From Chryseobacterium bernardetii (GTDB lineage Bacteria; Bacteroidota; Bacteroidia; Flavobacteriales; Weeksellaceae): 64,000 nucleotides of DNA. The notes under the pieces were generated by a model that saw only the letters and a program-made list of their open reading frames with translations, was not told where the DNA came from and did not search any database. The stretch spans positions 4,879,501 through 4,943,500 of the forward strand of contig NZ_CP033932.1 of assembly GCF_003815975.1 (NCBI RefSeq), written 5' to 3'. The position numbers were made by a program, and so were the translations under genes. This document shows positions 1 to 64,000 of this stretch, in pieces. Every line of letters starts with the position of its first letter. Positions within the stretch are counted from its first letter, which is position 1.

Positions 1-60
1 CAGGTGGATAGTGCACATGATTCTTATAATAGTATTTTAATCCTCTTACCTCCTTTACTA

Positions 61-266
61 AACCCTCCAGGTAGTATAGCAACGGTCTCTCCCCCCTTTG
101 ATAACGGTCTCCACCCCCTTATATAAGCACCCGGAGCCCCTTAACCAACCCCCTCTACCCCCTTACCCAAGGGGGTAAAGCCCCTTCTCAAAGGGGGTGG
201 AGACCGTTCATAAAGTCCCTTCAGAGGCTTGTTGAAGGGGCTGAAGGGGCTTTGAAAGGGGCTGAA
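61..266. repeat. Nested inverted-repeat element, strand-biased C/G tracts
   Basis: This non-coding stretch fills most of the 511-base gap before mcrB. It holds a perfect 18-bp inverted repeat, AACGGTCTCCACCCCCTT at 103-120 and its complement at 191-208. Inside that is a second perfect hairpin, TACCCCCTT (156-164) and AAGGGGGTA (169-177). A degenerate extra arm starts at 81. The unit AGCCCCTTC (179-187) is complementary to GAAGGGGCT at 234-242 and 243-251, with a variant at 254-263. I see no convincing reading frame. It could be a small non-autonomous mobile element, a strong structured terminator of an upstream gene, or a structured RNA. The rest of 267-511 is AT-rich, with a short CCCG/CGGG hairpin near 316-327. 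Confidence 0.7.
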
Positions 267-455
267 ATTATTTCTGAGCAATATTTTTAGTGATTTTAAA
301 GAAAATTTACGTTTTCCCGTAAGCGGGAGCTAAAGATTTTTACTATCATTGTATTCTATAAACAAAATAATCATGAAAATACCAGTTCATCTCTTTATAT
401 GATGGTATAAAAGATATTCAGCATTTACTTAAGAATAATTTAAGCCAATAAAGGC

Positions 456-474
456 TCTGTTACTAGCTAACAGA
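456..474. promoter_or_regulatory. Inverted repeat upstream of mcrB
   Basis: TCTGTTA (456-462) and TAACAGA (468-474) form a perfect 7-bp inverted repeat with a 5-base centre, ending 37 bases before the mcrB start. It could be an operator for the restriction genes. No regulator gene is adjacent, so this is only a candidate. Confidence 0.3.
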
Positions 475-511
475 TCATTTATGATATGGCTGTCAGAAAC
501 TAAAAACCAAT

Positions 512-2371
512 ATGACGTTTACAGAATTAATTAACAAGTTAGAGATTTGGGATGAATGGCAAAAAAGCTACATCCACTATGTACCACAGTTTATTCAGGA
601 AGCCGGTACAGGAAAAAATTGGGAAGATTGGGATAAAGAGCTCTTTTATGAGTTTTTTATGCGTTCTGCAGATCAATGTGTTTCATCTTTGAAACAAGGA
701 TATTTTACCAATGCAGAAAGAAATCTCATTAAGCAAAACTGGCCGGAACTTTCTATACTATTACAGAAAATTGCATTAAACCAGGAGCAGCCTTTATTTG
801 ATACATATTATCAGATCAAAGAATTAATCCGAAAATGTACAGACAATAATAAAAAAGCTGCTACCAACAGGCTTATTGCAAGTTTACAGCCTCAGCTGTT
901 ATGTACTGTAGTAAATCAGGATAAATTAGGACAATTGGTTTATTTACTGAATACCCATGTTGATGATTTCGAATTGGAACTTACCTATGATTGGTTTCAG
1001 GACAGCTACAACATTCTTCAGATCTTTAAGGAAAAACTCAACCAGGATGGTTTTGAAATTGTAACCCTTCCGTGGCAGGTTTACGATTATTTTCAGGAAC
1101 AAAATACAGCATCACCTACAGAACAAAATGATATGAGTGAAAATAAACTGGATCACCAGATTCAGATTTTAGAATACAAAAAACAAATTATCCTGCAAGG
1201 TCCTCCGGGCACAGGAAAAACAAGGCAGGCCAAAGAACTGGCTGTTCAATTACTGGGATTACATACAACCCAGGAATTAAAAGATCATCCGCAGTTCAAA
1301 CTGATTCAGTTCCACCCTAGCTATACTTATGAAGATTTTGTAAGAGGAATAGTAGCCAAGCCGGATGAAGAAGGAAACGGAATTATCTACGAAGCTGAAA
1401 ATAAAGTACTGGGTGATTTTATCAAAAAAGCATGTGAAGATTCTCAACATAGCAATGGTTCTTCTCATACGGCATGGCTTGATGAAGTATTTGAAGATTT
1501 CAAAACCTCTATAGAAGAAGAGCTAATTGCAAATGATCATAAAATAAGACTTACTAATAAGCTATTTCTAACCCATATCGGGGAGAGCTCTTTTCATATT
1601 TCCAGTGAAGGATGGACAGGAGATCGCCTAAAGTTCAGTGAGATAAAAAAATTATATAAGTATAATATCACTAAAAGAGAGGAAACAAAAAAATACGATG
1701 ATCTGGCAAAAACTGTTTATCACAGAACAGCTTATTATTTCCCGTTAGTGGAAAAATTCAAAACTTTTCTACAGGATAAACCTTTTCATACTCCTGATCA
1801 GCCACTATCTCAGCCACAAAACTACGTTCTGGTAATTGATGAAATCAACCGTGCCAATCTGTCATCTGTACTGGGTGAGTTAATATATGCCCTTGAATAC
1901 AGAGGAAAAGCAGTGGAAAGTGTATATGAAGTAGAAGGTAATAGAGATCTCATTCTCCCTCTCAATCTTTATATTATTGGTACTATGAATACGGCAGACC
2001 GCAGCGTAGGCCATATTGATTATGCCATACGAAGACGTTTTGCTTTTATTGATGTCTTGCCTGAATCTCTAGAGCATGATAATACTATTCATTTTAATTC
2101 CGAAGGCTTTGAAAAAGTGTCTCAGTTATTCAAAAATGGAAATGTAAGTGGTGAGTTTGAAGCAAAAGATGTTCAGTTAGGCCATAGCTATTTCATTGCG
2201 CCAAAGCAAGACCCAATCAATCACCAGAACCGGGATGAAATTTTCAGAATGAAGATGAATTATGAGGTTGTTCCTATTCTTCTGGAATATGTTAAAGACG
2301 GGGTTCTTATCGGAAATTATGACGGCAAGGATATCAAAGACTATATTCATACCCTGAAAATGAATAATTAA
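512..2371 (+). CDS. mcrB: McrB-like AAA+ GTPase subunit of a modification-dependent restriction system
   Basis: 619 aa. The C-terminal two thirds is an AAA+ motor: Walker A GPPGTGKT at about 230-237, Walker B VLVIDEINRAN at about 439-449, and the McrB signature GTMNTADRS with the following arginines (YAIRRRF) at about 490-510. In the McrBC family this motor hydrolyses GTP and translocates DNA while McrC cuts. The first ~200 residues should carry the DNA-recognition domain, but I do not recognise a known methyl-cytosine reader there, so the modification it senses is unknown. The stop overlaps the next start by one base (TAATG), which fits translational coupling with mcrC. The family assignment is secure. 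Confidence 0.93.
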   Translation: MTFTELINKLEIWDEWQKSYIHYVPQFIQEAGTGKNWEDWDKELFYEFFMRSADQCVSSLKQGYFTNAERNLIKQNWPELSILLQKIALNQEQPLFDTYYQIKELIRKCTDNNKKAATNRLIASLQPQLLCTVVNQDKLGQLVYLLNTHVDDFELELTYDWFQDSYNILQIFKEKLNQDGFEIVTLPWQVYDYFQEQNTASPTEQNDMSENKLDHQIQILEYKKQIILQGPPGTGKTRQAKELAVQLLGLHTTQELKDHPQFKLIQFHPSYTYEDFVRGIVAKPDEEGNGIIYEAENKVLGDFIKKACEDSQHSNGSSHTAWLDEVFEDFKTSIEEELIANDHKIRLTNKLFLTHIGESSFHISSEGWTGDRLKFSEIKKLYKYNITKREETKKYDDLAKTVYHRTAYYFPLVEKFKTFLQDKPFHTPDQPLSQPQNYVLVIDEINRANLSSVLGELIYALEYRGKAVESVYEVEGNRDLILPLNLYIIGTMNTADRSVGHIDYAIRRRFAFIDVLPESLEHDNTIHFNSEGFEKVSQLFKNGNVSGEFEAKDVQLGHSYFIAPKQDPINHQNRDEIFRMKMNYEVVPILLEYVKDGVLIGNYDGKDIKDYIHTLKMNN

Positions 2372-3840
2372 TGGGAATTCTACTTTCAGAACACAAAAGC
2401 TTTCTGATAAAACGCATAGCAGCAGGAGAATCTTTCACCAATATACAGAATGAACTGCTACATGTTGATGATGACTCTTTTGCCTTATTTAACACGCTAG
2501 AGAGCAAAAAATTCAACCATCAGTCTTTTTCTTTTTCAGTAATAAAAGAAGAAAATCATTGTGAGATTAAGGCAGATTACTTTGTAGGTATTGACTGGCT
2601 AGGTGACACCGGCAGAACAATCTATGTAGAGCCAAAAATTAATATGGGGTTGTCTCAGTATTTCCGAAACTGTCTCAATGAGGAAGAAGACTCTACCAAA
2701 ACTCCGGAAGCGTTTGAAAGTAAGGAAAAGGTAGAGCCCAAAGAGATCAATTACCTTAAAATCCTTTTGGATATTATGGCCTTACCGCAAACAGCCCAAT
2801 ATTCAAGAGATATAATCCAGATCGACTGGAAAGCTAAGCCTATTACCATTGATCAGAAGAATGACCGCTTAACTCCATTTCTTATCATACAGTTTTTACA
2901 GCATTTAAAAACAATTGTAAGAAAGGGCCTAAAGAAATCATACTATAAAATTCAGGAAAACCTAAACAGTAAAGTAAAGGGTAAAGTATTAATTGGACAG
3001 CATATAAAAAAAAATGTTTTTAAAAACAGATTAACGTCCACTTTTTGTGAATTTCAGGTATTTGGAGAAGACCATCTTGAAAACCGTTTTTTAAAGAAAG
3101 TACTGGAATTTGCAATCAGTTATATTGGAAATAATCCAATATTATTTTCTTCAAATCTGACATCAATTAAAAATACTTTCAATTATTGCAGACCGGCTTT
3201 TGAACATATTGGTACTGAGATTAATGAACATCAATTAAAAAACATAAAGAAAAATCTCTTTTTCAATGAATACGGAGAAGCAATCAGGATTGGCCAGCTT
3301 ATACTGAAGCGTTTCTCTCATAATATTACTAAAACAATGCAGGAAAAGATAGAAACTCCACCTTTCTGGATTGATATGCCAAAGATGTTTGAACTCTACT
3401 TTTATTATCAGTTGGTAAAAGCAAATCCTGAAGATGAAAAGTATATTCATTACCAGCTTAAAACCTATGGAAATCATCTGGATTTTCTCATCACTAAGCC
3501 AGGTTTCGAAATGGTGATTGATACTAAATATAAACTTAAGTATATCAAAAATCATATTCACAGAGATATCCGGCAGGTTTCGGGATATGCACGCCTCAAA
3601 AAAGTTATTAATACAGTGAAAAGTAAAAATCCTTTGTGGGATGAAGAGAATATGATGGATTGTCTGATTATATATCCACATCTTGATGAAAATGAGGAAA
3701 GCAAAAAAGAAGCGAATTCATCTGTTTTACTGAACGAATTTTCGTTTGAAAATATTAAAAAGCAATTTGCGAATAAACAGAATTGTATTGGCGCTTATCA
3801 CAAAGTGTTCAAATTGGGAATAAATTTACCCATAATATGA
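2371..3840 (+). CDS. mcrC: McrC-like nuclease subunit
   Basis: 489 aa. This is the partner of the upstream AAA+ protein. The C-terminal half has a PD-(D/E)xK nuclease core: D371 in GNHLDFLI, then D384 and K386 in MVIDTKY, followed by Q402 and Y406 in RQVSGYARL, the usual spacing for McrC nucleases. The N-terminal part would stimulate GTP hydrolysis and hold the McrB ring. All catalytic residues are present, so the system looks intact. Gene order (B then C), the one-base overlap and the terminator just downstream define a two-gene defence operon with no methyltransferase, as expected for a type IV system. Confidence 0.9.
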   Translation: MGILLSEHKSFLIKRIAAGESFTNIQNELLHVDDDSFALFNTLESKKFNHQSFSFSVIKEENHCEIKADYFVGIDWLGDTGRTIYVEPKINMGLSQYFRNCLNEEEDSTKTPEAFESKEKVEPKEINYLKILLDIMALPQTAQYSRDIIQIDWKAKPITIDQKNDRLTPFLIIQFLQHLKTIVRKGLKKSYYKIQENLNSKVKGKVLIGQHIKKNVFKNRLTSTFCEFQVFGEDHLENRFLKKVLEFAISYIGNNPILFSSNLTSIKNTFNYCRPAFEHIGTEINEHQLKNIKKNLFFNEYGEAIRIGQLILKRFSHNITKTMQEKIETPPFWIDMPKMFELYFYYQLVKANPEDEKYIHYQLKTYGNHLDFLITKPGFEMVIDTKYKLKYIKNHIHRDIRQVSGYARLKKVINTVKSKNPLWDEENMMDCLIIYPHLDENEESKKEANSSVLLNEFSFENIKKQFANKQNCIGAYHKVFKLGINLPII

Positions 3841-3847
3841 AAAGAGA

Positions 3848-3880
3848 AAACGGTCATTAATAAAGATGATCGTTTTTTTA
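3848..3880 (+). terminator. Rho-independent terminator of mcrBC
   Basis: AAAACGGTCAT (3848-3858) pairs with ATGATCGTTTT (3867-3877), with one G-U pair, and is followed by a T run. It starts 8 bases after the mcrC stop. Confidence 0.8.
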
Positions 3881-4013
3881 TCTCGCCTTTTTATACTTCA
3901 ACGTTCATTATTCCCCAACTCCTACGCCCTTCATAATACTTTAACAACCTTTATAACCAATCCCCAGATAAATTTTCGTTCTTTTGCAAAAAAGTTTTAA
4001 TTTTTACCATAAC

Positions 4014-5147
4014 ATGTCGAAGTTTGATGAAATCCGGTATTTTCATGATCATGAAGTGAATGAAAGATTACAGAGCATAGCCCGTGATCCGATGATGAAA
4101 GCACTGATGAACTTTACTTTTCCCGGTGTGGATGAGCAGGTTTGGCTTGAACAGTTTAAAAATGTACATTCCATAAGTGATTTCCAGCATCAGTTTGTAG
4201 CATATGCCGTTCGTCAGATCCTTGCAAAAAGCTCTGAAGGCTTAACTACTTCCGGATTTGAAAAGCTGGATAAAAATACCCCTTATCTTTTCATCTCAAA
4301 CCACCGGGATATTGTTCTGGATACTTCACTGCTTAATCTCGTATTGTTGGAAGGCGGGTATATTATGACCGCTTCTGCCATTGGGGATAATCTGGTCCGT
4401 AAAAACTTCCTAAACGTTCTGGCTAAGCTGAACCGGAACTTTTTGGTACAAAGAGGCCTGCCGCTTCGTGAGCAGCTTACAAGCTCACAGACAATGTCTG
4501 AGTATATTAGGGAGCAACTGCTTCATGAAAACCGCTCGGTATGGATTGCCCAGCGTGAAGGCCGTGCTAAAGACGGGAATGATGCCACCCAGCAAGGGGT
4601 TTTAAAAATGTTGGCCATGGCAGCCGGAGAACAATCTCTGATGGATTATTTTAAAAACTTAAAAATTGTCCCTGTTTCTATTTCCTATGAGTATGATCCT
4701 ACAGATTCTCTAAAAATGCCTCAACTGCTGGCACAGCACAGGGATGAGGAATATATTAAAGGTAAAAATGAAGATTTCACCACAATTCTCAGCGGAATTT
4801 TAGGACAAAAGAAAAGAATTCATATCCATGCCGGTGATGTTATTAATACAGAATTGGATCATATTGCCGCTACGATTGAGAATAAAAACAAGCAGCTGCA
4901 GGCTATTGTACAGTTGATTGATGATTCCATCATTAAGAATTACAAGCTTTGGCCCACAAAATATATAGCCTACGATCTGCTCAACAATACAGACACCTAT
5001 GCTTCTCAATATACGGAACAGGAAAAACAATTGTTTATCCGAAGACTTGAAATGCGAATTGATCCGTCTGATCCTGTTTCTAAAGAATATTTCCTGGCGA
5101 TGTATGCCAATCCTTTAGTAAATAAATTAAAGGCTGAAAAAAAGTAA
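4014..5147 (+). CDS. Glycerolipid acyltransferase (PlsC/PlsB-like domain)
   Basis: 377 aa from the ATG at 4014. An in-frame TTG at 3984 would add ten residues, but an ATG beginning MSKFDEIRYF looks the natural start. The motif SNHRDIVLD sits where acyltransferases have their NHx4D box, and QREGRAKDG resembles the EGTRS-type substrate box. In this superfamily the enzyme moves an acyl chain from acyl-ACP or acyl-CoA onto a glycerophospholipid precursor at the inner membrane. No clear transmembrane helix is seen. The exact substrate (glycerol-3-phosphate, lysophosphatidate or a lipid A-like acceptor) cannot be read from sequence. It stands alone between mcrBC and a repeat element. Confidence 0.8.
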   Translation: MSKFDEIRYFHDHEVNERLQSIARDPMMKALMNFTFPGVDEQVWLEQFKNVHSISDFQHQFVAYAVRQILAKSSEGLTTSGFEKLDKNTPYLFISNHRDIVLDTSLLNLVLLEGGYIMTASAIGDNLVRKNFLNVLAKLNRNFLVQRGLPLREQLTSSQTMSEYIREQLLHENRSVWIAQREGRAKDGNDATQQGVLKMLAMAAGEQSLMDYFKNLKIVPVSISYEYDPTDSLKMPQLLAQHRDEEYIKGKNEDFTTILSGILGQKKRIHIHAGDVINTELDHIAATIENKNKQLQAIVQLIDDSIIKNYKLWPTKYIAYDLLNNTDTYASQYTEQEKQLFIRRLEMRIDPSDPVSKEYFLAMYANPLVNKLKAEKK

Positions 5148-5467
5148 TCTCTTTAACCATAGATTACTAAGATCTGCATAGATTTTAATACAAAACTTCG
5201 AAATAATTGAAGGTATTTTATAAACGCAAAGGTTTCATATTTATCCCGTAATATTTCAAGGGAGCAAAGAGAGGATTCAATGAAATTGATTCTTACTAAG
5301 CATGTGCATAATCCTCATGCTTCATCAGCAGTTTACCGCAATCTTAGCCTCCTTAAAAATAAACCACCTGAATCGCTATATCTTTGCGTCAAATAATTAT
5401 ATTTTATTCTTTGTATACACTTTTCTCCAGAAAGGCTATCTTCGTATTCCTATTCAAGATCTTTCAG
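5148..5467. repeat. Structured intergenic repeat element (arms 5224-5231 and 5382-5389)
   Basis: A 320-base gene-free stretch. ACGCAAAG (5224-5231) and CTTTGCGT (5382-5389) are perfect 8-bp terminal inverted arms. Inside, AAGCATG and CATGCTT form a hairpin near 5299-5324, and AAGGGAGCAAAG near 5259 is partly complementary to CTTAGCCTCCTT near 5342. The first 30 bases after the acyltransferase (AGTAATCT ... AGATTACT, then AGATCTGCATAGATT) resemble the degenerate ACAGATT-type repeats seen elsewhere in the window. It looks like a non-autonomous dispersed repeat and not a coding region. Confidence 0.55.
5379..5386 (+). promoter_or_regulatory. Bacteroidota -7 box for the AraC gene
   Basis: TATCTTTG matches TAnnTTTG exactly. 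It overlaps the right arm of the repeat element. It places the transcript start near 5393, which rules out upstream in-frame TTG starts and supports the ATG at 5468. No TTG -33 box is visible at the usual distance. Confidence 0.55.
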
Positions 5468-6295
5468 ATGAAAAAGATGATCCCCTCCCACCACAATCAA
5501 TTGGAAAATTCAACAGTAAGACTGATGCCTCTCTCTGTTTTCTATGAGAAACAAGCCGAAATTCACCGGGATGACCATTATATGTTTATTCTTCAGAAAA
5601 AAGGCGATTTCACACTGGAAGTTGACTTTAAAATTATTGAAATGAAAGGCGCCTCACTATGTTTTGTAGCTCCCGGCCAGATACATCAGTCCATTCACCA
5701 GAAAGATAATGAGGGCTGGTTTTTATTTGCAGAAGCCGGAAGTATTTCAGAATGGTACCGGGAAGTTCTGGATATGCATCAATGGATCCATCAGGCTGTC
5801 AGTATTGAAGAAAATGACCTGATTTTTGATCTCCTTATCCTGCTCGGAAAAACGGAAAGAGAGACAATGATACACCACCTTTCCATAGAACGTTCCCTGG
5901 CCGATGCTACTATTGGAATCATTGTTTCGAGAATTTCAGAATCTCCGGTATTGCCGCCTCAGAACAATAGCCAGAAGTACCTCATTACAAAGCAGTTCAA
6001 AAAGCTTATTGCCGATTATTTTAAAAGTACCAAGCAGGTACAGCAATATGCTCAGTTATTGTCTATTACTCCACTTTATCTGAATGAAACAGTAAAAGAG
6101 GTTACAGGCTATCCTGCCAGTTTCTGGATTCAGCAGAAAATTCTTTGGGAAGCACGGCGTTTACTATTTTATACAACCATGAATGTGAAAGAGATCGCTT
6201 TTGAACTGGGATATGAAGATCATGTTTATTTTTCACGTTTCTTTAAAAAGGGAACTGGAACAACGGCTTTAGAGTTCAGAGCAAAAAAACCATGA
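5468..6295 (+). CDS. AraC-family transcriptional regulator
   Basis: 275 aa from ATG 5468. The N-terminal ~130 residues form a cupin-like sensing domain (IHRDDHYMF, then CFVAPGQIHQSI). The C-terminal ~90 residues carry two helix-turn-helices, with MNVKEIAFELGYEDHVYFSRFFKKGTG as the second HTH signature region. It probably controls the FAD monooxygenase gene that begins 99 bases downstream on the same strand. It is clearly related to the regulator at 14129: both have the same HRD..Y-IF and PGQ-HQ stretches. The inducer is unknown. Confidence 0.88.
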   Translation: MKKMIPSHHNQLENSTVRLMPLSVFYEKQAEIHRDDHYMFILQKKGDFTLEVDFKIIEMKGASLCFVAPGQIHQSIHQKDNEGWFLFAEAGSISEWYREVLDMHQWIHQAVSIEENDLIFDLLILLGKTERETMIHHLSIERSLADATIGIIVSRISESPVLPPQNNSQKYLITKQFKKLIADYFKSTKQVQQYAQLLSITPLYLNETVKEVTGYPASFWIQQKILWEARRLLFYTTMNVKEIAFELGYEDHVYFSRFFKKGTGTTALEFRAKKP

Positions 6296-6347
6296 TTCAT
6301 CCTATCATTACCGTTAAATAACTATCAGCTCCCTGATCTGTACATTA

Positions 6348-6385
6348 TAATTTTGCCCCATCAGTCATAACATAACAGACTGATG
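6348..6385 (+). promoter_or_regulatory. Promoter -7 box plus inverted repeat upstream of the monooxygenase
   Basis: TAATTTTG (6348-6355) matches TAnnTTTG. Four bases later CATCAGTC (6359-6366) and GACTGATG (6378-6385) form a perfect 8-bp inverted repeat around the predicted transcript start, nine bases before the ATG. It could be an operator or a 5' leader hairpin. Confidence 0.55.
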
Positions 6386-6394
6386 CTATAAATT

Positions 6395-7582
6395 ATGATA
6401 CAAAAGCACACCAACAAACGTATAGCCATTATAGGAGCCGGATTAGGGGGTTTATGCCTGACCCAGGGATTAAAAAAGAATGGAATAAACTGTACCATCT
6501 TTGAAAAAGACTCTGCCGCCAATATCCGCACACAGGGATACAGGATCAGGGTAAATGAACCGGGAATACAAGCATTGCAGGCATGCCTCACCCATGATTT
6601 GTACAATCTTTTCATCAATACCTGTGCAGCAAGCTACCGCGGAATGAATGTATTAACAACCCATCTCCAGTCTTCCCAAAATGATTTGGTGGAATCATGG
6701 AGTGACGGTGTAAGTGAGATCCCGGATCTGAAGTCCAACCGCCTCACCCTTCGTGAAATTTTATTACAGGGACTGAATAAAAATATCCATTTCGGAAAAG
6801 AGCTTACGGATTGGAAAGAACTCGACAATGATGAAGTTGAACTTTCATTTGCGGATGGAACAACTTATACTGCGGATCTGGTTATTGCTGCTGACGGTGT
6901 TCATTCCAGAATTGGAAAAGAATATTGTAAAGACCAGAAAGTGAATACCGGAAATATTACGATTTACGGAAGAACTTTTTATTCCCCGGAGGCTTTAAAA
7001 GCAATTTCACCGGAACTACAGAAAGGAACATCCGTTATTATAGAAAACCAGTATTCTCTGATCGTAGATGCAATGGTTTTCAGTTTTTCTCAAAAAGATA
7101 CTTCCTGGGATATTTTAAGTTCTGTTTCTAACTATTTCTATTGGGCTTTTATAGGAAATCCGGAGGCTTTTGGACTTTCGCAGGCTGATTTTTATGATCA
7201 TTCAGGAGAAGAAGTTTTTCATATCATTCGCCAGCTTACCGCCGATTGGCATCCTCAGCTTAAAGCTTTATTTGAGTATTCCGATCAAAAATCACTTTCC
7301 GTTACCCCTGTACGATCCTCTTTGCCTAAAGCGCCCTGGCCATCAGGAAACATTACCGCATTAGGTGATGCTGTACATACCATGAGCCCGGCAGGAGGTG
7401 TAGGGGCTAATACTGCCTTTATAGACGCAGCCCTTTTAACAGAAAACATCATAAATAACAGCAGCATTTCTGCAGCCATTGCAGATTACGAAGATAAAAT
7501 GCGAATATACAGCAATCAGGCAGTAGAGCTCTCTTTACAGGGCGGAGCGATCCTTCATGGCGCTAATGAAAAGGATGAGTAA
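6395..7582 (+). CDS. FAD-dependent monooxygenase (aromatic hydroxylase / TetX-like fold)
   Basis: 395 aa. The N terminus has the dinucleotide-binding motif IIGAGLGGL. A second FAD contact, GDAVHTMSPAGGVGANTA, lies near residues 325-342, and DLVIAADGVHSRI is the conserved DG motif that contacts both FAD and NAD(P)H. This is the PHBH-type class A flavoprotein monooxygenase fold, which includes TetX and UbiH-like hydroxylases. The sequence does not tell me the substrate, and tetracycline modification should not be assumed. The AraC gene just upstream and the dedicated promoter with its palindrome suggest an inducible detoxification or catabolic step. Confidence 0.85.
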   Translation: MIQKHTNKRIAIIGAGLGGLCLTQGLKKNGINCTIFEKDSAANIRTQGYRIRVNEPGIQALQACLTHDLYNLFINTCAASYRGMNVLTTHLQSSQNDLVESWSDGVSEIPDLKSNRLTLREILLQGLNKNIHFGKELTDWKELDNDEVELSFADGTTYTADLVIAADGVHSRIGKEYCKDQKVNTGNITIYGRTFYSPEALKAISPELQKGTSVIIENQYSLIVDAMVFSFSQKDTSWDILSSVSNYFYWAFIGNPEAFGLSQADFYDHSGEEVFHIIRQLTADWHPQLKALFEYSDQKSLSVTPVRSSLPKAPWPSGNITALGDAVHTMSPAGGVGANTAFIDAALLTENIINNSSISAAIADYEDKMRIYSNQAVELSLQGGAILHGANEKDE

Positions 7583-7611
7583 CAGATAAATTGTATCCAG
7601 AATATCAAATG

Positions 7612-7638
7612 GTCAGTGAATTTTTTCACTGACTTTTT
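7612..7638 (+). terminator. Rho-independent terminator after the monooxygenase
   Basis: GTCAGTGAA (7612-7620), a TTTT loop, TTCACTGAC (7625-7633), then TTTTT. The stem is extended by ATCAAA/TTTGAT flanks. Confidence 0.85.
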
Positions 7639-7770
7639 GATTGTATCAATCAAAACCGGAGGATTCGGTTTTACGGCTTCCCGTAATTTTATTCATCGTG
7701 TTGTTTGTAGTTTCGGGCTTTATAAAACAAAGTGTTTTACCACCTCATTCAAAAAACAACGAATAACATT

Positions 7771-8799
7771 ATGAATAAAAAAATGACTCCTGCAGATCTC
7801 TTTTTGGGAATCCTTGCATTATTACTGATCAGCGTAAGTTTTTACCAGACATGGCTTGGGCTGCAACAGATTTTTGGCCCGGCATCTTTTGTAATTGCCC
7901 TGGTTTTATCACTCCTCCTTTTATTCCTTTGCTGGATGCTGAGAAATGCTAAACTGGCAGGCAAGCCTACCGGAAGCCTGGTAGGTATTTACATTTTCAT
8001 TGCCTCATTCTGCTTTATTGCCAATTTCAATGCCCTGTATACAAGGTTTATGAAAACGGATATTTATACGGATGAACTCCGTGATATCAATAAAAATTTT
8101 ACCGCTCTTGAAAATGATGTGGAATCTAAGCTGAGCTATAAATACAATAAAGCAACCACTCAAAATATCGAGATCAAGAAAAAACAAATGATGGAGCAGA
8201 TTAAAGATCCCGGAAATAAAGGAATCGGAACCCGTGCCCAGCTGTTAATTAAAGATATTGAAAGGTTAACAGGCCAAAAGGTAGATCTGCTGACTCCCGT
8301 AGGTGAGGATTACGAAGACCTTGCAGAAAGAATGGGAAAACAGATTGACAATATCATTTCAGATCTTTCTCCTGAAGAAAGAGCCTTGAAAACCGACATC
8401 AATAATGCAGCTTTTAAGTGGAATAAAAACATCCAGGATCTGCTTCTTTTGTCTAAGAAGGATAAAGACGGGCTTTCCCAGGGTTTAATTGATGAATCCC
8501 TTTCGGATTACAATAAACTGGGAAGCAGGGCACAAACGGTTCTTGGAAATGATAAAATACACTTTGAACCCCTGGTTTCCAAAACCCAGCAGGTTGGAAA
8601 AATAGGTTTTGCCTTTGAACATGCCATTAAAAATTTCGGAATGTACCAGTTTGTGGTACTGGCAGGCTGTATCCTGCTTGATTTCGTGATCGTTATTATC
8701 ATTTTATTGGTTACTGATTCCGGAAACTACACCGGAAGCAATGGCAGAAGCGTGTTTACCAATAAGAGAAGCGGAAAAACCATCATTCCTAATAATTAA
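7771..8799 (+). CDS. Polytopic membrane protein with long soluble domain, first gene of a three-gene unit
   Basis: 342 aa from ATG 7771; a GTG at 7732 would add 13 residues. Three hydrophobic segments lie near residues 9-30, 37-57 and 68-86. About 200 mostly helical, charged residues follow, then one more membrane helix near 295-320 (FVVLAGCILLDFVIVIIILL) and a short basic tail. I recognise no named domain. The gene is followed three bases later by a P-loop protein and then by a tail-anchored coiled-coil protein, so the three products probably form one membrane-associated complex. This one would be the membrane platform. Function unknown. Confidence 0.85.
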   Translation: MNKKMTPADLFLGILALLLISVSFYQTWLGLQQIFGPASFVIALVLSLLLLFLCWMLRNAKLAGKPTGSLVGIYIFIASFCFIANFNALYTRFMKTDIYTDELRDINKNFTALENDVESKLSYKYNKATTQNIEIKKKQMMEQIKDPGNKGIGTRAQLLIKDIERLTGQKVDLLTPVGEDYEDLAERMGKQIDNIISDLSPEERALKTDINNAAFKWNKNIQDLLLLSKKDKDGLSQGLIDESLSDYNKLGSRAQTVLGNDKIHFEPLVSKTQQVGKIGFAFEHAIKNFGMYQFVVLAGCILLDFVIVIIILLVTDSGNYTGSNGRSVFTNKRSGKTIIPNN

Positions 8800-8802
8800 G
8801 CC

Positions 8803-9729
8803 ATGGAAAACAATGATCAGCTAAAACCTCTGTCTTTTGAAACAGAGGAAGCCTTAAAACCATTATCTTTTGATTTTCAAAATGACATCAAAGAGGATTT
8901 TGTCCCTATTGCCAAAACCATTTCCAATGATATCAGAAATAAGGACAGCAATTTTGTCTTTTTCTTTGGTACTGCAGAATCGGGAAAATCTGTGATCCTC
9001 TCTTCCATGCTTTATTATCTAAGGTCATATGCGGGAGTTTTAAGACCCAAACTGGGAACTCCAAATTCTAAAGAAGCCAATGTTCTTCTCTCTGATTTTT
9101 TTGAGAACATCAGGCAGGGCGTACTTCCCAACAGAACAACAAGAGATCAGGTAACCCGTCTGGATCTTGTTTTTGAACCGAATAACAGATCTAAAAGAGT
9201 GGTTCCTATAGATCTTACTTTTCTTGAAACCTCCGGAGAAAACCATAATGATATCCGAAGAGGCGGAAGCTACCACAGCAGTATAGAAACCTTTCTGAAT
9301 GCCAATATTCCGCTTACTTTTATTATTGTTACCAGCTATGAAACTGCCTACAAAGATGATTCTTTAATCAATGAATTCCTGGATGAGCTGGAAAGGAAGG
9401 GGAAGAATTTAAAATCGGTGAATGCTATTCTGGTTATTTCCAAATGGGATAAATCCGGAAGAATGGATGTGGAAAGTGCAGAAGCCCTTGATGCCTTTAT
9501 CTCGGAACACCTTCCTATGACTTCACAACGAATTGATACTTATGGCTTAAGTAAAACGTATTACACTATCGGAAGTATCCGGAATACCACAGGAAGCGAA
9601 AAAATTGACCTGTTGAATCTTTCAACCGCTGAAGTGCTTGCCAAATGGCTCTACAGAAGCATTGCAGGCTATGATCTGGATTATGAAGGAACATTCTGGG
9701 AACGTATAAAATTTAGTTTTACAAATTAA
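8803..9729 (+). CDS. P-loop GTPase-like protein, second gene of a three-gene unit
   Basis: 308 aa. Walker A GTAESGKS is at 56-63, a switch-like LETSGENHND near 143-152, and ILVISKWDKSG near 205-215 fits the N/SKxD base-specificity motif of TRAFAC GTPases. The first 25 residues contain a short duplicated LKPLSFD/E motif that could be a binding tail. No membrane helix is present. From memory, standalone GTPases with helical partners are described among proposed bacterial conflict systems (the DO-GTPase/GAP1 families), and this may be a relative, but I cannot confirm that here. The stop overlaps the next start by one base, so the two proteins are probably made together. Confidence 0.85.
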   Translation: MENNDQLKPLSFETEEALKPLSFDFQNDIKEDFVPIAKTISNDIRNKDSNFVFFFGTAESGKSVILSSMLYYLRSYAGVLRPKLGTPNSKEANVLLSDFFENIRQGVLPNRTTRDQVTRLDLVFEPNNRSKRVVPIDLTFLETSGENHNDIRRGGSYHSSIETFLNANIPLTFIIVTSYETAYKDDSLINEFLDELERKGKNLKSVNAILVISKWDKSGRMDVESAEALDAFISEHLPMTSQRIDTYGLSKTYYTIGSIRNTTGSEKIDLLNLSTAEVLAKWLYRSIAGYDLDYEGTFWERIKFSFTN

Positions 9730-10964
9730 TGGACAGTACATATTTTTTCTCCGCATTCGGCACTTTCGGGAACCCGAATGGTTTCAGGCAGTCTTTTTTC
9801 CTGGGCGGCAACAAGAACATTGCCAAAGAAATCAGGACCTTTGATCTAAAAACTGATGCTATCAAGCTGTTCCCGCAAAGCAAAATCTATGCTATCCGGA
9901 AAGATTATGCCGGTGGAAGCCACCTCATCTCCTACTCTGTTTACACCTTTGCCAAGGAACAGAATTCGGACAGAGGCGGTACATTTATCGGTTCGAGCCT
10001 GCTCTTCGTGAATAAAATTGCTTCTGAGGGAATTATCGTCAATGCACTGAACGAATTTCAGAGGCATCTTGAGAAACATAACCTTTCAGAGGGAACTATT
10101 ACCGTCAATCATTCTGATCATTTTTCCATCCAAAAACCAAAAGATTTTGATAAGATAGGATTTAACATCCGGGAAGTGGATGAGCTTAACTTCAGCCAAT
10201 CCAACAATAATTTTCTTGTGGTATATTGTGAAACCAATGCCGGCCAGCTCCAGCACTTTTTTAACAAAGCTATTGATCTTTTGAACGTTTATGATACTAT
10301 TTATTTTACCCAAAGTCATGAAATTGGAGAATTTGTAAAGCAAAAAGGAATTTTTAAAATTGTAGATTCCAATGGATTTACAAAGGAGCTTGACCATCTT
10401 GAGGAGGAAAGAATCCGGAATCTTCAAAACATGATTGCTGAGCTTGAAAAAGAAAAAGAGAGCTTAAATGATGAGAAAACGAAACTGCTTGAAGATCTCA
10501 ACAGACAGATTTCGCTAAATGAAAAACGGCATCAGGATAATGAAGCTAAAATAAAAGAATCCAAAAACGGCATTGAGGTTATTAAGAAAGAATATCATCA
10601 GTATTCAGAAAAAATAGAGGAAATTATTAAATCTCTTACTTCTGACGGAAAGGTAGAAGCTGCTAAAAAAAAGTATATGGAAAACAAAAGATCGTTTGCA
10701 GACAGTATCCGCCAAAAGAAAAATATAGAATCCCTCTCTTCTCTCTCTTCCCAGAATGGAAAGTTTCAGCCAATGGGAAATCAGCCATATGCTAACGCTG
10801 GTGGACTTGCGGGTTTCCACAGTTCCGGCATGGAGCAGAAAAAAGAGTTTGAGCTTGATGGCTTCAAAGTAGCTACATTAATTTTATCATTACTGCTGAT
10901 TGGCACATTAGTTTTATGCTTTATGTGGATGCCGGAAAAATACTTAGCGGTATTTTCCCAGTAG
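9729..10964 (+). CDS. Coiled-coil, C-terminally membrane-anchored partner of the GTPase-like protein
   Basis: 411 aa. The first ~210 residues form an unrecognised globular domain that opens with STYFFSAFGTFGNPNGF. A coiled coil rich in E, K and N follows at about 220-320, then a disordered S/G/N-rich linker. A single C-terminal hydrophobic helix near 383-405 (VATLILSLLLIGTLVLCF) suggests a tail anchor facing the cytoplasm. The globular domain resembles, by general architecture only, the GTPase-associated adaptor proteins of proposed GTPase conflict systems. It is tightly coupled to the upstream GTPase gene. Function unknown. Confidence 0.83.
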   Translation: MDSTYFFSAFGTFGNPNGFRQSFFLGGNKNIAKEIRTFDLKTDAIKLFPQSKIYAIRKDYAGGSHLISYSVYTFAKEQNSDRGGTFIGSSLLFVNKIASEGIIVNALNEFQRHLEKHNLSEGTITVNHSDHFSIQKPKDFDKIGFNIREVDELNFSQSNNNFLVVYCETNAGQLQHFFNKAIDLLNVYDTIYFTQSHEIGEFVKQKGIFKIVDSNGFTKELDHLEEERIRNLQNMIAELEKEKESLNDEKTKLLEDLNRQISLNEKRHQDNEAKIKESKNGIEVIKKEYHQYSEKIEEIIKSLTSDGKVEAAKKKYMENKRSFADSIRQKKNIESLSSLSSQNGKFQPMGNQPYANAGGLAGFHSSGMEQKKEFELDGFKVATLILSLLLIGTLVLCFMWMPEKYLAVFSQ

Positions 10965-11047
10965 AACACTTTTCCACTTTATGCCTTCGCAAGATTCACA
11001 GCTTTTATTAAAAGTTAAAATATTATCTTCGTAAAAAATTTGACAGT

Positions 11048-11593
11048 ATGAAAAAAATAATATTTCTGGCTTCGGCTGTTCTGGTATTGAATTCATGTGT
11101 GGTAAGAACTGCCACTAAAGTAGTATCTGGAGCTGTAAATATAGGCTATAAGGCGGTAAAGGGAACTGTTAATGGTATCAGCTGGGCAGTAAGCAAGGCA
11201 AAGGGGAAAATAGATGAAGACCGTTTGGACGGAACCTGGAAAGTTGTAGGGGTTTATAAAGGTTCTTTTGAAGATTTTACCAAAGATCAGAATCCGGAAA
11301 GCACATTTTCTTCGGATTGTACAGAAGGTTTTGACCAAATGATTTTTAAAGCTAATAAATCTAAGTTTAAACCTGTACATTGCAGTTCTGATAAGGAAGA
11401 TTGGGTAAAATACTCTTTAGAATTCGGGAAAAACCCTATCACCAAAGAAAAAGAAAATTATATTGAATACAATTCCAATAATTATATTTCGGTGATTGAT
11501 GTTAATAGTAAAACAATGGTCCTGGAAGGTAACCTGATGCCTAAGCTGGCATTTTCCGGTGCTAAATTATATCTTCTGGAAAAAGTAAAATAA
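11048..11593 (+). CDS. Secreted lipoprotein, unknown function
   Basis: 181 aa. It begins with a lipoprotein signal peptide ending in the lipobox LNSC, so it is probably anchored to a membrane through Cys17. A stretch rich in K, V and G follows, then a lipocalin-like LDGTWKVVGVYKG motif, as in the many Bacteroidota lipoproteins with a small beta-barrel domain. A near-consensus -7 box, TATCTTCG, lies at 11024-11031. It is 83 bases after the three-gene unit and ends at a terminator, so it may be a separate transcript or a distal member. Confidence 0.75.
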   Translation: MKKIIFLASAVLVLNSCVVRTATKVVSGAVNIGYKAVKGTVNGISWAVSKAKGKIDEDRLDGTWKVVGVYKGSFEDFTKDQNPESTFSSDCTEGFDQMIFKANKSKFKPVHCSSDKEDWVKYSLEFGKNPITKEKENYIEYNSNNYISVIDVNSKTMVLEGNLMPKLAFSGAKLYLLEKVK

Positions 11594-11600
11594 ATTATAA

Positions 11601-11634
11601 AGCCTGTCTCTCATTATTGAAGACAGGCTTTTTT
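11601..11634 (+). terminator. Rho-independent terminator
   Basis: AGCCTGTCT (11601-11609) and AGACAGGCT (11621-11629) form a perfect 9-bp stem followed by a T run. Confidence 0.88.
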
Positions 11635-11670
11635 ACTTATTGCAGGGTTATTAGTTAGTTATTTTTATTT

Positions 11671-11733
11671 TTCACGGATTACACGGATGATTGAAAAGCG
11701 GATATACTAAAAACCTTTTTTAATCTGCGTGAA
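11671..11733. repeat. Degenerate CACGGATT/AATCTGCGTGAA inverted repeat
   Basis: TTCACGGATTACACGGATGAT at the left is partly complementary to TAATCTGCGTGAA at the right. It resembles the ACAGATTACACAGAT-type dispersed repeats common in Flavobacteriia intergenic DNA, as I remember them. Confidence 0.4.
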
Positions 11734-11737
11734 TAAT

Positions 11738-13222
11738 TTACTTATTCTCTATATCGGCAATTTTCTTTCCTTCTTCTCCCAGATAATGAAGAACCAGCTT
11801 TTCGTATACTTTATAACCATTATCTGAATTGGTAAAAATCAGAAGCCCTTTACCTGACTGGGGCAATAGAAATGCAATACATCTTGTACCATGATCTGCA
11901 CCGCTATGAGACAAGGCATAGTTTCCATTTCCCAGGTCATAAACTAACCACCCTAATCCAAAGTAAGTATCTTCTTTTATTTTTACCTGCTTCTTTATCA
12001 TTTCCTTAAAAATATTGGGCATCAGCCCTTTCCCTTTCATCACACTTACCATAAAATTCCCGTAATCCCCGATTGTTGTATGCAGATCATCAGCGGCATT
12101 GGCTGTCTTATTTTTTTCTACCGGATAATGCTTTCCTTCCTCATCATATCCTACTGTAAATCTGGATTCATCGGTATTCTGATCCCAGATATAATCTGTA
12201 TCGTTCATTTGAAGAGGATTAAAGATCAGTTCCCGGGCAAGCTGCTCCAGCGGCTTTTTAAATTTCTTTTCCAGAGCTTTCCGCAGGTATTCAAATCCTT
12301 CTCCTGAATATTGATATTTCGTTCCCGGCTCAAACTGAAAGTTGAGTTTTCGGTCAGCATTCATCCATCTCCAGTTGGGGAATCCAGTCTGATGAGAAAG
12401 AATAAGCCGGGTTGTTAATTTTTCATGCCTCGGATCACTGGCAATATCCGGATCTGTCCAATAAGTATCCAGAGGTTCATCCAGTTTCCAGCTTCCAAGG
12501 CTTATCAGACGTAAAGCTACCATTGCTGTAACGGGCTTAGTAAGAGAGGCCACATTGAAATAGGCATTATAGGGAGCTGAATATTCTTTTTTAATTTCAC
12601 CAAACATTTTGATCTGTTTCAATGCCCCATCTTCAATAATTCCCAGTCCAAGAGCCGGAATTTTATTTTCTTTCAACCAATTTCCTATTTCCTGATCGTT
12701 ATTAAAGACCGTTTCCTGATCGGTTTTTTCTTTGGCATGATGATCAAAACTGAATGACTTTGCTAATTTCCAATCATTATTCTCCAAAAGCCAGAAATTG
12801 ATAAACTTAGCCCCACCTACTAATTTTTCTGCCCGGCTGCCTTGTTTTTCATAAAACAGATGTTCCCCGTTCTGTATAGCTGCATACACTTTTCCATCTT
12901 TAAACATGGGATAGATTTGAGTGCTTTTATCAGCCAGAACTCTTTTGGAACGATAAACATCCGGAGATTTACAAAGACCATTTTTAAAGTCGGTCAAGAA
13001 TTTCTGTTTATCTGAAAAGCCGTCTTTATCATGATAGAATTCGAGATGCTCACTCAGCAGCTCCTCCATCTGTTTACTGTTACACATATTAAATCCTACA
13101 GAAAAAAGAAGGCTGTCCCTTGCCATTATTGTCTGGTAAAGAGGATCTGTTTTCGGCAGTTGAGCATAAGTATTAAAAAACAGAAAGAAAAAAAGAAATA
13201 CAGATGAAGCTGTTTTTGTCAT
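11738..13222 (-). CDS. Periplasmic serine hydrolase with N-terminal DUF4440/SnoaL-like domain
   Basis: 494 aa from ATG 13222. An in-frame TTG at 13240 lies inside a near-consensus -7 box and is unlikely to be the start. A signal peptide ends at TYAQ. The next ~140 residues look like a DUF4440 (NTF2-fold) domain. The rest is a class C beta-lactamase-type serine hydrolase: SLTK gives the nucleophile Ser and Lys, a YSGEGF motif supplies the tyrosine, and HSGADHG is the third box. Such proteins are usually esterases or D-aminopeptidases of cell-wall peptides, not true beta-lactamases. The fusion with a DUF4440 domain is the notable point. It is transcribed alone, with the Xre gene upstream. Confidence 0.85.
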   Translation of the reverse strand: MTKTASSVFLFFFLFFNTYAQLPKTDPLYQTIMARDSLLFSVGFNMCNSKQMEELLSEHLEFYHDKDGFSDKQKFLTDFKNGLCKSPDVYRSKRVLADKSTQIYPMFKDGKVYAAIQNGEHLFYEKQGSRAEKLVGGAKFINFWLLENNDWKLAKSFSFDHHAKEKTDQETVFNNDQEIGNWLKENKIPALGLGIIEDGALKQIKMFGEIKKEYSAPYNAYFNVASLTKPVTAMVALRLISLGSWKLDEPLDTYWTDPDIASDPRHEKLTTRLILSHQTGFPNWRWMNADRKLNFQFEPGTKYQYSGEGFEYLRKALEKKFKKPLEQLARELIFNPLQMNDTDYIWDQNTDESRFTVGYDEEGKHYPVEKNKTANAADDLHTTIGDYGNFMVSVMKGKGLMPNIFKEMIKKQVKIKEDTYFGLGWLVYDLGNGNYALSHSGADHGTRCIAFLLPQSGKGLLIFTNSDNGYKVYEKLVLHYLGEEGKKIADIENK

Positions 13223-13310
13223 TATTAAATTTTTTGACAAAGATTATATTTTCATCTGTCTCATCCCTAAAAATGAACCTGACAAAAACCCGACAAAGCC
13301 CTGACAGGAA

Positions 13311-13895
13311 TCATATCATATTGAAATTCAAACGAAAATACAGTTTCTTATTGCGGTCAATCTCTGCAGCATTGCGAAGGATTATAAAAATATTAGAGAG
13401 TACAATGACAATCATAAGAATCAGCGTAAACTGTCTTCCGAGCTTTAAAAATATCCCCAACATGAATACAACAGGTGCTATAACTGTCCATATCATCTGA
13501 ACTGATATAATCTGTCTGGCCAGGCTGTTTCTCTGCTTCATGGTAAACATCAGGAGAAGCGGAACAAGAATATTCAGTGGCGGCAGCAGGGTAAACAGCA
13601 GTGAAGAAAGGTTGATAATTTTAATGAGACCATAATTGATCTCAGGCTGCAGCTCTTCTTCCACTTCAGGAGCTATCTCATGGGTAACTTCATCATTGGT
13701 TACAGGAATTGCGATAATATTCTGTAAGGATTTCTCCTCTATTTCCAAGGCTTGGGCCAATGCTCTCAAGGTATGCCCTTTCGGTTCTGTACCTGCTTCA
13801 ATTCGTTGGATGGTTCTTACAGATATCTTCGATTTTTCTGAAAGTTCTTCCTGGGTAAGGTTTTTCTGCTCTCTTGCTACTCTTAGTTTAGACAT
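13311..13895 (-). CDS. Xre-type HTH regulator with membrane tail
   Basis: 194 aa. Residues 1-60 form an HTH_3/Cro-type domain (REQKNLTQEELSEKSKISVRTIQRIEAG). The C-terminal ~110 residues hold four hydrophobic helices (for example LSSLLFTLLPPLNILVPLLL and LILMIVIVLSNIFIIL). Membrane-bound Xre proteins of this size are common in Chryseobacterium-like genomes. It may sense a membrane signal and act on the divergent AraC gene or the downstream serine hydrolase, but its target is unknown. Confidence 0.82.
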   Translation of the reverse strand: MSKLRVAREQKNLTQEELSEKSKISVRTIQRIEAGTEPKGHTLRALAQALEIEEKSLQNIIAIPVTNDEVTHEIAPEVEEELQPEINYGLIKIINLSSLLFTLLPPLNILVPLLLMFTMKQRNSLARQIISVQMIWTVIAPVVFMLGIFLKLGRQFTLILMIVIVLSNIFIILRNAAEIDRNKKLYFRLNFNMI

Positions 13896-13947
13896 GAATG
13901 ATTGGGAAATATTTACTTTAATTCCATTAGCTAATTTACGTTTTTTT

Positions 13948-13983
13948 CAATATTGGGATCACAAGCTGCCTATCCCGGTATTG
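13948..13983. promoter_or_regulatory. 12-bp imperfect palindrome between divergent regulator genes
   Basis: CAATATTGGGAT (13948-13959) and ATCCCGGTATTG (13972-13983) are complementary at ten of twelve positions, and the other two form G-U pairs in RNA. It sits between the Xre gene and the AraC gene. It is a candidate operator. Confidence 0.4.
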
Positions 13984-14101
13984 CAACAAAAAAATTACAG
14001 ATCTCTAAACATGATTAAAAAGCGTTATCAATACCAATTTAGAATCTTCTGCCACAGTAACTTTTTATATTCCGAATCAAAACAGATCTTTTATATTGTT
14101 G

Positions 14102-14109
14102 TAGCTTTG
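14102..14109 (+). promoter_or_regulatory. Bacteroidota -7 box for the second AraC gene
   Basis: TAGCTTTG matches TAnnTTTG, 20 bases before the ATG at 14129. Confidence 0.6.
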
Positions 14110-14128
14110 TACAATCAGTTTCAAAAAA

Positions 14129-14995
14129 ATGAAGCATACCATTCCTACCTACGATCTAAGTGACATTTCCAGGCATCGCTTCCATATAAAAAGAATGGAT
14201 CAGCATACGTATTATGCGGAAAATATCCTTTTGGATAAAGGAATACATCGGGACAGCCATTATATATTTACTTTCATGGAAAGCGGACATGTAAAAATGA
14301 TGGTAGACTTCAACATCATTGAAGCTGAAAATTCTACTATCTTCTGTGTATTACCCGGACAGGTACACCAGGGATTTTTAATGGATAACGTGAACGGATG
14401 GTTTGTAGCTGTAAAATCTGATATGGTTCCGGATGCTGTACGTTCTGTTTTTGAAGAGTTTCTGGAAGGAATACGTCCTTTGAAAGTGGAGACAGCATGG
14501 GTAGAAAAATTCAATAACACGGCCGCTATACTCCATTCCTTTTATACGGAAGAGATGCTGGCTTCCAAAGAAGGTTTCTCAATGATCCAGTCTCTGCTTC
14601 ATACTTTTATAGGGATGTTTGCCTTTATTTACTCAAAAGAAAACAATTCTCAGGCCGCCTCTGAAAATCGTTCATTACAACTTACACGGGAGTTTAAAAT
14701 TATGGTAAGGCAAAACTATAAAACCCTGAAAAGTCCATCCGAATATGCTGAAAAGCTAAATATCTCCAGAGGGTATCTCACAGAAGCCGTCCGTGAGGTG
14801 ACCGGTAAACCTGCCCAACACTGGATTCATCAGGAAATTCTGATTGAAGCCAAGCGGTTATTGGCGTTTACCCATCTTACCATAAAACAAATTGCTTATG
14901 AGCTGGGATATGATGACCACACGTATTTCAGCCGCTTATTTTCAAAACTGGAAGATGAATCCCCTTCTGAATTCAGGAATTCAAACAGGAGCTGA
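14129..14995 (+). CDS. AraC-family transcriptional regulator
   Basis: 288 aa. The N-terminal cupin-like sensor domain contains IHRDSHYIFTF and FCVLPGQVHQGF, matching the regulator at 5468 nearly position for position, so the two are paralogues. The C-terminal region has the AraC double HTH (LTIKQIAYELGYDDHTYFSRLF). The siderophore-interacting-type reductase gene follows 138 bases later on the same strand and is the likely target. The effector is unknown; the pairing would fit iron-linked control, but nothing in the sequence proves this. Confidence 0.87.
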   Translation: MKHTIPTYDLSDISRHRFHIKRMDQHTYYAENILLDKGIHRDSHYIFTFMESGHVKMMVDFNIIEAENSTIFCVLPGQVHQGFLMDNVNGWFVAVKSDMVPDAVRSVFEEFLEGIRPLKVETAWVEKFNNTAAILHSFYTEEMLASKEGFSMIQSLLHTFIGMFAFIYSKENNSQAASENRSLQLTREFKIMVRQNYKTLKSPSEYAEKLNISRGYLTEAVREVTGKPAQHWIHQEILIEAKRLLAFTHLTIKQIAYELGYDDHTYFSRLFSKLEDESPSEFRNSNRS

Positions 14996-15133
14996 AAACA
15001 CCGCAAAAATTTCTGTCCTATTCTCCGGTATATTATTCTCTTCATATCCTTAACCACGAATTGTCCAATTATTCCCATGAAACAGCTATCGTAATATTTA
15101 TATTTTGAAGCTTCCTTTGCAATAAAAATTCTT

Positions 15134-15856
15134 ATGCCAAGTTTACCAAAATGGATCAACGATACAGTAGAAAATGTATGGTCCTCAAAATTCAAAGATT
15201 GTAAAATTATTCATATAGAAAGTGTTTCGGGAAACCTTCGTCTTATACGTTTTGAAACTGATTTACAAGACATTCAGTATGAACCTGGTTATGCCATTGG
15301 GATAAGGATCAACGACAGGGATTTCCGTAATTATTCCCCTTTCAATTTTAACAGGGAAGCAGGAACTTTTGAAGTTTTATTTCATATCCACAATGATTCT
15401 GCTGTGGGAAGTTGTTTTGCAGCCCATTTATCTGTTGGGGATTCTATAAAAATATTGATTCCCAGAGGAAAGCGATTTTTTGAGCCGAATGCAAAAATTC
15501 ATTTCTCCATAGGGGATGAAACCTCACTGGGCAGCTCTCTTTCCATTAAAGAAGCTGTGGAAGAAGCCGGTTCTTCATTTATCTGTCTTCATGAGCTGGA
15601 AGAGCCCCAGGCTCTTGAAAGTCTCAATTTATATGGTTATCACAGTCCCAAAAACAGTACAATGAGAATCATAGAAGCCTTGACTGACTTTCTGAGAGAG
15701 GAAAAACAAACCATTTACAATGATGATGCTGTTTTTTACCTTACAGGAAACGGAAACCGGATGTCACTGATTAGAAAATATCTTAAGGCTAAAGGAGTTT
15801 CTTCAAAATGCATCAGATCGCAGGCCTATTGGATTGAAGGGAAAAAAGGACTTTAA
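15134..15856 (+). CDS. Siderophore-interacting-type FAD/NAD(P)H reductase
   Basis: 240 aa. The N-terminal FAD-binding barrel has RNYSPFNF, the RxYS flavin-contact motif. The NAD(P)-binding half contains GDETSLGSSLSIKEA, the GDET signature of the SIP family, and ends in AYWIEGKKG. SIP proteins reduce ferric siderophores in the cytoplasm and release iron. It is a little shorter than many SIP family members. No siderophore receptor gene lies next to it, so its substrate here is uncertain, and other ferredoxin-reductase-like roles are possible. Confidence 0.83.
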   Translation: MPSLPKWINDTVENVWSSKFKDCKIIHIESVSGNLRLIRFETDLQDIQYEPGYAIGIRINDRDFRNYSPFNFNREAGTFEVLFHIHNDSAVGSCFAAHLSVGDSIKILIPRGKRFFEPNAKIHFSIGDETSLGSSLSIKEAVEEAGSSFICLHELEEPQALESLNLYGYHSPKNSTMRIIEALTDFLREEKQTIYNDDAVFYLTGNGNRMSLIRKYLKAKGVSSKCIRSQAYWIEGKKGL

Positions 15857-15860
15857 AAGA

Positions 15861-15916
15861 CAGGAAGCTGGAAATGATACTGATAAGTTATAAGAATTTC
15901 CAACTTCTGTTTTTTT
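15861..15916. terminator. Hairpin between convergent genes
   Basis: CAGGAAGCTGGAAAT (15861-15875) is largely complementary to ATTTCCAACTTCTG (15896-15909), followed by seven Ts. The arms share GGAAGCTGGAA with the hairpin at 22474, so it may be a dispersed repeat reused as a terminator. Confidence 0.6.
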
Positions 15917-15924
15917 ATTGAATA

Positions 15925-16503
15925 TTATTTTAGTTTTTGTCCCAATACTCTTACTTTCTTCAGCCATATTTTCCGCTGCTCCTCAGTAGAAGTTCGCACA
16001 ATTCCGAGGTATGTAACCTTTACCGGCTTTATCCCGCAAAACTCAAGTATTGATTTTTTTAGCTGATTGACGCTTGGTCTTCCATACACAAGACGATAGT
16101 ACCAGCCCGGTTGGTCGATTGTAGTGATAATATGAGCTGTTTTTCCTTTTAAAAGTTTATCCCACCACAAAGAGTTCTCTCTGTATTTATAAGCTAACCC
16201 AGGGAGAAAAAGCCGGTCTATAAAACCTTTCATCAAAGCAGGCAAACCTCCCCACCATACCGGATGAATCCATACCAGGTGATCTGCCCACTGTATAGTT
16301 TCCCAGGCATTTAATAGATCCGGCTCCAGATTCATTCGTTTTTGGTATCCAAACTGTAAATTGGGGTTAAAGTTTAAATCTGCAATCCTAATTTCTTTGA
16401 TTTCTGCTCCTGCTTCTATAGCTCCATTTTTATAAGCTTCAGCAACACCGGAATTGAAGGATTCTTTATTCGGGTGCCCATTGATAATAGCTATTTTTTT
16501 CAT
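15925..16503 (-). CDS. NAD(P)H-dependent oxidoreductase, flavodoxin-like fold (quinone reductase type)
   Basis: 192 aa. It starts with KIAIINGHPNKESFNSG, the FMN/FAD phosphate loop of the NQO1/MdaB family, and has the conserved WIHPVWWGGLPALMKGFIDR segment that lines the flavin site. These enzymes carry out two-electron reduction of quinones or nitro compounds in the cytoplasm. The start overlaps the end of the upstream gene by four bases (ATGA), so the two are translationally coupled. Confidence 0.88.
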   Translation of the reverse strand: MKKIAIINGHPNKESFNSGVAEAYKNGAIEAGAEIKEIRIADLNFNPNLQFGYQKRMNLEPDLLNAWETIQWADHLVWIHPVWWGGLPALMKGFIDRLFLPGLAYKYRENSLWWDKLLKGKTAHIITTIDQPGWYYRLVYGRPSVNQLKKSILEFCGIKPVKVTYLGIVRTSTEEQRKIWLKKVRVLGQKLK

Positions 16504-17525
16504 GATGTTATATGGGTATTAATAGACTCATAGGCATTAATCTGAGCCAGTAATGATAAAGGTTCATGCAGTTGATGACTGAAATAAATATTGTTTTCGT
16601 GAGGATTCCTCAATAACTCTTCTGTATGTATAACTGCTGATAAAGCTGTTAATTCTGCCTGGCCTTTTGTACTCTGCAGGCTCAGTTTTTTCTCACCATC
16701 TTTAGCCTTTATTACAACTTCAAAAACCGCCTGATCTCCATTTCCGCTTGATCCGAAGATCATTTTTCTTTCTTTTAAAGACAGAATATTAAAAATCCTG
16801 AGATATTGAAAACTCCCTAACAGCCAGGTAATAAATTTAGAATTATAAGTCATTTTTACACTCACATTGGAAATTCTTTCAATCCTGTTCAGGATGTACA
16901 GATCAGGAACATCAAAATTGTAGGCATTCCTTTTTCCTATTCCAAAAGAAAAATCAAAAATTTCAGTATCTAAAAAATGCCTGATGGAATTAGGTTGATC
17001 ATCTTTGTAATCATAAAAGGGAACTGCTACATTTTCCGCCATAAAATGAGCTGAGCTCTCTCCAGCCAAATCTTTAACAGAATAATATACAAAAAGTTTT
17101 ACAGCCTGAATGCCATCAGTATCTTTTGAAAGGACATGAACCAATCCTGGGACTATCCCACCCATCCATCCGGAACTGAAAACAATTCGGCTGCTGATCT
17201 CTGTTTTTCTGGCAATATCATAGGCTTTTATCAGATCAGGAGTTGGTTTTGTGATGTCCAGATAATCAATCTTATTGGCAATGGCATATCTGAGCACATG
17301 GTCAGACTTGTCATTCACAGAAAGAATGATAAGACTGATTTTGTTATCCGTAATAACCTGAAAAGTCTTGGGATCAGTAACGTCAATCTTCAGGTTTCTA
17401 TCCGTAACACCCTCTTTGCGCCCGCCAATAAAAACATTGAGATGAGGATTTCTTGTCTGTAAAATACGGGCAATTGTTTTTCCCACCAATCCATTTCCTC
17501 CTATAATCAGAATATTGTTCTCCAT
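16500..17525 (-). CDS. NAD(P)-binding Rossmann protein, saccharopine dehydrogenase-like
   Basis: 341 aa. The N terminus IIGGNGLVGKTIARIL is a Rossmann nucleotide-binding loop. The overall layout (Rossmann domain, middle dimerisation domain with FSSGWMGGIVPGL) resembles saccharopine dehydrogenase-like proteins. True lysine-pathway activity is not implied. It is co-transcribed with the downstream flavodoxin-like reductase, and the Crp-type gene just upstream on the same strand may control both. Confidence 0.78.
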   Translation of the reverse strand: MENNILIIGGNGLVGKTIARILQTRNPHLNVFIGGRKEGVTDRNLKIDVTDPKTFQVITDNKISLIILSVNDKSDHVLRYAIANKIDYLDITKPTPDLIKAYDIARKTEISSRIVFSSGWMGGIVPGLVHVLSKDTDGIQAVKLFVYYSVKDLAGESSAHFMAENVAVPFYDYKDDQPNSIRHFLDTEIFDFSFGIGKRNAYNFDVPDLYILNRIERISNVSVKMTYNSKFITWLLGSFQYLRIFNILSLKERKMIFGSSGNGDQAVFEVVIKAKDGEKKLSLQSTKGQAELTALSAVIHTEELLRNPHENNIYFSHQLHEPLSLLAQINAYESINTHITS

Positions 17526-17538
17526 TTATTTTTTTTGA

Positions 17539-17546
17539 CAAAATTA
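17539..17546 (-). promoter_or_regulatory. Bacteroidota -7 box for the Rossmann/reductase pair
   Basis: On the minus strand this reads TAATTTTG, matching TAnnTTTG, 13 bases before the start at 17525. Confidence 0.5.
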
Positions 17547-17579
17547 TAGAGGCCATACACCAATAAACAGGACAAATGT

Positions 17580-18146
17580 CTAAAAAGAAATCTCTTTTCT
17601 AATGCGACTCAAATGCCGTTGGGTAATGCCAAGGTAAGAAGCCAGATATTGCAAAGGAATTTTCTGAATATAATCCGGATAGTTTTTAAGAAGTGTCTTA
17701 TAACGTTGCGCAGCACTATCCCTCTGAAGCTGAAAAAACCTGTTTTCCAGTTCAAGATATTCCTGTTCAGCAATGATCTTTAAAAATTTTGTCCAGTTAA
17801 GATTATCCTGGACGAGAGCGTCCATTTTTTCCTTCTTCAGGACCAGAAGTTCTGCATCAGTAATTGCCTGCATGCTTTCTTTACTGAGACATCCGGAAAT
17901 AAATGATGAATAGGCAGCCATCATGGTATTGGGGAACCTGAAACAATAGGTCATATCTTTTCCTTCATCAGAAAGATAGAAGGAACGGAAAATTCCGGAC
18001 TGGATGAATGCCACCTCCCTGCATTTCTCACCTTCCTGTATGAAATACGCATTCTTACAGACTTTCCTGATTTCAAAAAGCTTTACAAACTCTTCGATTT
18101 CGTTTTCTGAAAACAGTTTAAAATTCCGGAAAAAATTATGTACCAT
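17580..18146 (-). CDS. Crp/Fnr-family transcriptional regulator
   Basis: 188 aa. The N-terminal cyclic-nucleotide-binding-like barrel (YFIQEGEKCREVAFIQSGIFRSFY) has no obvious cAMP-binding arginine pocket or Fe-S cysteines, as in most Flavobacteriia Crp-like proteins. The C-terminal winged helix reads IPLQYLASYLGITQRHLSRIRKE. Such regulators often sit beside oxidoreductase genes that they control, which fits the two genes directly downstream. Confidence 0.87.
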   Translation of the reverse strand: MVHNFFRNFKLFSENEIEEFVKLFEIRKVCKNAYFIQEGEKCREVAFIQSGIFRSFYLSDEGKDMTYCFRFPNTMMAAYSSFISGCLSKESMQAITDAELLVLKKEKMDALVQDNLNWTKFLKIIAEQEYLELENRFFQLQRDSAAQRYKTLLKNYPDYIQKIPLQYLASYLGITQRHLSRIRKEISF

Positions 18147-18641
18147 TGATCTGGATTTTCTTAATACAGCGAAAATAAATAAAACTTACTGAAAAACTGA
18201 GTCTGGGGTAAAGAAGTTTGGGGTAAATAGCAGGAAGATGGAAGTTTTTTATTCAACCCTGAAGACACAAAAGTTTTTTTAAGCACTTAAAATTTAAGTT
18301 ATATAAAATACACTAAAATGTAAATAAAAACTTGCAGTTAAGTTTAAACAGATTTTCAGTAAAAACAAAACCATCCCAGGATGGGATGATCTACCGTTTT
18401 GAATTACTAAGTTATTATATGAAGATATGAATGATGTTTATTGGTACAAAGATAAAAAGAGCTGTAATCTTCACCATCAGGAGAATCCCTAGAATTTTAT
18501 CCGTAAAAATACGGTTGCGCAAACAAAAAAGCCCTGCAAGAAAACTTACAGGACTTTTGCTGATCTAACAATTATTTTGTTTAATGTTTTTAAGTTTAAA
18601 GTTCAATGGTAAATTGTCTTCAACACTGACTTTAGTTTTTA
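18147..18641. other. Gene-free AT-rich region with several hairpins
   Basis: A 495-base gap. CAAAAC..GTTTTG encloses ATCCCA/TGGGAT around 18368-18400. CCGTA/TACGG forms a perfect 5-bp hairpin at 18501-18514 next to the palindrome TTGCGCAA. A minus-strand -7 box, TATCTTTG, lies at 18447-18454 and could serve the Crp gene with a long leader. On the minus strand 18415-18522 a TTG-started frame encodes a 35-residue hydrophobic peptide (ILGILLMVKITALFIFVPIN); it overlaps hairpins and I do not call it a gene. Confidence 0.4.
18527..18558 (-). terminator. Terminator of the aminopeptidase gene
   Basis: AAAAGCCCTGCAAG (18527-18540) pairs with CTTACAGGACTTTT (18545-18558) with G-U pairs; on the minus strand a T run follows. 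Confidence 0.75.
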
Positions 18642-20420
18642 TTAAAGGGGACTTACCAATTGTAAGAACCATTCTTTTACTTCTCCTTCCAAATGAGGAG
18701 CCAGCTTTTCTTCACATGTTTTGTGGTAATCATTCAGCCATGCAATTTCACTTTCTGAAAGAATTTCTTTTACCACAGTATCTTTAAAGAAAGGACAGAA
18801 TGTTAATGTTTCAAATTCATAGAAGGTTCCGTGAATTGTTTTCTCTGCTTCTTTTACGGCAATAAGGTTTTCATGACGGATTCCGTAATGCCCTTCAAGA
18901 TAATATCCCGGTTCGTTGGATAACACCATTCCCGGAAGTAGCTCCTGGGGATTTAAATCTTTTCTGATGTTTTGCGGACCTTCATGAACGTTCATGAAGC
19001 TACCTACTCCATGTCCTGTCCCGTGGTTGAAGTCTTTAGCTTCCATCCATAGCGGAAGCCTTGCAATAGCATCAAGCTGTACTCCTTTTGTCCCTTTAGG
19101 GAATTTCACCATAGATAAGCGGATTAATCCCTGTAATACCAAGGTAGAATTTCTTTTAAACTCTTCTGAAGGAGTTCCCAGTGCAAAAGTTCTTGTAATA
19201 TCAGTAGTTCCTTCAAGATACTGACCTCCTGAATCTACCAGGATGGTATCTTCATTCGTAACCTCCTTACTTCCTTCTTTCTTGGCAGAATAATGCATGA
19301 TGGCGCCATTGTCTTTATATCCAACAATAGAACCGAAGCTTTCTCCTACAAAGTTCTCTCCTTCCGCACGGAAACCTCTCAGTTTTTCACCGATGGAATA
19401 TTCATTCATCGCTTCTTTTCCTGCGTTATGAGTAAGCCAGTAAAGGAATTTTACCATAGCCACCCCATCTCTTACCATTACGGTTCTGAAACCTTCAAGC
19501 TCTGTTTCATTTTTCTGTGCTTTCATCAGGTTTCCAGGTACCGGAGCTTTGATAAATTGATTATCTGCCTTTAATGTTTCAAAAATCTGCTGGTTACTGT
19601 TGGGAGAAACCAATACTTTTTCATTTCTGAATGTTTTCAGGTAATTGTAAAATTCTTCGTAAGGCATCATTTTTACGAAAGAATCATCCATCTGTTTTCT
19701 TGCTTCCACTTCAAGTTTTTCCAGCCCTGTGAATAGCACTGCATCATTTTTGGTGATGACAATATATGCTAAAAATACAGGATTGCTCTGTACATCGCTT
19801 CCTCTCAGGTTTAATGTCCATGCCACATCATCAAGACTTGAAATAATATGAACAGTGGCTTCCTGCTCTTCCATTTTCTGACGGATGGCAGAAAGTTTAT
19901 CTGTTACAGATTTTCCGGCTCTTTCTACGGGCTGTACGAAGATAGGATGAGCAGAAGGTGTTCCTCTTTCTTTCCAAACTTCCTTTAAAAGAGGAATATC
20001 AGCAAGGGTAATATTTTTTGAATTCAATTTTTGAGAAAGCAGTTCCCAGTTGGCATTGGAAGCGGCCAGAGCATTTACGGCCACTTTACCTCCGGCCGGA
20101 ATTTCAGAAATGATCCAATCAATATAATTGGGAGTTCCTTCTATGCCGTCTTTGAAAAGGTCGATTCCTGAACCGTCCAGTTCAATAGCTGCCTGTGTAA
20201 AATATCTTCCGTCTGTCCAAAGACCAGCTTTATCTTTAGTAACTACCACAAAACCGGCAGAACCTAGGAATCCTGACAGCCATGCTCTTTCCTGCCATTC
20301 TTCAGGAAGGTACTCACTCATGTGGGGATCTGCAGAATATACGATAAATGCATCAACATTATTTTTCTGCATTTCTTCACGAAGCGCAGCAACTTTTTCC
20401 TTTGAAGTCATTCTTTTCAT
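18642..20420 (-). CDS. Xaa-Pro aminopeptidase (M24B, aminopeptidase P type)
   Basis: 592 aa, the long three-domain form related to eukaryotic XPNPEP1. Two creatinase-like N-terminal domains (KNNVDAFIVYSADPH, DGRYFTQA) precede the pita-bread catalytic domain. Metal ligands are visible: D in ILVDSGGQY and in TTDITRTF, H in HGTGHGVGSF, E in LSNEPGYYLEGHYGIRHEN and a following E. It removes an N-terminal residue before proline in the cytoplasm. Start may be ATG 20420 or 20411. A near-consensus -7 box (TAACTTTC) lies at 20432-20439. Monocistronic, with its own terminator. Confidence 0.92.
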   Translation of the reverse strand: MKRMTSKEKVAALREEMQKNNVDAFIVYSADPHMSEYLPEEWQERAWLSGFLGSAGFVVVTKDKAGLWTDGRYFTQAAIELDGSGIDLFKDGIEGTPNYIDWIISEIPAGGKVAVNALAASNANWELLSQKLNSKNITLADIPLLKEVWKERGTPSAHPIFVQPVERAGKSVTDKLSAIRQKMEEQEATVHIISSLDDVAWTLNLRGSDVQSNPVFLAYIVITKNDAVLFTGLEKLEVEARKQMDDSFVKMMPYEEFYNYLKTFRNEKVLVSPNSNQQIFETLKADNQFIKAPVPGNLMKAQKNETELEGFRTVMVRDGVAMVKFLYWLTHNAGKEAMNEYSIGEKLRGFRAEGENFVGESFGSIVGYKDNGAIMHYSAKKEGSKEVTNEDTILVDSGGQYLEGTTDITRTFALGTPSEEFKRNSTLVLQGLIRLSMVKFPKGTKGVQLDAIARLPLWMEAKDFNHGTGHGVGSFMNVHEGPQNIRKDLNPQELLPGMVLSNEPGYYLEGHYGIRHENLIAVKEAEKTIHGTFYEFETLTFCPFFKDTVVKEILSESEIAWLNDYHKTCEEKLAPHLEGEVKEWFLQLVSPL

Positions 20421-20714
20421 TTTTAAACACCGAAAGTTACGAAAAATTTAAAGTCAGAGGATCAAATAAAGTCCCTATTTTCCTTATGATATGTTATTTT
20501 TTTATGAATTATGACTGAGGGCACAAAGAACATATTTTATTAGGCACAAACGTGCAAATGATTTTATGATGAATAGCTGATAGTATGCAGCTGTTTATTT
20601 TAGATGATAAAATTTCTTTTCCTTATTTCTAAAAAAAAATAAAATTCATACCATAAAATATGTTTTTATATTAAAATAATAATTTTTTGGAAAGATTATT
20701 GCTACATTACACCT

Positions 20715-21152
20715 ATGAAACAGCAGAACTATAATAACCACAGAAAATTTTATCCGCCACATCATTTTGTTTATCTCCCTTTATTAATTATACTGGAGAT
20801 TTTGGGAGTCTATAAAATCTGGGATGATCCCGGTAATCAGCTGGTTTGGATCTTATTTTCAATTGTAATTTTTCTGCTTTTTTATCTGGCATTGATGACC
20901 AGACAGCATTATGCATTAGGGCTTCAGAACCGTATGGTGATTCTTGAATTTAAACAACGGTATTTTGAGATTTTTAACAGAAGATCTGATGAAACAGTTG
21001 AAAAATTAAGGTTTGACCAGATTGCAGCCCTGAGGTTTACGTATGACGATGAATTTAAGGAGCTTTTGTACAGGGCACTTCATGAGAATATTTCAGGGGA
21101 TGAGATTAAAAGATCCATCAAAAACTGGAAGGCCGACAAACTCCGAATTTAA
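20715..21152 (+). CDS. DUF6526-like small membrane protein
   Basis: 145 aa. The QNYNNHRKFYPPHHFVYLP opening, two adjacent membrane helices (near 20-32 and 42-62) and a basic amphipathic tail (RRSDETVEKLRFDQIAALRF) match the DUF6526 family, known from many Bacteroidota but without an assigned function. The 20421-20714 gap before it is AT-rich and I see nothing specific in it. Confidence 0.78.
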   Translation: MKQQNYNNHRKFYPPHHFVYLPLLIILEILGVYKIWDDPGNQLVWILFSIVIFLLFYLALMTRQHYALGLQNRMVILEFKQRYFEIFNRRSDETVEKLRFDQIAALRFTYDDEFKELLYRALHENISGDEIKRSIKNWKADKLRI

Positions 21153-21176
21153 TAGACACCCATAAAATCTACACTT

Positions 21177-21344
21177 ATGAAAAAATTGAGCTTTTACAGT
21201 ATAATGATATTAAGTGTATTGACACTAACCAATTGTAGCGCAGTAGAAACAATCTTTAAGGCCGGAATGTGGTGGGGAATCCTCTTAGTATGTGCAATAG
21301 TAGTGATTCTTTTCCTGATTTTTTCGAAGGGTAAAAACTCCTAA
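21177..21344 (+). CDS. Tiny lipoprotein, often mislabelled phosphatidate cytidylyltransferase
   Basis: 55 aa. A lipoprotein signal ends at the lipobox LTNC (Cys20). The short mature part SAVETIFKAGMWWGI leads into one membrane helix (VCAIVVILFLIF). In other Bacteroidota, small proteins of this FKAGMW type are annotated as phosphatidate cytidylyltransferase, which cannot be right for 55 residues. It lies 24 bases after the DUF6526 gene and 9 bases before the topoisomerase gene, so it is probably in one transcript with both. Confidence 0.72.
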   Translation: MKKLSFYSIMILSVLTLTNCSAVETIFKAGMWWGILLVCAIVVILFLIFSKGKNS

Positions 21345-21353
21345 CCATTTCCT

Positions 21354-22460
21354 ATGGAGAAGAATACAGATTTAGAGATTATTTCTCACCTTAAGCCATC
21401 AAAGATTGTTAAAATCATGAAGGATCCGGAAGCTTCTGCAAAGGCGGTACATCTTATTTATACCACCGATGCAGAAACAGCCGGAATCACGCGTAAAAAA
21501 ACAGGAAAGAAATATTCTTATTATAAGGATGGAGAAAAGATCCGTGATAAGGATGAAATAACCCGCATCAATAAGCTGGTTATTCCTCCGGCGTGGGAAA
21601 ATGTATGGATCTGTGCCCTGGAAAATGGCCATCTTCAGGCTACAGGTTTTGATGTTAAGAAAAGAAAGCAGTACCGCTATCATCCTTTATGGAGTGCATT
21701 AAGAAACCATACAAAATTCTACAGAATGCTTCAGTTTGGCTATGCCTTACCCAACATCAGGCTTCATATTGAGCAGGATCTTGCTTTGCGTAATTTTGAA
21801 AAACGGAAAATACTGGCTCTGATCGTAAGTCTTATGCAGAGAACCAATATCCGAATCGGCAATAATGTGTATGAGAAGCTGTATGGTTCTTTCGGACTCA
21901 CTACCTTAAAGGATAAACATGTTGAAATTAAAGGACAAAAGATCACGTTTTCATTTAAAGGGAAAAAAGGGATTATGCATCATGTTGATCTCAGAAGCAA
22001 GAGATTGGCAAGACTAGTACAGAAATGCAAGGATATTCCCGGTAAAGAGCTTTTTCAGTATCTGGATGATGAAGGAAACCGGCATTCTATAGATTCCGGG
22101 ATGGTGAATGAATACATAAAAGAAATAAGCGGTGATGATTTTACGGCCAAAGATTTCAGGACATGGTCCGGAACAGTAAGCGCTCTGATCGCTTTTAAGG
22201 AAATAGGATACGCGGAAAGCAACACTGAATACAAAAAGAAAGTAAAAGAAGCCCTGGATATGGTGGCCGAAAATCTTGGAAATACTACTGCGGTCTGTAA
22301 AAAGTACTATGTTCATCCCCTAGTGATCAATCTTTACGAAAATAACACCATTAAAAAATATCTTGACGAACTGGAAGTCATTGAAGAAAATGACGGCAAA
22401 GCTGATCTGACGAAAGAGGAGAAACTGGTGATTAAGATTTTAGAGAACGAGAAGTTGTAG
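21354..22460 (+). CDS. DNA topoisomerase IB (poxvirus/bacterial type)
   Basis: 368 aa. It relaxes supercoiled DNA through a 3'-phosphotyrosyl intermediate without ATP. The catalytic domain has MQRTNIRIGN (catalytic Arg near 163), DFRTWSGT (Arg269) and the probable nucleophile Tyr319 in CKKYYVHP, preceded by the usual NTTAVC. The N-terminal domain contains VIPPAWENVWI and ATGFDVKKRKQYRYHP. The length fits bacterial TopIB. It ends at a hairpin shared with the convergent AraC gene. Confidence 0.92.
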   Translation: MEKNTDLEIISHLKPSKIVKIMKDPEASAKAVHLIYTTDAETAGITRKKTGKKYSYYKDGEKIRDKDEITRINKLVIPPAWENVWICALENGHLQATGFDVKKRKQYRYHPLWSALRNHTKFYRMLQFGYALPNIRLHIEQDLALRNFEKRKILALIVSLMQRTNIRIGNNVYEKLYGSFGLTTLKDKHVEIKGQKITFSFKGKKGIMHHVDLRSKRLARLVQKCKDIPGKELFQYLDDEGNRHSIDSGMVNEYIKEISGDDFTAKDFRTWSGTVSALIAFKEIGYAESNTEYKKKVKEALDMVAENLGNTTAVCKKYYVHPLVINLYENNTIKKYLDELEVIEENDGKADLTKEEKLVIKILENEKL

Positions 22461-22473
22461 GGAATTGGAATGG

Positions 22474-22519
22474 AAGCTGGAAGTACTTCCGTTTTTGAGG
22501 CTTCAAGAACTTCCAGCTT
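22474..22519. terminator. Perfect 11-bp hairpin between convergent genes
   Basis: AAGCTGGAAGT (22474-22484) and ACTTCCAGCTT (22509-22519) are exact complements. The loop contains GTTTTTG. It may be a bidirectional terminator made from a dispersed GGAAGCTGGAA repeat. Confidence 0.6.
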
Positions 22520-22524
22520 TCAGT

Positions 22525-23412
22525 CTAACCCTTTACTCTATTGCTCAAAAATTGAGTTCTGTATTCCTTTGGAGTAATCCCTGCAATTTTTTTGAAAAGC
22601 TGGGTAAAGTGAGATGCCGTGTGAAAATTCAGTTCATAAGCAATTTCCGCAATATCTTTACTGGAATGCAGTAATGCTTTACTGTAATTGATATCGATCT
22701 CGTTGATCCACTGTTTGGGAGATTTTTGGGTAACGCTTTTCACACATTTGTTCAGATAACTTTCTGTTACGGATAATTTATCAGCATAGAAAGCCACACG
22801 TTTTTCTCCTACATGATATTTGAATAAAAGATCCCGGAACTGAAGAGACAATTCCATCGGTCTTGTGGCAGATTTATGATGGGCATCAGAATCTGTACTC
22901 AGCATTTTGATGAGAATAAGGTGAAGCATTGTGACTACCACATCATTTACGTTCAGATTATTCAGCCATAATTCCTGTTCCATAATAGGAAGAAGCTGGG
23001 TAATGGTTCCGTAAGTCAGGCTGTCCAGGTTCAGGAAAGGGGTCATAAAGAAAATGCTGCTCTTATGTTTTGGCAATTCCTGTTCAGAAAGGATATTATT
23101 TTCATAGGCCAGAAAAAAGCCTTCAATATCATCAGAAAGCTCTACGGTAGCAGTAATGGTTCCCTGTTTGATAAAGATCACTCCCCTTTTTTCCGCATGG
23201 TATTCCTTATTTTCAAGGTACTGTTTGATATGCCCGTTCGTAACGAAAATGATGAAATTAAACGTTGTACGGTACGGAATTACCGGCATCAAAATACCTT
23301 TGAGGTAATTCTCTATCCGGTAGAGCTGTATATCCGCATTATTGGCTAATATTTTTTCCGTGATATTGGGCAGGAAAAGTTTTTTGTATTGAAAATTGGA
23401 TAATACTTCCAT
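22525..23412 (-). CDS. AraC-family transcriptional regulator
   Basis: 295 aa. The N-terminal ~170 residues are a cupin-type sensor (RTTFNFIIFVTNGHIKQYL, KRGVIFIKQGT). The C-terminal domain has the double HTH (VAFYADKLSVTESYLNKCVKSVT and IAEIAYELNFHTASHFTQLFKKI). It is not close to the two AraC proteins at 5468 and 14129. It lies downstream of the TonB receptor on the same strand, with its own -7 box, so linkage to the urease/nickel block is possible but not shown. Confidence 0.87.
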   Translation of the reverse strand: MEVLSNFQYKKLFLPNITEKILANNADIQLYRIENYLKGILMPVIPYRTTFNFIIFVTNGHIKQYLENKEYHAEKRGVIFIKQGTITATVELSDDIEGFFLAYENNILSEQELPKHKSSIFFMTPFLNLDSLTYGTITQLLPIMEQELWLNNLNVNDVVVTMLHLILIKMLSTDSDAHHKSATRPMELSLQFRDLLFKYHVGEKRVAFYADKLSVTESYLNKCVKSVTQKSPKQWINEIDINYSKALLHSSKDIAEIAYELNFHTASHFTQLFKKIAGITPKEYRTQFLSNRVKG

Positions 23413-23428
23413 AATGAATCGATTATTA

Positions 23429-23436
23429 CAAATTTA
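23429..23436 (-). promoter_or_regulatory. Bacteroidota -7 box for the AraC gene at 22525
   Basis: Reads TAAATTTG on the minus strand, 16 bases before the start. Confidence 0.6.
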
Positions 23437-23548
23437 ATGCTGAAATTATATTATTGGAGGTTTTTGTACAATGTCGGGTGTAAAATGTACAATGTATGAT
23501 ATGAGTCATCATTTTTTTTATTTTAGTAAAAAAAACAATTTACGCCAC

Positions 23549-23576
23549 TACATTATACATTATACATTATACATTA
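23549..23576. repeat. Heptamer tandem repeat (TACATTA x4)
   Basis: Four exact copies of TACATTA end four bases before the TonB receptor stop codon. TGTACAATGT occurs twice just upstream (around 23465 and 23487). Confidence 0.85.
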
Positions 23577-23580
23577 TACC

Positions 23581-25827
23581 CTAGAACTTATAGTACACTC
23601 CCACTCTTACTCCCAATGGGCTTCCCGGCGTATAGGTAAGATCTGTAACAGGTTCTGCTTCACCCTTCAGCTGGGTTTCCGTAGCAAACTGAGCTTCATT
23701 CCATTTTACATTGAACAGGTTATTGACCTGAATATTGGCTCCCCATTTCTGACGATTATAAGACAGTACCAGATCATTTACAAAGTAAGCCTTAGTTTTG
23801 ATGCTATTGTCTTCCACTGCCGGTCTTTCTCCGAGGTAGCGGTATTGAAGACCTAGAGAAAATCCGTTCAGGAAGTCCCAGTTTACAGATCCTGTACTGG
23901 TCACTACCGGGGCTAATGGAATATAATCCTGACCTTTTTCTTCTTCCATAAATCTTGCATGGGAGTAATTGATATCTGCATTCAGGTAAAAGTTCTCCAA
24001 CGGTTGGAAACGGATTCCCAGATCTGCCCCGAAGCGTCTTGATTTTCCTGACGGTTCTACTACGGCATCATCTCCTACATATACAAACTCCTGCTGAAGA
24101 TCCATATACCACACGGTTGGGGTAATAATCAATGATTTGAACGGATGTAATCTTACTCCAAAATCTGCCCCGACAGAATATGGAAGTGTATTTTCATTTT
24201 TATTGGTCACCACTACTCTCATATCGTTGGAATGGAATCCCATCCCGGTTTTCAGGAACCACATTACATTATCGCTCTGGGCATAGGAGAAATTCAGTTT
24301 AGGACTTACTCTTGTTGCTTCTTTTGACTGCCCGGAAGGTAATTGTTCAGAATCCAGCAGATTATGCATATTAAAAATGAAATGATCTACTCTCAATGCA
24401 GGATTAATTGTCCATTTCCCGGTTTTCCAAACCAGACCTGAATACACATGAAGATTGGTTTCCGTTCCGTTTACATCGGATAATCTGTCAAGCAGCATAT
24501 CTCTGTGATAAACGTGATTAAGCTGTAACGTATTGATATCATCGTTTCTTAAGCCAATTCCGGAAGTCCAGTTTAGCGAGCTGTTAGGAAAGGAAAAGTT
24601 TTTGGTATATTTTACTTCTGCACCATAGATATTTCTTCCGTCCGCCTGCTGAATTTCGTCTCCTTTGTCTTTATCTTTTAAATAAAATGTAAAATCGGAA
24701 TACAGATTGAAATTATATTTGGAATAAAAAGCCATGGCATCAATCTGTTCAGAAGGTGAAATGATATGCTTGAAATTCATCTGAAGATTGGTTCTTGAAG
24801 TTTTCCCGCCCTCAGTAGGATCTATACTTCCCCATCTGCTGATGATCCCTTCATCTACCGCACGTTCCGGAATTTGTCCGGAAGCATTCCATGAGGAATT
24901 GAATGTTGAAAACTGAATATTGAAATAATCGTTATCAGTAAGCCATTGGTTATACTTTCCAAAAAGATTAACCCTGTTGAAATTCTGTTTTACGTCAAAT
25001 GGTCCGTCTGTATAATTGTATTCGGCAGCGATATAAGCATTTCTCCTTCCCAGGTCATCATGCAGAATATTGAACATTCCCAATACTCTTTTTGAGCTGA
25101 ACGAACCACCTTCAAGCTTTATCATGCTATTTTTCAATCCGTTATAGGTTTGAAAATCAACATAACCAGCGGTATTAAAGTCTCCACGATCCATATAGTA
25201 AGCTCCTTTTCCAAAATCAATATTGTTCACCGTTTCAGGGATCACGAAGTGAAGATCAGAATATCCCTGTCCATGGGCATGAGACATGATATTCACCGGC
25301 ATTCCGTCTACATTTACGCTTACATCTGTTCCATGATCGGCATCAAATCCTCTTAAAAACAATTGTTCTGCCTTTCCCCCTCCGGCATGCTGTGCAATAA
25401 AAAGTCCCGGAACTTTTCTCAATAAATCCTGTGCTGAATTAACGGGGAATTTATTCAGATCCACTTTAGTAATGGCAGATAAAAAAGAACTGTGATTAAT
25501 GGCCACTTCCGAGATCTGAAAAGGTTTATGCTGTAAGAAAATAACCTTATTTTTATCGTCTTCATTGGTAACCACCCATTTTACCTCATCATATCCCTGA
25601 CGACTGATGACCAATGTATCAGGAAGTAACTGAACAGGGATGGCAAAAGTACCGTCTGTTCCAGTATGTGTATGGCTGTTTCCGTGATTATATTTTACCA
25701 ATACGTCTGCAATTGGAAATTTGTCTTCTGCATCTTTTACTGACAACTGCTTTTCCGCTTCCTGCGCCATTATTTTTCCACTGAATGCTATGACAAGAAA
25801 AACAGCTGCTATTTTAGTGATTTTCAT
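23581..25827 (-). CDS. TonB-dependent outer-membrane receptor, possibly for nickel
   Basis: 748 aa. Signal peptide (ends at MAQ), a carboxypeptidase-like regulatory domain (about 25-100), a plug (about 115-220, with GLFIAQHAGGGKAEQLFLRGFD) and a beta-barrel ending in VGVYYKF. It would pull a scarce ligand across the outer membrane using TonB energy. Histidine patches are striking: NHGNSHTH at 48-54 and SHAHGQG at 182-188. The next genes upstream on the same strand encode a urea transporter and a NicO/UreH-like permease and then urease, so nickel is the likely ligand. That is inference from context. Confidence 0.88.
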   Translation of the reverse strand: MKITKIAAVFLVIAFSGKIMAQEAEKQLSVKDAEDKFPIADVLVKYNHGNSHTHTGTDGTFAIPVQLLPDTLVISRQGYDEVKWVVTNEDDKNKVIFLQHKPFQISEVAINHSSFLSAITKVDLNKFPVNSAQDLLRKVPGLFIAQHAGGGKAEQLFLRGFDADHGTDVSVNVDGMPVNIMSHAHGQGYSDLHFVIPETVNNIDFGKGAYYMDRGDFNTAGYVDFQTYNGLKNSMIKLEGGSFSSKRVLGMFNILHDDLGRRNAYIAAEYNYTDGPFDVKQNFNRVNLFGKYNQWLTDNDYFNIQFSTFNSSWNASGQIPERAVDEGIISRWGSIDPTEGGKTSRTNLQMNFKHIISPSEQIDAMAFYSKYNFNLYSDFTFYLKDKDKGDEIQQADGRNIYGAEVKYTKNFSFPNSSLNWTSGIGLRNDDINTLQLNHVYHRDMLLDRLSDVNGTETNLHVYSGLVWKTGKWTINPALRVDHFIFNMHNLLDSEQLPSGQSKEATRVSPKLNFSYAQSDNVMWFLKTGMGFHSNDMRVVVTNKNENTLPYSVGADFGVRLHPFKSLIITPTVWYMDLQQEFVYVGDDAVVEPSGKSRRFGADLGIRFQPLENFYLNADINYSHARFMEEEKGQDYIPLAPVVTSTGSVNWDFLNGFSLGLQYRYLGERPAVEDNSIKTKAYFVNDLVLSYNRQKWGANIQVNNLFNVKWNEAQFATETQLKGEAEPVTDLTYTPGSPLGVRVGVYYKF

Positions 25828-26045
25828 TTTTTGTTTTAATTAAATTAGAAATTACAGGTGAGAGAAAAGATAATAGACGAAGAGATGAGACTAGAGATAT
25901 TTTAATTGTAAGGTCAATGGTCAGTTTTGATTCACAAGTGAATGGTGAATTGTCAGCCAGCAGTGAAAAGACAACAACCTTGAACATTAAACTTTAAACT
26001 AACCTACTCCCGCTCTAAAACCCTCAAACTCTATAACTCTCCAAC

Positions 26046-26939
26046 CTAGATCTGCGTTTTAGTTTTAAGAAATATCTTCTGAATGAAAAGGGTGATCCAT
26101 GTTCCGGCTACAAATGGGAAAGTAAAGACTCCGCCTACTGCATCCAGGCAATGATTATCAATTAAAAGATCATCAATGGCAATCGTTAGAAGAACCGCAA
26201 TAAGTACCCATAATCCATCTGTTTTTTTAACTCCTGAGAATACAATAGCTGAAAGAACAGCATTAAATCCAAATAGTCCCATGTGAATTTCTTTAATAGG
26301 TTCCCCATTGAATTGGGATAATCCCGCACCAAGAATAGAGGCAGCCAAGCCATATAAAGCAGCTATCGGTGAACTGATAAAAACAGCAATAAAAAAAATA
26401 ATACCTGAAAGAACCCCACCCTGGAATATCACTTCACCAAAACCATTGGTACAGGTAAGGAAATCATCATATTTTGAAGGGGCTACCTCAGCACTCAGCA
26501 TTGCAGACGGCGGAATATGGGTAAAATGATGTAAAATAAACACCAATACCCAGGTAATGATAATAAAAGGAAAAGTGAACACCGGAATTTTCTTTTGGAT
26601 AAAGAAATGCTGAATAACAGCTGCCAAAGCTCCTCCGAATATGATAAGGATCCAGATTAAGGCTGTTGTTTCAAACAGAAAAGCCAATGCCACTCCTACC
26701 AATGCGGCACTGAAGCCATATAATCCGGCATTGATTTCAGATGGATCATATTTAAGCTTCATTGCAGTAAAGGTTCCGGCTGCTGTTGAAAGCAGAACCG
26801 CTACTCCGCACTGCCAGCTTCCCATAAAAATTCCTATCAGAAACAGAAGTCCGGTCCATCTGTTTTCCTGAAGCATGATTTGCCCTATTCCTTTTAAAAT
26901 ATGGTCTAAAAAAGGTAATTTCTTGAAAAATTCGTTCAT
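26046..26939 (-). CDS. Urea transporter (UT family)
   Basis: 297 aa from the ATG at 26939 (MNEFFKK); an in-frame upstream extension runs through low-complexity DNA and is unlikely. About ten membrane helices in two repeated halves. Repeated motifs such as ENRWTGLLFLIGIFMGSWQCG, INAGLYGFSAALVGVALA and HMGLFGFNAVLSAI match the duplicated UT fold, which conducts urea down its gradient across the inner membrane. Its place next to ureABC supports urea supply to urease. Confidence 0.88.
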   Translation of the reverse strand: MNEFFKKLPFLDHILKGIGQIMLQENRWTGLLFLIGIFMGSWQCGVAVLLSTAAGTFTAMKLKYDPSEINAGLYGFSAALVGVALAFLFETTALIWILIIFGGALAAVIQHFFIQKKIPVFTFPFIIITWVLVFILHHFTHIPPSAMLSAEVAPSKYDDFLTCTNGFGEVIFQGGVLSGIIFFIAVFISSPIAALYGLAASILGAGLSQFNGEPIKEIHMGLFGFNAVLSAIVFSGVKKTDGLWVLIAVLLTIAIDDLLIDNHCLDAVGGVFTFPFVAGTWITLFIQKIFLKTKTQI

Positions 26940-27094
26940 AGTTTTTTTGTATAATGTATTTTGTATGATGTAAAATGTATTGATGATCTGGATAAGGTAG
27001 TAGAGGTTAGAAACAGGAAATAAAACTTTTCTCTCAAACTCTCTTACCCTCAAACTCTACCACTCGCACCTCGTATCCGCATCCCCAAACCCGT

Positions 27095-27796
27095 TTACCA
27101 TCCAAGAAAGACCATTCCGACACCGCAGACAGTTACTACAGCTCCGCTTACCACCCCCATATATCTTTCCAGTTTTTCTGTATTGAATAATGTTGAATAG
27201 CCGTAACGTCCCAGAAGAACCATTCCAAGCATCGTTAAAACAGTAGTAACGGTGAATGAGGTTACCAGAACAGCAATTTCAGGCATGGAATGTTTTACTC
27301 CAGAATAGAATAGTAAAGGAATTAAGGGTTCACTGGGACCCATTACGAAAATCATAAAAAGGACAAGCGGCGTTACTTTTATTCTTGTTTGTGGCATTAC
27401 CACTTCGCTATGATTGTGTTCATATACATACACATCATCACCCATCACATCAAAATGTTTATGAGGCTTATTTCTGACCGCCTGAATAAGGCCATACACC
27501 AAATAAACTCCCCCAAAGATCAACAATGCCCATCCTGAGAAATTTCCTCTGATATCCTGAAACCAGGAGATTTTATTAAGCTGCCAGCCCAGAAACACTC
27601 CGATAAAACCTAGGATGAGAGAACTCAGAACATGCCCAAGCCCGCAAACTACGGTTAATATCGCCGTCTTCATCCCACTCCATTTTTTGGATTTTGAAAT
27701 CACAATGAAAGGCAGGTAATGATCCGGCCCAGAAGCGGTATGTATAAAACTTATTGAAACGGCACTTAAAAGCAGTGCCCAAACTGTACTGTCCAT
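27095..27796 (-). CDS. UreH/NicO-like nickel permease
   Basis: 233 aa, about six membrane helices. HTASGPDHYLPF (His19-His26) is the H-x-x-x-x-DH metal-binding motif of the NicO/RcnA/UreH superfamily, and a cytosolic loop HKHFDVMGDDVYVYEHNH is metal-ligand rich. Members move Ni2+ or Co2+ across the inner membrane; import for urease is the natural reading beside ureD and the urea transporter. An older label, sulfite exporter TauE/SafE-like, is possible but less fitting. Direction of transport is not shown by sequence. Confidence 0.82.
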   Translation of the reverse strand: MDSTVWALLLSAVSISFIHTASGPDHYLPFIVISKSKKWSGMKTAILTVVCGLGHVLSSLILGFIGVFLGWQLNKISWFQDIRGNFSGWALLIFGGVYLVYGLIQAVRNKPHKHFDVMGDDVYVYEHNHSEVVMPQTRIKVTPLVLFMIFVMGPSEPLIPLLFYSGVKHSMPEIAVLVTSFTVTTVLTMLGMVLLGRYGYSTLFNTEKLERYMGVVSGAVVTVCGVGMVFLGW

Positions 27797-27875
27797 TTTT
27801 TTTACTTAATTTTATTTTTGCCAGCTTTGTCAAGGTTTAAAATTTTGACAAGGCTCATTTCGGATTCTTTTTAAA

Positions 27876-28063
27876 TTTTGGCTAAAGCCAGTGGAGGATT
27901 TATTTTATTTATGCGGGCTAAAGCCCGCTTCTATTGAATATACTCTCGCAGATTTTGGAGATTACGCTGATGATTATCTGCAAGAAAATCTGCTTTATCT
28001 GCTCAATCAACGAGCGATAAAACCTTTCGTCCTCATTAGCACCCTTCGGCTCCGTTCAGGGTG
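27876..28063. repeat. Pile-up of three dispersed repeat types
   Basis: The 293-base gap between the nickel permease and ureD holds: a two-hairpin element (TGGCTAAAGCCA near 27879 and GCGGGCTAAAGCCCGC at 27913-27928, followed by TTCTATTGA); a CGCAGATT/AATCTGC element at about 27946-28017; and CACCCT/AGGGTG (28040-28063) around TTCGGCTCCGTTC, a very common bacterial intergenic repeat. A second copy of the first element lies at 53001. Confidence 0.65.
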
Positions 28064-28089
28064 ACAGAGTTCATTAAAGCAATATTCTT

Positions 28090-28878
28090 TTACTCCAGCA
28101 ACCAAAGAATTTCCTGAATATGAAGGAAGAAATTGTACATTAATTCTCCGCCATGTCCTAAAGCCCTTACTACAAATCCGTTATCATCCATCGCTGAAAC
28201 TCCAACTTCCATGTCTTCAATATGTTGGGCTGCTGCTTCAACAATCTCTTCAATGATCCCGTTTTTGTCTACATTTTCTTTTGTACTGTAAAAGATTAAA
28301 GTTCCCTGGTGCGTATACTGTTCCAGGTTACCAATACTGCTGATCGGGATCAGGTCAGGCTGAATTACCACATTATCTTTTAGTACCAGTTTATTGTTAT
28401 GATAGATTTCCATAAGGTTCTGAAAACGTTTCAGCTTGAAAACTTCCCCATAATGCTTTCTTCCGCAGGTAATAATTTCACTGATGATAATCTGGCTGTT
28501 CTTACCGATATGGATATTGGCTTTACTTTTAAAATTGGAATCCTCATGCGGAACAATGGGGTGAGGAACATAAGCAAAGGAGGTTTCATCCTCCATGATT
28601 ACATTCAGCTCCTGAACAGCCTTATCTTCCATATTGAAAAGTCTCTGATACGACTGCGATTGCAACTGGAGTGAAGATCCTTTCTCAAGAGCAACGTCCA
28701 GGTGATAATGATCTCCGTCCAGGATTCCCGGAGAGGAGCTCATCACCATCTGATACAGTTTCTTATCACTTTTTCTCTGCCCAACAGAAACCACTCTGAA
28801 GGGCAGTGAAACGTAAAGGTCCTTCACATAGGATTCTCCTTCTTTAAATCCTGCAATAATTTTTAAACGACTGTCCAT
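28090..28878 (-). CDS. ureD: Urease accessory protein UreD
   Basis: 262 aa. UreD binds apo-urease and recruits UreF-UreG for nickel insertion. Family stretches LPFRVVSVGQ, SSPGILDGDHYHLDVALEKGS and SSSQ-like QSYQRLFNMED are seen, as are HPIVPHEDSNFK and ISEIITCGRKHYGEVFKLKR. The start abuts the ureG stop with no gap. It is the last accessory gene of the operon, after which the permease genes follow. Confidence 0.9.
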   Translation of the reverse strand: MDSRLKIIAGFKEGESYVKDLYVSLPFRVVSVGQRKSDKKLYQMVMSSSPGILDGDHYHLDVALEKGSSLQLQSQSYQRLFNMEDKAVQELNVIMEDETSFAYVPHPIVPHEDSNFKSKANIHIGKNSQIIISEIITCGRKHYGEVFKLKRFQNLMEIYHNNKLVLKDNVVIQPDLIPISSIGNLEQYTHQGTLIFYSTKENVDKNGIIEEIVEAAAQHIEDMEVGVSAMDDNGFVVRALGHGGELMYNFFLHIQEILWLLE

Positions 28879-29517
28879 TTATCTTACCAGATTCGGTTCT
28901 TCAATTTCTTCTAAAAGAGCGTATTTTTTAATCCACCCGATTACTTTATCCAGTCCTTCATCTGTTTTAAGATTGGTAAAAACAAAAGGATTTCCTTTCC
29001 TCATTTTTCGGGCATCATTTTCCATTACTTCAAGGCTGGCTCCTACATATGGGGCAAGGTCAATTTTGTTGATAATCAATAAGTCTGATCTTGTAATACC
29101 GGGACCTCCTTTTCTTGGGATTTTTTCTCCTTCTGCAACGTCAATAATGAAGATGGTAACATCGGCAAGGTCCGGGCTGAATGTTGCTGAAAGGTTATCT
29201 CCTCCACTTTCAATAAGGACTAATTCAATTTCAGGGAAACGGGCTGCCAGCTCATCTACTGCTTCAAGGTTCATACTGGCATCTTCCCGAATTGCAGTGT
29301 GGGGACAGCCTCCTGTTTCTACCCCGATAATCCTGTCGTGAGGGAGAAGACTGTTTTTAGCCATAAATTCAGCATCTTCTTTAGTATAGATATCATTGGT
29401 GATTACCCCAAGATCGTAAGCCCCGAATAATTTTCTGCTTAAACGTTCCAATAATGCAGTTTTTCCTGATCCTACAGGGCCTGCAACTCCTACTTTTATA
29501 TATTTTCTGTTTTCCAT
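28879..29517 (-). CDS. ureG: Urease accessory GTPase UreG
   Basis: 212 aa. Walker A GPVGSGKT near residues 14-21, [17 protein letters not shown] with the Cys-Pro-His nickel-binding motif, [17 protein letters not shown] and the NKID base motif ([14 protein letters not shown]). It hydrolyses GTP to drive nickel delivery into UreC. The length is standard. A 134-base gap carrying a hairpin separates it from ureF upstream. Confidence 0.96.
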
Positions 29518-29547
29518 TTTTTCTAAGTTTTACTTTGTTTTATTTTT

Positions 29548-29619
29548 TTAACGCTGAGAGCGTTAAGATTTTTTGATTGATTGTGAAGATTTTTCGTTCG
29601 CAAGGGCGTTTCACTCAGC
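29548..29619. repeat. Hairpin/repeat inserted between ureF and ureG
   Basis: TTAACGCT (29548-29555) and AGCGTTAA (29559-29566) form a perfect 8-bp hairpin, and GCTGAG at 29553 recurs inverted as CTCAGC at 29614. On the minus (operon) strand the hairpin is followed by A, not T, so it is not a simple terminator. It looks like a dispersed repeat. Confidence 0.55.
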
Positions 29620-29651
29620 TAAGGTTATTTACATTTTGCCCTTTTGTCTCT

Positions 29652-30353
29652 TTATGACATATAAAGCCTTGAATACAATCTTTCATGCTGCATACATCGG
29701 ATGTCAAAGGCTGTATTGCAAAGTCCTACCAGATCCCTGTCCATCTCTATGGTTTCCTGAGCTGTTTTTTCCATGACAGGATATAGTGCAAATAAGATAT
29801 CCTGCCCGTCAAGCTGTCCCAGAGGTACCAACTTTACTGCATTGGTAATCATTCCGGCAACTGAAGTATAATAGAATCCTAGCAATGCTTCATACAATGG
29901 GATTTTCATTAAATAAGCATAGGCTCCAAATACAATACAGTAATGAGAATTGGCTTCTTTATTCTGAATAGCTTTTTCAAAGGCTTCCATCAAAGGGAAG
30001 CTTTCTCTTCTTTTGAATATTTTGATAAGCCTTAGTCCTAATTTCTGGCTTGCCTGGCGGATTTCTTTCGGACATTTTATAGCATTACACTCATTATCAA
30101 GGTTTAAAAGTACCTGTAAATCTCCTTTTTCTGCTGCTTCGTAAGCCAGTTTTACAAAAGCTCCGTCATTGAATTTAAGATTATACTGAAGCATGTTCTG
30201 TACAAACTCCTTAGCGGTTCCTACATTATGAACAATTCTTTCCTGCACATAAGTTTCAAGTCCGTTGGAATGGGTATAACCACCGATGGGAAGTGTAGGA
30301 TCTGCCAAATGAAGCAGCCCTGATAGAAAATTGATGTTCATCGTATTATTCAT
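29652..30353 (-). CDS. ureF: Urease accessory protein UreF
   Basis: 233 aa. Opens with LLHLADPTLPIGGYTHSNGLE, the UreF signature, followed by the all-helical fold that joins UreD and activates UreG. ATG 30353 overlaps the ureE end by 8 bases; the in-frame ATG at 30341 would leave a short gap, so either start is possible. Confidence 0.93.
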   Translation of the reverse strand: MNNTMNINFLSGLLHLADPTLPIGGYTHSNGLETYVQERIVHNVGTAKEFVQNMLQYNLKFNDGAFVKLAYEAAEKGDLQVLLNLDNECNAIKCPKEIRQASQKLGLRLIKIFKRRESFPLMEAFEKAIQNKEANSHYCIVFGAYAYLMKIPLYEALLGFYYTSVAGMITNAVKLVPLGQLDGQDILFALYPVMEKTAQETIEMDRDLVGLCNTAFDIRCMQHERLYSRLYMS

Positions 30354-30855
30354 CTTTTGGAGAAGCCATTTTTAAGATTTTAGTAAAAATTGAGGAGCCA
30401 AGACTTCCATGTCCATGAGGTTCTACATTGGATTTCAGGAGATTCAACAGTTTTACGGATTGTTTTTCCGGTTTAAAACCGCTTGCTTCCAGCCATCTGA
30501 ACATAGGCATTTCAAACGGAAGCAGTACTTTATCATCCTGAATGAAGAGCGGAATATGCTTGTTTCCGATTTCATAGCATACTGTTCCCATTTCCAATAG
30601 GGAGCCAGGAACCATTACAATGGCATCTGTTTCCAGAACATTAATTGCTATTACTTTTTCTGCATCCTCAAAAAGAATATCACCTTCACGCAAACGCTGC
30701 CCTTCTTTTAAAAATTTGATGGCAACATCTGCTCCGTTCCTGGTTCTTTTACGCTGGATTCTTTTGGTGGTCTCAAACCATTCCAGATCCAGATAATCTA
30801 TGGTTTTCTCTGTTGGATTTTCGGTGAGATTGCCTATGGTTTGATTAATAATCAT
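30346..30855 (-). CDS. ureE: Urease nickel chaperone UreE
   Basis: 169 aa from ATG 30855 (MIINQTIGNL). UreE carries Ni2+ to the UreDFG complex. The N-terminal half has the peptide-binding domain (KRTRNGADVAIKFLKEGQRLREGDIL), the C-terminal half the metal domain (VCYEIGNKHIPLFI, LPFEMPM). The tail NVEPHGHGSLG has only two histidines, not the long His-rich tail of Klebsiella UreE. The start lies inside the 3' end of the upstream barrel gene, an 11-base overlap. Confidence 0.92.
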   Translation of the reverse strand: MIINQTIGNLTENPTEKTIDYLDLEWFETTKRIQRKRTRNGADVAIKFLKEGQRLREGDILFEDAEKVIAINVLETDAIVMVPGSLLEMGTVCYEIGNKHIPLFIQDDKVLLPFEMPMFRWLEASGFKPEKQSVKLLNLLKSNVEPHGHGSLGSSIFTKILKMASPKDE

Positions 30856-31495
30856 TTTTAGCCGTTTTTTTTCTGAAGTCAAAGTTTTTAGAAATACCAA
30901 CCCCAAATGTTGAACCACTGATTCCTGCTACATAGCTCTTAGTCCAACCTTCTTCTTTAGTCTTAGTCTGAAGCATTGAAAGTTCTGCAAACTTGAACTT
31001 CAGAGCCCAGCCTCCACCTAATAGTATTCCGATCAAAGGATAAGCACGAAGAAGGAATCCGTTAAAATTCTGCATCGCATCAGCGGTTGTTGCCTGCTGC
31101 TGTCCCCAAACGTAATGGGCGTCTATCTGCCCAATCAGTACAAAGTATTTCCCCAGCATTAAAGAAGGACTGTACCAAACTCCGGCCTCATTTTGTTTAT
31201 ACATAACATTATGATTAACAGAATTTTGAGAGTAAGCATAATTAACACCGACAAGGTCATTATTATTGATAAAATACCCAACTCCAAGCGGTGCGCTGGA
31301 AACAGTACTGCTGCTATTTGTTGGAGTAGTCACTTTGGAGTAATCCAATGAACCATACATCATAAATTGTCCTTTAGGTCCTTCTTCATCATTCTTCAGC
31401 CTGTGTCCGCCTAAAAACTGAGCGTTTACATTGCCGCAAAGCAAAAACATTCCGGTTACAGCAAGAGAAAAAACTGTTTTATTTAAATATTTCAT
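30845..31495 (-). CDS. Outer-membrane beta-barrel protein embedded in the urease operon
   Basis: 216 aa. A signal peptide ends at NVNA-Q. The mature chain has alternating hydrophobic strands (QFMMYGSLDYSKV, SAPLGVGYFI, DLVGVNYAYS) and ends in VGISKNFDF, a typical last strand with a terminal aromatic. That fits a small 8-strand porin or receptor. It lies between ureC and ureE, and its 3' end overlaps ureE, so it is co-expressed with urease. It may pass urea or nickel through the outer membrane; that role is inference, and the family is not recognised. Confidence 0.78.
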   Translation of the reverse strand: MKYLNKTVFSLAVTGMFLLCGNVNAQFLGGHRLKNDEEGPKGQFMMYGSLDYSKVTTPTNSSSTVSSAPLGVGYFINNNDLVGVNYAYSQNSVNHNVMYKQNEAGVWYSPSLMLGKYFVLIGQIDAHYVWGQQQATTADAMQNFNGFLLRAYPLIGILLGGGWALKFKFAELSMLQTKTKEEGWTKSYVAGISGSTFGVGISKNFDFRKKTAKNDY

Positions 31496-31553
31496 TCTAA
31501 ACGTAGTTCTATAATTGTTTTAAATATTGACTGATAAGCCTTTTGTTGTAAGT

Positions 31554-31586
31554 AAACCTAACAGGTCTCTGAAACCTGTCAGGTTT
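31554..31586. repeat. Inverted repeat between ureC and the barrel gene
   Basis: AAACCTAACAGGT (31554-31566) and ACCTGTCAGGTTT (31574-31586) pair with one mismatch. It has no T run on the operon strand. It could be a dispersed AACCTGTCAGGTT repeat or an mRNA processing/stability hairpin within the operon. Confidence 0.6.
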
Positions 31587-31597
31587 TAAAGATTTTT

Positions 31598-33319
31598 CTA
31601 GAACAAGTAATACAACTGTGTTAAAGGGAGTTTCTCTGCCGGTTCGCAAGTGATATATTCACCATCTACCGTTACTTTATAGTTTTCAGGATTCACTTCA
31701 ATTAAAGGAGTCTTATCATTATGGATAAGGTCTTTTTTACCAATATTTCTGCAGTTTTTCACAGGAAGGATCATTTTCTCCAGCTTGTAAGAAGCAATAG
31801 TTCCGTTATCGATAGAGATCTGCGAAACGAAGTTGGCGCAAGTCCCGAACTTCGCTTTTCCGTGAGCTCCAAACATATTTCTGTAAATAATCGGCTGAGG
31901 TGTTGGAATGGATGCATTAGGATCTCCCATTTTAGCAGCGATTACAAATCCTCCTTTTACAATCATTTCGGGTTTTACTCCGAATAATGCCGGTTTCCAG
32001 ATCACCAAATCTGCCAGCTTCCCTTCTTCCACAGAGCCTACATATTCTGAAATACCGTGTGCAATAGCCGGATTGATGGTATATTTAGCCACATATCTTT
32101 TTGCTCGGTAATTGTCATTTCCACTGTCTTTATCTTCAGCCAAATCACCTCTCTGCTCTTTCATTTTGCTTGCAGTCTGCCATGTTCTGGTAATCACTTC
32201 CCCCGGTCTTCCCATCGCCTGAGAGTCTGAACTCATGATGCTGAAAACTCCCATATCATGAAGAATATCTTCTGCAGCAATGGTTTCAGGACGGATACGT
32301 GAATCTGCGAATGCTACGTCTTCAGGAATATTTTTGCTTAAGTGGTGGCAAACCATCAGCATATCTAAATGCTCATCGATTGTATTGATCGTATAAGGAC
32401 GTGTAGGGTTGGTAGAAGCAGGTAATACATTGGGATACATCGCAGCTTTGATGATATCCGGCGCGTGACCTCCACCTGCTCCCTCTGTGTGAAAGGTGTG
32501 AATTACTCTCCCGTTGATCGCTTTCATTGTATCTTCAAGGAATCCTCCTTCGTTTAAGGTATCCGTGTGAATGGCTACCTGAACGTCATATTTATCTGCT
32601 ACTTTTAAAGCGGCATCAATGGTGGCAGGTGTTGCTCCCCAGTCTTCGTGGATTTTCACTCCTAAAGCTCCTGCTTCTACCTGTTCTTCGATAGGTTCTT
32701 CTGCAGAACAGTTTCCTTTTCCGAAGAATCCAAGGTTCATTGGATATTCTTCCGCTGCTTCAAGCATTTTCTGCATATTGAATTTTCCTGGAGTTACTGT
32801 TGTAGCATTTGTTCCGTCATTTGGGCCGGTTCCTCCTCCAATCATGGTAGTAATTCCGCTGTATAAAGAGGTTTCAATCTGTTGTGGGCAGATGTAGTGA
32901 ATATGAGTATCAATTCCTCCGGCAGTTACAATATATCCTTTACCACCGTGAACTTCAGTGGAGGCACCAATAATCATATTCGGGGTTACACCATCCATGG
33001 TATCCGGATTTCCTGCTTTTCCGATTCCTACGATCTTACCGTCTTTAATCCCTATATCACCTTTCACAATTCCCCAGTGGTCTATGATTACCGCTCCAGT
33101 GATACAAAGGTCAAGAACTCCTTCGTCTCTTTTGGCTGTAACATTTTGTCCCATACCGTCACGTACGGTTTTTCCACCTCCGAAAACGGCTTCGTCTCCG
33201 TAATGGGTAAAATCTTTTTCGATCTCAATAATGATCTCAGTGTCTCCCAGTCTGATTTTGTCCCCGGCTGTTGGACCTAATATATTGGCGTATTGTTTTC
33301 TGTCTACGTGTAAGCTCAT
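31598..33319 (-). CDS. ureC: Urease alpha subunit UreC
   Basis: 573 aa, full length. Catalytic subunit that hydrolyses urea to ammonia and carbamate. Active-site residues, by homology with Klebsiella UreC, are seen: His139 and His141 (DTHIHYI), the carbamylated Lys222 ([11 protein letters not shown]), His224, His251, His277, flap Cys324-His325 (VCHHLSKN) and Asp365 (SSDSQAMGR). All Ni ligands are intact. It is one base after ureB. Confidence 0.98.
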
Positions 33320-33320
33320 C

Positions 33321-33689
33321 TTAGTGATTTTTAAAGTTTAACTCTTCAACTTTTGCAAGGCTTTCTTTTTTCTGTTCTTCAGAATCTACCTGTCCATCAA
33401 CAAGGTTATTGAAGCCCATTGCTTTTTTACTTCCTCCTATTTCTACCAACTCTACTTCTTTTTCTTCTCCCGGTTCGAAACGAACGGCAGTACTTGCTAC
33501 AATATTCAGCCTCTTTCCAAAAGCTTTCTCACGGTCAAAGCTCATGGCTTTGTTTACTTCGAAAAAGTGGAAATGTGAGCCTACCTGAATAGGACGGTCG
33601 CCTGTATTGGTTACTTTTATTTTGACCGTTTCTCTGCCTTCATTGCAGATAATAGTGCCTTCTTTTACAAAAATTTCTCCTGGTATCAT
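33321..33689 (-). CDS. ureB: Urease beta subunit UreB
   Basis: 122 aa. [28 protein letters not shown] matches the conserved UreB start, and [20 protein letters not shown] the core beta-sandwich. It shapes the alpha-subunit trimer surface. Second gene of the operon, 12 bases after ureA. Confidence 0.97.
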
Positions 33690-33701
33690 GATAAAATAGG
33701 A

Positions 33702-34004
33702 TTAACGGATTGGGTTGTGTACGGTTACAAGCTTGGTTCCATCAGGGAATGTTGCTTCAATCTGAACGTCATGGATCATTTCTGCCACGCCGGGCATTAC
33801 ATCGTCTTTGGTGAGAAGATTAGCGCCTTCCTGCATCAGTTCTGCCACTTTTTTTCCATCTCTTGCTCCTTCAAGCAGAAAGTGACTGATTAATGCAATG
33901 GATTCTGGATAGTTTAATTTGAGGCCTCTCGCCTTTCTTTTTAGAGCCAGCTCTCCTGCCAGAAATAGCATAAGCTTCTCCGTTTCTCTCGGTGTTAAGT
34001 GCAT
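33702..34004 (-). CDS. ureA: Urease gamma subunit UreA
   Basis: 100 aa, separate from UreB as in most bacteria. [49 protein letters not shown], and [17 protein letters not shown] are family hallmarks. First structural gene of the urease operon. The promoter is not obvious in the 155 bases before it. Confidence 0.97.
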
Positions 34005-34159
34005 AATATTTTTTATTTAAAATTGGACAAACGATATCCTGTTCGCCTTTCTGAAAAGGCAAATAGATAGGTTTAAAAAATGTAAGAGGGAAATGATGAC
34101 TGTGGATCAGTATTACAGAATACAGACCATAACAAATCATTAAAATTGTAAAAACAGGA

Positions 34160-34525
34160 TTAGCAGCCTGCTATCTGCAGGGCATGATACAGGATGTACC
34201 TTGGTTCTGTAAGATAAATACGGTTTTTAACGGCCGCAACCGGAGTATTGAATGTATATTTTACAAAGAAGTAGTTAAGCCATTCCTGAGCAAGTATTGA
34301 ATAATCAAATTTTACTTTCTCCCAGTCATTTGAATCCTGTACATCCTGCGCATCTGAAAAACTATAAATTTCAGGTTGTGTCTGCTGATCCGATTTTTGC
34401 TGAAGAAGATGAATTTTTGATAAGAGATCAGAGTATGATTCAGTCTTCCCCTTATGTGCTAAAAGACCTGCACATAAAGCTGAGAAAAACAATACAAAAG
34501 AGAAAAATATGACTCTTTTTTTCAT
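34160..34525 (-). CDS. Small exported protein of unknown function at the head of the urease cluster
   Basis: 121 aa. A hydrophobic N-terminal helix (VIFFSFVLFFSALCAGLLAH) could be a signal peptide or anchor, followed by a soluble helical region with tryptophans and tyrosines (DYSILAQEWLNYFFVKYT). I do not recognise it. It is on the urease strand, 155 bases upstream of ureA, and may be a leader gene of that transcript. Confidence 0.6.
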   Translation of the reverse strand: MKKRVIFFSFVLFFSALCAGLLAHKGKTESYSDLLSKIHLLQQKSDQQTQPEIYSFSDAQDVQDSNDWEKVKFDYSILAQEWLNYFFVKYTFNTPVAAVKNRIYLTEPRYILYHALQIAGC

Positions 34526-34677
34526 ATCTGATTAATAATGATGTAAAATTAGAGCAATCTTAAAAAACAGGCTATCAAAAAAATTATTTAAAATGTTCAA
34601 AATCGCAACAAACACAATTTTATCTAAATTTAACATTTCTTTATAAATCCTTTATTTACAGCACTTAAGAACAGTTC

Positions 34678-34815
34678 ATGAACTATGACAATTATTTTAT
34701 TGTCCCCATTCCTGTAATTATAGCCCTCCTATATATTTTTAACTTCTATACAAAAGATCAAACAAATACATTTAATATTTTTAAAATACATCCCCAAAAA
34801 TGTATTATTTGCTAA
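34678..34815 (+). CDS. Possible 45-aa membrane peptide
   Basis: An ATG frame begins MNYDNYFIVPIPVIIALLYI, giving one hydrophobic helix, then a polar tail ending KCIIC. It lies in the gap before pruA. No homologue is recognised and AT-rich DNA makes such frames easily, so it is weakly supported. Confidence 0.22.
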   Translation: MNYDNYFIVPIPVIIALLYIFNFYTKDQTNTFNIFKIHPQKCIIC

Positions 34816-34883
34816 CAATTACAGGGCAAAAAGGTCTATTTCACAAAAACAGGTTAGATTTTTTTCTTTCCTTATAATTATCG

Positions 34884-34891
34884 TAAATTTG
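34884..34891 (+). promoter_or_regulatory. Bacteroidota -7 box for pruA
   Basis: TAAATTTG matches TAnnTTTG, 45 bases before the pruA start. Confidence 0.55.
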
Positions 34892-34936
34892 TATACACAT
34901 ACTTATTTAATTTAATAAAAAATAATAAAACGTAAT

Positions 34937-36562
34937 ATGTCAAAAGCAATTTCGCAAGTACCATTAGCGGTAAACGAGCCGGTAAATTCTTATGTACCGG
35001 GATCTCCGGAAGTTAAAAGCCTTATCGACACTTATAAAAAAATGTGGGCTGAGAAGGTAGAAATTCCAATGATTATCAACGGGAAGGAAGTAAAAACTGA
35101 TAAAAAAGTACAGCTTCAGTCTCCTCAGGATCATGCTCACGATTTCGGGTTTTATTACCAAGGTGGTATGCAGCATGTGGATGACGCCATCAACGCGGCA
35201 TTAGCAGCTAAAGAAGCATGGAATGCACTAGGCTGGGAACAGCGCGCAGCTATTTTCTTAAAGGCAGCTGATCTATTGGCAGGTCCTTACAGAGATGTCA
35301 TTAATGCGGCTACAATGATCGGACAGTCTAAAAATGTTCACCAGGCTGAAATTGATTCTGCTTGTGAGTTCATTGATTTCTTAAGATTCAACGTGGAATT
35401 CATGACAGAAATGTATTCTGAGCAGCCGGTTTCTGATAATGGAATCTGGAATCGCGTAGAGTACAGACCACTGGAAGGATTCTGCTTTGCAGTAACTCCA
35501 TTCAACTTTACAGCAATCTCAGGAAACCTTCCTACTTGTATGGCCATGTTAGGAAACGTTGTGGTATGGAAGCCTTCAGATAAGCAGGTTTATTCTGCAA
35601 AAGTAATCATGGATGTATTAACTGAGGCTGGTCTTCCTGCAGGGGTTATCAACATGATTTTTACAGATGGTAAAGAAACTGCTGAGAAAGTATTGGCTCA
35701 CAAAGATTTCGCTGGTCTTCACTTTACTGGTTCTACAAAAGTTTTCCAGGGAATGTGGAAAATGATCGGTGATAACATTCACAACTACAGAACATATCCA
35801 AGAATTGTTGGAGAAACTGGTGGTAAAGACTTTGTGATTGCTCACCCGTCTGCTAACGTAGAAGCTGTAGCTACTGCTTTAGTAAGAGGTGCTTTTGAAT
35901 ACCAGGGGCAAAAATGTTCTGCTGCATCAAGAGCTTACATCCCTAAATCTCTTTGGGCTGATGTGAAAAAAGTAATGGAAGCTCAAATGGCTACAATCAA
36001 AATAGGTTCTCCTGAAGACCCATCTAATTTTGTAAACGCTGTAATTGATAAAAATTCTTTCGAAAAATGTAAAGGATACATCACCAGAGCTAACGAATCT
36101 TCTGAAGCTACTGTAGTAATTGGCGGTACTTGTGATGATTCTAAAGGATGGTTTGTACACCCAACAGTTATTGAAACTACAAACCCTCAGTACGAAAGTA
36201 TGGTAGAAGAGATCTTCGGCCCAATCCTTTCTGTATTTGTTTATGAAGATGCAGAGTGGAAAGAAACTCTTAAATTGGTAGATTCTTCTTCTCCTTATTC
36301 ATTAACAGGTTCTGTATTCTCTCAAGACCGTTATGCCATTGCTGAAGCGTACAAAGCTCTAGAAAATGCATCCGGTAACTTCTACATCAATGATAAACCA
36401 ACTGGTGCTGTAGTAGGTCAGCAGCCTTTCGGTGGTGGCAGAGCTTCAGGAACTAACGATAAAGCGGGTTCTAAAATGAACCTTCTTAGATGGACGTCTG
36501 TAAGAAGTGTTAAGGAAACTTTCGTTTCTCCGAAAGATTACAAATATCCATACCTAGGATAA
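34937..36562 (+). CDS. pruA: L-glutamate gamma-semialdehyde dehydrogenase (delta-1-pyrroline-5-carboxylate dehydrogenase)
   Basis: 541 aa. It oxidises glutamate semialdehyde to glutamate with NAD+, the second step of proline degradation. The aldehyde dehydrogenase active site is present: E in VGETGGKDF and the catalytic Cys in EYQGQKCSAASRAY; AVTPFNFTAISGN is the NAD+ pocket and EEIFGPILSVFVY is conserved. The length and sequence resemble the single-enzyme (not PutA-fused) form. It ends with a terminator. No proline dehydrogenase gene is seen nearby. Confidence 0.95.
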   Translation: MSKAISQVPLAVNEPVNSYVPGSPEVKSLIDTYKKMWAEKVEIPMIINGKEVKTDKKVQLQSPQDHAHDFGFYYQGGMQHVDDAINAALAAKEAWNALGWEQRAAIFLKAADLLAGPYRDVINAATMIGQSKNVHQAEIDSACEFIDFLRFNVEFMTEMYSEQPVSDNGIWNRVEYRPLEGFCFAVTPFNFTAISGNLPTCMAMLGNVVVWKPSDKQVYSAKVIMDVLTEAGLPAGVINMIFTDGKETAEKVLAHKDFAGLHFTGSTKVFQGMWKMIGDNIHNYRTYPRIVGETGGKDFVIAHPSANVEAVATALVRGAFEYQGQKCSAASRAYIPKSLWADVKKVMEAQMATIKIGSPEDPSNFVNAVIDKNSFEKCKGYITRANESSEATVVIGGTCDDSKGWFVHPTVIETTNPQYESMVEEIFGPILSVFVYEDAEWKETLKLVDSSSPYSLTGSVFSQDRYAIAEAYKALENASGNFYINDKPTGAVVGQQPFGGGRASGTNDKAGSKMNLLRWTSVRSVKETFVSPKDYKYPYLG

Positions 36563-36613
36563 TAAATCATGAATAATAGGTAATGAATAATCTGTTACCT
36601 GTACTTTCAATAT

Positions 36614-36644
36614 AGCCTCGGAATTTCGGTTTCGAGGCTTTTTT
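36614..36644 (+). terminator. Rho-independent terminator of pruA
   Basis: AGCCTCG (36614-36620) and CGAGGCT (36633-36639) followed by six Ts. Confidence 0.8.
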
Positions 36645-36852
36645 ATGTGATATACGAGGTGCAGAAATTCAAGGTCTAAGGTTTACTATTAATCCTGCTT
36701 ATCAAAGGATCTCAGTTCTCGTTTACTCTAATACACTCAAAACTCTACTTACCTAACATCTTTTAACAAAATTTACCTATATTTTACGACTTCCCTACGC
36801 CTGTTAGGAATAATAGTTGTTTTTCCATTATTACACCCCAAAATAAAATTAT

Positions 36853-37071
36853 ATGAAAAAGTTATTGCTAACAGCCATCGGCATAGGATTATTTGCAGTG
36901 AGCTGTGGAACCAAGGAGTCATCAATGTCTACCAGTAAAAGTGATTCAGCTAATGTAGATAATACACGAACTGTACCTCCTACAACAACAGATACGATGA
37001 CGACAAAAATGACGAATCCGGACAGCATTAAAATGAAAAAGGATTCTATGGCAACACCTCCTGCCAAATAG
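36853..37071 (+). CDS. Small Ser/Thr-rich lipoprotein
   Basis: 72 aa. Signal peptide with lipobox AVSC, then a low-complexity S/T/K/D-rich tail ending in MKKDSMATPPAK. It is likely a short disordered surface lipoprotein. It resembles the product at 38883 in length, lipobox and DSIK-type tail, and the two flank the serine hydrolase gene. Function unknown. Confidence 0.68.
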   Translation: MKKLLLTAIGIGLFAVSCGTKESSMSTSKSDSANVDNTRTVPPTTTDTMTTKMTNPDSIKMKKDSMATPPAK

Positions 37072-37097
37072 TATTATATACGTTTAATTTAAAATGG

Positions 37098-37131
37098 AAA
37101 ATCTGCAGTTGAAAGCACTGCAGATTTTTTT
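37098..37131 (+). terminator. Rho-independent terminator
   Basis: AAAATCTGCAGT (37098-37109) and ACTGCAGATTTT (37117-37128) form a perfect 12-bp stem with a T run. Confidence 0.88.
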
Positions 37132-37168
37132 GATTCAGCAGGTAGGAAACCATAGCTTTTTGCCCTGC

Positions 37169-38662
37169 TTATTTTAATTTTTTAAATGTTGTGCCTCCCT
37201 GCATTCCCATAACAACTCCATCCACATTTCCTTTATCATCAAGTGTAAAATTAAAATCAAAATCAGGATTCATCTGTTGTGGAACTTCTTCTGCCAGCTT
37301 AGATGAAAAAAGATCATATTGCTGGTGAACCAATATAAATTTAAATGTCGGAAAGGTTATATACAGATTATTTCCTTCTCTTGAAATATTAAAAGTGCCA
37401 TATCCTTTATTTGAATATTCCCCACAATAGGAATCAAGATCATGAGTCGGCTTTTTCTTTTCATTGATAGCTGTCCTGGTATTTTTATCCGGTTTTACAA
37501 TATCATACTGCTCTTTTTCATACGGATAAGGTTTATGCTGATCCAGCCCCAGCATCCGGATAGAAATCATATTGGCAATAGTATTGGATAGATCTGAATT
37601 ATGCTGATTGGTTAATACAGCAAGACCAAATTTATCTGCAGGAAACAGAAAGACATCAGAAGTAAAGCCCGATACTCCTCCTGAATGCCATACCTTGTAA
37701 TGTCCTTTAAAAATTTGGGTAAACCACCCATACCCATGCCCAAACAAAAAGTTTTTTTGATCCGGTTTTGCGGGTGGCGTTCCGTCAATCATCGTTTTAG
37801 TACTCATGGCATTGGATACAAATTCTTTCGAAAGGACAGGTTTATTTTCAAACTGCCCGTAATTGAGCCAAAGTCTGATCCAGTTTCCCATATCTGTTGC
37901 TGAACTATTGATAGCAGCTCCGGGCTTATCATTATCAGGTTTTTGAAATAGTAGTTTTTCAATGTGCTGCTTATAAAGCCCGTAAGGATAGGAAAAATCT
38001 TTTTGCTTTACCATTTCATCTATAGAAGTATTACTATTATCCATTTTTAAAGGGATAAATATTTTTTCTCTGATAAGTTCATCCCAGCTTTTGCTGTTCA
38101 CCTGCTCAGCAATGGCTCCTAGCATAAGATATCCAAAATTGCTGTATTTCCAGCTGTTTTTAGGTTCTGCATTCTCTTTAATGAAAGGAAGCCTTTGCAT
38201 CAAATCAATCCGTTTGGCCGCAGGAAAAAAAATATAGGTACCATCTACACTTCCCAGGCCACTTCTATGCTCAAGCAGATCTTCAACTGTGACCAGATTA
38301 TTCATTCTGTCTGTTGAAAATTTCAGGTAAGGAATGTATTTGGAGGGTTTTTCCTGAATAGATATTTTCTTCTCGTCCGAAGCCATGCCTATCAGAGCTG
38401 ATGTAAACGGCTTGGTATTGCTTCCGATTCCGAAAAGTGTATTGGGAGTTACGGGGAGCTTATTTTCATAATCCCTGTATCCATATCCTTTAGAATGGAT
38501 AATCTTATCATTCTTTACAATGACTACAGATATTCCCACCGCCTTGTAATCGTTTAAAATTTTGTTGATTTCTTCATCAAGCCCTTTTAAATTTTCTTTC
38601 GTTTCCTGACCAAAGATTAAACTGAATGCTAATAAATTCAATAAGTAAATTACTTTTTTCAT
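37169..38662 (-). CDS. Periplasmic serine hydrolase, class C beta-lactamase family
   Basis: 497 aa. Signal peptide (ends near IFG-Q). SNTKPFTS gives the SxxK nucleophile pair, YSNFGYLM the YxN box and HSGGVSG the third box. The C-terminal ~110 residues look like a DUF3471-type or lipocalin-like beta domain. Such enzymes are mainly esterases or peptidases of D-amino acid peptides. A second family member without this tail is at 11738; the two differ in the added domains. Confidence 0.87.
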   Translation of the reverse strand: MKKVIYLLNLLAFSLIFGQETKENLKGLDEEINKILNDYKAVGISVVIVKNDKIIHSKGYGYRDYENKLPVTPNTLFGIGSNTKPFTSALIGMASDEKKISIQEKPSKYIPYLKFSTDRMNNLVTVEDLLEHRSGLGSVDGTYIFFPAAKRIDLMQRLPFIKENAEPKNSWKYSNFGYLMLGAIAEQVNSKSWDELIREKIFIPLKMDNSNTSIDEMVKQKDFSYPYGLYKQHIEKLLFQKPDNDKPGAAINSSATDMGNWIRLWLNYGQFENKPVLSKEFVSNAMSTKTMIDGTPPAKPDQKNFLFGHGYGWFTQIFKGHYKVWHSGGVSGFTSDVFLFPADKFGLAVLTNQHNSDLSNTIANMISIRMLGLDQHKPYPYEKEQYDIVKPDKNTRTAINEKKKPTHDLDSYCGEYSNKGYGTFNISREGNNLYITFPTFKFILVHQQYDLFSSKLAEEVPQQMNPDFDFNFTLDDKGNVDGVVMGMQGGTTFKKLK

Positions 38663-38844
38663 ATTCTTATTTTTTTATGCAGATAGAGAAATATATCGAC
38701 AGAATAACAGAATTCTGTTTATCTCATTCTGAAATGATGGAGTGAGTTTATAATGAGTAGTATAATTCTTACATTTATTACAAAAAAAATAAATATTTTT
38801 CACAATTATCTAACAGATCATAAATAAAAGTGTTATTATTTCAC

Positions 38845-38852
38845 TATATTTG
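38845..38852 (+). promoter_or_regulatory. Bacteroidota -7 box
   Basis: TATATTTG matches TAnnTTTG. It implies that transcription begins near 38860, so ATG 38883 and not an upstream in-frame start is used. Confidence 0.6.
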
Positions 38853-38882
38853 ATTGTATTGAACACCAAAAAAGAATATATT

Positions 38883-39092
38883 ATGAAAAAGTTATGGATA
38901 GGAGCTATTCTTGGACTTCTTGTTCTGGGAAGCTGTGCTCAAAACAAAGAAAAAAGAGAGGAATTTAAAGATGCACACAACAAAGATTCCTTAAGAAACA
39001 GGATGGGAGATTCTGCTGTGGCCAATTCAGAGCCGGCTCCGGCAACTCCGGATACTTCAAAAGTAAAAACAGACAGTATCAAGACTAAATAA
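38883..39092 (+). CDS. Small lipoprotein, paralogue-like to 36853
   Basis: 69 aa. Signal peptide with lipobox LGSC, a charged stretch (QNKEKREEFKDAHNKD) and a P/A/T-rich tail ending in KTDSIKTK. It is followed by a perfect 13-bp terminator. It probably is a very abundant small surface lipoprotein, but no function is known. Confidence 0.7.
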   Translation: MKKLWIGAILGLLVLGSCAQNKEKREEFKDAHNKDSLRNRMGDSAVANSEPAPATPDTSKVKTDSIKTK

Positions 39093-39096
39093 AATC

Positions 39097-39125
39097 GCAA
39101 ATCCACAGAATATCTGTGGATTTGC
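39097..39125 (+). terminator. Strong rho-independent terminator
   Basis: GCAAATCCACAGA (39097-39109), a 3-base loop, and TCTGTGGATTTGC (39113-39125): a perfect 13-bp stem. Confidence 0.85.
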
Positions 39126-39309
39126 ACTTAAAAAAACTTGACTGAAAAAAAACCGGGCAATCAACCCCGATTATCCTGTATAAATCATATTCTAATCTGA
39201 ATATTCTTTTTATAGATGAAAATAGGAACTAGGGCTATTCATGAAAACAAAATATACCTGTGTTCCATATCTTAAGTTTCATGGTTAGTTTGCTGTGGGA
39301 ATTGTTATC

Positions 39310-39444
39310 TTATTTCAGAAAAAATAAAATTCCTTCGAAAATAAAATAGATAAGATGTAATATGATGGTTGTCATTCCCGTAACAGTGCCGCAAATATAT
39401 GTCAGCTGCTGCTTTCCAAAAAGCAATTGGTTATCCATTTTCAT
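39310..39444 (-). CDS. Possible 44-aa single-helix membrane protein
   Basis: The ATG lies inside the 18-bp palindrome at 39435-39452, 37 bases past the stop of the regulator at 39482 on the same strand. The frame reads MKMDNQLLFGKQQLTYI, then a hydrophobic helix (TTIILHLIYFIFEGILFFL). It may be a small protein co-transcribed with the regulator, or a chance frame. The remaining part of the 39126-39481 gap shows nothing specific. Confidence 0.3.
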   Translation of the reverse strand: MKMDNQLLFGKQQLTYICGTVTGMTTIILHLIYFIFEGILFFLK

Positions 39445-39481
39445 GAAAATGGTAAGACATAATATACAAAACAGCTAACTT

Positions 39482-41107
39482 TTAATTATTTTCACGAAAA
39501 TGAACATCTTTATCTGATTGGTTTTCAGCATCAAGATATTTAATATAAGCTGAAGGCGAGAAATCTGTAACGGCCTTGAATACTGCGGCAAATTTACTGT
39601 GTGAAGAAAAGCCACATTCATCAGCCAGGATACTGATCTTGTACTGCCTGTACTTTTCGTCGTTAATAAGTTTATCTACAATATAAGTAATTCTTAGTCT
39701 GTTGATGTACGTTTTAAAATCTGCACTCTTATGCTGATTGATAACGTAGGAAAGATATTTGGTATTGGTGTTCAGCTCACCCGCCAGAAAAGAAAGTGAC
39801 ATTCCTTTATTGTTATAGAGGTTACCTTTTTCAAACTCATCGAGAAGCTCAAGCAGTTTGGTCTCAGTTTCGGAAGTCATTAGAGAATCATTTCTCTTTC
39901 GGTCTGCTTCAGAATCTTTCTCATCTATTTCTTCTACCGATATATTTGAGAATTCAGAATGTACAGGCTGTCTCAGCAAAGATCCCCTGTTACCATTCCC
40001 CATATTCATTTGGGTTCTCATCATATTTCTCAGCTTCGAAAACTGTCTTTTCTGCCTTGTTCTGAAAAAGGTGATTAAGCCTACCAATGAAACAAATAAT
40101 ATGACAATAACTGCATTTTTAGCTACGTTCATCTGGCCGCTTCCTTTATTAATTTTAGATACGGCTTCTTTAGTTTTGCCGGAAAATTCATGATTCCGGG
40201 CTGCAATACTGTCATAAGCTCTTACATATTTCACTGCATAAAAAGAAGCTTTAACATTGTCACCTATCCCTTCGTAATAATCATTGATGTTTGAATAAAC
40301 AGCTTTCTTAAGTTTCAGACTTCGGGAGGTATCGGCAATTTTTTCAGCTTTTTTCAGGTATAGTTCTGCATCTTTCCAGTTCTTCTGTTTTACACGGATT
40401 CCTCCCAGTCCATTATAGACCAGGCCAAGCGTACAGCTTCCAGCTTTCAGCAGGTTTTCTGCTCTCCTGTAATAATTTTCGGAAACAGCATAATCATTAA
40501 GCTTAAAATAAGCATCTCCCAACAATTGATAAGAAGCAGCTTGGGTTCTTTCTTCATTCTGGCTGTTTATTTTTCCAAAATTCTTCAGGGAAAACTCAAT
40601 ACGTTGTATGGCATTTACATAATTTCCAATTTCCATTTCGTAAAAAGCCATTTCCTGATTCAGCAATCCTTCTGCTTCATTACTTTTCTGAAAATCAGGA
40701 ACCTGCCTTGAAGCAGCCAATCCTTTAAGAATATATTTTTTAGCTCTTTCGTATAACCCTACCTGTCTATATTGCCTCGCAAGTAATCGGCATACGCGGG
40801 CCATCCATTCGGTATTATTGGACTTCTCAATTAATGAATGAGCATTTTCACTATAATATATTGCTTTTTTAAGATCCCCCCCGTGATGATAAAGCTCTGA
40901 AGAAAGCATAAGGCTTTTTACTTTTTCTAAGGGTTGATGAGCTGCCATATAAAGAGAATCAGCGGTCCTGATAGCCTTGGGCAGATCTTTATAAACTGTA
41001 ATGGAGGAAGTTCTTTCGCATGTCTGGTCGAAGGTATTTTTTTTCTGGGCAGATATGGAGATTGCTGTTACCAGCAAGAACAAAAGTTTCAATAGATTAT
41101 TAGACAT
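39482..41107 (-). CDS. TPR-domain membrane regulator with C-terminal AraC HTH
   Basis: 541 aa. Signal peptide (ends ISAQ), about 270 residues of tetratricopeptide-like helices (LLARQYRQVGLYERAKKYI, LLGDAYFKLNDYAVSENYY), one membrane helix near 325-345 (VIVILFVSLVGLITFF), then a cytosolic AraC-type domain at 430-530 (SILADECGFSSHSKFAAVFKAVTDFSPSAYI). This one-component layout senses outside and binds DNA inside. Targets unknown. The two halves are joined without a kinase, unlike hybrid two-component regulators. Confidence 0.87.
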   Translation of the reverse strand: MSNNLLKLLFLLVTAISISAQKKNTFDQTCERTSSITVYKDLPKAIRTADSLYMAAHQPLEKVKSLMLSSELYHHGGDLKKAIYYSENAHSLIEKSNNTEWMARVCRLLARQYRQVGLYERAKKYILKGLAASRQVPDFQKSNEAEGLLNQEMAFYEMEIGNYVNAIQRIEFSLKNFGKINSQNEERTQAASYQLLGDAYFKLNDYAVSENYYRRAENLLKAGSCTLGLVYNGLGGIRVKQKNWKDAELYLKKAEKIADTSRSLKLKKAVYSNINDYYEGIGDNVKASFYAVKYVRAYDSIAARNHEFSGKTKEAVSKINKGSGQMNVAKNAVIVILFVSLVGLITFFRTRQKRQFSKLRNMMRTQMNMGNGNRGSLLRQPVHSEFSNISVEEIDEKDSEADRKRNDSLMTSETETKLLELLDEFEKGNLYNNKGMSLSFLAGELNTNTKYLSYVINQHKSADFKTYINRLRITYIVDKLINDEKYRQYKISILADECGFSSHSKFAAVFKAVTDFSPSAYIKYLDAENQSDKDVHFRENN

Positions 41108-41172
41108 AAAAAAACAAATTATTATTCTTATAATAACTCATCATTTTCTCACGGGTGTCTTTTTGTTTTTTA

Positions 41173-41180
41173 CAAAATTA
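41173..41180 (-). promoter_or_regulatory. Bacteroidota -7 box for the TPR/AraC gene
   Basis: Reads TAATTTTG on the minus strand, 65 bases before the start. Confidence 0.5.
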
Positions 41181-41373
41181 GTAATATTTTACTTTTTATT
41201 AAAATATTCTGCTGAAATTTAATCATTTAACTAAAAAAGCTATTTACATTAATTTTAATAATAAGTCTAAAACAATAGATGGTTTTCTTTCATATTGGCC
41301 TATATCTATATTAAAAATAAAGTTCTTTACTAATTATTTTCAATGTGAATAACTTAAATGTTATCATATTTAT

Positions 41374-41381
41374 TACATTTG
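41374..41381 (+). promoter_or_regulatory. Bacteroidota -7 box for the thioredoxin-like gene
   Basis: TACATTTG matches TAnnTTTG; it supports the ATG at 41402 over the in-frame one at 41345. Confidence 0.6.
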
Positions 41382-41401
41382 CAGGAAACAAAACGTTTTT
41401 T

Positions 41402-42562
41402 ATGAAAAAAATAGCGATACTTTCTACTCTATTTATAGCTGCACTTGCATGGGCGCAAGGCATCAAATTTGAGGATGGTAACTTTGCCTCTATCCTTGCT
41501 AAAGCTAAAAAAGAAAACAAACTGATCTTTGTAGATGCTTATGCATCATGGTGTGGACCATGCAAACTGATGGTAAAAAATATTTTCCCTCTGAAAACTG
41601 TAGGTGATTATTATAATTCTCATTTTATCAATGCTAAAATTGATATGGAAAAAGGAGAAGGCATTGAGCTTGCTAAAAAATACAATGTAAAAGCCTTCCC
41701 TACCTATTTATTTATTGACGGAAACGGTGAAGCTATCCACAGAACCCTGGGATATGTTGAAGAAAAAGATTTCATTCAGTTTGCAATGGATGCCAACGAT
41801 CCCAATAAAAGACTTACTTCTCTAAAGCAGCAATTTGAAAAAGGAGAAAAGGATCCTGCATTTTTAAAAAACCTGGCGGAGCTTACTATTTATAATGATG
41901 CAGAGTTTGCTGAAAAAGTATTGAACCGTTATTTTCAGGTGAAACCTACTATGGATGCAGACGATGCTCAACTGCTTATTTCCGGTATACAAACTACAGA
42001 AAGTCCTTTATATAAAATCTTTCAGGATAAAAAGGCAGATATAGTGAAGCTTTTCCCTGATGAGAGGTATGAAAGATTTAATCAGAACTTCCAAATGAGT
42101 ACGATCACTAAAAAGGCGTATAATCCTGATACTAAAACCTGGGACGATCAATATTTCATTACAGAAGCTCAAAAGTTGGTAAGCAAGGAAAATGCTGAGA
42201 AATTATTAAAAAAATTAAAGGCTGGCAGAGCTCTGAAAAATAAGGATATTGCCCTTTATGAGAAACTGACATTGGAAGTATACCAGGACTATTCTAAAGC
42301 AGGCTCTAATGAACTAAACTCGGCAGCATGGAATTTTTTTGAGAACGTAAGCAATAAAGCATCTTTGGAAAAAGCTGTAGCATGGGCGCAGGAATCTGTA
42401 AAGAAGGACGAAAGTTTTGCCAATACGGATACGCTGGCTAATCTTTACAATAAGGTTGGAGATAAGAAAAATGCAAAAATATGGGCTGAAAAGTCTATTG
42501 AACTGGCCAAAAGCGCAGGACAAGATGCTTCTGATACGGAAAAATTATTGAAAAGCCTTTAA
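41402..42562 (+). CDS. Exported thioredoxin-like protein with helical C-terminal domain
   Basis: 386 aa. Signal peptide (ends AWAQG). The thioredoxin domain spans about 20-130, with the redox pair in YASWCGPCKLM and the cis-Pro in VKAFPTYLF. The remaining ~250 residues form helical repeat-like segments (KAGRALKNKDIALYEK, AVAWAQESVKKDES) that may bind partners. It probably reduces or isomerises disulfides in the periplasm. A perfect terminator follows. Confidence 0.88.
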   Translation: MKKIAILSTLFIAALAWAQGIKFEDGNFASILAKAKKENKLIFVDAYASWCGPCKLMVKNIFPLKTVGDYYNSHFINAKIDMEKGEGIELAKKYNVKAFPTYLFIDGNGEAIHRTLGYVEEKDFIQFAMDANDPNKRLTSLKQQFEKGEKDPAFLKNLAELTIYNDAEFAEKVLNRYFQVKPTMDADDAQLLISGIQTTESPLYKIFQDKKADIVKLFPDERYERFNQNFQMSTITKKAYNPDTKTWDDQYFITEAQKLVSKENAEKLLKKLKAGRALKNKDIALYEKLTLEVYQDYSKAGSNELNSAAWNFFENVSNKASLEKAVAWAQESVKKDESFANTDTLANLYNKVGDKKNAKIWAEKSIELAKSAGQDASDTEKLLKSL

Positions 42563-42582
42563 CAGCTACTAATAAATAAAAT

Positions 42583-42616
42583 AAAAACCGCAGAATTGGA
42601 ATTCTGCGGTTTTTTT
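42583..42616 (+). terminator. Perfect 15-bp terminator
   Basis: AAAAACCGCAGAATT (42583-42597), GG..., AATTCTGCGGTTTTT (42600-42614), T run; shared by convergent genes. Confidence 0.88.
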
Positions 42617-42627
42617 ATGGAAATCTT

Positions 42628-43902
42628 TTAATTATTATATACCAAAACCTGCATTTTAGTAAGCATAGCTTCTGTGTCGCCGTTATATCCCGAATAGCCG
42701 GAAGGTATGAAATTGACAATCTGGTTACCAGCCCATGCGGAATACTGTACTTTAAAAGTATAAGTTCCTGCAGTAAGGGTTACCGCTTTCAGGAAAGTTA
42801 CCGGGATCGGAAGTCTTACTAAATCTGTTCCACTTACCATTGAGGTATAGGCAGACGATATTTTGGTTCCATCCTGTAAAAGATAAAAGGCTCCTTGTGC
42901 ATCTGTTGCTGAAGTACTGGTTGCATAGCCCAAGATGGTAAACAGGAATGTCTGGGTAGCTCCTGTGGGAACTGTTAGGGTTATGGTTACTCCCGGTACA
43001 TCAGCAACTGTTCCCTGATTAATAGCCAATGCTGTCGTTCCCTGCACATAGTTGGCTGAAGAAATAGTTCCGCTGGATGTATTCAATGTTTTCCAGATGG
43101 GTGCAGCGCCTGCTCCGGTGGATGTAAGAATCTGTCCTGCAGTTCCAGCACTTCCTGCTGTAGTGGCATTTCCTCCTACATTGATCTCATTGGTAACCTG
43201 TAGCGCGCCGTTCACATGTAAAAGTTTCTGCGGAGTCTGAGTCCCTATCCCTACACTACCGGTTCCGGTTACAGTCACTCTATTGGCACCATTGGTAAGC
43301 AGGTTGATAGGATTTGCAGAAATTGTAGTCAAATTCAGACCTGTAGTGTTTCCTGATGTAGTAACCTGAGCTGTTGCGGCATTATCTACAAACATATTTA
43401 AAATGCCTGTTCCTCCCGTTGCCTGAAATGCTCCTCTTGTAGAACCTGTTGCCGAAACGATTCCCTGGGTTCCCGTGGTGCCAATTCCCACACTATTTGC
43501 TCCATTTAAAAAATTAAGTGAATTTCCGGCAGTCGTCACTGTTCTGTTTCCTGCAAGGGTACCATTAGAAGTATAGATATTAACAGGCATATTGAGTTTA
43601 GCCCAGGCAGTACCATCAAAGTAATAATATCCAATGGCATCTATGCTGGCAGCAGTTCCGGTTTGTGTTCCCGTAGCAATGCTGTTTACATAAATCAATG
43701 TGGAAGTCGGAACCGAGGTCATACTTTGGGCTCTCTCACGATCAACTCTAGGAATAAGCAGCCCATCAACATTAGAGGTAGTTCCTGTAGCGTTTTTGGC
43801 TGTCACATCTAATGTTGAAGCAGGTGCAGGATTATTTATTCCTATTTGGGCATAACAGAATAAAGGGGACAAAAAAATCCCAAGTAATAAATTCTTTTTC
43901 AT
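42628..43902 (-). CDS. Secreted low-complexity surface protein with GIGT repeats
   Basis: 424 aa. Signal peptide (FCYAQ), then IGINNPAPASTLDV, a common opener of Bacteroidota surface proteins, and repeated VGIGT-type turns in the middle (IGTTGTQGIV, VGIGTQTPQKLLHVNGAL). The C-terminal ~130 residues look like a compact beta domain. Composition is rich in T, G, N and A. Such proteins are likely extracellular stalk or tail-fibre-like structural proteins. Function not assigned. Confidence 0.75.
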   Translation of the reverse strand: MKKNLLLGIFLSPLFCYAQIGINNPAPASTLDVTAKNATGTTSNVDGLLIPRVDRERAQSMTSVPTSTLIYVNSIATGTQTGTAASIDAIGYYYFDGTAWAKLNMPVNIYTSNGTLAGNRTVTTAGNSLNFLNGANSVGIGTTGTQGIVSATGSTRGAFQATGGTGILNMFVDNAATAQVTTSGNTTGLNLTTISANPINLLTNGANRVTVTGTGSVGIGTQTPQKLLHVNGALQVTNEINVGGNATTAGSAGTAGQILTSTGAGAAPIWKTLNTSSGTISSANYVQGTTALAINQGTVADVPGVTITLTVPTGATQTFLFTILGYATSTSATDAQGAFYLLQDGTKISSAYTSMVSGTDLVRLPIPVTFLKAVTLTAGTYTFKVQYSAWAGNQIVNFIPSGYSGYNGDTEAMLTKMQVLVYNN

Positions 43903-44004
43903 TTTCTTTTGTTTATTCGTTAACAGCCTTAAAGATAATGAATTTAAAAAAATAAATATGATTTTTTATTTTTTTATTTTTTAAAAAACCTATAAAAAAA
44001 CAAA

Positions 44005-44036
44005 AAATCAGAACAGGAAAGCTCCTGCTCTGATTT
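44005..44036 (-). terminator. Terminator of the FabH gene
   Basis: AAATCAGAACAGGA (44005-44018) pairs with TCCTGCTCTGATTT (44023-44036), one mismatch; T-rich on the minus strand. Confidence 0.75.
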
Positions 44037-44109
44037 AAGTATATTCGAGTTATAAACTGGTCAGCCTTTTTCAGGACCAGTCATACTGAAATGTCCGGCC
44101 AAAAAATAT

Positions 44110-45132
44110 TTAATATTCAAAAAGAACACTTCCCCATGTAAATCCACTTCCGAAAGCTGAAAGAAGAACTAAATCTCCTCTTTTGATTTTTCCCTGTTCA
44201 ATGGCTTCACTTAAGGCAATGGGAATAGAAGCAGCCGTTGTATTTCCGTATTTCTGAATGTTGTTAAAGATTTTCTCATCCGGCAATCCGAACTTCTGCT
44301 GAACAAACTGAGCAATTCTAAGATTCGCCTGGTGAGGGATAAACATATCAAGATCTTCTATTGTTTTTCCGGCTTTATTTAAAGCTTCCATCATAGTTTC
44401 CGGAAATCTTGTAACCGCATGCTTGAATACAAAGTTTCCGTTCATAATAGGATATACTTCTTTATTCGTTACATTCTCAGGCTCTTTTCTCATTCTGTCA
44501 CTCCATCCAAACTTAGAACCTGGAAACTGTGTACACAATTCATCTGCATATTTCCCTTCAGAATGCATGTTTACTGCTAAAATATCTCCTGCATTTTCAT
44601 CTTCCGCAGCAGACAGCACAACCGCTCCTGCCCCATCTCCGAAAATCACCGAAACTCCTCTTCCTTCATCAGAAAAATCCAACCCGAAAGAATGAACTTC
44701 TGCTCCTACAACAAGGATATTCTTATAGGTCCCTGATTTAATGAAAGCATTGGCTACACTCATAGAATATACAAATCCTGAACATTGGTTTCTAACGTCC
44801 AATGCTCCAATAGTATCACACCCAAGCATATCCTGAAGCAAAACTCCACATCCCGGAAAATAATAATCCGGAGAAAGGGTTGCAAACACAATGTAATCAA
44901 TATCTTTAGCGGTTAACCCTGCATTTTCAATAGCTTTTTCTGATGCCTTGAATCCTAAATATGCAGCAGTTTCCTGAGAATCATTTCTGTTTTTTCTATG
45001 TCTTCTTTCCTTGATGCCTGTTCTTTCCGTTATCCACTCATCATTGGTAGTCATTAGTTTGGCTAAATCATCATTTGTAACAATGTTATCTGGAACATAA
45101 AATCCCACACCTTTTATTGTACTTTTAATCAT
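44110..45132 (-). CDS. fabH: 3-oxoacyl-ACP synthase III-like enzyme
   Basis: 340 aa. The Cys-His-Asn triad is intact: Cys117 (RNQCSGFVYS), His267 (IPHQANLRI) and Asn297 (YGNTTAAS). KAS III starts fatty acid synthesis by condensing acetyl-CoA with malonyl-ACP. Because FabH is widely duplicated in Bacteroidota, and this copy stands alone with no other fab genes, it may instead be a specialised paralogue. A -7 box TATCTTTG lies 19 bases upstream. Confidence 0.9.
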   Translation of the reverse strand: MIKSTIKGVGFYVPDNIVTNDDLAKLMTTNDEWITERTGIKERRHRKNRNDSQETAAYLGFKASEKAIENAGLTAKDIDYIVFATLSPDYYFPGCGVLLQDMLGCDTIGALDVRNQCSGFVYSMSVANAFIKSGTYKNILVVGAEVHSFGLDFSDEGRGVSVIFGDGAGAVVLSAAEDENAGDILAVNMHSEGKYADELCTQFPGSKFGWSDRMRKEPENVTNKEVYPIMNGNFVFKHAVTRFPETMMEALNKAGKTIEDLDMFIPHQANLRIAQFVQQKFGLPDEKIFNNIQKYGNTTAASIPIALSEAIEQGKIKRGDLVLLSAFGSGFTWGSVLFEY

Positions 45133-45150
45133 ATAGTTTTATAATTTTGG

Positions 45151-45158
45151 CAAAGATA
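45151..45158 (-). promoter_or_regulatory. Bacteroidota -7 box for fabH
   Basis: Reads TATCTTTG on the minus strand, 18 bases before the start codon. A TTG lies 24 bases further upstream, one base beyond the usual range. Confidence 0.65.
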
Positions 45159-45205
45159 AAACTTATTTAACACATAGTTTTTCAAAATATTAGTATTTTT
45201 ACTTT

Positions 45206-46105
45206 ATGCCAATTGATACGATATACAGAAGCACCCACTGCGAATGGGTAGATGTAGAGGCTCCTACTGCAGAAGACCTGAAATTTCTTCATGAACGCTA
45301 CGAAATCAACAATCTTCTTCTTGAAGATACTATAGATCCTAATCATCTTCCAAAATATGAAGAAGACGGAAATGTAAAATTCTTCCTTCTCCGCGAAAGT
45401 ACGGAACTGGAAAGGAAAAACCTGAACACCATAAGTGATATCAGTACCAAAATTGCGATTTTTATTCTGGATAAAACCATTATCACCATCCACAGAATGA
45501 AAACCAGAAGTATTTCTGAAACCAAGAAAAAGCTAACGCTTACACAGGAAGAAGTAACACCTCAGAAAGTAGCATTAATGGTCGCTATATTAATTATGAA
45601 AAGTTTTGATGATGAATCAATAAGCTTACTGGAAACCATGGACAATATTGAAAATGAGATTTTCCTTAAAAATACCAATCATACCAGCCAGATCCGAAGG
45701 CTGTATAAACTGAAAAGAAAATCCGGACTGAACTCAAGGGTTCTGGTCATTTCAACAGATGCCATCGATAAATTTAAACTATTGAATCTCCAGGATTCTG
45801 AAATTGTGGATTTAAAGGATAAACATAAGGACGTTGTGGCTGATTTTGACCATTTAAACGCCCAGATTACGAACCTTATCTCAATGTTCCTGGCCCTCTC
45901 TGACCAGAAGGCTAACCAGGTGATGAAGGTTTTGGCTATTTATTCGGTGTACTTTTTACCAATTACCTTTATTGCAGGAGTTTACGGGATGAACTTTGAT
46001 AATATGCCGGAACTTCATCACAAATACGGCTATTACTTTACGTTAGGCGGTATGGCATTGGTAGTCATCAGCACATTTATTTATGTGAGACGCAGGCAGT
46101 GGTAG
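45206..46105 (+). CDS. corA: CorA-type magnesium/cobalt transporter
   Basis: 299 aa. Large N-terminal cytoplasmic domain with the long helix, and two C-terminal membrane helices. The pore signature GMN is present (GVYGMNFDNMPEL) before a short loop and the last helix. It conducts Mg2+ inward. Complete in length. Confidence 0.92.
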   Translation: MPIDTIYRSTHCEWVDVEAPTAEDLKFLHERYEINNLLLEDTIDPNHLPKYEEDGNVKFFLLRESTELERKNLNTISDISTKIAIFILDKTIITIHRMKTRSISETKKKLTLTQEEVTPQKVALMVAILIMKSFDDESISLLETMDNIENEIFLKNTNHTSQIRRLYKLKRKSGLNSRVLVISTDAIDKFKLLNLQDSEIVDLKDKHKDVVADFDHLNAQITNLISMFLALSDQKANQVMKVLAIYSVYFLPITFIAGVYGMNFDNMPELHHKYGYYFTLGGMALVVISTFIYVRRRQW

Positions 46106-46190
46106 ATTTCTCCCACAGGTTTTACAAATGATACAGATGATTATTAGAGATTGCTTCACCAGCGGTTCACAATCACAAAAAACCGAGACT

Positions 46191-47777
46191 ATGAACACTG
46201 AAACCCTTACTACAATTCTGGAAGATCATATTCTTTCACAGGCTTCTAAGGACAAACTTACTGCTTTACACGAGAATATTTCTGCCAAAGAGTTTTCAGA
46301 TCTTTTAGATGCGGAAGGCAATCAGTATATAGAATTTGTACAGGAAGGCGGCGGTGTCTGGGGAAGTGCACTGGTAGGCTATCTTTACGGACTTGAAATC
46401 TTTGGAATCAGATTTTTGAAAGTAGCAGGAACCAGCGCCGGAGCGATCAATACCATGCTTATTGCAGCCTGCAAAACAAAGGAAGAGCCTAAAAGTGAAC
46501 TCATCAAAGATATTCTGTTCAGCTGGAATTTTGCTGATTTTATGGATGGAAAAACGTATGTAAAAACTACTCTGCATGCGATGCTGAACAATAAAAATTT
46601 CTTCAGGATCAATGCTGTTATTGCAGCTATTCTGTTCATAATCCTTGTAAGTATTCCATTTGCAGCGCCTTCAGGAAGTATTCTGAATGCTAAACTAATG
46701 TTTTTAATTCCTTTGATCCCGGCAGTTATCCTTTTTTTATGCCTCAAAAAATTATACAACAATTTCAGAAAAGAAAACAGTGGACTTAATCCGGGGAATG
46801 TTTTTCTGAACACCATGAAAACGGCTCTGGATAGTTTTGGAATTAAAACTGTAGCCAACCTCAATGAGAAATTTATACAAAAAGAACGGGATCTCAACCT
46901 CAATTACCGTTATGGAAACGGACAGGAATATTATAACCTTACTTTAGCAGGGATTGAAAAAATCAAGGCTAAAAACCTGGAACATATTGATCAGACCAGA
47001 TATAAAATATTCTATGACAGTGCACTCAATAATGATTATTATAAAAACAATCCATTTTACCTTCTTCGGTCAGAATATGTTGTAATTGCTACAGACATCA
47101 ATGCCAAAATAAAGGTAGAACTGCCTACTATGGCTAATTTATACTGGTCTGAAGAAGAACTGAAGCACATCAGTCCGGCAGAGTTTGTCAGAGCATCCAT
47201 GTCTGTTCCTTTTTTCTTTGAACCTTTTCAGAAAAGGATTAATAAGAATGAAGATTCTGTAAAATATGCCTGGAAATTCTGGATGAATACCAAACAGGAA
47301 GATATTTATCCCGTAGGTGTTTTTATTGATGGCGGAAGTATCTCCAATTTTCCTATTGACCTGTTTCATGCGGATGAAGTTTTTTATCCGAGAATGCCTC
47401 TTTTTGGAGTTCAGCTTACGAGTGATTCTGATTTGCTTTCTGAAAAGGGAAAAACCAGTGAAGAAATCCTTAAAACGCCATTCAGCTATGCAGGAAATAT
47501 CATCAGTACCTTACAGGGATTTAATGATAAAGTTTTTCTTACCAAACATAGTTTCTATCGGCTGTACAGTATCCAAACCGTTAACTGTGGAACCACCAGA
47601 TGGCTGAATTTCTTTATGAAAAAAGAAGAAAAAGAGGATCTTTTCAACAGAGGCTTTCAGGCAGCTCTTGACTTTCTGAACCAGTTTGACTGGGAGAAAT
47701 ACAAGTATGAACGAATGATGCTTACCATGAAAGAAAAAAAAATACTGAAGGAAGAGGATACGCCTACGGTGGGATAA
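46191..47777 (+). CDS. Patatin-like phospholipase with internal membrane-helix pair
   Basis: 528 aa from ATG 46191. An in-frame ATG at 46128 would add 21 residues encoded in repeat-like DNA, so it is less likely. GGGVWG (about 53-58), the nucleophile box GTSAG (80-84) and the Asp box DGGS mark a patatin serine lipase acting on phospholipids. Unusually, two hydrophobic helices (INAVIAAILFIILVSIPFAA and LMFLIPLIPAVILFLCL) lie right after the nucleophile region, splitting the fold. It would be membrane-bound. Confidence 0.85.
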   Translation: MNTETLTTILEDHILSQASKDKLTALHENISAKEFSDLLDAEGNQYIEFVQEGGGVWGSALVGYLYGLEIFGIRFLKVAGTSAGAINTMLIAACKTKEEPKSELIKDILFSWNFADFMDGKTYVKTTLHAMLNNKNFFRINAVIAAILFIILVSIPFAAPSGSILNAKLMFLIPLIPAVILFLCLKKLYNNFRKENSGLNPGNVFLNTMKTALDSFGIKTVANLNEKFIQKERDLNLNYRYGNGQEYYNLTLAGIEKIKAKNLEHIDQTRYKIFYDSALNNDYYKNNPFYLLRSEYVVIATDINAKIKVELPTMANLYWSEEELKHISPAEFVRASMSVPFFFEPFQKRINKNEDSVKYAWKFWMNTKQEDIYPVGVFIDGGSISNFPIDLFHADEVFYPRMPLFGVQLTSDSDLLSEKGKTSEEILKTPFSYAGNIISTLQGFNDKVFLTKHSFYRLYSIQTVNCGTTRWLNFFMKKEEKEDLFNRGFQAALDFLNQFDWEKYKYERMMLTMKEKKILKEEDTPTVG

Positions 47778-47936
47778 GGACTTTTATCAGAAAAGAGAAT
47801 TAATATGATGATGAAACTAAGTGAAATATCATTTGTTCTATGTCTTCCATTTTAAGCATAGGGATATTTTTATCTATATTAAGAATAGGAATCTATCTGA
47901 AAAAGACTTCCAAATAGATTCCCACTTTTTACTTTT

Positions 47937-48467
47937 TTATAAATTATCCAGGAAATCAAGATACATCGGAACACTTCTCTCAATCCATTCATCTGAAGAA
48001 TCTCTTTCTATACCATAATAAACAAAAGGTTCTTCATATTGTGCCCAGATATAATCAAAAGTCAGCTCATAAGGACGGAACAGCTCCTTCATCGTGTATT
48101 TGTATTCTCCAGTGGCACTGTAACCCTCTTCATCAATTCCGGCCGTAACGGCCAATGACATTTTCTTTCCTGCCAGCTTATAACCACTGTTACTTCCGTA
48201 TGCCCAACCATATAAAACCACTTCATCCAGCCATTGTTTCAAAAGCGGCGGACTGCTGAACCAATAAAAAGGAAACTGAAATACAATCTTATCATAAGAC
48301 TCCATCAGTTTCTGTTCTTTGGTTACATCAATTTTTCCCTCAGGATAAGCTTTGTATAATTGATGTACTGTATATTTTTCGGGGTATTTTTCCAATTCTT
48401 CAATCCATCTTTTATTGATGACAGATTTTTCAATTTCAGGGTGTGTAACAATAATTAAGGTCTTCAT
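47937..48467 (-). CDS. NAD(P)H-dependent oxidoreductase, flavodoxin-like fold
   Basis: 176 aa. KTLIIVTHPEIEKSVINKRW and FQFPFYWFSSPPLLKQWLDEVVLYGWAYG are the flavin-site elements of the KefF/MdaB family. It reduces quinones or related electrophiles. A divergent HxlR gene and a perfect inverted repeat over the shared promoter indicate stress-responsive control. Confidence 0.87.
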   Translation of the reverse strand: MKTLIIVTHPEIEKSVINKRWIEELEKYPEKYTVHQLYKAYPEGKIDVTKEQKLMESYDKIVFQFPFYWFSSPPLLKQWLDEVVLYGWAYGSNSGYKLAGKKMSLAVTAGIDEEGYSATGEYKYTMKELFRPYELTFDYIWAQYEEPFVYYGIERDSSDEWIERSVPMYLDFLDNL

Positions 48468-48486
48468 TATGTTTAAATTTCTATCA

Positions 48487-48561
48487 CAAAATTACAATAC
48501 ATTACTTACATTTTGTACATTAGCTACCCATTGTACGGTACTATAAAAAATGTAAGTAATG
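48487..48561. promoter_or_regulatory. Shared control region: -7 box plus perfect 15-bp inverted repeat
   Basis: CATTACTTACATTTT (48500-48514) and AAAATGTAAGTAATG (48547-48561) are exact complements. The left arm abuts a minus-strand -7 box TAATTTTG (48487-48494) of the oxidoreductase gene; the right arm ends on the HxlR start codon. Likely operator of the HxlR protein. Confidence 0.7.
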
Positions 48562-48942
48562 ACTAAAATAAAGGAAACCTCAACCAATTTTGCCAATAAA
48601 AAAGCACTTGCAGATGAATGTCCGGAGATTTATGCTTCCAATATTATCGGCGGGCAATGGGCACTTGCTATCTGCTGCTATCTCATCAATGGAAAGATGA
48701 GATTTGGAGAGCTTAAAAAGCGTCTTCAGAACATTACAGAGCGCATGCTTACTCTTCAGCTTCGCAGATTGGAAGAAGATAAAATTATTACCAGAACTGT
48801 ATATGCTGAAGTTCCGCCAAGGGTAGAATACGAGCTTACAGAAATTGGGTATAAGCTGAAACCGATTATTCTGGAATTTGAAAAATGGGGAATAGAACAC
48901 AAACAAATAATTGAAAAATCCACTGAAAAACAAATGAAATAG
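48559..48942 (+). CDS. HxlR-family transcriptional regulator
   Basis: 127 aa. CPEIYASNIIGGQWALAICCYL is the N-terminal helix with the redox-sensing-type cysteine, and MRFGELKKRLQNITERMLTLQLRRLEEDKIITRTVY is the winged helix. Family members respond to electrophiles such as quinones or formaldehyde. Divergent from the flavodoxin-like reductase. Confidence 0.9.
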   Translation: MTKIKETSTNFANKKALADECPEIYASNIIGGQWALAICCYLINGKMRFGELKKRLQNITERMLTLQLRRLEEDKIITRTVYAEVPPRVEYELTEIGYKLKPIILEFEKWGIEHKQIIEKSTEKQMK

Positions 48943-49033
48943 ATTCAATACAAATAACAATTAAAAAGTAAATTATGCTTTATTTTATTATTTTATGTAA
49001 ATTTAATAACCATTTCATACACAAAATAATATC

Positions 49034-49543
49034 ATGAAAAATCTGACATTTTTACTCTCCTTCGCTGCAACGGTTATTTGTTATGCCTCAGTATATGCAC
49101 AAAAGATTTCTGACGGTCAAACCTTAGATATTAATGGTATGGATGTTACCTTCAATATTCTCAATAAAGAAAGTATTGAATCTGGCGGGAAACAGTATGA
49201 CCGTTATAAAGTTTCGGCATCAGTGAAAAATAAATCGAATAAAGCTTACAATATCAGGCTGTCTGCTTTTCCACAGATTGTAAGCAATATTGGCCTTGTA
49301 GAATTGGATTGTGTTAATGCAACCGGATCAAGGCTTACCTCTAAAAAAATTGAACTGAAAATGAAGCCGCAGATGCTTAATGTAATCTATTCTGCTTATG
49401 ATAAATCCGGAAAATTTACCACCAGTACTATACCTGTAACCGGAAGTTATTATTTTGATCCGGGAGATACCATTAGTGATAATGCCATTTTTATTGTTCC
49501 TCAGGGTGAAAAGCCTGATGTTTCAGTAAGAAGTCTAAAATAA
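49034..49543 (+). CDS. Exported protein of unknown function
   Basis: 169 aa. Signal peptide (VYAQ), then a predicted beta-sandwich without recognisable catalytic motifs (VTFNILNKESIESGGKQYDRYKVSASV, IPVTGSYYFDPGDTISDNAIF). It stands alone between an HxlR gene and the DNA glycosylase. Function not assigned. Confidence 0.68.
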   Translation: MKNLTFLLSFAATVICYASVYAQKISDGQTLDINGMDVTFNILNKESIESGGKQYDRYKVSASVKNKSNKAYNIRLSAFPQIVSNIGLVELDCVNATGSRLTSKKIELKMKPQMLNVIYSAYDKSGKFTTSTIPVTGSYYFDPGDTISDNAIFIVPQGEKPDVSVRSLK

Positions 49544-49547
49544 ATAT

Positions 49548-49575
49548 TCATGCCAACATCAATTTGTCGGCATGA
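49548..49575 (+). terminator. Weak hairpin terminator
   Basis: TCATGCC (49548-49554) and GGCATGA (49569-49575), with further ACA/TGT pairing, then TTTGTTT. Confidence 0.5.
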
Positions 49576-49664
49576 TTTGTTTCTATCAAATATTCAATTG
49601 GTTAGCCTCTTCATTTGTTTTGTAAATTTACATCTTAGCATTATAACTCAATATTGAATATACT

Positions 49665-50225
49665 TTAATTTTTGTCAGCATTCCTCCATAAGGGCTTTTG
49701 TTCCAACACTTTTGCATGAATCGGGCAGGTTTCATGATGGGCGCCTTCCAGATATCCTGTACTCATCAGAAATTCATTCACAATCTCACCTCCTGTAAAT
49801 TTGAATGTTTTCTTAAAAAGCTTCATCCATTCCGGCAATGTTTTAGGATGATGATGCTCTATCCACTTTTCAAAGGAGCCAAATTCTTTTTGAAGCTCAA
49901 TAATTGTCTTTGCATTCTCAATAGCTGCATTTACCTTAAGTTTATTCCGGATAATTCCGCTGTCATTCAAAAGCCTTTCCCGATCTTCTTCTGTATAAGC
50001 TGCTATTTTTTTGATATCAAAATTATCATAAGCTTTTCTGAAGCTTTCTTCTTTTTTTAAAACCGTTTCCCAGCTTAAACCTGCCTGGTTAATCTCCAGA
50101 ATAAGCCTTCCGAACAATTCATTATCATCATGAATAGGAAACCCGTAATAGTTATCATGGTAGTTCTTATGTAATTGTTTTCGGCTCTCAGGCTGCATCC
50201 TGTCTATGGCTAAGCAATAACTCAT
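49665..50225 (-). CDS. tag: DNA-3-methyladenine glycosylase I
   Basis: 186 aa. It removes 3-methyladenine from alkylated DNA. The pattern fits E. coli Tag: Cys4 near the start, HDNYYGFP, LILEINQAGLSWETVLKKEESFRKAYDNFD, and the C-terminal Zn pair HETCPIH. Length is normal. Confidence 0.93.
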   Translation of the reverse strand: MSYCLAIDRMQPESRKQLHKNYHDNYYGFPIHDDNELFGRLILEINQAGLSWETVLKKEESFRKAYDNFDIKKIAAYTEEDRERLLNDSGIIRNKLKVNAAIENAKTIIELQKEFGSFEKWIEHHHPKTLPEWMKLFKKTFKFTGGEIVNEFLMSTGYLEGAHHETCPIHAKVLEQKPLWRNADKN

Positions 50226-50523
50226 TGATGTATCTCTTTTGGTTTAACGGGATAAAGATAAGACAGGATTGTGACAACTGTTAGTCAGTAGGTTTATTTT
50301 TTGGAAAAAAGAAGATTAAGGTTGGAAGGCGGAAATTATACAGATATGAAATAAATCTATTTAATAAACTATTTTCCAAATTATAAAATTACAAACTGTA
50401 AAATTTTCCTCTTTGAAGTGGTGAAGAAAATTTATTTTTTTTGACGGGATGACATTTCTGCCTAAACCATTCTCTTCAATACCTCAAAAATATTAACTAG
50501 ATTAGCAACTTCAAATATCAGCC

Positions 50524-51438
50524 ATGAAGTTACTCCTATCCCTTTTATTTTCATTATTCTTAATTTCTGTACATGCTCAGGCTATATACTCAAAAGCTTA
50601 TGGAAACCAAAAGAATCCTGCTGTTATTTTTATTCATGGCGGGCCAAGTGGTAATGCCACTTTATTTGAAGGTACTACAGCACAGAAATTAGCAGATAAA
50701 GGCTTTTACGTAATTGTATATGACAGACGTGGTGAAGGACGATCCAAAGATGAAAATGCCACCATGACGTTCAAAGAAAGTTTTGAAGATCTAAAGCAGC
50801 TTTATAACACTTACCACATCAAAAAAGCAAATATTCTGGCCCATAGTTTCGGAGGGATCATCGGTACTCTATTTACTCACCAATTTCCAGAAAAGGTGCA
50901 GTCTCTTACCCTTGCAGGCGCTTTATTTACCCAACAGGAAACCTATAATCATATTTTAAAACAGGCCAAAGAGTATTTTAAAAATGATGCTGCCCAGCTG
51001 CAGGAAATTTCTGAAATAGAAAGCCTGGATAAAAATTCCGCTGCTTACCGCAAAAGATGCTACGAAATTGCCAGTAAGCTAAATTGCTTTAGCATGCCTA
51101 ATCCTACTTCGGAAAGTAAGAGTTTAAGAGCTGAGTATGAAGCCGGTGAATTCTATAAAAATAATATCAGAAACCACAACTCTCCTATTAAATTCTATCA
51201 GAATGAACCTTTGAACAATCTTGATAATACAGCCATTTTAAAAGAGATCAAAAGAAAAGGGATTCCCCTTTTTGCAGTATATGGAAAAAATGACGGAATA
51301 TTCTCAAACAGACAACTCAGCAGTCTTAAAAATATTGTTGGAAACAGCAATTTCAAACTTATTGATAACTGCTCACATTATTTATTTGTAGATCAGCAAG
51401 ATGAATTTTTAAAATTTATTGACCTGAAATTAAAATAA
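50524..51438 (+). CDS. Exported alpha/beta hydrolase
   Basis: 304 aa. Signal peptide (HAQA), oxyanion motif FIHGGPSGNA, nucleophile elbow LAHSFGGIIG, acid near YGKNDGIF and catalytic His in NCSHYLFVDQ. Proline iminopeptidase-like hydrolases share this layout, but substrate is unknown. The gene has no nearby partner. Confidence 0.85.
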   Translation: MKLLLSLLFSLFLISVHAQAIYSKAYGNQKNPAVIFIHGGPSGNATLFEGTTAQKLADKGFYVIVYDRRGEGRSKDENATMTFKESFEDLKQLYNTYHIKKANILAHSFGGIIGTLFTHQFPEKVQSLTLAGALFTQQETYNHILKQAKEYFKNDAAQLQEISEIESLDKNSAAYRKRCYEIASKLNCFSMPNPTSESKSLRAEYEAGEFYKNNIRNHNSPIKFYQNEPLNNLDNTAILKEIKRKGIPLFAVYGKNDGIFSNRQLSSLKNIVGNSNFKLIDNCSHYLFVDQQDEFLKFIDLKLK

Positions 51439-51482
51439 AGTGTAGTTTTGTAGGAATGTCAAACACCAGAATCCATATCAAG

Positions 51483-51833
51483 ATGTATAAAGCAGTCATT
51501 ACGCTGCTTATTTTGGTGTTCTCATTATCCCCATGCTCTGTTAAAAGAGACGTTCTTGATATTTTTGACATTCAATACATCAGCGGTTTAAACAAAGTTA
51601 AAATAACATCCGGGCTTTCTTTACATTGTGATACTTCCACTACTTCCTCAAAAATCTCTGTTTCAAAAGCTAAAGCAGAATACAAATACGGAGGATCCTT
51701 TTTAGATCTTAATGCTACAGCAAAAAATATAGAGGGAGAAAACCTTAATTTTAATAAATACACAGACTGCACTACTGGAAACAGTCCACCGAAGTATATT
51801 TTATTTAAAAGACTGAAACTAAATCTGGTTTAA
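51483..51833 (+). CDS. Small exported protein, unknown function
   Basis: 116 aa from ATG 51483; an ATG at 51456 is in frame. A hydrophobic N-terminal segment ending near SPCS could be a lipoprotein or cleavable signal. The rest is polar with no motif (TSTTSSKISVSKAKAEY). It lies 44 bases after the hydrolase gene and may be co-transcribed. Confidence 0.55.
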   Translation: MYKAVITLLILVFSLSPCSVKRDVLDIFDIQYISGLNKVKITSGLSLHCDTSTTSSKISVSKAKAEYKYGGSFLDLNATAKNIEGENLNFNKYTDCTTGNSPPKYILFKRLKLNLV

Positions 51834-51884
51834 AACCTTTTTAAACCTACATACTCAGTTTTTTATAATACAATATTAACTTCA

Positions 51885-52898
51885 ATGAAATACACTACAA
51901 ACAGCCAGTCTTATGACATGGCCGGATTATACACTTTATCCCTACGAATGGTCATCGGATGGACTTACTTTTCAGCGTTCTGGCGCAGACTTATCCTTGA
52001 AAACAAACTTATTCCTGATGAAAAGGGATATATTGGGGAAAAATTCAATCATTTTCTGCCGAATGCCCTGGGAATTAAACCTATTATAGAGTATCTGGTT
52101 ACCCACCCGGATGCCTTACAGAGGTCTATGATGGCTTTTACCATCATCGAAGCTATTGTAGGACTATTCATTATTCTCGGTCTCTTTACCCGACTGATGA
52201 GCATAGGAATTTTTAGCCTTGCATTGGGAATTTTATTGGGTTCGGGATGGTTGGGTACAACGTGCCTGGATGAATGGCAAATAGGTGTCCTGGGAGTTGC
52301 TGGCGGGTTCGTTCTGTTCCTTACGGGAAGCGGTTCTTACTCTCTGGATGACTATTTTATAAAGAAAAACAAAAAGTTTACTCAGAAAAGATGGTTTCAA
52401 TGGCTGGGCTCTGGAATTCTGCCTATTGATAAGCCCAAAGTTTTTGTACTTACAGGTTCTCTTTTAATTTTCGGACTTACGCTGTATACCAATCAGTATT
52501 TTCATGGTGGTGTTTGGGGAACCCTGTATAACAAATCTGTAAAACCCAAGCTTGAGATTTCTAATATTTCCCATAATAGTTCAGGTTTAAAGTTCGAGGT
52601 TTACAGAACGGAAGGTGCCGATGTATATGGTTCTTTCCTCATCGGAATTCACATTTTGGATAAAAACGGGAATATTTTAAAGGAAATTGACCATAAAGAA
52701 CTTGCCGGTTTTTCAAAAGAAAATATCAAAAACCATTATATAGCTAAGGTGACACCTGGAAAGCACAGTCTTATTATTCCATTGGGAGCTAAGGCAGATC
52801 TCAATATCGGGACTAATGATATCCTCCGAAAAGAGGCTGTACACACTTTGAAACTGATTGATATCAGTGGAATTGAATGGACAGAAACTATTAAATAA
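51885..52898 (+). CDS. DoxD-DoxA fusion membrane protein
   Basis: 337 aa. The N-terminal half is a DoxX/DoxD-like four-helix membrane domain (SLRMVIGWTYFSAFWRRLI, TIIEAIVGLFIILGLFTRLM). The C-terminal ~120 residues match a TQO DoxA-type domain (PKLEISNISHNSSGLKFEVYRT). In the archaeal thiosulfate:quinone oxidoreductase these are two separate subunits, here joined in one chain. No other thiosulfate oxidation gene is present, so the reaction in this organism is uncertain. Confidence 0.82.
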   Translation: MKYTTNSQSYDMAGLYTLSLRMVIGWTYFSAFWRRLILENKLIPDEKGYIGEKFNHFLPNALGIKPIIEYLVTHPDALQRSMMAFTIIEAIVGLFIILGLFTRLMSIGIFSLALGILLGSGWLGTTCLDEWQIGVLGVAGGFVLFLTGSGSYSLDDYFIKKNKKFTQKRWFQWLGSGILPIDKPKVFVLTGSLLIFGLTLYTNQYFHGGVWGTLYNKSVKPKLEISNISHNSSGLKFEVYRTEGADVYGSFLIGIHILDKNGNILKEIDHKELAGFSKENIKNHYIAKVTPGKHSLIIPLGAKADLNIGTNDILRKEAVHTLKLIDISGIEWTETIK

Positions 52899-53000
52899 AA
52901 TAGGTTAAAACCGCTTGGAAAATTGGTCAATTTACAGAATTTATAATTTTGATTGTGCCCAATTTGTGAATAATAAATGGATCATTCCGGATATTTTAGG

Positions 53001-53070
53001 TTTTGGATAAAGCCAATTGAATAGATGTTTATAATGAGAGCGGGCTAAAGCCCGCTCCTATTGATATTGA
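53001..53070. repeat. Second copy of the GGCTAAAGCC two-hairpin element
   Basis: TTTTGGATAAAGCCAATTGAATA (53001-53023 region) then GCGGGCTAAAGCCCGC (53040-53055) and TCCTATTGA. Spacing and central palindrome match the copy at 27876-27940. Confidence 0.8.
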
Positions 53071-53121
53071 TATCGGATGCATAAAAGAAATTTAACAACA
53101 AGATCTTTTATCTTTTACAGT

Positions 53122-53718
53122 CTATTTCTCTTCCACGATTACCTCGTATACACACGAGCTGTCAGGATCAAGCTTCAGGACTTTCATTTCAAATAAAACA
53201 TCCAGCCCCATAATATCGCATATCCCCTGTATAAAAGGTTCTATAACCGGCCACTTCAACAGTCCTGCGATATGGAGACTTTTTGTGATTTTGTGGTACC
53301 GGTCTACTCCTTTAATCAGTAGTTCAACTCTGTGGTCATTTAATTCTTTGAAATCAAAATTATATTCGGGACTGGATGTAAAAACTGCTCCTATTAATAT
53401 TTTGGCCACAGCCGGAATTCCTGGCTGCAGATTAGGTTTGGATTCCAGATTTCTTAAAGCCATCCGTGATCCGAGATCATACATGAAAGAAATGGAAAGT
53501 TCATTCACTGCTTCTTCTCCATAAAGTTTACCTGCCTGTTTTAATAATCCACCATAAAAGGCTCCTGTTATGTCTGAAAGGCGTTGGGTAAGTTCTGTAA
53601 ATGTTGCAGGAAAAAAGTCTGAAATGATCTGGTGCTGATCCATCTCAGAATTGTAAACATCATGTTTCCTGAAATCTGATAATGCCATAAAGGTGTCTGG
53701 CAATTCAATCTGGTTCAT
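53122..53718 (-). CDS. Uncharacterised soluble protein, possibly ATC hydrolase-like
   Basis: 198 aa, no signal or membrane helix. YGEEAVNELSISFMYDLGSRMALRNLE and a C-terminal CVYEVIVEE end resemble the L-2-amino-thiazoline-4-carboxylic acid hydrolase family in general shape only. I am not confident in that label. No clear neighbours suggest a function. Confidence 0.55.
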   Translation of the reverse strand: MNQIELPDTFMALSDFRKHDVYNSEMDQHQIISDFFPATFTELTQRLSDITGAFYGGLLKQAGKLYGEEAVNELSISFMYDLGSRMALRNLESKPNLQPGIPAVAKILIGAVFTSSPEYNFDFKELNDHRVELLIKGVDRYHKITKSLHIAGLLKWPVIEPFIQGICDIMGLDVLFEMKVLKLDPDSSCVYEVIVEEK

Positions 53719-53819
53719 ATAAGGTAAGTTTAAGGTTATTAGTTGTTAAAGCTTGATAAATACTGAATATCCGGTTAAAAAGATTTAATGATTAAACCAT
53801 CATCTTAATGTGCATTACA

Positions 53820-54039
53820 ATGAACGCTGCTTCATTAATCAAAGCGTTACTTTTTAGTTGTTTTCAAAAAACAAAAAAACTGTCTTTAATAAAAAAAGAC
53901 ATGAAAGATGTGATGAAACAGATCAGTATACATCAGGAAAACGGGTTCCGGATCTTACCTCCTGAAGAGGTATTTTTGAGATGAGGGAATGTATTCATAT
54001 TTTTTCATTTGGTACTGTAAAGCTAAAAAAAATAAATAA
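53820..54039 (+). pseudogene. Probable frameshifted LytTR-type DNA-binding domain remnant
   Basis: ATG 53820 opens a 54-codon frame (MNAASLIKALLFSCF) ending in ISIHQENGFRILPPEEVFLR, which looks like the first strands of a LytTR domain, then hits TGA at 53982. The +1 frame from there continues DEGMYSYFFIWYCKAKK to a stop at 54037, matching the expected next LytTR strand. A one-base shift would restore it. The remaining 53719-54227 gap shows nothing more specific than low-complexity DNA. Confidence 0.35.
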
Positions 54040-54192
54040 ATTCTCCAATAAGTGATTTTATTTTTATAAATAAAATTTGGAAAGGAAACCGGGGCTGAAA
54101 GATGGAATTGATGGAAGGATGAAAATTTTAATCTTTTATGTAAATCATAGTCATTCAACATTGGGATATTAAACTTTTACTGTTTAAAACAA

Positions 54193-54218
54193 AAAACCTT
54201 CGGAAATCCGAAGGTTTT
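54193..54218 (-). terminator. Terminator of the efflux operon
   Basis: AAAACCTTCGGA and TCCGAAGGTTTT form a perfect 12-bp stem with an AA loop; T run on the minus strand. Confidence 0.85.
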
Positions 54219-54227
54219 GATTAAAAT

Positions 54228-55805
54228 TTAGTGCATGGCTTCACTCAAATCTATTTTTTCTTTACTCTTTCTTTCTTTTATAAATAAGATAAACGGAATA
54301 CATATTAAAAATATTACACCGAGATAAAGAAATACATCCATATAAGACAATACTGTTGCCTGTTTGGTGACAGATAGGTCAAGCATTTTATAAGCGGCAT
54401 TCATGGCAGCATCAGGAGTCATTCCTTTAGCAATGAAGCTGGACTTCAAAGCAGCCAGTCTTTGCTGAACATCAAAACTGTTTTCGTCTAAGTGGGAAAT
54501 CAGATTATTTCTGTATTTCTGACCTGCATTGGCTATAAAAGTGGTAATAGCTGCAATTCCAAAAGACCCTCCTAATTGTCTCATCATTCCGGTAAAGGCT
54601 GCACCCTGGCCAATTTCCTGGCCTTTAAGGGTACTTAATGACAAGGATGTAATCGGGATAAACAATAATCCTAATCCTGCTCCTCTCACAATCAACATCC
54701 AGAAGAAAGCGTCTTTACTTGTATCAGGAGTCAGAATTTTGTACCCCCAGAAACTATAAATAAAGAAGATAAATAGCCCCAGAGAAACCAATATCTGTTG
54801 TTTCGCTCCTCTTGTAAGCAACCTTCCGATGATTGGCATCATAAAGGCTGTTGTTAAAGCTGCCGGGATCATCAAAGCTCCCGACTGAAGGGCCGTCCAT
54901 CCCAAAATACTCTGTGTATATAGCGGAACAATAAAAGTAGACCCATACAACCCGAATCCTAATACAAAGGACATGACTGTACCGATCCTTAAGTTTCCGT
55001 TTTTCAATACCCTGAGTTCCACAATCGGATACTTGAAGGTAAGCTCCCGCCAGAGGAATAATATAAATCCTAAAATGGCGGCTATGGTAAAGGCTACTAT
55101 CATTCCGCTTTCAAACCAGTCTTCTTCATGACCTCTTTCCAGAATAAACTGCAGTGAACCTACCGTTACGGCCAATAAAGCAATTCCCAGCCAGTCAACA
55201 TCTGAAACCTTTCGTTTTTCAGCATATTTCGGGCTTCTCACAAACTGAAGCGTCATCAGTGTTGCTGCTATCCCGATCGGAATATTGATATAGAAAATAT
55301 ATGGCCAGCTGTAGTTATCAACTATATATCCTCCTAACGGCGGACCCAATGTTGGCCCAATAATTACTCCCAAACCATAAATGGCTTGTGCCATACTTCT
55401 CTTTTCAAGCGGGTAAGACTCTGTGATGATCGTTTGTGAAGTCACCAAAAGGGCCCCTCCACCAATTCCCTGCATCAGTCTGAAAAATACCAGTTCCCAG
55501 ATGTTTGTTGCATTTCCGCAAAGGAATGAAAACAGGGTAAATATGATAATGGAAGCTGCAAAGTAATTTCTACGCCCGAACTGCTGAGAAAGCCAGCTGG
55601 TCATCGGTACGATAATTACGTTCCCGATGGCATAGGCAGTAATTACCCAGCCCACTTCTGAAAGTGTAGCTCCCAGGTTCCCTTTCATTTCATTAAGGGC
55701 AACGTTCACAATCGTGGAGTCCACAATCTCAAGCAAAGCACAAAGAATAGCTGTGATTGTAATAATCACTCTTCGGGCTCCATATTCTACTAATGAATCT
55801 TGCAT
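54228..55805 (-). CDS. DHA2-family drug efflux permease (EmrB-like)
   Basis: 525 aa with about 14 membrane helices. EIVDSTIVNVALNEM, WVITAYAIGNVIIVP, WLSQQFGRRNYF and GAALLVTSQTII-like segments fit the 14-TM DHA2 MFS antiporters that pair with an adaptor and TolC. It would pump drugs using the proton gradient. It is last of a four-gene unit with tolC, hlyD and tetR. The drug range is not readable. Confidence 0.9.
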   Translation of the reverse strand: MQDSLVEYGARRVIITITAILCALLEIVDSTIVNVALNEMKGNLGATLSEVGWVITAYAIGNVIIVPMTSWLSQQFGRRNYFAASIIIFTLFSFLCGNATNIWELVFFRLMQGIGGGALLVTSQTIITESYPLEKRSMAQAIYGLGVIIGPTLGPPLGGYIVDNYSWPYIFYINIPIGIAATLMTLQFVRSPKYAEKRKVSDVDWLGIALLAVTVGSLQFILERGHEEDWFESGMIVAFTIAAILGFILFLWRELTFKYPIVELRVLKNGNLRIGTVMSFVLGFGLYGSTFIVPLYTQSILGWTALQSGALMIPAALTTAFMMPIIGRLLTRGAKQQILVSLGLFIFFIYSFWGYKILTPDTSKDAFFWMLIVRGAGLGLLFIPITSLSLSTLKGQEIGQGAAFTGMMRQLGGSFGIAAITTFIANAGQKYRNNLISHLDENSFDVQQRLAALKSSFIAKGMTPDAAMNAAYKMLDLSVTKQATVLSYMDVFLYLGVIFLICIPFILFIKERKSKEKIDLSEAMH

Positions 55806-55898
55806 AATTTTATTTGAATATTTGTATTAATGTAAAATGTAGGATGTATTAATGATTTTCAATTCATCATAAATACATTTTACGTAAGTACATAAATA

Positions 55899-57002
55899 CT
55901 ATTTCAATGAAACCTCAGCCTTCACATTCATTCCTGTTCTTAATCTTTTTGCAATATTCTTATCAAGATTTACAAAATCAATCTTTACAGGAAGTCTCTG
56001 AACTACTTTTACGAAGTTTCCACTTGCGTTATCCGGAGGAAGAATAGAGAATGTAGCCCCAGTAGCCGGAGAGAATGAACTTACTACTCCGTCAAATTCT
56101 TTGTCCGGGAAAGCATCAATCTCAATTTTCACTTTCTGCCCTTCTACCATTTTATCTACCTGCGTTTCTTTAAAGTTCGCCACTACCCATTTCTGGTCAT
56201 TTTTAACCAAAGCAAATAACTGAGCGCCTGCCTGAAGGTACTGACCTGGCTGTGTAGGTACTTTCCCAACATATCCGTCTTCCGGAGCCAGAATGACAGT
56301 GTAAGACAAATTCAATTTAGCATTTTCCACATCTACTTCTCTCTGTTTCGCTACTGAGCTGGCAACACTAATCTGCTGCGAACTAGCAGCCGTTTGAGAA
56401 GAAGCAATTGTAGTCTGCTGAGCAATTTGGTTCCTTTGCTCTACCAATACCTGAAGTTGCTTATCTGCAGATTGTTTTGCTGCCAAAGCCTGCTCATATT
56501 GCTGTTCTGTAATGGAGTGATCTTTTACAAGATTTGCATATCTTTTCAAATCCTGAGACGTTTTCCAAACATTTACTTTTGCTGCTTCAATCTGTGCATT
56601 GGCTGTTGCAACTGCTGCTTCAGAACTGTTGATATTCTTAGAAGTAGCAGTAGTTGTTGCTTCTGCTGTAGAAATATTACTTTTTGCTGTAGATAATGCT
56701 GCCTGTGACTGATCCAAAGCCATTTTCTGATCTCTATTGTCTAAAATAACAAGAGTATCCCCTTTCTTTACGAACTGGTTATCTTTTACCCTTACCTCAG
56801 CTACATATCCTGAGATTTTAGAAATTACCGGTGCCATATTGGAAGCAATCTGAGCATCATCAGTCTCTTCATGGTACTGCCCGTAGCTATAAGCTCTGTA
56901 GCCGTAGATACCTCCTCCGATCACTACGGCTGCTAAAATGATAGGAAAAACTAAACTTTTTTTCTTTTTAGGTTCAGCTGCCTGTGTATTATTATTTTCC
57001 AT
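55899..57002 (-). CDS. Periplasmic adaptor of the efflux system (HlyD/EmrA-like)
   Basis: 367 aa. One N-terminal membrane helix (LVFPIILAAVVIGGGIYGY), lipoyl half-motifs (APVISKISGYVAEVRVKDNQFVKKGDTLVIL and APEDGYVGKVPTQPGQYL), and a long central coiled coil rich in A, S and Q. It links the inner-membrane pump to the TolC channel. 16 bases after the tolC-like gene. Confidence 0.92.
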   Translation of the reverse strand: MENNNTQAAEPKKKKSLVFPIILAAVVIGGGIYGYRAYSYGQYHEETDDAQIASNMAPVISKISGYVAEVRVKDNQFVKKGDTLVILDNRDQKMALDQSQAALSTAKSNISTAEATTTATSKNINSSEAAVATANAQIEAAKVNVWKTSQDLKRYANLVKDHSITEQQYEQALAAKQSADKQLQVLVEQRNQIAQQTTIASSQTAASSQQISVASSVAKQREVDVENAKLNLSYTVILAPEDGYVGKVPTQPGQYLQAGAQLFALVKNDQKWVVANFKETQVDKMVEGQKVKIEIDAFPDKEFDGVVSSFSPATGATFSILPPDNASGNFVKVVQRLPVKIDFVNLDKNIAKRLRTGMNVKAEVSLK

Positions 57003-57018
57003 TTTGGTTTCGATCTGA

Positions 57019-58332
57019 TTATTTAATTGTTAAAGTTCCTGTTGTTTGTAATAGTTTTCTGTATGCCAAAGCAGCATCTGCCTTTGCATTGATTACGCCA
57101 ACATTGGCAGCAATCTGAGCAGCGTCTGCATCCAATAATTCCGTCATGGTTGCAAGGCCGTTGTCATATTTATTTTTTGTAATTCTGTAGTTTTCGTTAG
57201 CCTGCTCAGCAGATTTTTCGAAAACAGCAATTCTTTTTTTAGAGTAGTCTGTATTCTGGTATTCTCTGTTCACATCAAGCTTGATGTTATCATTCAGCAA
57301 TTCATCCGTAGCAGCTAATTGCTTTTCTCTTGCCTGAGACTGTCTTAATGATGAATTTTCTTTCCAGATATTGGATAAATTATATGAGATACCAATTCCT
57401 ACGTTAACGGCGTTGTATACAGTAAGAAACTTAGGAATATCTGCTGCTACATATCCGCCTGTAAATGCTATTGACGGAAGATTCTCAGCCTTGGCCGCCT
57501 TTGTTCCCAATTCTGCGGCTTTTCTCTGTTGAACCAAAGCCTGAAGGTCTTTACGGTTTTCTCTGGCTTCGTTTATATAAAAATCAACAGGCTTTACCTC
57601 AGAACCTTCTTCAATATAATTCTGATCTACTTCAATCTCTGTAGTTTCAGGAAGCCCTAATAACAAGTCCATATTGATATTGGCAATATTGTAATTGTTT
57701 TTGGCTTCAAGCAGCTGCAGTTCGATATTAGATGTCTGAAGGTTGGCTTTTAACCTGTCATTTCTAGCAATCAGTCCGTTATTTTCCATTTTAAGGAAAG
57801 TTTCGTCCCTTTTTTGGGACGCGGCCAGGTTTTCTTCAAAAACCTTAATCGACTGGTTGGCTTTAAACAAGTTGTTATAAGCCTGGGCAACATTATAAGC
57901 AATGGCTGTTTTGTCATTTTCAGTACTTAGTTTTGATGCTTCTACCAGATATTTTGCAGACTGGATCCCGTATTTGATTCTTCCGCCACTGTAAATTGGT
58001 ACACTAAGATTCGCGGAACCATACAATACCTGATGAATTTCCGGGCCTCCTGCTCCTGACATCCCAGGAAGTTTGATGTCTACATTGGGTTTTATCGGAA
58101 GATACATATAGCTTCCTGAAACCTTCAATTCCGGAAGCTGTCTGTTTTTAGCTTCCAAAAGATCAGCGGTAGCCTCCTCGATCTTGGCTGCATCGATCTT
58201 GAGATTCTTGCTGTTCTGGATTCCCAGCTGCACAGCTTCGTCAAGAGAAAGGGTCTTTTTCTCCTGAGCATTTGCATTTGCTATTCCTACGAATAGTGAT
58301 AATGCAATCACTGAGTTATTTATTCTCTTCAT
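57019..58332 (-). CDS. TolC-family outer-membrane channel
   Basis: 437 aa. Signal peptide (NANAQE), then the duplicated TolC helical-barrel layout (SLDEAVQLGIQNSKNLKIDAAKIEEATADLL and a second half from DLQALVQQRKAAELGTKAAKAENLPSI). Forms the outer-membrane exit duct of the efflux pump. Its start overlaps the tetR end by 17 bases. Confidence 0.92.
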   Translation of the reverse strand: MKRINNSVIALSLFVGIANANAQEKKTLSLDEAVQLGIQNSKNLKIDAAKIEEATADLLEAKNRQLPELKVSGSYMYLPIKPNVDIKLPGMSGAGGPEIHQVLYGSANLSVPIYSGGRIKYGIQSAKYLVEASKLSTENDKTAIAYNVAQAYNNLFKANQSIKVFEENLAASQKRDETFLKMENNGLIARNDRLKANLQTSNIELQLLEAKNNYNIANINMDLLLGLPETTEIEVDQNYIEEGSEVKPVDFYINEARENRKDLQALVQQRKAAELGTKAAKAENLPSIAFTGGYVAADIPKFLTVYNAVNVGIGISYNLSNIWKENSSLRQSQAREKQLAATDELLNDNIKLDVNREYQNTDYSKKRIAVFEKSAEQANENYRITKNKYDNGLATMTELLDADAAQIAANVGVINAKADAALAYRKLLQTTGTLTIK

Positions 58333-58942
58333 AACCTAAAAGGTCTTTTAATAAATGTTTTATATGTTTGTTAAGTTCTGTATAAAATTTTTCGTCAAAA
58401 ACATCCTCATCTTCTGTATCATTCAGGAATTCCTTATACATTTCTTTGGCATTGAATGCATAGAATAAAGTTCCGCTTATGGTGGAATGAAGCAGATAAA
58501 TAGGAGGATTCTTTGTAAAAACGCCACTCTTCAGTCCGTTCTCCAGTATTCGGGAATACATAGAAAGGAATGACATTTTGGTTTCTTTCAAAAACTCTAC
58601 GATCTGTGGATTGTTGGTATGAAGCTGTTCACGCTGCATAATCCTGTAAAAACATTTCTGATTCCTTATTCTGTTGGAAAACTGATCTATTATTTTTTCA
58701 ATTTTCTCCCATTCATTCAGATCTGTTCTTTCTACAATATCCCTTGAAAAAAACTGTCCTTCATTCATTCTGTACTCAACCAATTTCTCATAAAGCTTTT
58801 CTTTTGATCCAAAATAGTAAGAGATCATCGAGATATTTACATTCGCTGCTTTGGAGATTTCACGGGTTGAAGTTCCGTCGAAACCCTTTTCAGCAAAGAG
58901 CTTTTCAGCAGCAAATAATATATTTTCTTCTTTTGAAATCAT
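58316..58942 (-). CDS. TetR-family regulator of the efflux operon
   Basis: 208 aa. The N-terminal HTH (FAEKGFDGTSTREISKAANVNISMISYYFGSKEKLYEKL) is canonical. The helical C-terminal half is the ligand domain. It is first of the operon, and its presumed operator overlaps the promoter immediately upstream, so it probably represses its own transcript and the pump genes until a drug binds. Confidence 0.93.
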   Translation of the reverse strand: MISKEENILFAAEKLFAEKGFDGTSTREISKAANVNISMISYYFGSKEKLYEKLVEYRMNEGQFFSRDIVERTDLNEWEKIEKIIDQFSNRIRNQKCFYRIMQREQLHTNNPQIVEFLKETKMSFLSMYSRILENGLKSGVFTKNPPIYLLHSTISGTLFYAFNAKEMYKEFLNDTEDEDVFDEKFYTELNKHIKHLLKDLLGYEENK

Positions 58943-58964
58943 ATCACTTCCATTTTTCAGGGGG

Positions 58965-59004
58965 CAAATTTACATAAGTTTTTGCTCAAATCAAACGATT
59001 GATT
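58965..59004 (-). promoter_or_regulatory. tetR-efflux promoter with overlapping operator
   Basis: On the minus strand TTG (58994-58992) is followed after 19 bases by TAAATTTG (58972-58965), an exact TTG-N19-TAnnTTTG promoter. The -33 TTG lies inside the palindrome AATCAAACGATTGATT (58989-59004), arms AATCAA/TTGATT, the likely TetR site. Confidence 0.78.
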
Positions 59005-59050
59005 GATTTTTTAATAAAGATTTAATCTATATTTACAAAAAACTAAATGT

Positions 59051-60151
59051 ATGGGCCTATTTGATTTCCTTTTTAAATGGAAGAAAAAGAAAAAAAATCA
59101 GACAAATGAAGTAACTTTAAAAAATGAGTCCCCGGTTGTAGAAACCACAGCTCAAATTAGTAAAGAGATCCCTGTTCCATCAGAAGAAAAGTTGCCCCCA
59201 ATTCCCGAAGAAACAAACATTACGGTAGAGGAAGAGGAAACCACCACCCCTACCATGAGTGAGGACGGCAATTATTTCAATCTTGAAATGATTGAGGCTT
59301 TCAAACGGTTTTATTCTGATCCGGGACTTCATATTACTGTTGAAACTGAAGACGAAAAAGGCAATATACTTCCCGCTTACCAAGAACTTTTCAATGAATG
59401 GCAAGGTATTCAGTCCAAATGGGACCGTATGTCTTTGTTTTACCGTTTCTGGGATCATTCTCAATTTGACAAACTTGAAGACTGGCAGGTGATTGAAAGA
59501 TTCGTAAAAGACCGTTACCCTAAAAAGGCATTAGAATATTTTGAGAAAAAAATGTCTGATAAAAGACATTTCACCAAAGAAGAACTTGTTGCACTTTCAA
59601 AGCTTCACCGTGCATTGCTGGATAATCCTGCAGCCAAAGAATATATTGAAACAGCATATCACAATCATCAGGAAGATGATGCTGTAAAAGTAGAATATGC
59701 AACAGTGCTCCATATCATAGGAAATCATTCTGAAAAAGAATTTTCCCATCAGTTATTTCATGAAGTACTGGATAAAAAGATCCAGCGGAATGATACTGAA
59801 TCTGTTTTCGACTGTTTCAGATTCTCCGAAGGCTACACAGATTCTTCCATTTTCGCCATGCTTTATCTTATGAATACAGAAGCTGATAATGATATATGGG
59901 ATTATGTAGCAGAAGAATATTACTACTGCCCTGTTTTCAGATATGAACATGCTGTACAACTGGCTCAGAGCGAAAATCCTTTGAGAGCCCTGGCTAAACT
60001 TACTTCTTTAAGTCAGGAATTTCCATGGTTCAGAACCGCCCTTGAAAGTACTATTGGTAATATTAAATCGGTACGGAAGCAACTCAACAATCCTGATTTC
60101 ATGGAAAAAGAACTTCAGGAATTCCAGGCCTCATTAGAAGCCCATAAATAA
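59051..60151 (+). CDS. Soluble protein of unknown function, acidic linker plus helical domain
   Basis: 366 aa. A basic start (WKKKKKNQ), an acidic Glu/Pro/Thr-rich linker to about residue 75, then a helical region (YHNHQEDDAVKVEYATVLHIIGNHSEKEF). No motif is recognised. It is divergent from the TetR gene and may share its control region, but no functional link is visible. Confidence 0.72.
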   Translation: MGLFDFLFKWKKKKKNQTNEVTLKNESPVVETTAQISKEIPVPSEEKLPPIPEETNITVEEEETTTPTMSEDGNYFNLEMIEAFKRFYSDPGLHITVETEDEKGNILPAYQELFNEWQGIQSKWDRMSLFYRFWDHSQFDKLEDWQVIERFVKDRYPKKALEYFEKKMSDKRHFTKEELVALSKLHRALLDNPAAKEYIETAYHNHQEDDAVKVEYATVLHIIGNHSEKEFSHQLFHEVLDKKIQRNDTESVFDCFRFSEGYTDSSIFAMLYLMNTEADNDIWDYVAEEYYYCPVFRYEHAVQLAQSENPLRALAKLTSLSQEFPWFRTALESTIGNIKSVRKQLNNPDFMEKELQEFQASLEAHK

Positions 60152-60331
60152 ATTTCTTTACTGAACAAAGTGCCCTGACGACCGAAGGTAAAGTGCATTG
60201 ATTATCAATACTATTTTGTAAACAGGGCGTTAGAAATAATGAATCCATAGATCTCTGACCAGTAATCTTCTTCAAAATTCATTTACGTAAGCAAAAAAGT
60301 ATTACATTTAGCCAATTAAAAATTGAAGATC

Positions 60332-60559
60332 ATGAAAAAATTCATTTCCATTCTTGCTATCAGTTTATTTGCTTTCAGCTATGCACAGGAAAAACCTAAA
60401 GAAGGTGGCTGCTGCGCTGGAAAAGACAAAAAAGAATGTTCTGTAAAAGATAAAAAAGCTTGTTCTGATGCTCATCATAAAGGATGTGATGCAAAAGCAA
60501 AAACTGCAGAGAATACTTTAAAAAACAAAAAAACTGCAAAAGATAAGAAGACAGTTTAA
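60332..60559 (+). CDS. Small exported Cys/Lys-rich peptide
   Basis: 75 aa from ATG 60332. Signal peptide (FSYAQ), then EGGCCAGKDKKECSVKDKK and further cysteines with HH, and a lysine-rich tail. Five cysteines in a 55-residue mature chain suggest metal binding or disulfides, but no named family is recognised. A near-consensus -7 box (TACATTTA) lies at 60303-60310. Confidence 0.68.
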   Translation: MKKFISILAISLFAFSYAQEKPKEGGCCAGKDKKECSVKDKKACSDAHHKGCDAKAKTAENTLKNKKTAKDKKTV

Positions 60560-60580
60560 TTTGAAATACATCAAGAAGAT

Positions 60581-60609
60581 AAAAACTCCGGAAAATTTCC
60601 GGAGTTTTT
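60581..60609. terminator. Bidirectional terminator between convergent genes
   Basis: AAAAACTCCGGAAA (60581-60594) and TTTCCGGAGTTTTT (60596-60609) are complementary. Confidence 0.85.
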
Positions 60610-60611
60610 AT

Positions 60612-61730
60612 TTATGTGCTCTTATGGATATATCTTGATAATTTTATTCCAAGGTCTGTCCATACTATTTTAGGATTTCCGTTTCTGGTAAGATGCAGAT
60701 CTGCGGCATTGATTTCTTCGAGAATACTTTCAATATTGGCTCCACTGATGAATTTTGAAAAACCGTTCCAATTGAAGCCATTGGCATCGATCTTTTTATA
60801 CACGAGGTTTTCCGACTGATAATTCTGAAGAAGGGCCAGCCTGAAAATCTCAGAGCAGTAATTTAAAAAGTTTTTCTGCTTTTCTCTGTTCCAGCCAGCG
60901 ATTTCTCTTGCCCAGACAATTATACTTCTCAGATATTCTGGTTTTTTCTTTACCATAAAAGCGTCACGAACCCATTGTACAAAGAGTTTTTCAAATTCAT
61001 TGCTTTTGTCTCCTGAGTTCAGAAGTTTGACAGCCTCATTAAGATTCCCCTGTGCTTCATGAACAATTTCTCTTATTTTTTCTTCAGTTACAGAGAAATT
61101 CTTTTTTAAATAGACTTCAATATCTTCATCAAGGATTCTGGGAATTTCTACTACCTGAGTACGGGAAAGTATAGTGGGCAAAATATCATTGGTACTTTCT
61201 GCAGTAAGAAGAATAATGGTTTTCGCGGGTGGTTCTTCAAGAAATTTCAGAAATTTATTTGATGCGGCTATATTCATTTTATCAGCTCTCCAGACAATCA
61301 GAATTTTGGTTCCCCCTTCAAAACTTTTTAATGAAAATTTCTGGTTTTGGTCATCAATTTCATCAGCGGAAATAAAAAGCTGTTTGTTTTCTGATTCCAG
61401 GAAGGCAGTCCAGTCATCATAACTTGCATATGGAGAAGCGAGAATCATTTCCCGGAATTCTTCAAATTTATTTTTGCTTAAGGAATTTTTATTATCCGTA
61501 AACACGGGAAAACTGAAGTGAAGATCCAGGTGATTAAGATGTTCAACCTTTGAAGCAGCATGCTCATTTTCTTTACTTAAAATCTCCTTTGCATACGCCA
61601 ACACCATCGGTAATGTTCCGTAACCTTCCTTTCCTACGAAAAGCTGGGCATGGCTCACTCTGTTTTCGGCGATGCTTTCTCTAAGAAGTTTTTTCAGATT
61701 TTCCTGTCCGGCGATGTTCTCCCAATTCAT
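60612..61730 (-). CDS. holB: DNA polymerase III delta-prime subunit
   Basis: 372 aa. It is part of the clamp loader. ENIAGQENLKKLLRESIAENRVSHAQLFVGKEGYGT opens the AAA+ domain; the Walker A is degenerate, as usual for delta-prime. EEPPAKTIILLTAESTNDILPTILSRTQVV is the SRC-like box with Ser-Arg-Thr. Its start codon lies only a few bases after a -7 box. Confidence 0.9.
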   Translation of the reverse strand: MNWENIAGQENLKKLLRESIAENRVSHAQLFVGKEGYGTLPMVLAYAKEILSKENEHAASKVEHLNHLDLHFSFPVFTDNKNSLSKNKFEEFREMILASPYASYDDWTAFLESENKQLFISADEIDDQNQKFSLKSFEGGTKILIVWRADKMNIAASNKFLKFLEEPPAKTIILLTAESTNDILPTILSRTQVVEIPRILDEDIEVYLKKNFSVTEEKIREIVHEAQGNLNEAVKLLNSGDKSNEFEKLFVQWVRDAFMVKKKPEYLRSIIVWAREIAGWNREKQKNFLNYCSEIFRLALLQNYQSENLVYKKIDANGFNWNGFSKFISGANIESILEEINAADLHLTRNGNPKIVWTDLGIKLSRYIHKST

Positions 61731-61734
61731 GTTT

Positions 61735-61742
61735 CAAAGATA
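61735..61742 (-). promoter_or_regulatory. -7 box very close to the holB start
   Basis: Reads TATCTTTG on the minus strand and ends four bases before the ATG, so the transcript may begin at or next to the start codon. Confidence 0.5.
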
Positions 61743-61965
61743 AAAAAACTGGAGAAGAATTCAGAGTTAAATTTGTGAATGGTGAATTATAATATTTAAA
61801 TATACAGATTGGTAGATAAAGTAAACTGATGATTAACAATTGACACCGATAATATATAAAGATTAAAAATTCCCCATAATAAAGCCCTTAACAAACTTTA
61901 ACCACATATAATTTTTACAATTCATTAATATTTAAGATATTTGCGCATTGTTTTAAAAATAAAGA

Positions 61966-63249
61966 ATGAAAAAAATCTTTGTAGTATCATTCATATCAGT
62001 TGGATATTTTCTGAATGCACAGAGTCTAAGTAACTCTCCGTATGCAAAATATGGAATTGGGGATGTAAAATATGATAATACGATCGAAACTTCTTCCATG
62101 GGAGGTATTTCTACCGCTTTTATAAGTGATTTCACCAGCAACTTCAATTTTGCTAACCCTGCCAACAACGCGAATTTCGAACTTACAAGTATCAAACTGG
62201 AAGCTACCAACGAAAACAACTATTTCAAATCGAACTTTAACGATATGAAATCTACAAAGCATTCTACGTACCTTTCCAATATTTCACTGGCATTTCCTAT
62301 TTCCTCAAAGGTTAAAATGGGACTTACCTACCAGCCATACAGTTCAAAAAGCTATGATATTCTGAGTCCGCAGAAAGACGCCGACGGAAATATCCTCTAC
62401 CAAAATCAATTTAAAGGTAGTGGTACTTTAAATACTGCAGCGGTTGCCGTATCTTATAAAATTAACCAGGAATTCTCCGTAGGGGCTAGAGCGAACCTAT
62501 ATTTTGGAGACTTGTATGACCTTACTGAGTTCAGTGCTAAAAATTCAGAATATCTTACGGGTTATGAAACCAAAAACAGAATCAGAAACTTCAACTTTAC
62601 TTTAGGTACCAGCTACCAGAAACTGAATAGCCGTACTGATAAGAAATTAACGATAGGGGCAACAGCAACTTTTGGGAATACCGGTAATATGACCACTGAG
62701 TATACCAACAGTACTTACAGATATGCTGATGCTGCAGGTACCAAAACAGATATCACTCCTATTGATTACCAGGAAACAAAATCTAAAAACCTTCTTCCTT
62801 TACAGGCATCTGTAGGGGTTGGATATGGAAGCGAGAATCACTGGTTCCTTTCCGGGCAGATTGATTATAAAAAAGGAGAAGATATTTCCTATTTCGGAAA
62901 ATCTTTCAGCTTACAGGATACTTACAGAATTTCTGCCGGTGGATGGTATCTGCCTAACTATAATAACTTCAGAAGCTACTTCTCAAGAGTAATCTACAGA
63001 TATGGTGCTTTCTATGAAAGAGGAAACCTTAAACTGGAAGGGAACAGCATCAACAAATTCGGTATTTCTGCCGGGGTAATGCTTCCGTTCAAAAACAGCA
63101 GTATTACAAGAATGAGCGGCTTAGAAATTGGTGTAGAAATAGGTAAGAGAGGTACTCTTCAGAACAATCTTATCAACCAGAACTTTATTAACCTGAAAGT
63201 CGGCTTCAATTTTGCTGATAAATGGTTTAGAAAGGCTCTTTATAACTAG
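61966..63249 (+). CDS. Outer-membrane protein of FadL-like transport family
   Basis: 427 aa. Signal peptide (FLNAQSLS), then repeated beta strands. NSPYAKYGIGDVKYDNTIETSSMGGIST and NFANPANNANF are the Bacteroidota FadL/OmpP1-like opening. The C-terminal end FINLKVGFNFADKWF has a terminal aromatic. Probably a hydrophobic-molecule transporter of the outer membrane. Confidence 0.78.
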   Translation: MKKIFVVSFISVGYFLNAQSLSNSPYAKYGIGDVKYDNTIETSSMGGISTAFISDFTSNFNFANPANNANFELTSIKLEATNENNYFKSNFNDMKSTKHSTYLSNISLAFPISSKVKMGLTYQPYSSKSYDILSPQKDADGNILYQNQFKGSGTLNTAAVAVSYKINQEFSVGARANLYFGDLYDLTEFSAKNSEYLTGYETKNRIRNFNFTLGTSYQKLNSRTDKKLTIGATATFGNTGNMTTEYTNSTYRYADAAGTKTDITPIDYQETKSKNLLPLQASVGVGYGSENHWFLSGQIDYKKGEDISYFGKSFSLQDTYRISAGGWYLPNYNNFRSYFSRVIYRYGAFYERGNLKLEGNSINKFGISAGVMLPFKNSSITRMSGLEIGVEIGKRGTLQNNLINQNFINLKVGFNFADKWFRKALYN

Positions 63250-63250
63250 A

Positions 63251-63841
63251 ATGAATTTTTCAAAAAAAATAGTATATAAAAATATAGCATACCTTTTTAG
63301 TTGTGCTATATTTTTTATATTCACATCCTGTGAAGAAGACCTTACCAAAAAGAATGGGAATAACAGCAAAAACTTTCCTTCACAGATCATTAATAACGCG
63401 AATATAGTACAGCGTGATTCCGGATTTGTAATCCTTAAGGCCAAAGCTCCAATTATTGAAAAATATGAGCTTATTGACAGCCCCTATACCGTAGCCAGAA
63501 AAGGTATTGACATTGAATTCTTTGATAAGAAAAAGCCAAAGGTACCGGGAACCATTAAAGCTAAATATGCCAAGTTTTTTGATTACAAAAAATTTTACGA
63601 AGCAAAAGGTAATGTAAGGATCACTACCAACGAGGGACAAAAATTTGCCATGCAGAGTGTATATTGGGACCAGGTAAAAAAAAGAATCTATACCAAGGAT
63701 ACCGTATATGTAACGATGGAAGACGGCTCTACATTGGTAGGTGCTAATGGAATGACTGCCAAAGACGATTTTTCGGAATATACTTTCTATAACAACTCGG
63801 GAGACTTTAATTCTAAAAGGCTTTCTGAAAATAAAAAATAG
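63251..63841 (+). CDS. lptC: LPS export protein LptC
   Basis: 196 aa from ATG 63251, one base after the barrel stop codon. One N-terminal helix with lipobox-like FTSC, then the LptC-type beta fold (KKPKVPGTIKAKYAKFFDYKKFYEAKGNVRITTNEGQKF). Links inner-membrane LptBFG with the LPS bridge. Confidence 0.82.
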   Translation: MNFSKKIVYKNIAYLFSCAIFFIFTSCEEDLTKKNGNNSKNFPSQIINNANIVQRDSGFVILKAKAPIIEKYELIDSPYTVARKGIDIEFFDKKKPKVPGTIKAKYAKFFDYKKFYEAKGNVRITTNEGQKFAMQSVYWDQVKKRIYTKDTVYVTMEDGSTLVGANGMTAKDDFSEYTFYNNSGDFNSKRLSENKK

Positions 63842-63852
63842 CTTCTGTTATC

Positions 63853-64000
63853 ATGAAAACGCTTGCCATTGGGCTCATGTCCGGAACAAGTTTAGATGGT
63901 TTAGACATTTGTCTTGCTGAATTTGAAAAAAAGGACAAATGGCATTTTCAGATCCTGAAAGCGGAAACCCTTCCCTATTCTACTGACTGGGAAAATAAAC
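63853..64000 (+). CDS. anmK: Anhydro-N-acetylmuramic acid kinase (partial, 3' end cut by the window)
   Basis: First 49 codons only. MKTLAIGLMSGTSLDGLDI is the AnmK phosphate-binding opening. The kinase recycles cell-wall sugar. It is 11 bases after lptC. Confidence 0.85.
   Translation, partial: MKTLAIGLMSGTSLDGLDICLAEFEKKDKWHFQILKAETLPYSTDWENK

Follow-up and report, generated by a model that had tools for sequence, protein, structure and literature searches.

A recurring GTPase trio of the Bacteroidota as a candidate new branch of DO-GTPase systems

The DO-GTPase1 family was proposed in 2020 as the core of GTPase-centric conflict systems (PMC7159879). According to that paper, the GTPase is accompanied by a partner, GAP1, that consists of GAP1-N, GAP1-M and GAP1-C domains, together with a GASH domain in systems of the N1 type and an FNIII domain in those of the N2 type; two paralogous GTPases are stated for the N1 type, and are given for 38% of all systems. 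In the published systems GAP1 is typically encoded downstream of the DO-GTPase (PMC7159879). Our literature searches listed no experimental study of the DO-GTPase/GAP1 class. Here we describe three adjacent genes, A, B and C, in a window of 64,000 nucleotides from Chryseobacterium bernardetii (the whole stretch of DNA that was analysed), which are best read as a new branch of DO-GTPase systems that would signal across the inner membrane.

Organization, constancy and spread of the trio

An earlier, sequence-only reading of the window had proposed a compact three-gene unit with gaps of 3 and -1 bases, and both the open reading frames and their spacing were borne out (Table 1): by the ORF coordinates of the Chryseobacterium window, A and B are separated by 3 bases and B and C overlap by 1 base. 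Note that the mechanical ORF of gene A begins at a GTG codon at 7732 and that the earlier reading started the gene at the ATG at 7771; the ATG is the better supported start because 112 of 120 relatives of A, among the matches listed, are 337-345 aa long. Immediately upstream of gene A is a 188-base gap containing a terminator-like hairpin, which may act as a separator between the trio and the FAD monooxygenase-like gene that precedes it. (The scan that identified this hairpin returned five terminator-like sites in the scanned region versus 4.0 expected from shuffles.) The genes upstream of the trio are, as we take it from their own sequences, that FAD monooxygenase-like gene and an AraC-type regulator. 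The trio has a G+C content of 38.6%, little different from the 37.1% of the window, and a search of positions 5000-14000 against Rfam gave no match above threshold.

Table 1. Features of the locus, in window coordinates.
Feature	Coordinates	Strand	Description	Basis
Hairpin	7611..7634		terminator-like hairpin; weak	pattern scan
Gene A	7771..8799	+	342 aa; membrane protein, 3+1 predicted transmembrane segments	hydropathy and charge count
Gene B	8803..9729	+	308 aa; predicted DO-GTPase1-type P-loop GTPase	Pfam PF19975 (below cut-off), model, fold match
Gene C	9729..10964	+	411 aa; alpha/beta domain, long helix, C-terminal anchor (predicted)	AlphaFold2, structure comparison, hydropathy
Gene D	11048-11593		lipoprotein gene downstream of gene C

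A genome scan for gene B yielded 60 named loci, 58 of which have the order A-B-C; in the other two (L040 and L078) gene B lies at a contig end. The gaps between B and C cluster at -4 and -1 bases and those between A and B are mostly 3 to 18 bases. The fact that the same three genes recur in the same order and with close spacing across Bacteroidota and in Chlorobi MAGs argues that the trio is more than a chance arrangement. All three genes are present in two loci of Niabella (L074 and L075), where they are frame-broken. When A alone was used to search 296 genomes of the phylum, seven were positive (the window's own included), and B adjoins A in all seven. Among the distant loci, L092 encodes A, B and C proteins that are each 28-29% identical to those of the window, in the same order; at three others (L106, L090 and L091) only B was recognised by BLAST (24-29% identity), the A- and C-position genes being assigned by position and hydropathy. 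The sequence-only reading had named a constant trio in Bacteroidota, such as 58 of the 60 loci display, as support for a dedicated system, and would have been refuted by genes lying mostly apart or by a match of all three to a known housekeeping system; the genes were never found apart in the loci examined, and no such system was found.

Gene D was considered as a fourth member of the unit and rejected because it has no linkage to the trio in relatives. Within the flanks covered, a copy of D is present in only 5 of the 60 loci, directly after C in L023, one small ORF further on in L021, and about 3 to 8 kb off in L026, L028 and L069.

The trio is an accessory unit. Gene B was found in 43 of 118 genomes of the genus, that of the window included (the other 75 gave no match), and in 5 of 295 genomes of the class, which again include that of the window and of which two are the distant L090 and L091 genomes. 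A tree of A and B from 55 of the 60 loci does not follow taxonomy: at least four changes are required to account for the Chryseobacterium rows, and members of Chitinophagaceae, Saprospiraceae, Sphingobacteriaceae, Spirosomataceae and further families are intermingled, a pattern indicative of horizontal transfer of the trio. A search of 72,556 plasmid and 50,697 phage records turned up no B, and in some clades the chromosomal place is stable, with, for example, the same 1231-aa gene just upstream.

Predicted properties of the three proteins

The motifs on which B had been described as a P-loop GTPase-like protein, GTAESGKS (residues 56-63, the P-loop) and SKWDKSG (residues 213-219), are indeed present, together with LETSGE, and are highly conserved over 29 B rows: four of the eight positions of the former and six of the seven of the latter show no variation, and conservation at the remaining positions is 90% or higher. 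Among the invariant residues are G56, G61, K62, S63, E142, G145, E146, W215 and D216. B thus combines a P-loop with a conserved Walker B glutamate, for which E142 or E146 is the candidate, as DO-GTPase1 proteins do. B itself matches Pfam PF19975 with an E value of 4.3e-5 and 23.3 bits, below the cut-off of 27, and a search of its own genome with the PF19975 profile did not find it. A match to PF19975 is present in 28 of the 29 B rows, that of the window included (E up to 0.1), and is carried by 34 of 120 B homologues among the matches listed. The distant B proteins of L092 and L106 score above the cut-off (27.1 and 31.6 bits, respectively), that of L091 scores below it, and that of L090 gives no match. 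Through these relatives, the predicted kinship of B with the DO-GTPase1 family is clear. (One relative, P0060, bears a dynamin family name. The idea that B is a dynamin was rejected, there being no dynamin family among the 16 families that match any of the 29 B rows.)

Comparison of the B model by VIA-align ranked Rag-type GTPases first, whereas Foldseek placed atlastin and RalA first and did not single out Rag GTPases. The G-domain fold and a short helix close the model, which has no C-terminal Roadblock domain; for that reason we do not file B as a Rag GTPase. The N-terminal tail, modelled with low confidence, carries two LKPLSF motifs, and no solved relative of B was found by sequence. As part of the best explanation, B would be a cytoplasmic GTPase of Ras/Rag fold and DO-GTPase1 kind, predicted to bind and hydrolyse GTP.

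Gene A encodes a protein with four hydrophobic segments by hydropathy (residues 6-24, 39-57, 68-86 and 295-313), in keeping with the four helices noticed earlier. Of 56 A proteins from the named loci, 52 have a third segment that reaches or exceeds the hydropathy threshold, and four fall just short of it (1.39-1.58). Positive charges of A are found at its two ends (N-terminus and C-terminal tail) and in the loop that joins segments 2 and 3; by the positive-inside rule, this would place the 208 residues separating segments 3 and 4 in the periplasm. A is 75-95% identical to its relatives among the 120 matches listed, and down to 56% identical in other loci; it has no convincing Pfam match and, by sequence, no solved relative. 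A similar N-F/L-N motif follows the third segment in the A-position proteins of L090 and L106. (DUF4407 is the database name of some relatives of A; judging by titles and abstract openings, none of the papers found is a study of it.)

The AlphaFold2 model of C is of good confidence (pLDDT 83.6) and comprises a soluble alpha/beta domain (residues 1-213), a long helix (214-306) that is probably a coiled coil, a second helix (309-330), a low-confidence linker, and an anchor helix (378-400). The last of these, supported by both model and hydropathy, corresponds to the C-terminal anchor already proposed for this protein. The C protein of the window is of a short form that has no periplasmic tail. 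C has no convincing Pfam match, and the search for solved relatives by sequence gave one chance-level match. VIA-align ranked the longin domains of Rag regulators first; in Foldseek fluorescent proteins came first, no match was significant and longin was not singled out. The N-terminal domain of C is possibly, on the evidence of the model, longin-like in part. Because Foldseek disagrees with VIA-align, however, we treat the Rag/longin reading of B and C as a lead only.

C occupies the place of GAP1, directly downstream of the GTPase gene. The Pfam models of GAP1 gave no match in the C protein of the window, nor among the matches listed for 54 C rows (25 of 77 families). We also compared C with GAP1-N1 by profiles. 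Two-sequence profiles gave nothing, and with a GAP1-N1 profile of 12 sequences (from two Bacteroidota loci and ten plasmids) hhalign under default settings returned a probability below 1%. With a score offset, C and GAP1-N1 scored 31.5 versus a maximum of 25.3 in 100 column shuffles, with 1 of 129 real decoy segments scoring higher (34.8); a second, more diverse set of C sequences scored 33.1 versus a shuffle maximum of 27.0, with, once more, a single decoy of the 129 above it. Forcing a global comparison gave a score lower than most shuffles. (By eye, a Y-x-x-A-K/R ... R-x-G pattern is common to C and GAP1-N1.) GAP1-N2 (PF20013) was found in none of 148 genomes of the phylum, and GAP1-N1 (PF20012) in 3 of 247, one of these matches being sub-threshold in an unrelated-looking protein. 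Neither GASH nor FNIII gave a match in A, C, the next gene, or the distant A- and C-position proteins, and all 43 positive genomes of the genus had one B match each, by a B profile that would miss a very diverged second GTPase. In view of these three negative results we do not file the trio as an N1 or N2 system. The earlier statement that no named pathway matches exactly holds only in part: neither A nor C has a convincing Pfam match, but B appears to belong with DO-GTPase1 (PMC7159879).

Linked lipoproteins and the possible role of the trio

C is followed directly, in 11 of the 60 loci, by a gene for a lipoprotein that is a retropepsin-like protease, and in 6 of the 60 an SNase gene lies just downstream. 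Pfam support for the retropepsin-like assignment comes from the L064 protein (E 3e-14) and from 6 of the 98 neighbour proteins of 150-900 aa that were sampled at 26 of the 60 loci, with at most four taken per locus, and D-T-G can be read in all 11 linked proteases. A C-x-HPE motif follows the lipobox in 11 of 11 proteases and in 3 of 6 SNases, as though, judging from these sequences, the two enzymes had each been joined to a common N-terminal tag. The diverged locus L106 has a protease of this kind as well, encoded by the second gene after C. A long C (at least 500 aa, with a tail after the anchor) is common to all 11 protease loci: a linked lipoprotein is present in 11 of 25 long-C loci versus 0 of 30 short-C loci (Fisher p 3.7e-5), protease and SNase being absent from the other 14 long-C loci and from all 30 short-C loci. 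(Five loci in which C is broken or cut were excluded from this test, including L074 and L075, where an SNase gene lies downstream of the frame-broken C.) We do not take the association as proof: most of these loci belong to a single clade of the tree, and kinship accounts for part of it.

A search for the protease in the genus gave a match in 42 of 118 genomes, only one of which was close (G066, E 5.6e-64), the others having E values of 3.6e-9 or weaker and open frames of about 390-420 aa. The G066 protease lies beside a trio, but G066 is apparently the genome of L061 and is therefore not independent evidence. Across the phylum 7 of 296 genomes match, the closest two being G593, which holds the L106 trio, and G406. 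No trio is present in the stretch of G406 that was read, where tubulin-like and actin-like genes (both weak Pfam matches) lie near the protease, nor in that of a third match, G627. These cases indicate that the protease can also stand beside another core, as PMC7159879 describes for the effectors of conflict systems.

We give roughly an even chance to the reading that the trio is a constant, horizontally spreading module in which GTPase B, partner C and platform A would signal across the inner membrane. In this scheme B, in the cytoplasm, would switch with GTP; the N-terminal, possibly longin-like domain of C would bind B and control its nucleotide state; and the long helix and C-terminal anchor of C would tie B to the inner membrane. 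A would be the membrane platform, with its large periplasmic loop as the likely receptor, and a periplasmic or envelope signal at A (in the long forms also at the C tail) would flip B and so set the complex to work on the envelope. In the long forms the C tail would share the periplasm with the lipoprotein protease and nuclease, which are plausible carriers of the output. A GTP-switched membrane complex had been suggested earlier; the constant trio, the GTPase family and fold of B, and the membrane segments support it, and the physical complex, along with each protein contact within it, is putative.

A role for the trio in sensing or in conflict is plausible; for conflict the reasons are its patchy distribution and the secreted protease and nuclease linked to it in some relatives. 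The family and the spread speak for a conflict role, the conservation of A and B for one in envelope sensing. We consider it rather unlikely that the trio is strictly a defence system against phages or rivals, in which the membrane would sense infection or envelope attack and the GTPase would trigger a killing or protective effector. The kinship of B with the DO-GTPases of proposed conflict systems (PMC7159879), the patchy spread, and the linked protease and nuclease argue for it. Two further observations point the same way: the distant L090 trio is preceded by genes for a lipoprotein with a caspase domain and for an 8xMP membrane protein (a papain-family protein is encoded nearby on the opposite strand), and the 98 sampled proteins include some of defence type, for example three with GmrSD. 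However, PADLOC gave no or weak matches for A, B and C (the best, E 0.00035, being a coiled-coil match of C), the window operon has no recognisable effector, A and B are strongly conserved, and B was absent from the plasmid and phage records searched. Moreover, the earlier reading held that neighbouring defence genes in particular would support a dedicated system, but the neighbours sampled are of mixed and, among the matches listed (25 of 97 families), mostly ordinary families, with no steady defence island. (SrfB and SrfC (Virul_Fac) neighbour the L091 trio. A PADLOC match, mad3, on a neighbouring ABC transporter was taken as a cross-match.)

The conservation of A and B and the predicted periplasmic loop of A would suit an accessory sensor of envelope homeostasis or stress, with A reading the state of the envelope and a B-C switch adjusting envelope proteins. 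Consistent with such a sensor, LysM occurs on one C-position protein, and a DO-GTPase gene is reported in some psp operons and tied to membrane-related stress (PMC11237479). Nevertheless, 75 of 118 genomes of the genus give no match to B, which is unusual for homeostasis, and nuclease lipoproteins are a poor fit; we hold this sensor to be unlikely. A switch of the MglA-MglB kind, for polarity or protein positioning in surface motility or protein localisation, could be entertained from the small-GTPase fold of B beside a candidate regulator whose fold is possibly longin-like, the longin fold being related to Roadblock (PMC3521125). We think it very improbable, given that no Roadblock or Mgl family was found in the window proteins, in the 29 B rows, or among the matches listed for C (25 of 77 families, 54 rows), that the C model opens with strands rather than with the N-terminal helix of Roadblock domains, that the distribution is accessory, and that no motility family appears among the matches listed for the sampled neighbours (25 of 97 families).

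Comparison with known systems

As a branch of the DO-GTPase class, the trio would add Bacteroidota and Chlorobi to it in a minimal, three-gene form that could be purified whole, with the linked lipoprotein protease as a concrete candidate output for assay. A bolder version, which we regard as improbable, has a Rag-like GTPase paired with a regulator of true longin type, the two sitting on an integral membrane platform and governing a lipoprotein nuclease and aspartic protease beyond the inner membrane; GAP1-N would be this same longin-type domain, and the whole class would be the bacterial parallel of the Rag-longin pair of eukaryotes, or its source. If C is longin-like, Rag GTPase regulation would have a bacterial counterpart open to testing, and the role of the enigmatic GAP1 partner could be thought of in structural terms; judging by titles and abstract openings, none of the papers found on bacterial longin domains describes such a GTPase-regulator pair.

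With the Rag GTPases and their longin regulators (FNIP/Lst4, GATOR1) the trio has in common the possibly Rag-type fold of B as modelled, perhaps part of the N-terminal fold of C, and the logic of a membrane platform, a GTPase and a regulator. Unlike the Rag GTPases, B has no C-terminal Roadblock domain in its model, C is without demonstrated sequence-level homology to the longin regulators, and the trio is a bacterial operon with an integral membrane partner. In MglA-MglB, too, a small GTPase of bacteria has its own regulator, there of the longin/Roadblock superfold, to which the candidate regulator C may also belong, but the trio has no Mgl or Roadblock match, C has a membrane anchor, and A has no counterpart there. 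TagF, a regulator of type VI secretion, also counts among the closest known systems. The DO-GTPase/GAP1 systems differ from the trio in that the latter has one B match per genome, no match to GASH or FNIII, and a C protein without recognisable GAP1-N, GAP1-M or GAP1-C. The trio in turn has a constant 3+1-TM partner, A, and beside some loci a secreted lipoprotein protease and an SNase (neither retropepsin nor SNase is a term in the main text of PMC7159879, the supplements of which may list such loci). What the trio and the DO-GTPase/GAP1 systems have in common is a GTPase of apparent DO-GTPase1 type with acidic residues in the Walker B region, a partner gene directly downstream, membrane parts, a patchy spread, and enzymes among variable neighbours.

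Short motifs in the GTPase tail and in the lipoprotein enzymes

The N-terminal tail of B, the GTPase of the trio, carries a repeated PLSF-like motif that may be a docking motif. Among the 120 B homologues listed, 92 have two copies of this motif, 22 have one and six have none; the Chlorobi copy of B (L109/L072; L-numbers denote loci from other genomes) has four.

A second short motif, C-x-HPE, is found immediately after the lipobox of all 11 retropepsin-like lipoprotein proteases encoded directly after C and of three of the six SNases encoded just downstream (L064, L067 and L075). The motif is common to lipoproteins whose enzyme domains differ (protease versus SNase), and may serve all of them as a tag for sorting or docking. 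At L138, a protease of the same lipoprotein family occurs without the trio in the stretch covered, near a tubulin-like gene and an actin/FtsA-like gene, both labels being weak Pfam matches.

Broken copies and doubtful records

Both Niabella copies of the trio (L074 and L075) are frame-broken, reflecting either gene decay or assembly errors. The trio of L079, a record named Cellulophaga, is near-identical to the Flectobacillus trios, so that a wrong name or a mixed record is possible. At L078, the end of a MAG contig labelled Alphaproteobacteria holds a C and part of a B, the result of either a binning error or transfer.

Genes around the trio

Coordinates of motif-bearing tails and neighbouring genes
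Feature	Locus	Position
Flanking regulator	window	5384-6295
N-terminal tail of B	window	8803-8900
Flanking regulator	window	14129-14995
N-terminal tail of B	L109	8211-8400
Protease region without trio	L138	989-7972
Region with SrfB and SrfC	L091	7491-17999
Caspase-domain and 8xMP genes	L090	4223-7379

In the window, the trio region is flanked by two regulators of the same protein cluster, which we take from their sequences to be of the AraC type. In the Chlorobi-type copies (L070, L071, L072, L093 and L109) the gene immediately upstream of A is large, its product reaching about 1780 aa; in the L070 copy, Pfam confirmed RHS repeats. The distant trio of L090 has upstream of it two genes, one for an 8xMP membrane protein and one for a lipoprotein with a caspase domain. 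Two genes downstream of another distant trio, that of L091, are SrfB (PF07520) and SrfC (PF10139), the latter with a P-loop-like motif; the C-position protein of this trio, placed by gene position and hydropathy, bears a LysM domain.
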